NCBI GenBank assembly: GCA_016744315.1
Contig: JADGER010000006.1
Span: forward strand, 1-37,996
DNA from: Sulfurovaceae bacterium
GTDB lineage: Bacteria; Campylobacterota; Campylobacteria; Campylobacterales; Sulfurovaceae
Direction of reading: 5' to 3'
Length of the DNA: 37,996 nt
A program made the translations under genes and the position numbers. Position 1 is the stretch's first letter; every line of letters starts with the position of its first letter. The notes under the pieces were generated by a model, which saw nothing but the letters and a program-made list of their open reading frames with translations, was not told the origin of the DNA and made no database searches. Below, piece by piece: positions 1 to 37,996 of this stretch.

Positions 1-1
1 T

Positions 2-550
2 AATAACGAAGCCACAAAAGAAAACTTTTTTAGTAATAATGAACAATATAATATCTTACACTGCTCTACGCATGGTTTTTTTGCTTCTAATGCCCTAGAG
101 TCAGGAATTGTTTTGAAAATACCTCAACAATTAATGCTAAAAAAAGGTGAAGTATTAGAAAATAAGTTACAAGAAAATCAAGAGTTACAACAGAGTATCA
201 TTACGGTTAATGACTTAATCAAGGAGTTAAATTCAGAGTTTGAACTGGTATTTTTCTCAGCTTGTGTAAGTGGTGAAAATAAGAATGAATCAGGAGATGA
301 GTTGATTGGTCTCTCTCGTGGACTTTTCTATGCTGGTACAAAAGCAATGATACTCTCTTTGTTTAATACTTTTAAAAATGTAACCGTTGATAATGATGTA
401 CATATCAAAAACTTTTATCAATATTGGATAGAAGAGAAACAACCAAAAGCAAAAGCATTTCAACGCTATATCCAAGAGGTAAAAGCAAAAGATGAATATA
501 AACATCCATTCTATTGGTTTGCTTATATTTTAATAGGGAATCCATATTAA
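2..550 (+). CDS. CHAT-domain (caspase-like) protease, C-terminal part; 5' end outside window
   Basis: The frame is open to the left edge; upstream of the listed ORF it reads ...NNEQYNILHCSTHGFFASNALESGIVLK. His motif 'LHCSTHGFF', Cys motif 'FFSACVSG', 'GLSRGLFYAGTKAMILSLF' and terminal 'HPFYWFAYILIGNPY' are typical of CHAT domains. Confidence 0.85.
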   Translation, partial: NNEATKENFFSNNEQYNILHCSTHGFFASNALESGIVLKIPQQLMLKKGEVLENKLQENQELQQSIITVNDLIKELNSEFELVFFSACVSGENKNESGDELIGLSRGLFYAGTKAMILSLFNTFKNVTVDNDVHIKNFYQYWIEEKQPKAKAFQRYIQEVKAKDEYKHPFYWFAYILIGNPY

Positions 551-559
551 GGAAAAAAT

Positions 560-1456
560 ATGTTAGATAAAAAAGAGTTACTCGAAGAGATTGAGATATT
601 TGAGAAATTAGATATTATCTATATTTTAGAAGTCTTACAAAATAAACTTGATGATAATAATGAAATTAGAGCAGATAAAACTATAGAATTAGATAGTAAT
701 ATGATTGAGACTATTAAAGAACTGTTATCTGCTCTAGTAAGACATAGCGATAATTTTAGAAAAATTTTCAATTTGGCTTTAGTGGAGATAGATAGTTATA
801 ATAAAGTTGCTAATATTGATATTGAAGATACAAATATTTCTAAAGAAAATATTGAGTTTTTATATGCTTTATTAAAAAACATAGCGTTAAATCATCAAGG
901 CTTTGGCGATAATGTTGCAGGAGATAAAACCACTCATAATACTAATAGTGTAAATATTAGTGGTTCTAACTCAGGAGATATAATCATCAACACAAAAGAT
1001 ATAGATTATGCGTCTAAGTTAAAAAACATACTCTCTAATCTACCTATAGGTAATATCCTATTTAATGCACCCAAAAATATTTCATTGAATGAGTCAAAAA
1101 AAGCAATTTTACGAATCTCGAAACAAAGTATTGATATAAGTAATTTACCACAAAACAATCAACAAATAGAAGAAAAATTAGAAATATACTCTTTTATGTC
1201 TGCAAAACTGATGAGCTTTGATTTTGATATTATGAATAATAATCATGAAGAACAAGCTATTGGTGAAAAAGACTTTACAGAGTGGTCATGGTATATTACT
1301 CCTAAGATACAAAAAGATAAAGGAGTGCTTTTACTTCGTATTAGCATTAGGATACCTTTAGACAAAAATAAAGAAGAGAAAAAAGATTTACCTCTATTTG
1401 AAAAAAATATAGATATTTTAGTTAAAGAAGATAAAATACTAGAAACAGGAGAATAA
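560..1456 (+). CDS. Adaptor-like protein: N-terminal helical region, central GDN-type motif, C-terminal beta-rich domain
   Basis: 298 aa ORF starting 9 nt after the CHAT stop. Central 'HQGFGDNVAGDKTTHNTNSVNISGSNSGDIIIN'. C-terminal 'FTEWSWYITPKIQKDKGVLLLRISIRIPL...KKDLPLFEKNIDI' looks like a beta-sandwich. Confidence 0.7.
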   Translation: MLDKKELLEEIEIFEKLDIIYILEVLQNKLDDNNEIRADKTIELDSNMIETIKELLSALVRHSDNFRKIFNLALVEIDSYNKVANIDIEDTNISKENIEFLYALLKNIALNHQGFGDNVAGDKTTHNTNSVNISGSNSGDIIINTKDIDYASKLKNILSNLPIGNILFNAPKNISLNESKKAILRISKQSIDISNLPQNNQQIEEKLEIYSFMSAKLMSFDFDIMNNNHEEQAIGEKDFTEWSWYITPKIQKDKGVLLLRISIRIPLDKNKEEKKDLPLFEKNIDILVKEDKILETGE

Positions 1457-1459
1457 AAT

Positions 1460-2440
1460 ATGAGTGAAGAGCGATATAAAATTTTTTCAATTAACCCAGA
1501 TGATAAAAATACTCAAATGGATGTCATTTTTATCCATGGTTTAGGTGGTGACAAGTATTCAACATGGCAAAATTCAAATAATGAATCATGGCAAAAGTGG
1601 TTAGCCAAAGATTATAATGTATCAGTTTATTCTATAGCTTATGGTGCAAATATGACTAATTGGGATGAAGATGATATGAAACTCGATGAAACAGCTGATT
1701 TTTTCTTAAGTTCATTAAAAAGTGAAGGTATAGGAGATAAACCTTATATGTTTGTAGTGCATAGCTTAGGAGGATTGCTAGTAAAGAATATTTTATTAAA
1801 AGCACAAAATAGTAAAGATTATAAATACTTATTGGATATGTGTAAATCTATTGTTTTTTTTGCTGTTCCTCATAGTGGGTCAGGATGGGCAACTCTATTG
1901 AATTATGGGAAAGTATTATTAAGAAGTAGTAATCTATTAGAGTCATTATCTAAAAATACACAAGACCTCCATAACTTAACTACAAACTTTAATCAATTGA
2001 TTATTAATAATAAGATTGAAACTTATGTATTTTATGAAACCAAAAAGGTAAAAATAGAAAAAATAATAGGCTTTAAAAGTATAGTTGTAGTCAGTAGAGA
2101 AAGTGCAACGATTGTACATTCAACTAATCAAGTTATTCCACTACCTAAAGACCATATTACTATCTGTAAAATTGATGATAGAGATGATGACTTATATAAG
2201 CATAAAATAAAAAGTATTATGAATAAAACTATAGAGATAAATCAAGTATCAACTCAAAAAGAGTCTCAATCAGATGAACAAAATAATTCATCTACTACTA
2301 CATCCATTCATTATGGTTCTGGAGATATTATTACAGGAGATAAAGTTACTCATAATAACAATAGTGTTAGTATCGGTGGTTCAAATTCTGGTAGTATTGT
2401 AATAGGAAATAATAATAAGGTAAATAAAAATGGAAAATAA
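1460..2440 (+). CDS. Alpha/beta hydrolase (lipase/esterase-like) with C-terminal GDII-type motif
   Basis: 'DVIFIHGLGGDKYSTWQ' oxyanion region, 'VVHSLGGLLVKNILL' nucleophile elbow, 'DHITIC' candidate catalytic His; C-terminal 'HYGSGDIITGDKVTHNNNSVSIGGSNSGSIVIGNNNK'. Confidence 0.88.
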   Translation: MSEERYKIFSINPDDKNTQMDVIFIHGLGGDKYSTWQNSNNESWQKWLAKDYNVSVYSIAYGANMTNWDEDDMKLDETADFFLSSLKSEGIGDKPYMFVVHSLGGLLVKNILLKAQNSKDYKYLLDMCKSIVFFAVPHSGSGWATLLNYGKVLLRSSNLLESLSKNTQDLHNLTTNFNQLIINNKIETYVFYETKKVKIEKIIGFKSIVVVSRESATIVHSTNQVIPLPKDHITICKIDDRDDDLYKHKIKSIMNKTIEINQVSTQKESQSDEQNNSSTTTSIHYGSGDIITGDKVTHNNNSVSIGGSNSGSIVIGNNNKVNKNGK

Positions 2441-4496
2441 AGAGATACACCCAAAGCATTATGGTACTGGTGATATTATTTTAGGTGATAGACATGAACA
2501 CCATCATCAAGCCCCTCATATAATCCCCAGAGTCTTAACCAAACAAGTAGGTCTAGCCAACGATATAGACTTCGTAGGGCGAAAAAATGAGCTACAAAAA
2601 GTAGATGAGCTTTTAAATCAAAACGCTATGTTGCTTCTGCTCAATGGTATTGGAGGTATTGGTAAAAGTACATTAGCATCCTATTATCTTAATCAAAAAA
2701 AAGATGAGTTTGATTATTATGGTTTTGTGCAGGTTAATGAAGATATAAAACTAAGTCTTGCTTCTGCTTTTTCTACTTCTCTCGATTTAAAATCAGAAAA
2801 AATTGATGATTTGTTTGCTGAAATAATGAGTAAGCTCAATAATTTAGATAAAAATAAAAAAAAGCTTCTTATTATAGATGATGTTAAAGAGATGGATAAT
2901 CAGAAAGATGAAATAAATACTCTTATGACACTTAAAAATAATGGTTTTCAAATTTTATTCACTTCACGAGAGGTTAAAGATAATATTAAAAATTATCCTT
3001 TACCTATGATGAATGAGGGAGATGCTAGAGATTTATTTTTGAAACATTATGATACGGATGATATAAATAATATTGATATTATTGTAAAAGAGTATTTAGA
3101 TTATCATCCATTATTTATTGAAATGACAGCAAAAACATTATCTTTAAAAAGAAGATTATCACTTAACGAAATTATAAAAAAATTTGAAAGTGAAGAATAT
3201 CAAGTAGTAAAAAGAGATGATATTGAAAGTTACCATAAGTTTTTGGATAATTTTTCTATGAATGACCAAGTTTTACAAAATGAAGAAACACTATTATTTA
3301 TAAAAAAGTTAGCTTTATTACCGTCTATCGAAATTTCTTTTGAGGAGTTGTATAAGTTTTTAGTTTGTGATAATAAAGATAATAAAGATAAATTAGATAA
3401 TTTTTTAATTAAACTTATTCGCAACGGTTGGTTAATTGAATTTAAAGATGGATATAAATTTCATCAAATTTTACGAGATTATATTTTAGAGAGATATAAA
3501 CCTAAATTTGAAGAGATTGAAAAGCAAATAGATTATTGTATATATTTAACAAAAGATAGTTCAGATCCTCAAAAAGCTTTGGACAACAGAGATAATTTAA
3601 TTTATTTTAAATCTATCTTGGCATTTATTGAGAAAGAAGAAATCAAAAATCAAAAAACAGCTACTATATACAATAATTTTGGACTTACTTTTAACTATTT
3701 AAATGAGCCTGATGAAAAAATCATCAGATTATATGAAAAATCTTTAAAAATAAGAGAAAAAATAGAAAATAAAAATACAGCTGAAACACTTAATAACTTA
3801 GCAGGAATATATAGTTTCCTTAAAAATTATAGGGAAGCACAGCTATTTCATTTTAAAGCTTTAAAAATAAGAAAAAAGTGTAAACTTGAAAATGAAATAG
3901 GTTCAAGTTATAATAATTTAGGTGTACTCCTTTACAGAAAAAAAGAATATCATAAATCAAAATTATTTTGGTGTAAATCTATACAAATATGGGAAGGTTT
4001 ACGAGGTAAACTAAATAAGGATTCTAAAGAATTACCTAATCTAAATAGTTTACTGGCTAAAGCTCATGATAACTTAGGAGTATTGTATAAAGTAACTGAA
4101 GAAGTAAGTTCAGTTGAAATTATAAAATTACATGAAAAAGCTTTAAATCTAAGAATAGAATCTTTATCTGAATGGCACATTGATAAGGCTTCAAGCTATA
4201 AAAAATTATCGGACTTATATTTTGAAGAAAAGAATTTTGAAAAATCTTTTGAGTTTATACAGGAATATATAAAAATATATGAAGAGAATTTTCTAAAAAG
4301 TGGTTCTAAATTAGTTGAGGTAAAAGATAGCTTCAAGAAGAGCGTCTTAAATTTATTTCATCAATATCAAGATAAGAATATCTCTATAGGCATAGTTGAT
4401 GAAAGTTTTAATATAGATAGAGAAGATGTTTTGGCTCTTTTCAAAAAGCATGATATAAATTCGGTCGATTCTGAATTAGAAGAGTTTAACAAATAA
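2430..4496 (+). CDS. NB-ARC/STAND NTPase with TPR repeats (NLR-like) and N-terminal GDII-type motif
   Basis: N-terminal 'HYGTGDIILGDRHEHHHQ'; 'FVGRKNEL', Walker A 'GIGGIGKST', Walker B 'KLLIIDDV', 'ILFTSRE', winged-helix-like 'KLALLP...' region, C-terminal TPRs. Overlaps the preceding CDS by 11 nt. Confidence 0.88.
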   Translation: MENKEIHPKHYGTGDIILGDRHEHHHQAPHIIPRVLTKQVGLANDIDFVGRKNELQKVDELLNQNAMLLLLNGIGGIGKSTLASYYLNQKKDEFDYYGFVQVNEDIKLSLASAFSTSLDLKSEKIDDLFAEIMSKLNNLDKNKKKLLIIDDVKEMDNQKDEINTLMTLKNNGFQILFTSREVKDNIKNYPLPMMNEGDARDLFLKHYDTDDINNIDIIVKEYLDYHPLFIEMTAKTLSLKRRLSLNEIIKKFESEEYQVVKRDDIESYHKFLDNFSMNDQVLQNEETLLFIKKLALLPSIEISFEELYKFLVCDNKDNKDKLDNFLIKLIRNGWLIEFKDGYKFHQILRDYILERYKPKFEEIEKQIDYCIYLTKDSSDPQKALDNRDNLIYFKSILAFIEKEEIKNQKTATIYNNFGLTFNYLNEPDEKIIRLYEKSLKIREKIENKNTAETLNNLAGIYSFLKNYREAQLFHFKALKIRKKCKLENEIGSSYNNLGVLLYRKKEYHKSKLFWCKSIQIWEGLRGKLNKDSKELPNLNSLLAKAHDNLGVLYKVTEEVSSVEIIKLHEKALNLRIESLSEWHIDKASSYKKLSDLYFEEKNFEKSFEFIQEYIKIYEENFLKSGSKLVEVKDSFKKSVLNLFHQYQDKNISIGIVDESFNIDREDVLALFKKHDINSVDSELEEFNK

Positions 4497-4522
4497 ATGA
4501 AGATATTTATCAAAGCTATATT

Positions 4523-6814
4523 ATGACCAAACAAATAAACCTACCCCAACTAATCAAAACCTCAACCGATGAAACATTCAGAACAAACCTAAAAACTGTT
4601 GTAGAAAAAAATGTCCCTTTTGGTGAGAGATTGACACTTTATAATCATATCGCAAATAGTATATATACTGATGGTTATACTGTTTTTGCTATCTTTGCTT
4701 GGGAGCTTGGGTTGGATTATCTTGATAGTGATGAGATAGATGGTGTTTTAAAGGCTGATTTGCTTAGGAGTTATGGTTTGGCTTGGATGGAGTTAAATCA
4801 TTTTGATTTATCTATAGAGTATCTCAATGAAGCTATGGAGTTTTTAGATAATCGTGATGATGGGATATTGATAGATATATATTTTGGTCTCTCTATCGTA
4901 TATAAGCATTTGACTGATATGCCAAAAGCCATTGAGTATGCTAAAATGGCTACCCACACTGCTAAAAAAATGAATGATGACTTTGAAATATCAAGAGCTT
5001 ATCTAAATACAGGGAATTTACTCTCTAAGACAAATAGATATGATGAAGCCCTAGAGAATTATCAAAATGCTTTAAAGTATTCTACTATGGATGAAGTCAA
5101 ATCCAATGTTTTGATGAGTTTGGGGCTTTTATATAAAAACACAATGGAGTATCAAAAAGCCAAAGAGACCTTTGATGAGGCAGAGAGACTTTTTAAGAAA
5201 CTAAAATTTGTCAATGAGATGTTTGAGCTTTATATTAACTATGGCATACTCTATACCAAACTAGCAAAGTTTGATAATGCAAAAGAGTATCTTCAAATGG
5301 CATTGGACTATTTTGAAGAGATAGATGATAGTTATAATATGACCATTTGCTATCTAAATCTAGGAAGAGTAGAACAAGATAGAGCTAAATTCTCTACATC
5401 TTTGAAGTATTTTAATAGAGGTGTTGCACTTTGTAATAGTGATGATAATCTTATCTCTTTGGCTTCTCTTTTGTATTATAGTAGAGGAAATATATTTTTA
5501 TCTCTCAAAGAGTATAAGAAGGCTTCTAGTGATTATCAAATCGCTATACAATATGCAAAAGAACAAAATGATACTTCTATGGAGGCTTCTATTAAAAATG
5601 CTTTGGCAGGACTTGAAGCAGATAAAGGAAATATTGATACAGCACAAAAACTCTATCAAGAGATTTTGGAGGTGTTTCAAAAAGATAATAATATTGAAGA
5701 GATAGTGGCTACTTATACAAATATGGCACTTTTATATGAAGAAAAGGCGATGCATCAACTCGCTCATAAAGCATATACTAAAGCTCTTAATTTAGCTCAA
5801 ACAATTGATATACCACAGTTAGAAATATCTATACTTATCAATATGGCTGAGATGTTTGCTAGTATTGCAGATAGTCACAAAGCAATTGAACTCTATAATC
5901 AAACCTTTGAGCTACTAGAAAATTATGACAATGATGATTTACTCTCAAAGTGCTATTTAAATTTGGCTAATATATATGAGAGTATTACAGAGTTTGATTT
6001 GGCTCTTAAATATGCAAAACTAGGACTAGCACTTAAAGAGAAGTTGGGATATGATGATAAGTCACTCTATATCATTTATGATTCATTGGCTCGTATTTAT
6101 GATGGGCTAAAACAAGAAGAGGAAGCTGAGAAATATTACATCAAAACACTTCAAAGTGCAAAAGAGTATAACCCATCACACTATTATGGAATGTTAGTGA
6201 ATTATGGTCTATTTTTGTTTAAATTCAAAGAAGATATTCTAGGTGCAATAGAGTGCTATGACAAGGCAAAAGCCTATTTTGAAAAACATCAAAAATATGA
6301 AACACTTATCGCTATCAATAGTAATTATGCGATGATATACGAGTCTCAATCACAAAGAGAAGATGCCATAAAACACTACAAAAAAGCACTAGAGTATGCT
6401 GATATATTTATCTCTTTTATAGAAGATGAAAACATTATGATGAAATATAGAATTAACTTTGAACATATATACGAAAATTTAGTACAACTCTATATCCAAA
6501 AAAAATCATACAAAAAGGCTTTTGAAACCATAGAAAATCTAAAATCAAGAACCTTTTCAAAGATACTCTCCTCAAACTATTTCCACTCAAATAAAATCCC
6601 AAAAAATCTTTTGGCAAAAGAGAAAAAGCTCAAAAAGGAGTTAAATCAAATACTTTCTAATGATTTAGATATAGTAAATCTCGATAGTATGCTCCAACCC
6701 ATCTATAAAGACTTAAGCAATCTCTATACCAACATGAGAAAGATTGATACAAATTATGTTTTAATCAAAGAGAATAGTATATTAGGGTTTGATAGGATTA
6801 AGGGTGTTTTATAG
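4523..6814 (+). CDS. TPR-repeat protein resembling the TPR half of a TPR-CHAT protein, lacking the CHAT domain
   Basis: Many TPR units. C-terminus 'FETIENLKSRTFSKIL...YVLIKENSILGFDRIKGVL*' resembles the linker that precedes CHAT in TPR-CHAT proteins; the ORF then stops. Confidence 0.8.
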   Translation: MTKQINLPQLIKTSTDETFRTNLKTVVEKNVPFGERLTLYNHIANSIYTDGYTVFAIFAWELGLDYLDSDEIDGVLKADLLRSYGLAWMELNHFDLSIEYLNEAMEFLDNRDDGILIDIYFGLSIVYKHLTDMPKAIEYAKMATHTAKKMNDDFEISRAYLNTGNLLSKTNRYDEALENYQNALKYSTMDEVKSNVLMSLGLLYKNTMEYQKAKETFDEAERLFKKLKFVNEMFELYINYGILYTKLAKFDNAKEYLQMALDYFEEIDDSYNMTICYLNLGRVEQDRAKFSTSLKYFNRGVALCNSDDNLISLASLLYYSRGNIFLSLKEYKKASSDYQIAIQYAKEQNDTSMEASIKNALAGLEADKGNIDTAQKLYQEILEVFQKDNNIEEIVATYTNMALLYEEKAMHQLAHKAYTKALNLAQTIDIPQLEISILINMAEMFASIADSHKAIELYNQTFELLENYDNDDLLSKCYLNLANIYESITEFDLALKYAKLGLALKEKLGYDDKSLYIIYDSLARIYDGLKQEEEAEKYYIKTLQSAKEYNPSHYYGMLVNYGLFLFKFKEDILGAIECYDKAKAYFEKHQKYETLIAINSNYAMIYESQSQREDAIKHYKKALEYADIFISFIEDENIMMKYRINFEHIYENLVQLYIQKKSYKKAFETIENLKSRTFSKILSSNYFHSNKIPKNLLAKEKKLKKELNQILSNDLDIVNLDSMLQPIYKDLSNLYTNMRKIDTNYVLIKENSILGFDRIKGVL

Positions 6815-6872
6815 GTTTAAAACCATCTATGCTAGGAGAGGTGATATATGACTTAGTTTTATTCAAATAGTT

Positions 6873-8882
6873 CTAGCTTGGTACTATCTTCATATTTCTA
6901 AACAACTCTACAAAAAAACCATCAGGTATCATAGCCAAAATATGATAAGCAGTGAAGAAGAGAGTAATAAGTGCTGAATAAAACTGTACTTTTTTTAAGC
7001 TATATATTTTTGCTCCCCATTTATCACCATAGTTTGAATATTTCTTTCTATAAATTAAGATATGACTAAAGCTTATCATAAATAGAATAGTAATCATAGC
7101 AAAAAGAAAATTTGTAATATGCCATATCCCAAAGTTATCAGGATAAGCAAAAAATATTGTTTTGAATGTTGAAGGAAGTTCAAAACCTTCCAAAAGTTGT
7201 GGAAAAAATAGAGGCAAAAAAGTACAAATGAAAACAATTATCAAAGAGTAAACAAACATCAAATAATTTTGAGGAAGTGTTGTTTTCTTTTTCATTTTTT
7301 CAGTTAAATCAGCTTTTTCTGAGGGGATTATAAGCCAAAGAAGTGGTAAGTATATCCATGCAGTTGATTTAATAGAATATCTAAATAAAATCACAGGAAT
7401 AAAAACAGCAAAGAGGAACAAAAAAAGTGTAATTATATCAATAAGTTTCACTATTATCTCTAGCTCTCCATTCGATTCTCTAACCAAAGTATTTATAGAT
7501 TTATTAATAAATTTACTAGTTTTATATTTAGAATTTGTTTTTGATATGCTTGGCATAAGCTCAATGGGATGAAAAATATCAGTAGAAAAAGTTATTTTAT
7601 ACCAATTATTTGGGATCTTATTAATAGATCTCAATGAAAAACTTTTAATAGTTGTAAAGCTTTTTAAGATCCAAATAGGTAGATGAAAGGCTAATAAAAA
7701 TGATACTAGTATAATACAAAAAAAATTATAGTTATTTTTTTGCTTTTCTATCATTTCAGTTGGAGTTAGAATATAGAGATTATTATACCATATAGGTAAA
7801 TATTCTTTTAGTAAATAATCTTGAGGTAAAGAATTTTTTGGAAAAAATATTTCACAAAAAAGATAATAAAAGTCAGTATTAGTGATTATATCTATTATTA
7901 TAAGAATTAGAAAAACTGTCAAACCAAGAATTAATGCTGTACTTAAATGATATTTCTCAAAAAGTGCTAATCCATAATTATCTGATTTCTCTGTTCTCAA
8001 TAAAAACAAAGGAGCAACAATTAATCCAATAATAATATGCCAATAAAAATCATAAGTAAACCAAACATAAAAAGAAATACTTACAGCCAATACCGTCTCT
8101 ACCAATGCTAAAACCGAAAACTGCAACTTATCAGCACTCTCTACCGAGCTTATCCATACTTTATCTTTGAATATCTCTTTGGAAAGTATATTGGAGTTTT
8201 CACTTCGCAAAGCTTCTTGTAAAGGTTTAAAATACTCAACTACCTTTTGAATCGGTATCATAGATTGGGCATCTATCATCACCCCACTAATACCTCCACT
8301 ACTTATATCCCATAGTGGAGTACCACTAAAGCTATTGGCTATAATAGACTTTTTGTCTATGGTAATTTGTTTTTTGCTTTTGGATAAATTACCTTTATAA
8401 CTCCCCTCTATCCAATCATTTATTTGACTATCAAACCCACAAGCGACAAACTCTTGTCCATAGTCAGCAGTCGTGACAAGTGGAATATTAAAAGGTTCTT
8501 CACTCTCTATCTCTAATAATGCAATGTTGTGGATGGAATTAGTCTCGACCACTTTAGCTTTAAATTGTAATTGAGGTTCACGCAGGGCAAAGGTGACATT
8601 TAGAGTCTCAAAATTGGCGATGTTCTCATAGGTAGTGATGATGTAGTTGGAGGTGATTAAAAATCCACTCCCTATAACCTCATTATCACCATTATAAATA
8701 GAGACGATGGAAGCGTTATAGATGTCAGGAATGGAGATATTACTATCTCTTTTATGGTAGATATTGGTTACATTATAGTTTTCATAGTAGTTTTCAGCAT
8801 AGATGGTGCGTTGATTATTGTGTATGACTTTATCACCTGTGATATTGTCACCACTCCCACTATGATTTGATGAATTTTCCAT
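6873..8882 (-). CDS. Degenerate trypsin-like peptidase domain fused to a multi-pass membrane region, with N-terminal GDN-type motif
   Basis: N-terminal 'NHSGSGDNITGDKVIHNNQRTIYAENYYENYN'; trypsin-like 'GSGFLITSNYIITTYENIAN', 'HNIALLEIES', 'NSFSGTPLWDISSGGISGVMI'; then numerous hydrophobic helices. Confidence 0.8.
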   Translation of the reverse strand: MENSSNHSGSGDNITGDKVIHNNQRTIYAENYYENYNVTNIYHKRDSNISIPDIYNASIVSIYNGDNEVIGSGFLITSNYIITTYENIANFETLNVTFALREPQLQFKAKVVETNSIHNIALLEIESEEPFNIPLVTTADYGQEFVACGFDSQINDWIEGSYKGNLSKSKKQITIDKKSIIANSFSGTPLWDISSGGISGVMIDAQSMIPIQKVVEYFKPLQEALRSENSNILSKEIFKDKVWISSVESADKLQFSVLALVETVLAVSISFYVWFTYDFYWHIIIGLIVAPLFLLRTEKSDNYGLALFEKYHLSTALILGLTVFLILIIIDIITNTDFYYLFCEIFFPKNSLPQDYLLKEYLPIWYNNLYILTPTEMIEKQKNNYNFFCIILVSFLLAFHLPIWILKSFTTIKSFSLRSINKIPNNWYKITFSTDIFHPIELMPSISKTNSKYKTSKFINKSINTLVRESNGELEIIVKLIDIITLFLFLFAVFIPVILFRYSIKSTAWIYLPLLWLIIPSEKADLTEKMKKKTTLPQNYLMFVYSLIIVFICTFLPLFFPQLLEGFELPSTFKTIFFAYPDNFGIWHITNFLFAMITILFMISFSHILIYRKKYSNYGDKWGAKIYSLKKVQFYSALITLFFTAYHILAMIPDGFFVELFRNMKIVPS

Positions 8883-8964
8883 CCTCTATACTCTCCCATT
8901 TGATTACTCTAATTGTACCTACTTATGATAAAAGCTTTTGAGAGGTAGATTTACATTTTGTTGC

Positions 8965-8970
8965 TATAAT
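8965..8970 (+). promoter_or_regulatory. Candidate -10 box (TATAAT) upstream of the second hydrolase
   Basis: Exact TATAAT 29 nt upstream of ATG 9000 in the divergent intergenic region; no convincing -35. Confidence 0.4.
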
Positions 8971-8999
8971 AGAATTTAATTTTTGATTAAAGGGTAGAG

Positions 9000-10052
9000 A
9001 TGAGCGAACGATATATAATTGAAAAAATAGCAAAGAAAGATAATGGAGATTTTGATGTAGTTTTTATCCATGGGTTGGGTGGAGATAAATTTACAACATG
9101 GCAAAACTCAGAAGGACGATCTTGGCAAGATTGGTTGGTACATGATAATGAAAATATGTCAGTTTGGACTATAGGCTATGGAGCTAATAAAACCAATTGG
9201 ATTGAAGATGATATGTCTTTGGATGATACGGCAGGTTTTCTATTGGGGTCATTACAAAGTAAAGGTATTGGAGAAAAGCCTTATATGTTTATTGTGCATA
9301 GTCTTGGTGGGCTATTGGTCAAAAAAATCCTGCTTAAAGCACAAATAAGTGATGAATATGAAAATATTTCAACCATGTGTAAATCTATCATCTTTTTTGG
9401 TGTACCACATAATGGTGCAGGATGGGCATCTTTGTTTAATTATGCTCAAACATTTTTGCGAACGAGTGATGTATTTCAGGCACTCTCAAAAGATACAAAC
9501 TCTCTTCATCAATTGGCACTTGATTTTAATACTCTAGTGAGAAAAAATAAAATTAACACTTATGTATTTTATGAGACCAAGGAGATCCGTGCCAAGGGTT
9601 TACTTGGTTGGTTACATCTCAAAAAAGGAATAAAAGTTGTGAGTCAGCAGAGTGCCACACAAGTACACTCTACTAACACACCTGTAGCAGTCCACCAAGA
9701 CCATATTTCCATGTGTAAGCTTGAACCAGAATTTTATCAAACTCATATATTACCAATTATGAAAAAAGAACATCCTCAAAAAGAGAAGGAAAAACAATCA
9801 CAACAAGAAAGCAATAACCCTAACAATATATCAAATACAACGACTATCACACAAACACATTCAGGAAAGGGTGACAATATAGGTGGTAATAAAATCGTCA
9901 ATAATAATGGTATCTCTATAGGTGGTAATAATACGGGTGCAGTTGTGTCGGGTGATGCTAACAGTGTCACAATAGAGAACAATGAACGCAAGATTGATGC
10001 GAAGAATTATTTTGAGAAGATTGATAATAATGGTAGTATGAATTTTGATTAA
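9000..10052 (+). CDS. Alpha/beta hydrolase paralogue with C-terminal GDN-type motif
   Basis: 'DVVFIHGLGGDKFTTWQ', 'IVHSLGGLLVKKILLKAQ', 'DHISMCK'; clearly paralogous to 1460..2440. C-terminal 'HSGKGDNIGGNKIVNNNGISIGGNNTG...ENNERKIDAKNYFEKIDNNG'. Confidence 0.88.
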   Translation: MSERYIIEKIAKKDNGDFDVVFIHGLGGDKFTTWQNSEGRSWQDWLVHDNENMSVWTIGYGANKTNWIEDDMSLDDTAGFLLGSLQSKGIGEKPYMFIVHSLGGLLVKKILLKAQISDEYENISTMCKSIIFFGVPHNGAGWASLFNYAQTFLRTSDVFQALSKDTNSLHQLALDFNTLVRKNKINTYVFYETKEIRAKGLLGWLHLKKGIKVVSQQSATQVHSTNTPVAVHQDHISMCKLEPEFYQTHILPIMKKEHPQKEKEKQSQQESNNPNNISNTTTITQTHSGKGDNIGGNKIVNNNGISIGGNNTGAVVSGDANSVTIENNERKIDAKNYFEKIDNNGSMNFD

Positions 10053-10183
10053 AGAATCATAGAGGCAGAGAATTAGCTTTTGTTTTTAGAAAGTTTGATT
10101 TTGGGGAATTTAAAAAATGACTACTACTGAAAATAGAATTAAATTTTCTACTAGAGAAATAGTCACACTCATACTAGTGACAG

Positions 10184-11086
10184 TTATGCCCCCAAACCTA
10201 TCTTCGTAGCTGTTAAAAACAGATACTCTTTACCTGTAATGGTTACTCTAAATTTATGTTGTTGCAGATATTTTTTGCAAAAGTATATATCTTTGATAAG
10301 GAGTGACATCTCTGAAAATGGATAGTTAGGGGCTTTGGCTCCGTATATCATCTCTCCATCTATCCACCTAGAGTTAGGAAATCCTAATATAACTGCACCA
10401 TCAAAAGAGAGATAGTTTTGGATAAGAGACATAAAAAATCTTTTAAAAGGGATACTTGGACTTTGGAGTGTACCTATGGAGATAATAAGATCTGATTTGG
10501 GGAGATTTAGACTCTCTAGGTCATTAATATCATGGCAATGGAAAGTAATATTAGAATGGTTAAATCTATTTTGAGCATACTCTATGGCTGATGGACTATG
10601 GTCTACTCCTATGAGACTCATTTGCTCATAAGTACTTCTATCTACCATTTTTTGAATAATTTCAAACTCATCACCACTATTAACCCCCAAATCTAAAATA
10701 CTATGCCTTTTGGATATGTTTACCTGTTTTAAAGCATTACGATAGCTAAATAAAAATGCTGGTTCTTCATTTTTGTAAATTGTGGCAAAAAGTGAATCTC
10801 TTCCGTACTTCTCTTCTTTGGATTGAATCTCTGCATTATGGAAAGATGTAGTGCTACTGAGCTTTTGGAATCGAAGAATAACTTTTGTATCTAAGACTTT
10901 GGGAGTGAGCATACGACAAAAAAGCAGTGAAGCCAAATCATTCCATGCTCTCCAACTATGCAAAGAAGTGGCTAGGTCAGGATTAGGTATAGTAATCTCT
11001 AAAACTTGTGACGCTTCAAGAGTCTCTATTTGCTCTTCACATAGCATTAAAATTTCAAACATGGATTGTTTTTGAATCTCTATCAT
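10184..11086 (-). CDS. Class I SAM-dependent methyltransferase
   Basis: 'SILDLGVNSGDE' (motif I), 'GVDHSPSAIEYAQNRF' (motif II), 'DLIISIGTLQSP'. Confidence 0.75.
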   Translation of the reverse strand: MIEIQKQSMFEILMLCEEQIETLEASQVLEITIPNPDLATSLHSWRAWNDLASLLFCRMLTPKVLDTKVILRFQKLSSTTSFHNAEIQSKEEKYGRDSLFATIYKNEEPAFLFSYRNALKQVNISKRHSILDLGVNSGDEFEIIQKMVDRSTYEQMSLIGVDHSPSAIEYAQNRFNHSNITFHCHDINDLESLNLPKSDLIISIGTLQSPSIPFKRFFMSLIQNYLSFDGAVILGFPNSRWIDGEMIYGAKAPNYPFSEMSLLIKDIYFCKKYLQQHKFRVTITGKEYLFLTATKIGLGA

Positions 11087-11130
11087 TTAATATTGCTCCT
11101 ATATTTTAGAAACCATGATACACTTTTGGC

Positions 11131-11136
11131 TATAAT
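11131..11136 (+). promoter_or_regulatory. Candidate -10 box immediately upstream of the L,D-transpeptidase start codon
   Basis: Exact TATAAT ending 6 nt before ATG 11143. Confidence 0.35.
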
Positions 11137-11142
11137 ACTTAT

Positions 11143-11631
11143 ATGAAAAAATTAAATACTTTACTAGCAATAATTATAAGCTCTACTCTTTTGTATTCCC
11201 AAAAGTTTATATTAATAGACTTAGAAGTACAAAAAGGCTATGCCTATGAGAATGGTGATTTGGTAATGAGTGGACGAGTTTCTACAGGCAAAAAAGATTA
11301 TCGTACTCCTAAAGGATATTATACCATCCTAGAAAAAAAACGCTATCACAAATCTAATCTTTGGCCAAAACCAAAAGGGGGTGCTACTATGGATTTTATG
11401 CTAAGACTTACTAATACAGGAATTGCTATGCACCTAGGAGCTGTACCCAAATGGCCAGCTTCTCATGGCTGTATCCGTCTCAAAACTGGCTTTGCACAAA
11501 ATTTATGGAAATGGGCTACAGTAGGTACACAAGTAGAAGTAAGTGGATTTATACCCGAACTCTATGCCAAAGATAAATCCCATCAAGATGAAAATGATTT
11601 TTTTGGTGATACTTACTTTATTGCAGATTAA
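11143..11631 (+). CDS. L,D-transpeptidase (YkuD family), secreted
   Basis: Signal-peptide-like N-terminus; 'MHLGAVPKWPASHGCIRLK' matches the HxnSHGCxR active-site signature. Confidence 0.88.
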   Translation: MKKLNTLLAIIISSTLLYSQKFILIDLEVQKGYAYENGDLVMSGRVSTGKKDYRTPKGYYTILEKKRYHKSNLWPKPKGGATMDFMLRLTNTGIAMHLGAVPKWPASHGCIRLKTGFAQNLWKWATVGTQVEVSGFIPELYAKDKSHQDENDFFGDTYFIAD

Positions 11632-11643
11632 AAGCATTATTAT

Positions 11644-13500
11644 ATGACAAATAAACTCTCTTCTTATGCAGGGCTAATCTCTGCTCTTCTTGTGATTACT
11701 CTAGCTCTACTCGTAACTTATGATGCTATGATGCGGTATCTATTTTCTGAAGGTTCTATAGCCTTACAAGAATTAGAGTGGCATATTTTTGATATTATAT
11801 TTTTGCTTGGTATCTCTTATGCTCTAGGACATGATAAACATGTTAGAGTAGATATACTTTATGATAAATATACTCCAGATACTCGCTATCTTATTAATAT
11901 TTTTTCTCTTATAATCTTAGTTATCCCTTTTTCTCTCCTGATTTTATTTAATGCATGGGATATGATGCTACAAAGTTATCTCCAAGAAGAAGTCTCTAGT
12001 GACCCAGGAGGATTAAAATATCGTTATATTATCAAAGGAGTAATCATAATAGGATTTGGACTTCTAATACTTCAAGCTTTGAGCCAAACAGCCTATTACT
12101 TCAAAAAACTAGAATCCAAAAAGGCACTTCTAAATACATCTCTCGCTTTGGGTTTTATTGCTATTTTTAGCTCTATAGGCGTTATATTTGAATGGACTTT
12201 TTGGATAGACCCTCTCTTTTTGATGTTTATACTCTCTTTAAGTTTATTACTTTTAGGTTTTCATGTAGCATTTGTATTTGCTGGTGTTGCACTCTTTTTT
12301 GCACTTATATCCCAAGAAGTAGGTTTAGTAATTTTTGAGATGTTACCTTATCGTATCTATGGAATTATGGGGAATATTACACTTATGGCTATACCACTTT
12401 TTATTTTTATGGGACTTATACTAGAAAAATCAAAGATGGCAGAAAAACTACTTATCTCTATGGCTCATCTCTTTGGTTCAGTGCGTGGGGGTTTGGCTAT
12501 TTCTGTGGTTTTAGTAGGAGCAATACTAGCTGCCAGTACTGGTATTGTAGGGGCTTCTGTTGTGATGATGAGTCTTATAGCACTTCCTTTGATGCTCAAA
12601 TATAACTACTCCCCTACCCTAGCCTCTGGAGCCATTGTGGCTAGTGGAACTTTGGGGCAGATTATCCCTCCATCTATAGTACTTATTATATTAGGTGACC
12701 AAATGCATCTAAGTGTAGGAGATCTTTTTAGGGCTGCTGTAATACCTGGATTGTTACTAATACTACTATATATACTCTATATACTGATAGTTTCATTCTT
12801 CCAAAAAGATATAGCACCAGCCTTACCAAGCCATAATAACTATAGCCAAACACTCAAAGAGGCACTTAAAGCCATTATTCCTCCTTTGCTTTTGATTACT
12901 ATCGTACTAGGGTCTATCTTTACAGGAATAGCCTCTCCTACAGAATCAGCTGCTATAGGAGTAATAGGTGCAGGAATATTAGCATGGAGTAATAATAGTT
13001 TCTCTAAAGAGTTACTACAGTATGCTTCTATAGAAACCGTCAAACTCACGGCTATGATTTTTATGATTTTAATTGGAGCCACTGCATTTTCCTTAGTCTT
13101 TCATCAACTAGGTGGAGGCGATATGGCATTGGCATTTTTTGAAGAAGATATAGAAAGTAAATGGAGATTTATACTTATTAGTATGCTTTTAATATTTATA
13201 CTAGGTTTTTTTATTGACTTTATTGAAATAGCCTTTGTTGTTGTACCTATTTTGGTACCTATTATACATCTACTTGGAATTGATCCTATTTGGTTTGCTA
13301 TTCTTATAGCTCTCAATCTTCAGGCATCTTTTCTTACACCTCCTTTTGGATTTGCTCTTTTTTATCTCAAAGGTACAGCTGGTGATAGTATAACTACAAA
13401 AGCTCTCTATAGAGGGGTAATACCATTTATATCTCTACAGATTTTAGCTTTGATTATTGTTATACTTTTTCCTAATATTATATATCTTTTGGGGAAATAA
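11644..13500 (+). CDS. TRAP transporter fused small/large permease (DctQ-DctM type)
   Basis: N-terminal DctQ-like 4-TM region ('ALQELEWHIFDIIFLLGISYALGHDKHVRVDIL') followed by DctM-like 12-TM region ('GILAASTGIVGASVVMMSLIALPLML', 'GTLGQIIPPSIVLIILG'). Confidence 0.88.
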   Translation: MTNKLSSYAGLISALLVITLALLVTYDAMMRYLFSEGSIALQELEWHIFDIIFLLGISYALGHDKHVRVDILYDKYTPDTRYLINIFSLIILVIPFSLLILFNAWDMMLQSYLQEEVSSDPGGLKYRYIIKGVIIIGFGLLILQALSQTAYYFKKLESKKALLNTSLALGFIAIFSSIGVIFEWTFWIDPLFLMFILSLSLLLLGFHVAFVFAGVALFFALISQEVGLVIFEMLPYRIYGIMGNITLMAIPLFIFMGLILEKSKMAEKLLISMAHLFGSVRGGLAISVVLVGAILAASTGIVGASVVMMSLIALPLMLKYNYSPTLASGAIVASGTLGQIIPPSIVLIILGDQMHLSVGDLFRAAVIPGLLLILLYILYILIVSFFQKDIAPALPSHNNYSQTLKEALKAIIPPLLLITIVLGSIFTGIASPTESAAIGVIGAGILAWSNNSFSKELLQYASIETVKLTAMIFMILIGATAFSLVFHQLGGGDMALAFFEEDIESKWRFILISMLLIFILGFFIDFIEIAFVVVPILVPIIHLLGIDPIWFAILIALNLQASFLTPPFGFALFYLKGTAGDSITTKALYRGVIPFISLQILALIIVILFPNIIYLLGK

Positions 13501-13503
13501 AAA

Positions 13504-14016
13504 ATGATAAAAAAAACAACCGTAAAAAAAATAATCAAAGAGATACTCCTTGCTAGTATTATTTTATTAGTAGTGAGTAATGTTATTAGCTATCTGCGTC
13601 AACCACAAATTGCTAGTGATACACTTCCACACCTTAGTCTCCAAACAATAGAGGGTAAAACTATTAATTTTGAAGATTATAAAGGCAAACCTCTCCTTAT
13701 ACATTTTTGGGCTACTTGGTGTCCTACTTGTAAGTTAGAAACAAATAATATAAATAGCGTATCTAAAAAATATCAGGTTATTACTATAGCTGTTAACTCT
13801 GGTGATATTCAAGGTATCAAAAAGTTTATGAAAGAAAAAGATGCACACTTTGATGTTATAGATGATAAAGAGAGTATACTTGCGTCTCAATTTTCTGTAG
13901 AAGTATTTCCAACCTCTTTTATATATGATAAAAATAGTAAACTTCTATTCTCTGAAGTGGGATATACCTCCACTGCTGGGCTACTAGCAAGAATGACTTG
14001 GGCTTCAAATAGATAA
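13504..14016 (+). CDS. TlpA-like thiol:disulfide interchange protein, membrane-anchored
   Basis: N-terminal TM; 'LIHFWATWCPTCKLE' thioredoxin-fold CxxC; 'VFPTSFIYDKNSKL'. Confidence 0.85.
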   Translation: MIKKTTVKKIIKEILLASIILLVVSNVISYLRQPQIASDTLPHLSLQTIEGKTINFEDYKGKPLLIHFWATWCPTCKLETNNINSVSKKYQVITIAVNSGDIQGIKKFMKEKDAHFDVIDDKESILASQFSVEVFPTSFIYDKNSKLLFSEVGYTSTAGLLARMTWASNR

Positions 14017-14128
14017 TTTTTCAGCGACTAAATAACTTTTCAACGATAAAACACTCAACATAATGGCTCTATAATTCTTAAAATAGAGAAGATTATAGCC
14101 ATAGTGTCCTCTATCAATTAAAAATTGT

Positions 14129-14134
14129 TATAAT
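14129..14134 (+). promoter_or_regulatory. Candidate -10 box upstream of the polysaccharide locus
   Basis: 'TTGTTATAATTAC', exact TATAAT 37 nt before ATG 14171. Confidence 0.4.
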
Positions 14135-14170
14135 TACTTAGAATACACACTACTCAAGGATAGCTAAAAA

Positions 14171-15394
14171 ATGAGAAATAAATTTATTGAAAACTTCTTT
14201 TCATTAACTCTCTTACGCATAATTACTCTTGTTGTACCACTTCTTACCTTCCCCTATTTAATTAGAGTATTAGGGAGTGAGACTTATGGTCTCATTATAT
14301 GGAGTTGGTCTATTATCACATTTTTTATACTCTTTATAAACTTTGGATTTAATCTCTCTGTGACTAAATATATAGCCATACATAGAGATGACAAAAATAA
14401 ACTCTCAGAGATAGTCTCCACTGCTATAGCTACAAGACTCTTTTTATTTTTTGTTTCACTTATATTATTTATATTACTTGTAGAATTTATCCCTAAAATG
14501 CATGAAAATAGAGTCCTATTGTATCTATTTTTTGGATTAACCATAGGTGAAACACTTATGCCTATGTGGTATTTTCAGGGTATTGAAAAGATGAAATATA
14601 CGGCTATTATCACCTCAGCAGTCAAAATACTTTTTACCATTTTAGTTTTTTGGATAATCAAAGAGCAATCAGACTATCTAAAAGTACCTATTCTCTACGC
14701 AGTAGCATCTCTTGCTAGTGCCTTAGTAGCCTATGCAATAATTTTATTTAAAGACAAAATATACCTACAAAAACCAACCATAGAAAATATGATATTTTAT
14801 ATTAAAGATAGTGTAGCTCTATTTTTGTCTGATTCACTTTTTGTCATTCAAAATAATATAACTATTCTTTTTATAGAACACTATCTAGGTCTATCAGAAG
14901 TCGCCTATTTTGACCTCTTACAAAAATTTGTTAATATCCTTATAACACCTTTTCATATTTTAGCCAAAGTACTCTATCCTCATATAGCTAGAGTCAAAGA
15001 CTTTATACTCTTGAAAAATGCTATGATTCTAAGTACTCTTGTTGCTATAGTGCTACTATCTATTATCTATATATTCAAATATAATATTATTTTGCTCCTC
15101 TTTGGAACAGAAAATGTAGAGTTAGAACCTCTAATATTTATTTTCTCTTTATCTATTATATTTGCGAACTTATCATCATTATTAGGTAAAAATCTTCTTG
15201 TCGTACTTGGCAGGAATAATAGACTTTTGATAAGTATACTCTTTGGTCTTATTGTATATATAACACTCTTATATATGATAATATCATCCGAACAAGCCAC
15301 ACTAGAGCTTATAATTATTAGTATTTTACTCTCGTATTTTACTGATATGATAACTAGAATCTATTTTGGAAGGGATATTTTATGGCACAAATAA
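14171..15394 (+). CDS. Wzx-like polysaccharide flippase (MOP superfamily)
   Basis: 'FSLTLLRIITLVVPLLTFPYLIRVLGSETYGLIIW' N-terminus typical of O-antigen flippases; ~12 hydrophobic segments. Confidence 0.85.
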   Translation: MRNKFIENFFSLTLLRIITLVVPLLTFPYLIRVLGSETYGLIIWSWSIITFFILFINFGFNLSVTKYIAIHRDDKNKLSEIVSTAIATRLFLFFVSLILFILLVEFIPKMHENRVLLYLFFGLTIGETLMPMWYFQGIEKMKYTAIITSAVKILFTILVFWIIKEQSDYLKVPILYAVASLASALVAYAIILFKDKIYLQKPTIENMIFYIKDSVALFLSDSLFVIQNNITILFIEHYLGLSEVAYFDLLQKFVNILITPFHILAKVLYPHIARVKDFILLKNAMILSTLVAIVLLSIIYIFKYNIILLLFGTENVELEPLIFIFSLSIIFANLSSLLGKNLLVVLGRNNRLLISILFGLIVYITLLYMIISSEQATLELIIISILLSYFTDMITRIYFGRDILWHK

Positions 15395-16467
15395 TTTTTA
15401 TAACTCCTGAGATCAACAGAGCCACAGGAATAGTAAGAGTCGTGAATATATGGGCAAATTATTTAAGTCTTGATTCAGAAAATCAAATCACAATAATAGC
15501 AAAAGGAGTAGAAAATCCTTATTATGACTTTAATTCTAAGATACAAATACAAAAATATAATTTTGATTTTAAAAGAAAAGGCATAGGTATTATATATAAT
15601 ACTATTCAGCTTTTTAGATATTTATACTCATTAAGGAATCAAAAAAATATTAATATTATTATTGATAAATCTCTTCTTATAGAACCTCTTTGGATTTTAA
15701 AAAAACTTAGTCTTTTTAAGAAAATTAATTTTATCTATTTTACTCATAGTGGAAGTAGTGCATTTAGAGAATTTTATCTTAGTCGTCCACATACAAAACA
15801 CCGGGTAGATATGATGTTTAAAACCTTTGATAAAATAGTATGTTTATTTGATGATGAGACAAATTATCCTAATATGGTACAAAAAGAAAAACTCTTTTTT
15901 CTCTCTAATCCTATTCCTTTTGAACTCTCTCATATTGATATAGAAGCAAAAGAAGATATTGTTCTTTATTTAGGTCGTGTACGCATTGAAAAAGGCATAG
16001 ACACACTCCTCAAAGCTTGGGCAATAACAGATCATATTGGTTGGAAACTCCAAATAGTTGGTGATGGAAAAGAAAAACAAGACTTTATAGACTTGGCAAA
16101 AGAACTAAATATCCTTGATAGTGTTGAATTTATACAGAGTCAAACTGATGTTAAAAGCTATTACGATAAATCAAAAATATTTGTATTACCATCTATCTAC
16201 GAAGGTATGCCTATGACTATACTCGAAGCTATGGCATGTAAAAGTACAGTTATTTCTAGCAATACTGCTGGAGGCTTACGACTTGTCAATGATAATAAAA
16301 CAGGTTTATTATTTAAAAAGAGAGATGAAGAAGAACTAGCTAAGAAACTTACTTATCTTATGAGAGATAAACACCAAAGAGAGAATTTAGCAAATAGTGC
16401 TTATAACTATATTAATAAGCACACCATAGAAAATATTGCAAGCAACTGGAATAATATTTTAGTATGA
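15382..16467 (+). CDS. Glycosyltransferase, GT4-like (group 1)
   Basis: 'LYLGRVRIEKGIDTLLKAW', 'VLPSIYEGMPMTILEAMACKSTVISSNTAGGLRLV'. Confidence 0.88.
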   Translation: MAQIIFITPEINRATGIVRVVNIWANYLSLDSENQITIIAKGVENPYYDFNSKIQIQKYNFDFKRKGIGIIYNTIQLFRYLYSLRNQKNINIIIDKSLLIEPLWILKKLSLFKKINFIYFTHSGSSAFREFYLSRPHTKHRVDMMFKTFDKIVCLFDDETNYPNMVQKEKLFFLSNPIPFELSHIDIEAKEDIVLYLGRVRIEKGIDTLLKAWAITDHIGWKLQIVGDGKEKQDFIDLAKELNILDSVEFIQSQTDVKSYYDKSKIFVLPSIYEGMPMTILEAMACKSTVISSNTAGGLRLVNDNKTGLLFKKRDEEELAKKLTYLMRDKHQRENLANSAYNYINKHTIENIASNWNNILV

Positions 16468-17669
16468 AAATCAATCTCAAATATGATTTGCGTACTATAT
16501 ATTTGTCAACCTTTTTTATAATGCTTCTGCTCTATGGTCTTAATAAAGTACTCTTTATTGGTGGACTCAAACTTTTTTACTTAACTATTCCTATGCTTTA
16601 TAGTATTTATCTCTTTAAATATGAATTTGAGATTACAAAAGAGATTCGAGTATTACTATTTTTTGTGTTGGCTCTTTCTATATCTACTATCAATACTCTT
16701 ATCTTTCATGAGGGAGGACTCCATGCGGTTTTAATGAATCTCCAAAGACTCTATATAGTTCTGTTGATGCTTATTCCTTTATATGGTTTTTATATAAAAG
16801 ATGACAAACTTTTTAATATTTTTCTTGTAATCTATGCAGCAGAAGTATCTTTTGCAAATATTTATCATTATTTCTTTGTTTATGATTTTGCAGATAGATT
16901 TGAAGGTACTTTTGGTGGGTCAAATGAGTTTGCTTATATGCTAGTATCCTTAATCTATTATGTCTATTATGTTTTTTATAGAATACCAAATATTAAGCTA
17001 AAATGGCTTTTTACTATAGCACTAATTTTATTACACATAGTAGTTCTTATTACCCTTTCAAGAACAGCAATATTAGGTATGTTTATCTTCTATTTTTTTG
17101 CATCTCCTTATTTTCATAGACATACAGAAAAGTGGAAGAAAGTGATGATTGTAGTAGCTTTTCTGAGTGTCTTTCTTTTTGCACTAGATTCACTAGGAAA
17201 AACTGCTGAATTGATGATAGAGAGATTTACAGGAGAGAGGGGTGCTAGTTCTTTGGGGAGTCGTACATTTGAGATGTTAGCAGGTATTAATCTATTAGCA
17301 GAGCATCCCATGAGTGTATTATTTGGCAATGGTATGAGTATTAGTGGGTCAGAGATTTTCCCAGATTTTTATAGAGGAATGGGAGGGCTTGGCACACGAA
17401 TTCATAACTCCTATTTTGCTATGATTGTAGAAAATGGTCTTTTTAGTGTATTGTCATTTGCTTATTTAATGTATTTTATTCTCAAACAGGTATACTTTAT
17501 GAAAGATGACTTTAAATATGTTATTTTAGGCTTTACTGTTTTTACAATTAGCTTTTTATCTACTATATATCTGCTATACTTCTTACCATTTTGGATGGCA
17601 CTATTTATGATTAGTGCCCATATTAATATATTAAATAACAAAGAGAGTGAAAATGAAAAAAATTACTAA
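16464..17669 (+). CDS. O-antigen polymerase/ligase-like membrane protein (Wzy/WaaL)
   Basis: Polytopic; 'LITLSRTAILGMFIFYF', 'GTRIHNSYFAMIVENGLFSVLSF'; position inside a glycan locus. Confidence 0.75.
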   Translation: MKINLKYDLRTIYLSTFFIMLLLYGLNKVLFIGGLKLFYLTIPMLYSIYLFKYEFEITKEIRVLLFFVLALSISTINTLIFHEGGLHAVLMNLQRLYIVLLMLIPLYGFYIKDDKLFNIFLVIYAAEVSFANIYHYFFVYDFADRFEGTFGGSNEFAYMLVSLIYYVYYVFYRIPNIKLKWLFTIALILLHIVVLITLSRTAILGMFIFYFFASPYFHRHTEKWKKVMIVVAFLSVFLFALDSLGKTAELMIERFTGERGASSLGSRTFEMLAGINLLAEHPMSVLFGNGMSISGSEIFPDFYRGMGGLGTRIHNSYFAMIVENGLFSVLSFAYLMYFILKQVYFMKDDFKYVILGFTVFTISFLSTIYLLYFLPFWMALFMISAHINILNNKESENEKNY

Positions 17670-18414
17670 AGAAACCCTCAAAGAGACACAACTCATTATA
17701 CTAGATATGCTAGATCAAGTTGAACTAATATGCAAAAAACATAATTTAACCTACTGGCTTGATGGTGGAGCATTATTGGGTGCAGTAAAGTACAAAGGGT
17801 TCGTTCGCTGGGATGATGATTTGGATATTGCTATGCCTATAGAAGATTATGAAAAATTTTGTCTTATAGCATCCAAAGAACTCCCCCAAGGAATGTTTTT
17901 TCAACATAGACAAACAGATGAGTTTTTTCCCTACGATTGTGTAAAAATTCGAGATAATAGAGGGATTATGGTAGAAAATCACCAAGTAGGAAAAGAAGTT
18001 TTGTATAATCAAGGTATTTTTTTGGATATATATCCCGTATTAACCATAAAAAGATCTTTTTTCTATAGAATATTACATATTATTCTATTTTTATTTGTTA
18101 AACTTTTTAGTTATAAATACCTCAATATTAAAACTATACGAGATATTTTAGTCTCTTGGAGTGAAAACTTTCATAGAGGCTGGCAAAAAGATAGTAAGGT
18201 TGTTAGAAGTGGAAACCACCCTACTATTAGATTTTATGTGGATGAGAAGAGTATATTTCCTCTGGCTTCTACACTCTTTGAAAATCGAGTCATTCCTATA
18301 CCGCATGATGTTGATCACTACCTAGGAAGTCTTTTTCCAAAAGGCTATAAAAATCCACTACCAAAAGAGGCAAAGAGAGCACCTCATGCCTTTGATATTA
18401 AGTTAAAGGACTAA
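17647..18414 (+). CDS. LicD-family phosphotransferase/nucleotidyltransferase
   Basis: 'YWLDGGALLGAVKYKGFVRWDDDLDIAMP' is the LicD signature. Confidence 0.88.
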   Translation: MKMKKITKETLKETQLIILDMLDQVELICKKHNLTYWLDGGALLGAVKYKGFVRWDDDLDIAMPIEDYEKFCLIASKELPQGMFFQHRQTDEFFPYDCVKIRDNRGIMVENHQVGKEVLYNQGIFLDIYPVLTIKRSFFYRILHIILFLFVKLFSYKYLNIKTIRDILVSWSENFHRGWQKDSKVVRSGNHPTIRFYVDEKSIFPLASTLFENRVIPIPHDVDHYLGSLFPKGYKNPLPKEAKRAPHAFDIKLKD

Positions 18415-18415
18415 A

Positions 18416-19228
18416 ATGAAATTTTCATTATTAATGTCAATATATGTTAAAGAAGCTCCAGATAATTTTGATAGAGCTATGATAAGTGTATGGGACGAAC
18501 AAAGTATTAAACCAGATGAGATTATATTAGTTGAAGATGGAAAACTTACACCCAAACTCTATGAGGTAATAGAAAAATGGAAACTAAAATGCGAAGGTGT
18601 ACTCCATACAGTAACATTAGAAGAGAACTTAGGCTTAGGAGATGCTCTGAATATTGGTCTTCAAAGATGTAGTTTTGAAAGAGTTGCCAGAATGGATACG
18701 GATGATATTGCACATCCCACTAGGTTCCAGAAACAATTAGAGGTTTTTGAGAAATTAGATATAGATGTATGTGGAAGCTGGGTCAGTGAATTTGATACAA
18801 ATGAAGAAAATATAGTATCCTATAGAAAACTTCCTGAGTTTCATCAAGAGATTAGCTCTTTTGCAAAACTTAGAAATCCTATTAACCATCCAAGCTCTAT
18901 GTATAATAAAACTCCTGTGTTAGAAGCAGGCAACTACCAGAAAATGTTATGGTTTGAAGATTATTATCTTTGGGCAAGAATGATCCAAAATGGTGCTAAG
19001 TTTTATAATATTCAAGATACTCTTATTAATATGCGAGCAGGCTATGGACAGCTTCAAAGACGTGGTGGATTAAACTATGCTATTCAAGAGTATAAATTTG
19101 AAAAGAAATTATTAAATATTAACTTTATAACCCTTAGGGAATTTGTAAGAAATATTTTTATCCGATTTATAGCAAGAGTGATACCTCAGGGATTACGAAA
19201 AAATATATATAAGATACTAAGAAAATAA
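18416..19228 (+). CDS. Glycosyltransferase family 2
   Basis: 'FSLLMSIYVKEAPDNFDRAMISVWDEQSIKPDEIILVEDG', 'RVARMDTDDIAHPTRFQKQ'. Confidence 0.88.
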   Translation: MKFSLLMSIYVKEAPDNFDRAMISVWDEQSIKPDEIILVEDGKLTPKLYEVIEKWKLKCEGVLHTVTLEENLGLGDALNIGLQRCSFERVARMDTDDIAHPTRFQKQLEVFEKLDIDVCGSWVSEFDTNEENIVSYRKLPEFHQEISSFAKLRNPINHPSSMYNKTPVLEAGNYQKMLWFEDYYLWARMIQNGAKFYNIQDTLINMRAGYGQLQRRGGLNYAIQEYKFEKKLLNINFITLREFVRNIFIRFIARVIPQGLRKNIYKILRK

Positions 19229-21456
19229 TGCGAGAAGAACATAAAGATATTATAGATATAAAAAAACTTTTTTTAGTTATAAAAAGTTTTATCATTCCTA
19301 TAATTCTCTTTACAAGTATTATTGTTACATTAGCTGGATACAAAGTGTATACAGCTGCTCATATTTATATGAGTTATACAACTATAGACTTTGGTGGAAA
19401 AGAGAAGAAAAAAGATAAAGCCGCCATGCTCTCTGAAGCCTTTGAGTCAGAAGAAAGCAATTTAGATACAGAAATACAAGTTATTACCTCTAGGCTTACG
19501 CTTAAAGAGTTAATGGAGAAAATTGATTTTAGTACACACTATTACAAAAAAAAGAAATTTAAAAAGCGAGAAATTTATCAACAATCTCCATTTAGTATAA
19601 AATTTTTAAATAAAGAGGCTATTGGTAGAGTTAAATATTCACTTAAATTTATAGGAACAAATGAGTTTTTATTAGAATCAATAAAAGATGATAATAAATC
19701 AAAAGTACCTTATAGCAGAGTCCATACATTTGGTAAAAAAATAGATCTAAATAACTCTTCATTCATTATAAAAAAAGAAGATTTTCCTATTGATGCACAT
19801 ACATATTACTTCTCTTATACCAATGATAAAGAAGCAATCCTAGCCTCTATAAAATCTAAATTAACTGTAAGAAAATTATCTAAAGAGTCTTCAATTATTA
19901 AAATAAGTTATGAAGATAGAATCCCACAAAGAGCAAAAATTGTTGTTGAAACTATCTCTTATATGTATATTATAGATAATCTTGATTCACGAAAACAAGA
20001 AGCTCGAAACTCTTTGAAGTTTATACAAGCACAACTTGCTATTATTAATAAAGAACTAAAAGATTCTGAATCTAAATTAGAAGAATATAAGAGAAATAAT
20101 GATATTATAGATATAGATATATCTACAAAACTCACACTCACAAAACTTACAGAATACGAAAATGAAGCCTCAATATTAGACTTAGAATTAAGTATGCTCC
20201 ATAGTATTGAGAAATATTTATCTCAAAATGATATTGCTAGCATCTCTACAGAATCTTTAGCATTTTCTACATCAATATTAAGCTCACTCATACTCTCCTT
20301 ACAAGAAAAACAGCTAGAGCTTAACTCTTTTTTAACAGAGTTTACAGACTTACACCCTCAGGTCATTAGATTAAAAGGGCAAATTAACAATCTAAAAAAT
20401 ACTATTAAAAAGAAAATTTATGGTATAAAAAGAAATTTAAAAAATAAAAAAAATACCTTTGATAAAAGAGTGACTAAATATAAGAAAATATTGTCTAATT
20501 TACCACAAAAAGAAATACATTTAGTAAATCTAAAAAGAAGTTTTTCTATTAATGAAAAAATCTATTCGTATCTTCTACAAAAACAAGCAGAAATGGAAAT
20601 AGTCAAAGCTTCCACTGTCTCAAATATTAGAGTTTTAGATAATCCAATTGTTGCCAAAAAACCAATTAAACCTAAAAAAACACTTATTTTAGTTGTTGCC
20701 ATTATCTTAGGTTTGGGTGTTTCTATTTTTATCGCATCAATTGTAGACCTTCTTATGAATAGAGTTTCTAGTCTACAAGATATAGGCAGACATACAGATG
20801 TTACTATTGTAGGCTTTATCCCAAAAAAAAGAAAAGGTAAAAAACATATCTTAGCGTATGAAGAAGCATTTATATCTTTAGGAACAACCCTCTACTTTAG
20901 ACTCCCTCATGCCAAAACAAATATCATCTCCATAGTATCAGCAAGAGAAAATGAAGATAAAAATTATCTTTCAATAGACTTAGCTAAAGTACTTACAACA
21001 CAAACAAAAAAAGTTATTTTAATAGACCTAGATATGAGAGATGCTCAGATACACCATATAGTAGATGGAAACCATAAAGGTATTAGTGATGTCCTCTTGG
21101 ATAATGTTGATATAGAAACTCTTATTCATAAAATAGATTATCAATATCCTGAGGGTACTACTAGAAGTTTTTATAGTATCTCAGCAGGTGAACATATCCC
21201 TAGAAATCCATCTGAATTAGTTATGGATGACAGACTTGATGATATACTACTTTGGCTTTCTAAAAGATTTGATTATATAATAATTAATACAACTCCATTA
21301 GAAAAAGGTAAAGATGCTATAGTACTGATGGAAAAATCTAACCTAGTACTCCTAGCAATAAAAGATAGGTATACAAAACAAAATCATATAGATAACTTTG
21401 ATAAAATCATACGACAGCATAATATTACATCCACAGGTATTGTACTATATCTATAA
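19228..21456 (+). CDS. Wzc-like polysaccharide co-polymerase with degenerate tyrosine-kinase-like domain
   Basis: Wzz-type N-terminal TM, coiled coil, GNVR-like region, 'IKPKKTLILVVAIILGLGVSIFIA' second TM, kinase-like domain with 'VILIDLDMRDAQIH' Walker A'. Start shares one nucleotide with the previous stop. Confidence 0.82.
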   Translation: MREEHKDIIDIKKLFLVIKSFIIPIILFTSIIVTLAGYKVYTAAHIYMSYTTIDFGGKEKKKDKAAMLSEAFESEESNLDTEIQVITSRLTLKELMEKIDFSTHYYKKKKFKKREIYQQSPFSIKFLNKEAIGRVKYSLKFIGTNEFLLESIKDDNKSKVPYSRVHTFGKKIDLNNSSFIIKKEDFPIDAHTYYFSYTNDKEAILASIKSKLTVRKLSKESSIIKISYEDRIPQRAKIVVETISYMYIIDNLDSRKQEARNSLKFIQAQLAIINKELKDSESKLEEYKRNNDIIDIDISTKLTLTKLTEYENEASILDLELSMLHSIEKYLSQNDIASISTESLAFSTSILSSLILSLQEKQLELNSFLTEFTDLHPQVIRLKGQINNLKNTIKKKIYGIKRNLKNKKNTFDKRVTKYKKILSNLPQKEIHLVNLKRSFSINEKIYSYLLQKQAEMEIVKASTVSNIRVLDNPIVAKKPIKPKKTLILVVAIILGLGVSIFIASIVDLLMNRVSSLQDIGRHTDVTIVGFIPKKRKGKKHILAYEEAFISLGTTLYFRLPHAKTNIISIVSARENEDKNYLSIDLAKVLTTQTKKVILIDLDMRDAQIHHIVDGNHKGISDVLLDNVDIETLIHKIDYQYPEGTTRSFYSISAGEHIPRNPSELVMDDRLDDILLWLSKRFDYIIINTTPLEKGKDAIVLMEKSNLVLLAIKDRYTKQNHIDNFDKIIRQHNITSTGIVLYL

Positions 21457-21481
21457 ATATATCCCATAAAAAAGAGAAACT

Positions 21482-22459
21482 ATGTATCAAAGAGAATTAG
21501 ACCAAAAAATTAGAACATCTCTTCCTAAGGCACTGCTACTTTTTGGTGAGAATACTTATTTGATTGAATATTATATTCATTATTATACAAATAATCTTCA
21601 TGCCAAAGAAGATATGCTCTCACTCTATTTTGAAGAGTGGAATTTTGAAAGAGCCAAAAATTATCTTGCACAAACATCACTATTTGGTGGGATAAACCTA
21701 CTTCTTATTAAACATGAAAAAAAAATTCCTAAAAAAGAGTTAGATATATTAATTACACTTACAAATAAGAATAAAGATAATTATCTACTTTTTGATTTTA
21801 GAGGGAATGCTAGAGATGCAAAAGGTTTACAAAGTAGTTTTAACACTAAAAAAGGGGCTGAATGGGTAAGGTTTTTTGAACCTACTATTCGTGAAGGAAT
21901 TGAGCTATTACAAAAAAAATCTCTCCAAATAGGCTTAGATATAGACCATTATGCCTTACAACATCTTATGCTTATTCTCAATAATAATTTAGCCCTATGT
22001 GCCAATGAACTCCCCAAACTAGCTATCGCTGGTACAAAAGTTACTAGCAAAGATATTGATAATTTAGTATACTCAACCGCACCACTTGCTACAGAACAAT
22101 TTTTGACAGAATTATTTGAGAAAAAACCTATAACACAAATGATTCACACACTCTTAGAGCTTGGTGAAGATGAGTATTCTATCTTGCGTTCTACACAAAA
22201 ATTTATTATAGAGATTTTTCTATTTAATGCCTATATCAAACTCCATGGGCAAGCAAACTCTTTTGATATACTAGGATATAAACTGCCCAAACAAATAGAA
22301 GAGAAAAAAGCGCGTCTAGCTATCAAAATCAAACCTGCATCACTTTTAGCAATATTAGAGCATCTTATAGAGAGTGAATTAGAGCTTAAACAACCACATA
22401 AAACCAACAAAGAAACTCTCTTATATGGAATTTTTATTAAGATACAACACTGTTTGTAA
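21482..22459 (+). CDS. holA: DNA polymerase III delta subunit
   Basis: 'KALLLFGENTYLIEYYI', 'FGGINLLLIKHEKKIPKKELDIL', C-terminal 'ESELELKQPHKTNKETLLYGIFIKI'; upstream of rpsF. Confidence 0.75.
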   Translation: MYQRELDQKIRTSLPKALLLFGENTYLIEYYIHYYTNNLHAKEDMLSLYFEEWNFERAKNYLAQTSLFGGINLLLIKHEKKIPKKELDILITLTNKNKDNYLLFDFRGNARDAKGLQSSFNTKKGAEWVRFFEPTIREGIELLQKKSLQIGLDIDHYALQHLMLILNNNLALCANELPKLAIAGTKVTSKDIDNLVYSTAPLATEQFLTELFEKKPITQMIHTLLELGEDEYSILRSTQKFIIEIFLFNAYIKLHGQANSFDILGYKLPKQIEEKKARLAIKIKPASLLAILEHLIESELELKQPHKTNKETLLYGIFIKIQHCL

Positions 22460-22474
22460 GTAACTTTAGGGTAT

Positions 22475-22480
22475 TATAAT
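22475..22480 (+). promoter_or_regulatory. Candidate -10 box for the rpsF-ssb-rpsR operon
   Basis: Exact TATAAT 75 nt before the likely rpsF ATG. Confidence 0.4.
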
Positions 22481-22502
22481 CTTTCCAAAATTCTTGCTCA
22501 GA

Positions 22503-22527
22503 GTTTGGAGAGTCAGAAGACTCAAAC
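22503..22527 (+). promoter_or_regulatory. Hairpin in rpsF 5' leader
   Basis: gttt-(gga)-gagtc-agaa-gactc-aaac: 5 bp plus 4 bp stems separated by a one-sided 3-nt bulge, AGAA loop. Confidence 0.4.
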
Positions 22528-22555
22528 AATGGGCTATAAAACCAAAAGGAAACAA

Positions 22556-23035
22556 ATGAATTGTTATGAAACACTGTTTGTTGTAAAACCAACACTAACA
22601 GAAGAAGAGACTACAGCTCAAATTGAAAAAGTAAAAGCTGTACTTATAAAAGAAAATGCTGAAATCCTAGCAACTGATGATATGGGAATGAGAAAACTTG
22701 CATATCCTGTACAAAAGAATAATAGAGGTTACTATACAATACTTTTCTATAAAGCAAGTGGAGAAACAATTGCTGAACTTGAAAGAAATCTAAAAATCAA
22801 TGAAGAAGTTATTAAGTTTTTGACTGTTAAATATACAAAAACTAAAGAAATGACTCAATTTAATAAACTTGTAGCTGCTGCATCTAAAAAAGGTGAATTG
22901 GCAGAAGCATCTGTAGTAGAAACACCTGTAGCTGAAGAAGCACCTGCTACTGTTGAAACTACAACTGAAGAAGCACCTACTGCTGTTGAAACTGCAAGTG
23001 AAGAAACACCTGTAGCTGAAAAAACAGAAGCATAA
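22556..23035 (+). CDS. rpsF: 30S ribosomal protein S6 with Ala/Glu/Thr/Val-rich C-terminal tail
   Basis: 'MNCYETLFVVKPTLTEEE'. The internal ATG 22556, preceded by 'aaaagga', is a better start than the ORF-track start 22505. Confidence 0.93.
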   Translation: MNCYETLFVVKPTLTEEETTAQIEKVKAVLIKENAEILATDDMGMRKLAYPVQKNNRGYYTILFYKASGETIAELERNLKINEEVIKFLTVKYTKTKEMTQFNKLVAAASKKGELAEASVVETPVAEEAPATVETTTEEAPTAVETASEETPVAEKTEA

Positions 23036-23056
23036 TAAAAGCTTAGGAGTAACCTT

Positions 23057-23659
23057 ATGTATAATAAAATAGTATTGATGGGAAACCTCACTAGAGATAT
23101 TGAGATTAGATATTCGCAAGGCGGTGGTGCTATCGGGAATACTGGTATTGCAACTAATCGTAAATGGAAATCTCAAACAGGTGAGCAAAAAGAAGAAGTA
23201 ATGTTTGTTGACCTTACCTTCTTTGGGCGAACTGCTGAAGTAGCCAATCAATACTTGCGTAAGGGAAGTAAAGTTTTAGTCGATGGTAGACTAAAACTAG
23301 ATCAGTGGACTGCACAAGATGGGACAAAAAGAAGCAAACATACAGTTGTTGTAGAGAACCTACAAATGATTGGTGGAAGAGAAGATAACCAAGGTGGTAA
23401 TGAGAGCTATAGCGGTGGTAGTGGATATAACCAAAATCAACCGCAACAAAACCAACCACAACAAAATCAGTATAGTGGTGGCAATCAGAACAACCAATAT
23501 AGTGGTGGACAAAATACAGCATCTCAATATGGTAACCAAAACTCTACACCTCCTCAATATGGTGGTGAGCAACCACAGAGCAGACCCCCACAGCAGACAC
23601 AAGCCACTACACCATCTATCCCAGAGATAGATATTAGTGAAGATGAAATACCATTCTAG
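23057..23659 (+). CDS. ssb: Single-stranded DNA-binding protein
   Basis: 'MYNKIVLMGNLTRDIEIRYS', 'FGRTAEVANQYLRKGSKVLVDGRLK', Gln/Gly/Asn linker, acidic tip 'DISEDEIPF'. Confidence 0.96.
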   Translation: MYNKIVLMGNLTRDIEIRYSQGGGAIGNTGIATNRKWKSQTGEQKEEVMFVDLTFFGRTAEVANQYLRKGSKVLVDGRLKLDQWTAQDGTKRSKHTVVVENLQMIGGREDNQGGNESYSGGSGYNQNQPQQNQPQQNQYSGGNQNNQYSGGQNTASQYGNQNSTPPQYGGEQPQSRPPQQTQATTPSIPEIDISEDEIPF

Positions 23660-23668
23660 GAGTATATT

Positions 23669-23932
23669 ATGGCAGAAAGAAGAAAGTTTAAAAAGAAATA
23701 TTGTAAATATTGTGAAGCAAAAGTAAGTTATATTGATTATAAAGATCTTGCACAATTTAAATTTAGTTTGAGTGAAAGATTTAAAATCATGCCAAGAAGA
23801 CTAACAGGAAACTGTAAAAAACACCAAGAGATGGTAACAATTGCTATCAAAAGAGCGCGTCAAACTGCACTTATTCCATATATCGTAGATAGAAAAAATG
23901 TAGTTGAAAATCCATTTGAGATGATCAAATAG
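23669..23932 (+). CDS. rpsR: 30S ribosomal protein S18
   Basis: '[62 protein letters not shown]'. Confidence 0.95.
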
Positions 23933-23939
23933 AAACTTC

Positions 23940-23961
23940 AGTCTCCTTTTAGGAGGAGACT
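23940..23961 (+). terminator. Candidate hairpin between rpsR and the convergent receiver gene
   Basis: agtctcct-(6 nt)-aggagact perfect 8 bp stem; weak T tract. Confidence 0.45.
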
Positions 23962-24341
23962 TTATGAATAGTAGCTATCAATTCATCCACAACAAAAGGT
24001 TTAGTAATATATGCTTCTACATTAAGATGTTTTATATTATATAAATTATAATCCTCATCGTATGCTGATATAATAATCACTGGTATCTCTTTATCTGACT
24101 CTCTAATTTTACTAATCATTGAAATTCCATTCATTAGAGGCATTTTTATATCTGTAATAATAAGATCATACTTAGCACTTTCATAACATGCCAACCCTTC
24201 CAAACCATTTTTAGCAATAGTTATATTCTCAAAAAAGATATCAAGCATTGTTTCTGTATCTTCTCGTACCATATCATTATCTTCTACATAGAGTAGAGAC
24301 ATTTTATTGGTTTTAGTAGTTAACTTATAAATATCTATCAT
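23949..24341 (-). CDS. Stand-alone response-regulator receiver protein
   Basis: 'LLYVEDNDMVREDT', 'YDLIITDIKMPLMNGISMI', 'PVIIISAYDE', 'YITKPF'. Confidence 0.9.
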   Translation of the reverse strand: MIDIYKLTTKTNKMSLLYVEDNDMVREDTETMLDIFFENITIAKNGLEGLACYESAKYDLIITDIKMPLMNGISMISKIRESDKEIPVIIISAYDEDYNLYNIKHLNVEAYITKPFVVDELIATIHKVSS

Positions 24342-26170
24342 ACGGCAACCTTTATTGTAAAAATAGCACCCAATGCACTGTTTGTAACAGAAATACTACC
24401 CTTACAGTGATCTTCTATAATAATGCGACTCATATAAAGTCCAAGCCCTGTACCTTCTTGTTCTTTTGTACTAAAGTATGGCTTAAATATATTATGAATT
24501 ATTTCATCAGATATACCACCAGCATTATCACTTATCTCCAAAAATATCTCTGAGGCACTCTCGTAAGCCTTGATTGTAATAGCTGGATTTTCAATCTCTC
24601 TCTCTATCAAAACATCATAAGCATTTTGAATAATATTCAAGATTACCTGTTTAAACTCATTAATATATGTATTAATAATAATATCTTTTTGCAAATCAAG
24701 AGTTAATATAATCCCTTCATGATCTAAAGATGGTTTAATAATAATAGTTGTAGATTCTATGATCTTCTTAAAATTTCCCTCTTCTAATATTTTATCTTGC
24801 TTAAAGAAATCTCTAAAATCATTAATAGTGTCACTTAAATATTGTGAGTATAGTGTAATTTGATCAAGTTTTGTATCAAAAAAATCTTTCTCATAATTAT
24901 CAAGCATATTTCGTAGTTTTAGTGTACCAATTGTAGCACTAATCGCAGCTAAAGGCTGTCTCCACTGATGTGCTATCATACTAATCATCTCACCCATCTG
25001 AGCAAGTCTTGATTGTTGCATAAGATGTTCTAACATCTTTTGTTCTGAGTCAACTGCTTGGGCTAACTCTGTTTCAATTTCTGTAATATCCACAAACAAA
25101 ACTCGTATAAGCTCATACTCTTCAAATATATATTGAGAAATACTTAATGTATAACTAGCATCTTTTATTGTAATTCGTGCATCATTATTATAGCAATCTT
25201 GATTTATATCATCTACTATAGACTTCCAGAATTTTTTATCAATAATTGTACAAATATCATCATCAAGAACATTACCAAAAATATCTTTAGCTTTGTTATT
25301 AAGCCAATGGATATGATGAGAACTCTTGGTGCTAAAAAGTTCTATTACCATATTTGGAAGTGAATCAAGTGTATTTTTGGCTATTTTAAGTTTCTGTTCA
25401 ATAAGATTTGCATAGTTACCTTTGATATTTTTCATAATATCTCTTGTCCCTATAATCCCTATAACTTCTAAATTTTCATCTGTAACAACAAGTCGTCTAA
25501 TCTTCTTTTGTGTCATAAGTTCTGTTGCATCTGCTATAATCGTATCTTGATCTATAGTCACAACAGGACTACTCATAACATCCTTTACAGCAGTTGTTAA
25601 TGGAGTTTTATTATTAATAACCTTAATAAGATCTCGTTCAGTAAAAATACCAAGCAATTTATTTTTATCTTTTACGACAACAGAACCAATAGACTGCTCT
25701 CTCATAATTTTTAGGCTATGCTCAAGACTTTCCAGAGGAGATACATAAATAACTTCTTGATTATTTCCTATAATATTTGAGACAGAGAGATGAATACGAT
25801 AGGTATCCCGTTCTATATAGTTTAAAATCATTTCTTGAGTTAGAATACCAATAAAACGATTTTCATCATCTTTGATAATTAATCTTCTAATATTATTATC
25901 AATCAAAATATGTAAAGCATAATCTAAAGAACGATCAAGATGAATACAGATAAGAGATGTTTTATAATATCTTAATGCTCGAACATTTAAGGATATTTTT
26001 TGTTTTAGTATAAGAAGTAGATCTCTCTCTGTTAGTATACCTACAGCTCTATCAGCATCCAAAAAGACAACTATTCCTTCTCCATTTTTAAGCATAAGAC
26101 TAATAGCATCATCCAAAGAAGCATTTTTATCAATAGAAATATTCTCTTTTTTGGCTATATCTTCAATCAT
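24338..26170 (-). CDS. Cytosolic histidine kinase with four CBS motifs
   Basis: Repeated CBS motifs ('VGILTERDLL', 'IGILTQEMIL', 'LGIFTERDLIKV', 'IGIIGTRDIM'); H-box 'MIAHQWRQPLAAIS'; N/G boxes 'IIQNAYDVL', 'DNAGGI', 'GTGLGLYMSR'. Overlaps the receiver gene start by 4 nt. Confidence 0.9.
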   Translation of the reverse strand: MIEDIAKKENISIDKNASLDDAISLMLKNGEGIVVFLDADRAVGILTERDLLLILKQKISLNVRALRYYKTSLICIHLDRSLDYALHILIDNNIRRLIIKDDENRFIGILTQEMILNYIERDTYRIHLSVSNIIGNNQEVIYVSPLESLEHSLKIMREQSIGSVVVKDKNKLLGIFTERDLIKVINNKTPLTTAVKDVMSSPVVTIDQDTIIADATELMTQKKIRRLVVTDENLEVIGIIGTRDIMKNIKGNYANLIEQKLKIAKNTLDSLPNMVIELFSTKSSHHIHWLNNKAKDIFGNVLDDDICTIIDKKFWKSIVDDINQDCYNNDARITIKDASYTLSISQYIFEEYELIRVLFVDITEIETELAQAVDSEQKMLEHLMQQSRLAQMGEMISMIAHQWRQPLAAISATIGTLKLRNMLDNYEKDFFDTKLDQITLYSQYLSDTINDFRDFFKQDKILEEGNFKKIIESTTIIIKPSLDHEGIILTLDLQKDIIINTYINEFKQVILNIIQNAYDVLIEREIENPAITIKAYESASEIFLEISDNAGGISDEIIHNIFKPYFSTKEQEGTGLGLYMSRIIIEDHCKGSISVTNSALGAIFTIKVAV

Positions 26171-26274
26171 ATTAAACCCTATTTTCTTATAATAAAAATA
26201 TTATAACTTCTTTTTTATTCTTTACACTTGATAGAAAACTCATAAGATATAAAAATTTTATGTTACAATAAAGA

Positions 26275-26898
26275 ATGATGAAACATTTTGATACTCCGTA
26301 CAAAACTATCAACTGCCCACAATGTGGGGCTTCACTACCACTCTATTTTGCTCATGCAAAGTTGGCACAATGTGAATTTTGTCACTCAACACTCTTTTTA
26401 GATGATGCATCAGCAAGAGTTGCAGGAGAATCTTCTGTATTAGCTCCTGAACCCTCTTTAATCAAACTCAATCAAGCATTTTCTTATAATAAAAAACATT
26501 ATCTTCCTATAGGAATGATTCGCTACTCTTATGGACGAGGCTTTTGGGAAGAGTGGTGGATAAAAGATAGCTCTGGAGAGGAATATTGGCTAAGTGTTGA
26601 TGAAGGAGATGTGGTACTTGAAAGACTTATTGCAAATGAAGAAGATGTTAGTATCTTCAAAGATGCAATTATTGGTCAAAAAATAGGTTCAAAATGGATT
26701 ATATCTGAGATAGGTATAGGTGTATGTGAAGGCTTTATAGGTCTTTTACCCAAAACTATTACTATAGGGCAAGAGCATACATATCTACACCTCTCAGGCT
26801 ACCATGCACAGCTTAAAACTTTGGAATTACATACATCCAGGATGCAGAGCTATATAGGTAAATGGCTGAATACTTTTGATATTAGGGAGGCTTTATGA
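26275..26898 (+). CDS. DUF4178-like protein with N-terminal zinc ribbon
   Basis: 'NCPQCGASLPLYFAHAKLAQCEFCHSTLFL', then 'GMIRYSYGRGFWEEWWIKDSSGEEYWLSVDEGDVVL'. Confidence 0.7.
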   Translation: MMKHFDTPYKTINCPQCGASLPLYFAHAKLAQCEFCHSTLFLDDASARVAGESSVLAPEPSLIKLNQAFSYNKKHYLPIGMIRYSYGRGFWEEWWIKDSSGEEYWLSVDEGDVVLERLIANEEDVSIFKDAIIGQKIGSKWIISEIGIGVCEGFIGLLPKTITIGQEHTYLHLSGYHAQLKTLELHTSRMQSYIGKWLNTFDIREAL

Positions 26899-28112
26899 GT
26901 TCAGAAAAATCCTCTCTGAAAGCTATCAAATGTACCAACTGTGCTGCACCACTTAAGCTCCTTGGTGGTGGGCGTATTACTACTATTACTTGTGAATATT
27001 GTAATAGCCTTTTAGATATGAATGATGAATATAAGGTACTAGTACAGTTTAAGGATAAATATCGCCCTATTGTACCCTTTACACTCGGAATGCAAGGGAA
27101 GATTAAAGATATTGAGTGGATGATTATAGGCTGGATAGTCTATCGTACTCAAGACAAAGAAGAGTGGAGTGAGTTTTTTCTTTATTCTCCACTCTATGGA
27201 TATGCATGGCTTATTTATGAAGAGGGAGAACTCTTTTTTAGTAAAAGAGTTCGTGACTTTAAACTGCGTGAATGGATAGAGAAAAAAAAGTCCAAAACAA
27301 TATTCTATCAAAAAGGACATTACTTAGCCAAAGAAGAGTCATATTCTGCCAAAATTCATTTTGTCCAAGGAGAACTTAGTTTTATAGCTAAAGCTGGTGA
27401 TAGAGTCCAGTATTGGGATTATGTTGGTATCAGAAGAAAATCTTTATCAATAGAAAAAATAGATAATGAAATAGAAGTCTACCTCAATGAAAAACTTGAT
27501 CCACAAATAATATATAAAAGTTTTAAGGTCAAAGAGAAAGACCAAATCAAAGCCAAACAGGATCTGATAGATAAAGTATTTGAAGAAGAGAGTTTAGACA
27601 AGACTGAAAAGTCTTTTTCTTTTTTTAATATATGGATGCTCAATCTAGTAGCTATACTTTTTGTTGCTATTATTCTCTCATTTTTTATCAATACTACTCT
27701 TATCAACGAAAGTAGTACGCAAGCCTTTAGTAAAGAGTTTACAATTAGCTCTGATACATTTATAAGTACAATAGAACTCAAAGCCCCCTCCCCTAGAATT
27801 TTAAATACTTGTCGCTTAAGTCTCTATCAATCTAAGAAAAAGATTTTTGCTATTGATAAAAATAGTATTTTTCCTTATACTAAAGATTTTAGGTCTACTT
27901 GGGAAAAGGGTGATGATGAAGTTTTGATATATATTAAATTAGCAAAAGGTCAGTATCGTCTACAACTAGAACGCACAAAGGCTACTGCTCTTAAAAATAA
28001 TCAAAAGATTATTATAATTATTCAAGAGAGAGTTATGCGTCTATTCTATATAGTTCCTTTGTTTATACTAATGTTAATTATGCTATTTTTTACAAGGAGA
28101 AGGAATATATGA
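26895..28112 (+). CDS. DUF4178-like protein with zinc ribbon and C-terminal TM segments
   Basis: 'KCTNCAAPLKLLGGGRITTITCEYCNSLLDM'; 'WSEFFLYSPLYGYAWLIYEEGELFF'; two hydrophobic helices. 4-nt overlap with upstream gene. Confidence 0.7.
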   Translation: MSSEKSSLKAIKCTNCAAPLKLLGGGRITTITCEYCNSLLDMNDEYKVLVQFKDKYRPIVPFTLGMQGKIKDIEWMIIGWIVYRTQDKEEWSEFFLYSPLYGYAWLIYEEGELFFSKRVRDFKLREWIEKKKSKTIFYQKGHYLAKEESYSAKIHFVQGELSFIAKAGDRVQYWDYVGIRRKSLSIEKIDNEIEVYLNEKLDPQIIYKSFKVKEKDQIKAKQDLIDKVFEEESLDKTEKSFSFFNIWMLNLVAILFVAIILSFFINTTLINESSTQAFSKEFTISSDTFISTIELKAPSPRILNTCRLSLYQSKKKIFAIDKNSIFPYTKDFRSTWEKGDDEVLIYIKLAKGQYRLQLERTKATALKNNQKIIIIIQERVMRLFYIVPLFILMLIMLFFTRRRNI

Positions 28113-28294
28113 GTAAAATAATCTTGATACTCTTCTCTCTTCTTACCATAGGAAGTCTATTTATAACCTATAAAGGTAGTAACTTAGAGGGAATCAAAAC
28201 CCATTCAACACTCAAACAAGTCAGATCGAGCCATGCAGGAAGTTGGGGTGGTAGTAGTGGAAGTAGTAGCAGTGGATTTAGCTCGGGTAAATAA
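28109..28294 (+). CDS. Small protein: N-terminal hydrophobic segment, Gly/Ser/Trp tail
   Basis: 61 aa, 'MSKIILILFSLLTIGSLFITY...SSHAGSWGGSSGSSSSGFSSGK'; 4-nt overlap with upstream CDS. Confidence 0.65.
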   Translation: MSKIILILFSLLTIGSLFITYKGSNLEGIKTHSTLKQVRSSHAGSWGGSSGSSSSGFSSGK

Positions 28295-28310
28295 AATTTT
28301 AGGAGAAGAC

Positions 28311-28526
28311 ATGAATGAATCAACACTTATAGGACAGGTAAGCGGAACACTCTTATATGCATTTATAGGAACTGTTGTTTTTCTTATAGTTATATTTTTA
28401 ATAGAGAGTATTACAAAATTTTCTATTCAAAAACAGGTAGTAGAAGATGGAAATATAGCTGTTGCTATTGTATTAGCTTCAATTATAGCATCATTAGGCA
28501 TGATTGTCTCTTCTGCCATAGGTTAG
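28311..28526 (+). CDS. DUF350-like (YjfL-type) small membrane protein
   Basis: 'MNESTLIGQVSGTLLYAFIGTVVFLIVIFLIESITKFSIQKQVVEDGNIAVAIVLASIIASLGMIVSSAIG'. ATG 28311 after 'aggagaagac' is a better start than ORF-track 28233. Confidence 0.75.
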   Translation: MNESTLIGQVSGTLLYAFIGTVVFLIVIFLIESITKFSIQKQVVEDGNIAVAIVLASIIASLGMIVSSAIG

Positions 28527-28616
28527 AAGTGCTAGTTTTATCTTTTTCAAGATAGCTATTATTATTCTTAAGTATAATTGCATAATTATCCTCTCTAACA
28601 AACTTAAGGAGTCCAA

Positions 28617-29984
28617 ATGAGTCTCGTACATATCACTGTTGACAATACCAATATAGAGGTAGAAGATGGTGCATTACTTATTGATATACTACTTAACAAT
28701 AGTATCAAAATACCACACTTTTGTTACCATGAGGCATTAGGTGCAGATGGAAATTGCAGAATGTGCATGGTAGCCATAGAAGGACAAAAACGCCCACAAA
28801 TTGCTTGTGATACTTTTGTCAAAGAGGGAATGAAAGTCTTTACAAATAGCCCTATAATACAATCAGTACAACAAGATATACTAGAACTAGAGTTAATAAA
28901 CCATCCTATAGATTGTCCTGTATGTGACCAAGCAGGAGAGTGTAAACTTCAAGATTATTATATGGATTATGGTCTGAACCATTCCAAAGTAGAGGTAGCA
29001 GACAAAGTATCTCATAGCAAACATATAGACCTAGGTTCAGAAGTTATGTTAGACCAAGAACGATGTGTATTGTGTGCTAGATGTACTCGTTTTACCTCTG
29101 ATATTACCAAAACACACGAATTAGGTATTATAGGCAGAGCAGACCATGCCAGAGTCTCTACAATGCCAAACAAAAAACTTGACAATCCTTATGCTATGAA
29201 TATTGTAGATTTATGTCCTGTTGGTGCGTTAACAAGCAAAGATTTTAGATTTTCTCAGCGAACTTGGTTTCTCAAAAACACTTCTTCTATCTGCCATGGC
29301 TGTGCAACAGGATGTAATATCTCTATTGATCACAACAAAGAAAAGTATAAAGATGCCAAAATATACCGTTTTAGACCTCGAATAAATAAAGCTGTAAATG
29401 GACACTTTATCTGTGATACAGGACGACTAAGCTATAAACAACTCCAAGAAAATAGACAAGAAGAGATTAGCTATAATCAAAAAACTATAGAACAGTCTCT
29501 CGCTTTAGAAAATTTTCAAGAGCTAAAAGATAGCAGTAAAAATATCACTATTTTTGTAGATGCAAACCTCTACACAGAAGAATTAGAAGCAATCAAAGAA
29601 TATGCCAAGCAAATAAAAGCATCACTCTATTGTCCTTTAGATGTTTATCAAGATGAGAGCTTTGGCGATGAGTGGCTCAAATCATCTCAAAGAGTAGCCA
29701 ATGCTAAAGCCATAGAACTCTTAGATATTACAACAACTATATCTCCACTAGAAGAGATTGATCTCCTCATCAATTTCAACCACCCAAATCCACCCAAAGC
29801 AAAAAATAGTATATCATTTCAAACACATCAAAAACAAAAAGCAACTCTTATCTTCCCCTTAGCAGTATTTAGCGAAAGTAATGGAAGTATCATAAATAAA
29901 GATAATATCGTACAACAGTGCCAAAAAGCCATATTTAGAAACACCCCTATTCCAACAGCATTGGAGTGGTTAGAGGTGTTATAG
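28617..29984 (+). CDS. NuoG-like iron-sulfur protein (NADH dehydrogenase/hydrogenase diaphorase type)
   Basis: 2Fe-2S ferredoxin 'CYHEALGADGNCRMCMVAIEG', 'CPVCDQAGECKLQDYYMDYG', 'CVLCARCTRF', 'DLCPVGALTSKDFRF', 'CHGCATGCNISID'. Confidence 0.85.
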   Translation: MSLVHITVDNTNIEVEDGALLIDILLNNSIKIPHFCYHEALGADGNCRMCMVAIEGQKRPQIACDTFVKEGMKVFTNSPIIQSVQQDILELELINHPIDCPVCDQAGECKLQDYYMDYGLNHSKVEVADKVSHSKHIDLGSEVMLDQERCVLCARCTRFTSDITKTHELGIIGRADHARVSTMPNKKLDNPYAMNIVDLCPVGALTSKDFRFSQRTWFLKNTSSICHGCATGCNISIDHNKEKYKDAKIYRFRPRINKAVNGHFICDTGRLSYKQLQENRQEEISYNQKTIEQSLALENFQELKDSSKNITIFVDANLYTEELEAIKEYAKQIKASLYCPLDVYQDESFGDEWLKSSQRVANAKAIELLDITTTISPLEEIDLLINFNHPNPPKAKNSISFQTHQKQKATLIFPLAVFSESNGSIINKDNIVQQCQKAIFRNTPIPTALEWLEVL

Positions 29985-30018
29985 AACTTTTTATAGGATG
30001 GGAGAAAATCCCACCAAA

Positions 30019-30300
30019 TTAGTTTATCATATAATCAATTACTATTGAAATAGATATTGCGATAATACCTATTCTAAAACTTATAATTCTGATCTTTGTT
30101 GCGTAATATTGATGCCATGTATTATTAATAAACTTTTGTTCTATAGAAGAACGAGACTCTTTTAGTTTTTCTGAAACACGAAAATATTTTTCTCTTCTTT
30201 TTTTGTTCATAAAGTCAGCACTAAGAAATTGTGAACAAAACATAACTAAACTAGTTAGCAAAAATAAAAATCCTACTAAATTTAATATATTAATAAGCAT
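30019..30300 (-). CDS. Small membrane protein of unknown function
   Basis: 93 aa with two hydrophobic helices in an otherwise unoccupied interval. Confidence 0.5.
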   Translation of the reverse strand: MLINILNLVGFLFLLTSLVMFCSQFLSADFMNKKRREKYFRVSEKLKESRSSIEQKFINNTWHQYYATKIRIISFRIGIIAISISIVIDYMIN

Positions 30301-30318
30301 AACTTCTATTTTGAACCA

Positions 30319-31125
30319 TCAACTCATCTTCTCTTTTTGGTTAAATTTCTCTTGGAGATAATCACTCAGAAGTATTAAAGAGAAGGTAATCAAAAATATC
30401 ATAAATCCGGGGAAGAAGCTTACCCACCAAGCTATTTGCATTATTGATTTACCATCACTTAGTATACTTCCCCAACTCATATTTGGTGGGGTTACTCCTA
30501 AACCTAAGTAGCTAAGTCCACTCTCTGCTAATATTGCACCACTTACTCCAAAAGTAAAACTTACCAAGAAAATAGGTGCAAGAAGAGGAATAAAATATTT
30601 GAATATAATTTTGAGCCTAGGAACTTTGGCTACAGTGAGAATTTTAATAAAAGGTTGTGTGGCTATACGGTAGCTTTCTGCACGGATAAGTCTAGAAGTT
30701 CCCATCCATCCTGTAATAGAAATAACAATAATAAGAATAGGTGTTGATGCAGAAATATAACTAGCAAGAGCAAGAAGCAAGAAAAATGTGGGGAAAGTCA
30801 AAAATAGGTCTACTATTATAATAAAACTTTTATCAAAATTTCCTCGTAAATATCCTGCACTCACTCCCAAAATTAATCCTATTAACGAGGCTATTACAGC
30901 AGATCCCACACCAATAATCAAAGATACCTGTCCTCCTTGCATAATACGAGCAAGCATATCTCTACCAAGTCTATCTGTCCCCATAAGGTGTTCTAGGCTT
31001 GGTGCTTGGAGTATGGTATTTGGATTGAGTTCAAAAGGAGAGTGAGCATAAAAAAGAGGAGCTACAAATACTAAAAGAAATATCCCAATAATAATATTAA
31101 GACTAATTGTAGCTCTTTTGAGCAT
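30319..31125 (-). CDS. ABC transporter permease (DppC/OppC family)
   Basis: 'LMGTDRLGRDMLARIMQGGQVSLIIGVGSAVIASLIG', 'AILAESGLSYLGLGVTPPNMSWGSILSDGK'. Confidence 0.9.
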   Translation of the reverse strand: MLKRATISLNIIIGIFLLVFVAPLFYAHSPFELNPNTILQAPSLEHLMGTDRLGRDMLARIMQGGQVSLIIGVGSAVIASLIGLILGVSAGYLRGNFDKSFIIIVDLFLTFPTFFLLLALASYISASTPILIIVISITGWMGTSRLIRAESYRIATQPFIKILTVAKVPRLKIIFKYFIPLLAPIFLVSFTFGVSGAILAESGLSYLGLGVTPPNMSWGSILSDGKSIMQIAWWVSFFPGFMIFLITFSLILLSDYLQEKFNQKEKMS

Positions 31126-31128
31126 TTT

Positions 31129-31737
31129 TTATGCCTCTTGTGGACGAAAATAACTCATAGTACTTCTACCAAATTTTTTGCGTTTGACAAGCTCTAATTT
31201 TCCTATTGTTTGTGGCATATCAAGCTGTGTCATATGTTCTACTATAACCATTTCACACATACTTGTATCAATAGCTTCCATAAGCTCTATAGTCTTATCA
31301 TAAACCTCATCCATACCATCACGAGTTGCAAAAGGTGGATCAAAATAAAAATAAGTTTTTTGAGTACTTCGTTTAAGAGACTCTAATACTATAGAAAACT
31401 TCTCAAAGCTATCACCAAAAAGTACATTACAATGCGTTGCTTTAAGCGTTTTTATATTCTGTTGCAAAGTCTTGTATGCTATTTTATTATATTCAATAAA
31501 ATAACACTCACTTGCACCACGACTTATAGCTTCTAACCCCACAGAACCACTTCCAGCAAATACTTCAACAAAGTTTTTGTCTATAATATCAAACTGCAAA
31601 GTGTTAAATAGTGACTCTTTAAGTATAGACTTAGAGCTTCGTGTAGTGCTAATATCAGGAATCTCTATAGTTCGACCCTTATATTTTCCACCAATTATTG
31701 TTGTTGTAAATAGTTTTATTTTATCATTTTTTTTCAT
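31129..31737 (-). CDS. rsmD: 16S rRNA (guanine966-N2)-methyltransferase
   Basis: 'IIGGKYKGRTIEIPD...TRSSKSILKESLFNTLQFDIIDKNFVEVFAGSGSVGLEAISRGA', 'YFYFDPPF'. Confidence 0.9.
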   Translation of the reverse strand: MKKNDKIKLFTTTIIGGKYKGRTIEIPDISTTRSSKSILKESLFNTLQFDIIDKNFVEVFAGSGSVGLEAISRGASECYFIEYNKIAYKTLQQNIKTLKATHCNVLFGDSFEKFSIVLESLKRSTQKTYFYFDPPFATRDGMDEVYDKTIELMEAIDTSMCEMVIVEHMTQLDMPQTIGKLELVKRKKFGRSTMSYFRPQEA

Positions 31738-31749
31738 AAAAGGATTTTA

Positions 31750-33678
31750 TCATATTAAGGCTTTAACCCTCAGATATATCACTCCTAGTGGTGGAAGTGT
31801 CAGTGATATTGAGTGTTCTTTATTATGCATAGCAATAGCTTCAGACTTAAGTACTCCACTATTACCTATATTCCAACCATGATAATACTCTGATTGAGAA
31901 TTAAATATCTCTTCATACTCTCCTTCATATGGCACACCTATACGATAAGAACTATGCGTTGCATCAGCAAAATTACAAATAATAATAATACTTTCACTAG
32001 GTGTATCACTCTTACGAATAAAACTTAGACAATTATGTGCATAATCTCCATCTTCTATCCACTCAAAGCCTTCTCTTTTTTCATCATATTGATGCAAGGC
32101 TCTCTCTTTGATATAAATAGCATTCAAATCTGAAAGCATTTTTTTGAGTTGAGAATGAAATGGATTATCTAACAGATGCCAATCAAGACCTTTTTCATAA
32201 TTCCACTCAGCATACTGTCCAAACTCTCCACCCATAAACAAGAGCTTTTTCCCTGGATGAGCCATCATATAGGCATACATAGCACGCAAGTTAGCAAACT
32301 TCTGCTCTTGTGAACCTGGCATTTTATTGATAAGAGAGCCTTTCATATGAACAACCTCATCATGGCTTAGAGGCAACATGAAATTCTCATCAAAGGCATA
32401 CCACATACTAAAAGTTATATGCTTATGGTGAAATGCTCTATAAATAGGGTCAAAACCATTATATTTAAGCGTATCATGCATCCAACCCATATTCCATTTA
32501 AATCCAAATCCTAAACCACCCAAATGTACAGGACCTGTAACCATAGGCCATGCTGTAGATTCTTCGGCTATCATCATAATATCAGGGAACTCTGCATAGA
32601 CAGAAGTATTCAGATGCTGAAGAAAATCCACGGCTTCTAGGTTTTCATTACCTCCATGCTTATTAGGAATCCATTCACCCTCTTCTCTTGCATAATCAAG
32701 ATGAAGCATAGAAGCCACAGCATCGACACGAATACCATCAATATGATACTTCTCTAGCCAAAACATTGCAGAAGAGATCAAAAAAGCTTTTACCTCGTTG
32801 CGTCCATAGTTAAAGATTATACTTCCCCACTCAGGGTGAAAACCTTGTTTTGGATCATCATGCTCATACAAGGCTGTTCCATCAAAGTTAATAAGCCCAT
32901 GCATATCTACAGCAAAATGAGAAGGAACCCAATCCATAATAACACCAATATCGTTTTGATGTAACAAGTCTATAAGGTACATCAAATCCTCAGGCTCTCC
33001 AAAGCGTGCAGTAGATGCAAAATATCCAACTACTTGATAACCCCAAGACCCACGGTATGGAAACTCTGTAAGAGGCATGAATTCTACATGCGTATAATTC
33101 ATCTCTTTAAGATATGGAACTAACTCATCTGCTACTTCTCGATAAGTTAGATAACGATTCTCTTCTTCTGTTTTGCGTTTCCAAGACCCCATATGCATTT
33201 CATAAATACTCACAGGTGCGTCATGGGCATTATTTTTATGGCGTTTTTCCATCCACTCACTATCTTCCCATTTATAAGTATCTAAACCCCAAATACGAGA
33301 TGCTGAATTAGATGGTTTTTCACTATAAAAAGCATAAGGATCACTCTTTTCATGCACTATGTCATGATGCTTTGAAACAATATGGTACTTATAAGTTACG
33401 CCTATTTCTATTCCTTCTATAAAACCTTCCCATATACCCGAATCATCTTCTCGCAATTGCAAAGGATGCATATCTATTGTATAGTCATTAAAATCCCCAC
33501 GCACACAAATAGTGTCTGCACTCGGTGCCCATACAGCAAAATAAACCCCTGCTACACCATCTACTGTCATAGGATGCGATCCCATTTTTTCATACAGCTT
33601 TGTATGATTTCCTTGTTTGAAAAGGTAAATATCTAAATCAGTGAAACGGGTGGTCTTATAGTGAATATTATATAACAT
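31750..33678 (-). CDS. glgB: 1,4-alpha-glucan branching enzyme
   Basis: 'HFMPLTEFPYRGSWGYQVVGYFA'-like region, 'DGIRVDAVASMLHLDY', 'MIAEESTAWP', 'LPLSHDEVVHMKGSL', 'LFMGGEFGQYAEWNY'. Confidence 0.95.
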   Translation of the reverse strand: MLYNIHYKTTRFTDLDIYLFKQGNHTKLYEKMGSHPMTVDGVAGVYFAVWAPSADTICVRGDFNDYTIDMHPLQLREDDSGIWEGFIEGIEIGVTYKYHIVSKHHDIVHEKSDPYAFYSEKPSNSASRIWGLDTYKWEDSEWMEKRHKNNAHDAPVSIYEMHMGSWKRKTEEENRYLTYREVADELVPYLKEMNYTHVEFMPLTEFPYRGSWGYQVVGYFASTARFGEPEDLMYLIDLLHQNDIGVIMDWVPSHFAVDMHGLINFDGTALYEHDDPKQGFHPEWGSIIFNYGRNEVKAFLISSAMFWLEKYHIDGIRVDAVASMLHLDYAREEGEWIPNKHGGNENLEAVDFLQHLNTSVYAEFPDIMMIAEESTAWPMVTGPVHLGGLGFGFKWNMGWMHDTLKYNGFDPIYRAFHHKHITFSMWYAFDENFMLPLSHDEVVHMKGSLINKMPGSQEQKFANLRAMYAYMMAHPGKKLLFMGGEFGQYAEWNYEKGLDWHLLDNPFHSQLKKMLSDLNAIYIKERALHQYDEKREGFEWIEDGDYAHNCLSFIRKSDTPSESIIIICNFADATHSSYRIGVPYEGEYEEIFNSQSEYYHGWNIGNSGVLKSEAIAMHNKEHSISLTLPPLGVIYLRVKALI

Positions 33679-33809
33679 AATTATACTCCTTATTTTTGGT
33701 AAACTCTTCTTTGGAATACTTAAAAAACAGTATTCTACGCTCTGTTTTTCATAACTTATCTTTACTTTATAGCGATTATAGCTATAATAACCAAAAAGGA
33801 AGTAGCCTT

Positions 33810-34235
33810 ATGAATATAAATGTAGTCTGTCCTCACTGTCTTAAAGTCAATCGTATACCCAAAAAAGAGAACTATACCAAAGCAAACTGTGGTGAGTGTA
33901 AACACTCTCTTCTTAATAATAAACCCCTAGAAGCTGATAGCAGTAGTTTAGAACTCTTTATACTCAATAGCGATATTCCTGTAGTTGTTGATTTTTGGGC
34001 TCCTTGGTGTGGACCATGTCTTTCTATGGCTCCTTCCTTTGAAGAAGCTTCAAAAGCAATGTCTTTGCAAGCTCAGTTTCTTAAAGTTGATACACAAGCA
34101 CAGCAACAACTAGGTGCAAAATATCAAATCCAAAGTATTCCCACGATGATTATCTTTAAAGATGGCAAAGAAAAAGATAGAGTCAGTGGTGCTTTGAGTA
34201 GTCAAAGAATTCAAAACTGGGTAAATCAGCAATGA
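33810..34235 (+). CDS. Thioredoxin (TrxC-like, N-terminal zinc-binding)
   Basis: 'VVCPHCLKVNRIP...CGECKHSLL' and 'VVDFWAPWCGPCLSMAP'. ATG 33810 preferred over ORF-track 33696. Confidence 0.9.
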   Translation: MNINVVCPHCLKVNRIPKKENYTKANCGECKHSLLNNKPLEADSSSLELFILNSDIPVVVDFWAPWCGPCLSMAPSFEEASKAMSLQAQFLKVDTQAQQQLGAKYQIQSIPTMIIFKDGKEKDRVSGALSSQRIQNWVNQQ

Positions 34236-34543
34236 GAAAAATAGTATATATTTTTACAATCATTGCCCTAGCCTCACTCTTTTCTTACGCTGATGCAACA
34301 AAAGGGCAAAGACTCTATAAACACAAACTTAGAAAAGGATGCCAATATTCAGGTCTAAAGTTTGCAAGAACTTATACACAATCCCAATGGAAAGAGTTAT
34401 ATGACAAAGGTCTCTTTCCAGAAAAAACAAAAGAGTTATGCCCCAAAATAGACCTAGAAAAAATGAACAAAAAATGGTGGAAAGATATTTATGATTTTAC
34501 TTATGAGTATGCAAAAGATAGTGGAAATGTTCCTAGCTGCTGA
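34232..34543 (+). CDS. Small secreted cytochrome-c-like protein lacking a CxxCH motif
   Basis: Signal peptide; '[33 protein letters not shown]...LCPK...[16 protein letters not shown]'; 4-nt overlap with the thioredoxin gene. Confidence 0.6.
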
Positions 34544-34611
34544 GGTATTCTAATCTCTCAACCAAACTTAGATATAATCACTCCAAAATTATAAATTATG
34601 AGGATAGCCAC

Positions 34612-36378
34612 TTGAGAACACATTATTGTGCCCAAATAAATGAAGAACATATAGACCAAGAGATTACTGTTAGTGGATGGGTTGCTAGCCGTCGTGACCA
34701 TGGGGGAGTTGTATTTATCGACCTCAGAGACAAAGATCAAGTTCTCCAACTTGTATGTGACCCAGAAGATAGTCCTTCCGCACATAAACTAGCTGAAGAG
34801 ATTAGAGATCAATTTGTATTGATAGTCACAGGGAAAGTTCGTGCTAGAGGAGAAGGATTAGAAAATCCTAATCTTAAAACAGGAAAAGTTGAAATCGTAG
34901 TAGATACAATGATTATCGAAAACCGTTCACTTCCTATGCCTTTTGATCTTGGTGATGAGAGAGTCAATGAAGAAATTAGACTCAAATATCGTTACCTAGA
35001 GATGCGTACACAAAAATCTTATGATATTTTTAAACTCCGTTCAAAAGTTACAATGGCAGCAAGAAATACACTTGATGAGCTAGGTTTTTTAGAAGTTGAA
35101 ACTCCTATTATCACAAAATCTACTCCTGAAGGTGCTAGAGATTATCTTGTGCCAAGTCGTGTACATGGTGGAGAATTTTATGCACTTCCACAATCACCAC
35201 AACTTTTTAAACAACTCTTAATGGTTGGTGGATTTGACCGTTATTTCCAAATTGCTAAATGTTTTAGAGATGAAGATTTGCGTGCAGATAGACAGCCTGA
35301 GTTTACACAAATAGATGTAGAAATGAGCTTTTGTGACCAAGAAGATGTTATCACTGTAGCAGAAAAACTTATTTATGATATATTTACACAAAATGGACAT
35401 ACTGTTCCTAGCCAATTTAACCGTATTACTCACTCTGAAGCAATGGAAAAATATGGTTCTGATAAGCCAGATATGCGTTATAACCTAGCAATGGTTGATG
35501 TTATTGATATTTTTGAACGATGTGATAATGAAATATTCTCAAATATTGCAAAAGCTCCAAAGAAAAACCGTATCAAAGCACTTAAAGTTCCAAAAGGTGA
35601 TGAGATATTCTCAAAACGACAGATGAAAGGTTTTGAAGATTATGTCAAAAAATTTGGTGCTGGTGGCTTAGGCTATTTCCAAATGAAAGAAGATGGACTC
35701 AAAGGACCTTTGACTAAATTCTTTACAGAAGAAGATATAGAGCTTCTTATCAAAAGATGTGAACTCCAAGTAGGAGATGCTGTATTCTTTGGTGCTGGTG
35801 ATAAAAAAATAGTTCTTGATTATATGGGTCGTTTCCGTATCTATCTCGCACAACTTATGGATATTATCCCAAAAGATGTATTTGAATTCTTATGGGTTAT
35901 GGATTTCCCTATGTTTGAGGTAGAAGAAGGAAAGGTTAAAGCCCTTCACCATCCATTTACTATGCCAAAAATGTCAGAAAAAGGTACACTTGATTATGAT
36001 GATATAGAAGAGATAGAATCTATTGCTTATGATATTGTCCTCAATGGTACAGAGCTAGGTGGTGGCTCTATTCGTATTCATAAAGAAGCTATCCAAGAAG
36101 AGATATTTAAACTCCTTGGCATAGAAGAAGAAGAAGCTCAAGATAAATTTGGATTCTTATTAGACGCACTCAAATTTGGCGCACCTCCACATGGTGGTTT
36201 TGCTATGGGTCTTGATAGAATGATTATGCTTATGGCAGGTACTGATAGTATCCGTGATGTTATAGCATTTCCAAAAACACAAAAAGCCCAATGTCTGCTT
36301 ACACAAGCACCAAGTCCTGTAGATGCACAACAACTCAAAGATTTAAGTCTCAGAGTTAGACAAACACCAACAGAATAG
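34612..36378 (+). CDS. aspS: Aspartyl-tRNA synthetase (TTG start)
   Basis: '[32 protein letters not shown]', '[23 protein letters not shown]', '[15 protein letters not shown]'. Confidence 0.96.
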
Positions 36379-36413
36379 TACCAATTACTCAACCAAACAA
36401 AAAGGAACATATA

Positions 36414-37007
36414 ATGAAAAAACTCTTTCTTATCATCGGAGCCCCTGGTTCTGGTAAAACAACTGACGCTAGTATTATTGCACAAAATCATAGTGATAGT
36501 ATAGTACACTACTCTACAGGTGATATGCTTCGTGAAGAAGTAGCAAGTGGTAGTGAACTTGGTAAAACAATAGATGGCTTTATAGCAAAAGGGGCGTTAG
36601 TTCCACTTAACATTATTATTGATACAATTATTTCTGCTATCAATAATGCACCTGTAGATGTTGTTTTGATTGATGGGTATCCAAGAAGTACAGAACAGAT
36701 GACAGCACTTGATGAAATTTTATCAAACCAAAGTGATATTGAACTTGTTTCGGTTATTGAAGTTCGAGTAAGTCAAGCTGTAGCACAAGAGCGTATTTTG
36801 GGTCGTGCTGCTGATGCAAAAGAGGGTGAAGAACGAAGTGATGATAGTATGGATGTATTCTTTGATAGAATGAAAATCTATACAGACCCACTAGAAGAAA
36901 TTCAAGCTTTCTATACACAAAAAGCTCTCCTAGAAGTTATTAGTGGTGAAAGAACTCTTGAAGAAGTTGTAGAAGATATGCAAGCATTTATCCAAAGCAA
37001 AATATAA
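36414..37007 (+). CDS. adk: Adenylate kinase
   Basis: 'LFLIIGAPGSGKTTDASIIA', 'HYSTGDMLREEVASGSELG', 'LIDGYPRS'. Confidence 0.9.
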   Translation: MKKLFLIIGAPGSGKTTDASIIAQNHSDSIVHYSTGDMLREEVASGSELGKTIDGFIAKGALVPLNIIIDTIISAINNAPVDVVLIDGYPRSTEQMTALDEILSNQSDIELVSVIEVRVSQAVAQERILGRAADAKEGEERSDDSMDVFFDRMKIYTDPLEEIQAFYTQKALLEVISGERTLEEVVEDMQAFIQSKI

Positions 37008-37022
37008 TACCTCTACTCTAGC

Positions 37023-37050
37023 AAAATCCTGAAGTACCTTCAGGATTTTT
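37023..37050. terminator. Bidirectional terminator between adk and pta
   Basis: aaaatcctgaag-tac-cttcaggatttt: perfect 12-bp inverted repeat with T tract, between convergent genes. Confidence 0.88.
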
Positions 37051-37051
37051 T

Positions 37052-37996
37052 CTACTCTCCATTAAACTGTTGTGCTTGAATAGCAGTAATGGCTACCGTA
37101 TTAACTATATCATCTACCAAACACCCACGGCTTAAATCATTTATTGGACTATTGAGACCTTGGAGTATAGGTCCTATAGCTAAAGCTCCTGTAGAGCGTT
37201 GTACAGCTTTGTAGGTATTGTTTCCTGTGTTAAGGTCAGGGAATATAAGAATAGTAGCATCTCCCGCAATTTGACTATGAGGAAGCTTTTGTGCAGCTAC
37301 TTTGGTATCAATGGCCGCATCATATTGAATTGGTCCATCTATTAATAACTCTGAGTCTAAATCTCTGGCTATTTGTGTTGCTTCGCGTACTTTTTGTACA
37401 TCTGGTCCTGTTCCTGATTCCCCTGTAGAATAGGAGAGCATAGCAATGCGTGGAGTAATATCAAAACTCTTGGCAGTCTCAGCCGAAGAGAGAGCAATAT
37501 GAGCTAACTCTCGTGCATTAGGATCTTGATTGATAGCACAATCTGCATAAATCAAAACCTTTGTATCCAAACACATAAAAAAGAGACTAGAAACAAGTTT
37601 GGTATTAGGCGTTGTTTTGATAATCTCAAAGGCTGGTCTTACAGTATCTGCTGTGGTATGATTTGCACCTGAAACCATTCCATCAGCCATTCCTTTATAA
37701 ACCATCATTGTAGCAAAATAATTTACAAGCTCCATAGACTCCAAAGCCATCTCTTTGTTAATTCCTTTATGTTTTCGCATCTCATAAAAAATATTAGAAA
37801 ACTGCTCCAACAATACAGGATCCTTAGGGTTAATAATAGAAGCATCAGAAACATTAAGTCCTAATTGCCGTGCTTGATGCTCTATAACTACTCTATCTCC
37901 AAGCAAAATTATATCTACAACATCCCTACGAATTAATATATCTACAGCTCGTAAAATTCTCTCATCATTACTTTCTGGAAGTATTATTCTTTGGCG
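37052..37996 (-). CDS. pta: Phosphate acetyltransferase, C-terminal part; 5' end outside window
   Basis: Frame open to the right edge (...RQRIILPESNDERILRAVDILIRRDVVDIILLGDRVV); 'MVSGANHTTADTVRPAFEII', 'IFPDLNTGNNTYKAVQRSTGALAIGPILQGL'. Confidence 0.92.
   Translation of the reverse strand, partial: RQRIILPESNDERILRAVDILIRRDVVDIILLGDRVVIEHQARQLGLNVSDASIINPKDPVLLEQFSNIFYEMRKHKGINKEMALESMELVNYFATMMVYKGMADGMVSGANHTTADTVRPAFEIIKTTPNTKLVSSLFFMCLDTKVLIYADCAINQDPNARELAHIALSSAETAKSFDITPRIAMLSYSTGESGTGPDVQKVREATQIARDLDSELLIDGPIQYDAAIDTKVAAQKLPHSQIAGDATILIFPDLNTGNNTYKAVQRSTGALAIGPILQGLNSPINDLSRGCLVDDIVNTVAITAIQAQQFNGE

What the first reader, a model, noticed from the sequence alone, without database searches (positions are those of the whole stretch)
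896..10049. One short Gly/Asn-rich motif shared by five otherwise different proteins: candidate motif-wired NLR/effector network
Seen directly: adaptor HQGFGDNVAGDKTTHNTNSVNISGSNSGDIII (896-993); hydrolase 1 HYGSGDIITGDKVTHNNNSVSIGGSNSGSIVI (2309-2425); STAND HYGTGDIILGDRHEHHHQ (2457-2510); protease-like HSGSGDNITGDKVIHNN (8814-8864); hydrolase 2 HSGKGDNIGGNKIVNNNGISIGGNNTG (from 9858). The motif changes position (N-terminal, central, C-terminal) while the attached domain changes completely. That is the pattern expected of a homotypic recruitment module. Established: bacterial NLR-like STAND proteins and their effectors (hydrolases, CHAT and trypsin-like proteases) can share short amyloid-signalling (BASS-type) or effector-associated motifs. 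Inference: this locus is such a system, with several effectors around a single STAND sensor. I cannot say whether this exact motif family has been described.
Basis: partly seen in the sequence, partly recalled or inferred. Interest (0 to 1): 0.87.

Follow-up and report, generated by a model that had tools for sequence, protein, structure and literature searches.

The report
Shared motif wiring bacterial immune proteins
Five neighbouring genes in this bacterium carry the same short glycine-rich tag, and the same tag links sensor and effector genes of phage-defence-type systems in many unrelated bacteria, much as fungal immune receptors switch on partner enzymes through a shared tag.

Summary
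The motif is real. It occurs in five ORFs in 9 kb and essentially nowhere else in the 2.5-Mb genome. The refined consensus, xIxQxHxGxGDN[VI]xGDK, is neither low-complexity nor local. It is rare (4/398 Campylobacterota, 2/399 Pseudomonadota and 1/297 Bacteroidota genomes) yet spans at least five phyla. It is attached to sensor types (NB-ARC-TPR, NACHT, nSTAND1, TPR-GreAB-C-PIN, Roco) and to effectors or adaptors (DUF676 hydrolase, HetE-N/GapS6a, TIR, PNP_UDP, EAD1, EAD11).

[quoted passage not shown] Motifs match within pairs better than shuffled (p≤0.009). In the TPR-GreAB-C-PIN system, including the anti-phage-annotated GapS6a/b, split versions carry it on both halves (7/8; the eighth pair shares a diverged variant) and fused versions lack it (0/7; p=0.0014).

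The best reading is a trans-acting sensor–effector wiring motif, of the same kind as the fungal σ (SesB hydrolase/STAND) and bacterial BASS motifs. Amyloid assembly is unproven. Corrections: the two hydrolases are paralogues, the "protease" has lost His and Asp, the STAND motif is the weakest copy, and a single-sensor layout is not established.

The parts
2..550 (+). C-terminal half of a CHAT-domain protein (5' end cut by the contig start); no motif seen
   Evidence: PF12770 CHAT E=1e-27, profile 128-289
560..1456 (+). 'Adaptor', 298 aa, no known domain; helical N-terminal part, motif in the middle, C-terminal part related to a protein on a Paraburkholderia plasmid
   Evidence: AF2 model too poor to use (pLDDT 44)
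893..988 (+). motif in adaptor, HQGFGDNVAGDKTTHNTNSVNISGSNSGDIII
1460..2440 (+). Hydrolase 1: DUF676-type alpha/beta serine hydrolase (HGLGG, nucleophile S102 in HSLGG, H232), low-confidence tail carrying the motif
   Evidence: PF05057 E=2e-6, residues, AF2/Foldseek alpha/beta hydrolase fold
2309..2404 (+). C-terminal motif of hydrolase 1, HYGSGDIITGDKVTHNNNSVSIGGSNSGSIVI
2430..4496 (+). STAND protein: N-terminal motif, NB-ARC NTPase with Walker A GIGGIGKS, TPR repeats; start overlaps the end of hydrolase 1 by 11 bp
   Evidence: PF00931 E=1e-12, TPR_12 E=7e-21; Walker A
2457..2510 (+). N-terminal motif of STAND, HYGTGDIILGDRHEHHHQ (diverged; shares HYG[ST]GDII with hydrolase 1)
4523..6814 (+). 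TPR-repeat protein, 763 aa, no motif; no CHAT domain found and none in any frame just after its stop codon
6873..8882 (-). Protein with N-terminal motif, trypsin-like domain lacking catalytic His and Asp, and about 8 predicted membrane segments
   Evidence: PF13365 E=2e-6; alignment and hydropathy
8814..8864 (-). N-terminal motif of the trypsin-like protein, HSGSGDNITGDKVIHNN
9000..10052 (+). Hydrolase 2: 53% identical paralogue of hydrolase 1, motif near C-terminus
9858..9947 (+). motif near the C-terminus of hydrolase 2, HSGKGDNIGGNKIVNNNGISIGGNNTGAVV

Best explanation
The motif is a short trans-acting signalling module that wires separately encoded effectors to immune-type sensors. In this locus the NB-ARC-TPR STAND protein would oligomerise when its TPR region senses a trigger. 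That clusters its N-terminal motifs, which then recruit or template the matching motif on the flexible tail of the DUF676 hydrolases (and possibly the adaptor and the membrane-anchored trypsin-like protein). Clustered hydrolases are switched on and damage membrane lipid or another essential ester or thioester, stopping phage spread. Shown: the motif, its specificity, its distribution over sensors and effectors, the C-terminus/N-terminus pairing rule, pair matching, and split-versus-fused behaviour in the TPR-GreAB-C-PIN system. Inferred: direct homotypic binding, the assembly form (a beta-arch or amyloid-like stack is my guess, about 40%), hydrolase activity, and phage defence by this locus.
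For: Five motif genes in 9 kb and nowhere else in the genome. Scan of one genome per species: the motif in NB-ARC-TPR, NACHT, Roco, GapS6a/b, TIR and TPR proteins, plus PNP_UDP, EAD1, EAD11, nSTAND1 and HetE-N. About 20 adjacent pairs, motif at the upstream C-terminus and downstream N-terminus, genes overlapping or within about 11 bp in all but one; in the window, hydrolase 1/STAND follow the same layout. Within-pair identity above shuffled, p<=0.009 in every subset, with co-deviating pairs: GDNVARDK/GDNVARDK in Pantoea SO10, GHNVY/GHNVF in Pseudoalteromonas, GDII/GDII in the window. Split TPR-GreAB-C-PIN 7/8 with motif on both genes, fused 0/7, p=0.0014. Relatives of the hydrolase domain are fused to NB-ARC and other STAND-like proteins or serve in ABC-three-component systems. 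GapS6a/b are named anti-phage families in NCBIfam.
Against: No physical, structural or phage data. The core has charged residues (D, K, H), unlike the charge-poor fungal amyloid motifs. Some motif STANDs (Sulfurovum L159, L160) have no motif partner beside them. Cyanobacterial Roco proteins keep the motif even when fused to a following domain, so it is not only a trans linker. The STAND copy is the weakest of the five. The adaptor's function is unknown.
Confidence: 0.66

Rival explanations
1. Amyloid form of the same idea: the motif is a bacterial functional-prion sequence. Oligomerised STAND N-termini fold into a beta-solenoid seed that converts the effector tails, as in fungal HET-S/NWD2 and the sigma sesA/sesB/het-eN locus.
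For: Same architecture as the fungal sigma locus: SesB alpha/beta hydrolase with a C-terminal motif, adjacent STAND with an N-terminal motif, motifs more alike within a cluster than between orthologues (PMC3321046). G/N-rich sequence; adaptor and hydrolases continue with alternating V/I strands (SVSIGGSNSGSIVI); a PNP_UDP effector carries it, an effector used in fungal amyloid signalling (PMC9815663). AF2 leaves the tail unfolded.
Against: Charged core. No match to Pfam models for known fungal amyloid motifs. In GapS6a the motif sits at the extreme C-terminus with no second strand. Folding as a soluble beta-arch dimer is equally possible.
Confidence: 0.38
2. Docking tag for a common third partner (chaperone, scaffold or membrane site) rather than homotypic contact between the tagged proteins.
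For: The motif tolerates N-terminal, internal and C-terminal placement. In the window it is on a membrane protein and an adaptor as well as on sensor and effectors.
Against: Motifs co-vary within pairs and co-deviate from consensus together, which a fixed common receptor would not produce. Fused TPR-GreAB-C-PIN proteins lack the tag.
Confidence: 0.17
3. Copies spread by recent duplication or gene conversion inside the locus, with no shared function.
For: The two hydrolases are paralogues; hydrolase 1 and STAND overlap and share GDII.
Against: The same motif occurs in unrelated genes of at least five phyla with the same pairing rule, and persists in a homologous protease-like protein of another genus (L161).
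Confidence: 0.05
4. RTX-like calcium-binding beta-roll repeat or generic G/N low-complexity tail.
For: GxGDNVxGDK superficially resembles RTX GGxGxDxUx; cyanobacterial copies repeat GDKVx.
Against: No RTX/hemolysin Pfam match. Rare and specific: 7 hit genomes among about 1,090 searched. Zero hits in reversed ORFs.
Confidence: 0.04

Closest known systems
Fungal sigma locus of Nectria haematococca (sesA, sesB, het-eN; sigma motif) - Daskalov et al. 2012, PMC3321046
   Same: Alpha/beta-hydrolase effector with a C-terminal G/N-rich motif beside a STAND NTPase with the same motif N-terminally; several effectors per STAND; NB-ARC or NACHT with TPR or other repeats; motifs more alike within a cluster; fused and split alternatives exist.
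   Different: Sigma consensus is GxGxQFNxx plus GGTQNINT in three repeats; here xIxQxHxGxGDN[VI]xGDK with one core copy. No Pfam match. Bacterial, and an adaptor and a membrane trypsin-like protein also carry it.
BASS1-10 bacterial amyloid signalling motifs (Bell effector/NLR pairs; Dyrka et al. 2020, as described in PMC8086366, PMC12261475 and PMC9815663)
   Same: 20-40-aa motif at the C-terminus of an effector and N-terminus of an adjacent bacterial NLR; G-rich; cyanobacteria and actinobacteria among hosts.
   Different: BASS were defined on Bell effectors; no Bell domain was seen here. BASS profiles were not available, so identity with one of them could not be tested.
GapS6a/GapS6b (NCBIfam NF047935/NF047936) and the TPR-GreA/B-C-PIN system (Kaur et al. 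2021, PMC8195603)
   Same: GapS6a ends with and GapS6b begins with this motif; exchangeable effectors.
   Different: The window sensor is an NB-ARC-TPR STAND and the effectors are hydrolases. The section of PMC8195603 on this system describes effectors fused to it, without mention of a shared motif.
[quoted passage not shown] 2020/2021
   Same: Non-catalytic modules shared by effectors and sensors of one locus, proposed to act by homotypic contact.
   Different: EADs are folded domains of about 80 aa; this is a ~20-aa motif that itself sits next to EAD1 or EAD11 in some proteins.

Membership tests
Fungal sigma / PP / HET-s amyloid motifs | Match to the Pfam models of these motifs (NACHT_sigma, Ses_B, HET-S are Pfam models per PMC8086366) | tested here: not met
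   No match for whole proteins at E<=1 or motif segments at E<=10
Fungal sigma / PP / HET-s amyloid motifs | Shared motif at effector C-terminus and adjacent STAND N-terminus | tested here: met
   Hydrolase 1/STAND in the window; about 20 pairs elsewhere
Fungal sigma / PP / HET-s amyloid motifs | Motif forms amyloid and templates the partner | not testable with these tools
   Needs ThT, EM or foci assays
BASS1-10 | Hit to a BASS profile HMM | not testable with these tools
   Profiles and the defining paper not held
BASS1-10 | Effector partner carries a Bell domain | tested here: inconclusive
   Effectors seen are DUF676, HetE-N, TIR, PNP_UDP and EADs. Small unannotated partners could be Bell-like; no Bell model was named in any hit
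GapS6 system | GapS6b-family protein (TPR-GreAB-C-PIN) | tested here: not met
   No NF047936 or PF20698 match in window proteins
GapS6 system | GapS6a/HetE-N domain | tested here: not met
   Only the last ~20 profile positions (the motif itself) match hydrolase 2, E=0.013 and E=0.32, below cut-off
STAND/NLR proteins | NB-ARC NTPase with Walker A plus C-terminal repeats | tested here: met
   PF00931 E=1e-12, GIGGIGKS at residue 73, TPR
Trypsin-like proteases | Catalytic His-Asp-Ser | tested here: not met
   His and Asp positions replaced in the window protein and its L161 relative; Ser kept (sequence inspection)
DUF676/SesB-like serine hydrolases | Nucleophile elbow and catalytic His | tested here: met
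   HSLGG and KDHI in hydrolase 1, HSLGG and QDHI in hydrolase 2; PF05057 above cut-off for hydrolase 1 (27.8 vs 20.3), below for hydrolase 2 (14.9)
RTX repeats | Match to hemolysin-type Ca-binding repeat | tested here: not met
   No Pfam match

The most novel reading that the evidence does not exclude
An uncatalogued, cross-phylum 'address' motif in which sequence variants encode partner specificity. It lets the same effectors (hydrolase, HetE-N, TIR, PNP_UDP, EADs) plug into different sensors (NB-ARC, NACHT, nSTAND1, TPR-GreAB-C-PIN, Roco), and the anti-phage system GapS6 works through it. The window would be its most elaborate single locus seen here, with five members.
Probability: 0.45. Interest if true: 0.8.

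Novelty: new variant of a known kind. Interest (0 to 1): 0.66.

Why it matters
It would extend receptor-to-effector signalling by a shared short motif from Bell/NLR pairs and fungi to several bacterial immune architectures at once. It gives a mechanism for GapS6 (why two genes, and how they talk), and shows that a DUF676 hydrolase/STAND pairing like the fungal SesB/STAND one exists in bacteria. A ~12-residue motif with clear mutants makes it directly testable. As a profile it could find unannotated partners of defence genes.

Tried and rejected
A low-complexity or chance origin was rejected. Membership of the known fungal motifs or RTX was not supported. Filing the locus as GapS6 was rejected: no GapS6b, and only the motif portion matches. 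The simple claim 'motif only in split systems' was rejected as universal: it holds for TPR-GreAB-C-PIN but not for cyanobacterial Roco proteins. The adaptor could not be resolved: no Pfam, NCBIfam or PDB relatives, absent from 60 family genomes, AF2 pLDDT 44. Viral and phage collections added little: 5 viral contigs, no phage records. Searches for published motif strings found nothing relevant. The primary BASS and GAPS papers are not held. PF20698 in cyanobacteria gave no hits and is uninformative.

Full report
Observation. The five motif copies are in the sequence where stated, apart from a 3-nt offset in the adaptor. A profile of the five hits exactly five places in the 2.54-Mb genome at E<1e-6, all within 9 kb. 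An HMM built only from sequences of other phyla re-finds the protease-like protein (3e-8), adaptor (1e-7), hydrolase 2 (8e-6) and hydrolase 1 (3e-4). The STAND copy scores only E=1.9 because it is diverged (GDIILGDR). Hydrolases 1 and 2 are 53% identical, so the independent attachments are four: adaptor, DUF676 hydrolase, NB-ARC-TPR STAND and trypsin-like membrane protein. The adaptor and hydrolases share a longer block (…NNNSVSIGGSNSGSIVI).

Anatomy. Searches give the gene order: a CHAT fragment cut by the contig start; adaptor; hydrolase 1 (HSLGG nucleophile); STAND (NB-ARC, Walker A GIGGIGKS, TPR) overlapping hydrolase 1 by 11 bp; a TPR protein; then a divergent pair, the trypsin-like protein (minus) and hydrolase 2 (plus). 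The ten genes scanned downstream, between 14 and 36 kb, are ordinary (polysaccharide synthesis, transport, respiration). The trypsin-like domain lacks catalytic His and Asp and is followed by about eight hydrophobic segments. In a same-family genome its 58.7%-identical counterpart, also with the motif N-terminally, is instead fused to an nSTAND1 NTPase (E=1e-99).

Distribution. About 80% of the encoded hits carry the extended consensus. Their proteins, and further motif proteins in the same genomes, include Roco, NB-ARC-TPR, NACHT, TPR-GreAB-C-PIN (GapS6b), HetE-N (GapS6a), TIR, PNP_UDP, EAD1 and EAD11. The Pfam HetE-N and NCBIfam GapS6a models themselves end in this motif. Whole-genome searches show it is rare: 4 of 398 Campylobacterota genomes including this one, 2 of 399 Pseudomonadota and 1 of 297 Bacteroidota. 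Both positive Pseudomonadota genomes hold an adjacent pair and nothing else.

Pairing rule. In about 20 adjacent gene pairs the upstream protein ends with the motif and the downstream protein begins with it; all but one overlap or lie within about 11 bp. Upstream partners include HetE-N, TIR, EAD11 and unannotated small proteins. Downstream partners are GapS6b, NACHT, NB-ARC-TPR and TPR proteins. Hydrolase 1/STAND in the window has the same layout. Motif identity within pairs exceeds shuffled partners in every subset tested: all 21 pairs p=2e-5; GapS6-like only p≤0.004; without the window and the most diverged pair p=2e-4; strictest subset p=0.009. Since up- and downstream copies split long ago in this family, common descent alone should not favour same-locus pairs; concerted change or pairing constraint should. 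Three cases show joint deviation: GDNVARDK in both Pantoea SO10 genes, GHNV[YF] in both Pseudoalteromonas genes, and GDII in window hydrolase 1 and STAND.

Split versus fused test. PIN-TPR-GreABC proteins were collected without reference to the motif. In Pseudomonadota genomes, seven are 1288-1469-aa proteins with a longer N-terminal part that looks like a restriction-endonuclease-type domain (sequence inspection), and their genomes have no motif. Two are short (1082, 1103 aa) with the motif and a motif-bearing gene upstream. Six plasmid relatives found by body homology are all split; five have the motif on both genes and the sixth shares the diverged variant. Counting the diverged pair as negative gives 7/8 versus 0/7, Fisher p=0.0014. 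Limits: small numbers, and Roco proteins of cyanobacteria keep the motif when fused to a following domain.

Effector. Relatives of the hydrolase domain occur as the N-terminal part of an NB-ARC protein (Gloeothece), in an AAA-like and a TPR protein, and as the effector of an ABC-three-component system. None was found in 249 other Campylobacterota genomes, so the locus is probably imported. The AF2 model gives a coarse alpha/beta-hydrolase fold with a low-confidence motif tail (pLDDT 54).

Mechanism. I take the motif to be a recruitment module by which an oligomerised sensor gathers and switches on separately encoded effectors. That it links the two halves of split systems is well supported by the genomics. 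That it does so by direct homotypic contact, in amyloid form, and in phage defence at this locus is inference. The nearest precedent is the fungal sigma locus: SesB alpha/beta hydrolase and STAND sharing C- and N-terminal motifs, more alike within a cluster (PMC3321046). It is a parallel in working; the sigma motif itself was tested through Pfam and not matched. Bacterial BASS motifs are the nearest bacterial class, but their profiles could not be tested. The held literature contains no relevant paper with this motif string, and the section of PMC8195603 on the TPR-GreA/B-C-PIN system mentions no shared motif.

Basis note. That GapS6 protects against phage rests on the NCBIfam name and my own recollection of the GMT/GAPS work, which was not readable here.

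Noticed in passing
window 6873-8882 (-) and L161:534-2402 (-): Trypsin-like domain has lost catalytic His and Asp in both; the same motif+pseudo-trypsin module is joined to membrane segments in the window and to an nSTAND1 NTPase in the relative.
   Followed up: partly
window 2-550 and 4523-6814: CHAT C-terminal fragment at the contig start, and a TPR protein in which no CHAT domain is found although CHAT is a common partner of such repeats; neither carries the motif.
   Followed up: no
L176:4803-5516: Adaptor C-terminal domain has a relative in a membrane-anchored protein of Paraburkholderia caribensis; an unnamed beta-rich domain.
   Followed up: partly
L011, L013, L100 and about 14 other Streptomyces loci: A ~341-aa protein family without Pfam match carries the motif at its extreme C-terminus (…YHGTNQHWGGGDNVAGDKR); no motif partner was found beside it.
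   Followed up: no
L032, L043, L044, L077, L101, L118 (cyanobacteria): Roco (LRR-Roc-COR) or other proteins ending in the motif are followed by small proteins starting with it, often with repeats GDKVMGDKI and a helical C-terminal part.
   Followed up: partly
L196 (E. coli NZ_AP027822.1) 5157-8783: gapS6a/b sits beside dsdC with a recombinase gene and a tyrosine integrase, as on a mobile element; the pair is in 22 of 5,426 complete E. coli genomes.
   Followed up: partly
PF20701 and NF047935 profiles: The last ~20 positions of the Pfam HetE-N and NCBIfam GapS6a models are this motif, so weak database hits to them can reflect the motif alone.
   Followed up: yes
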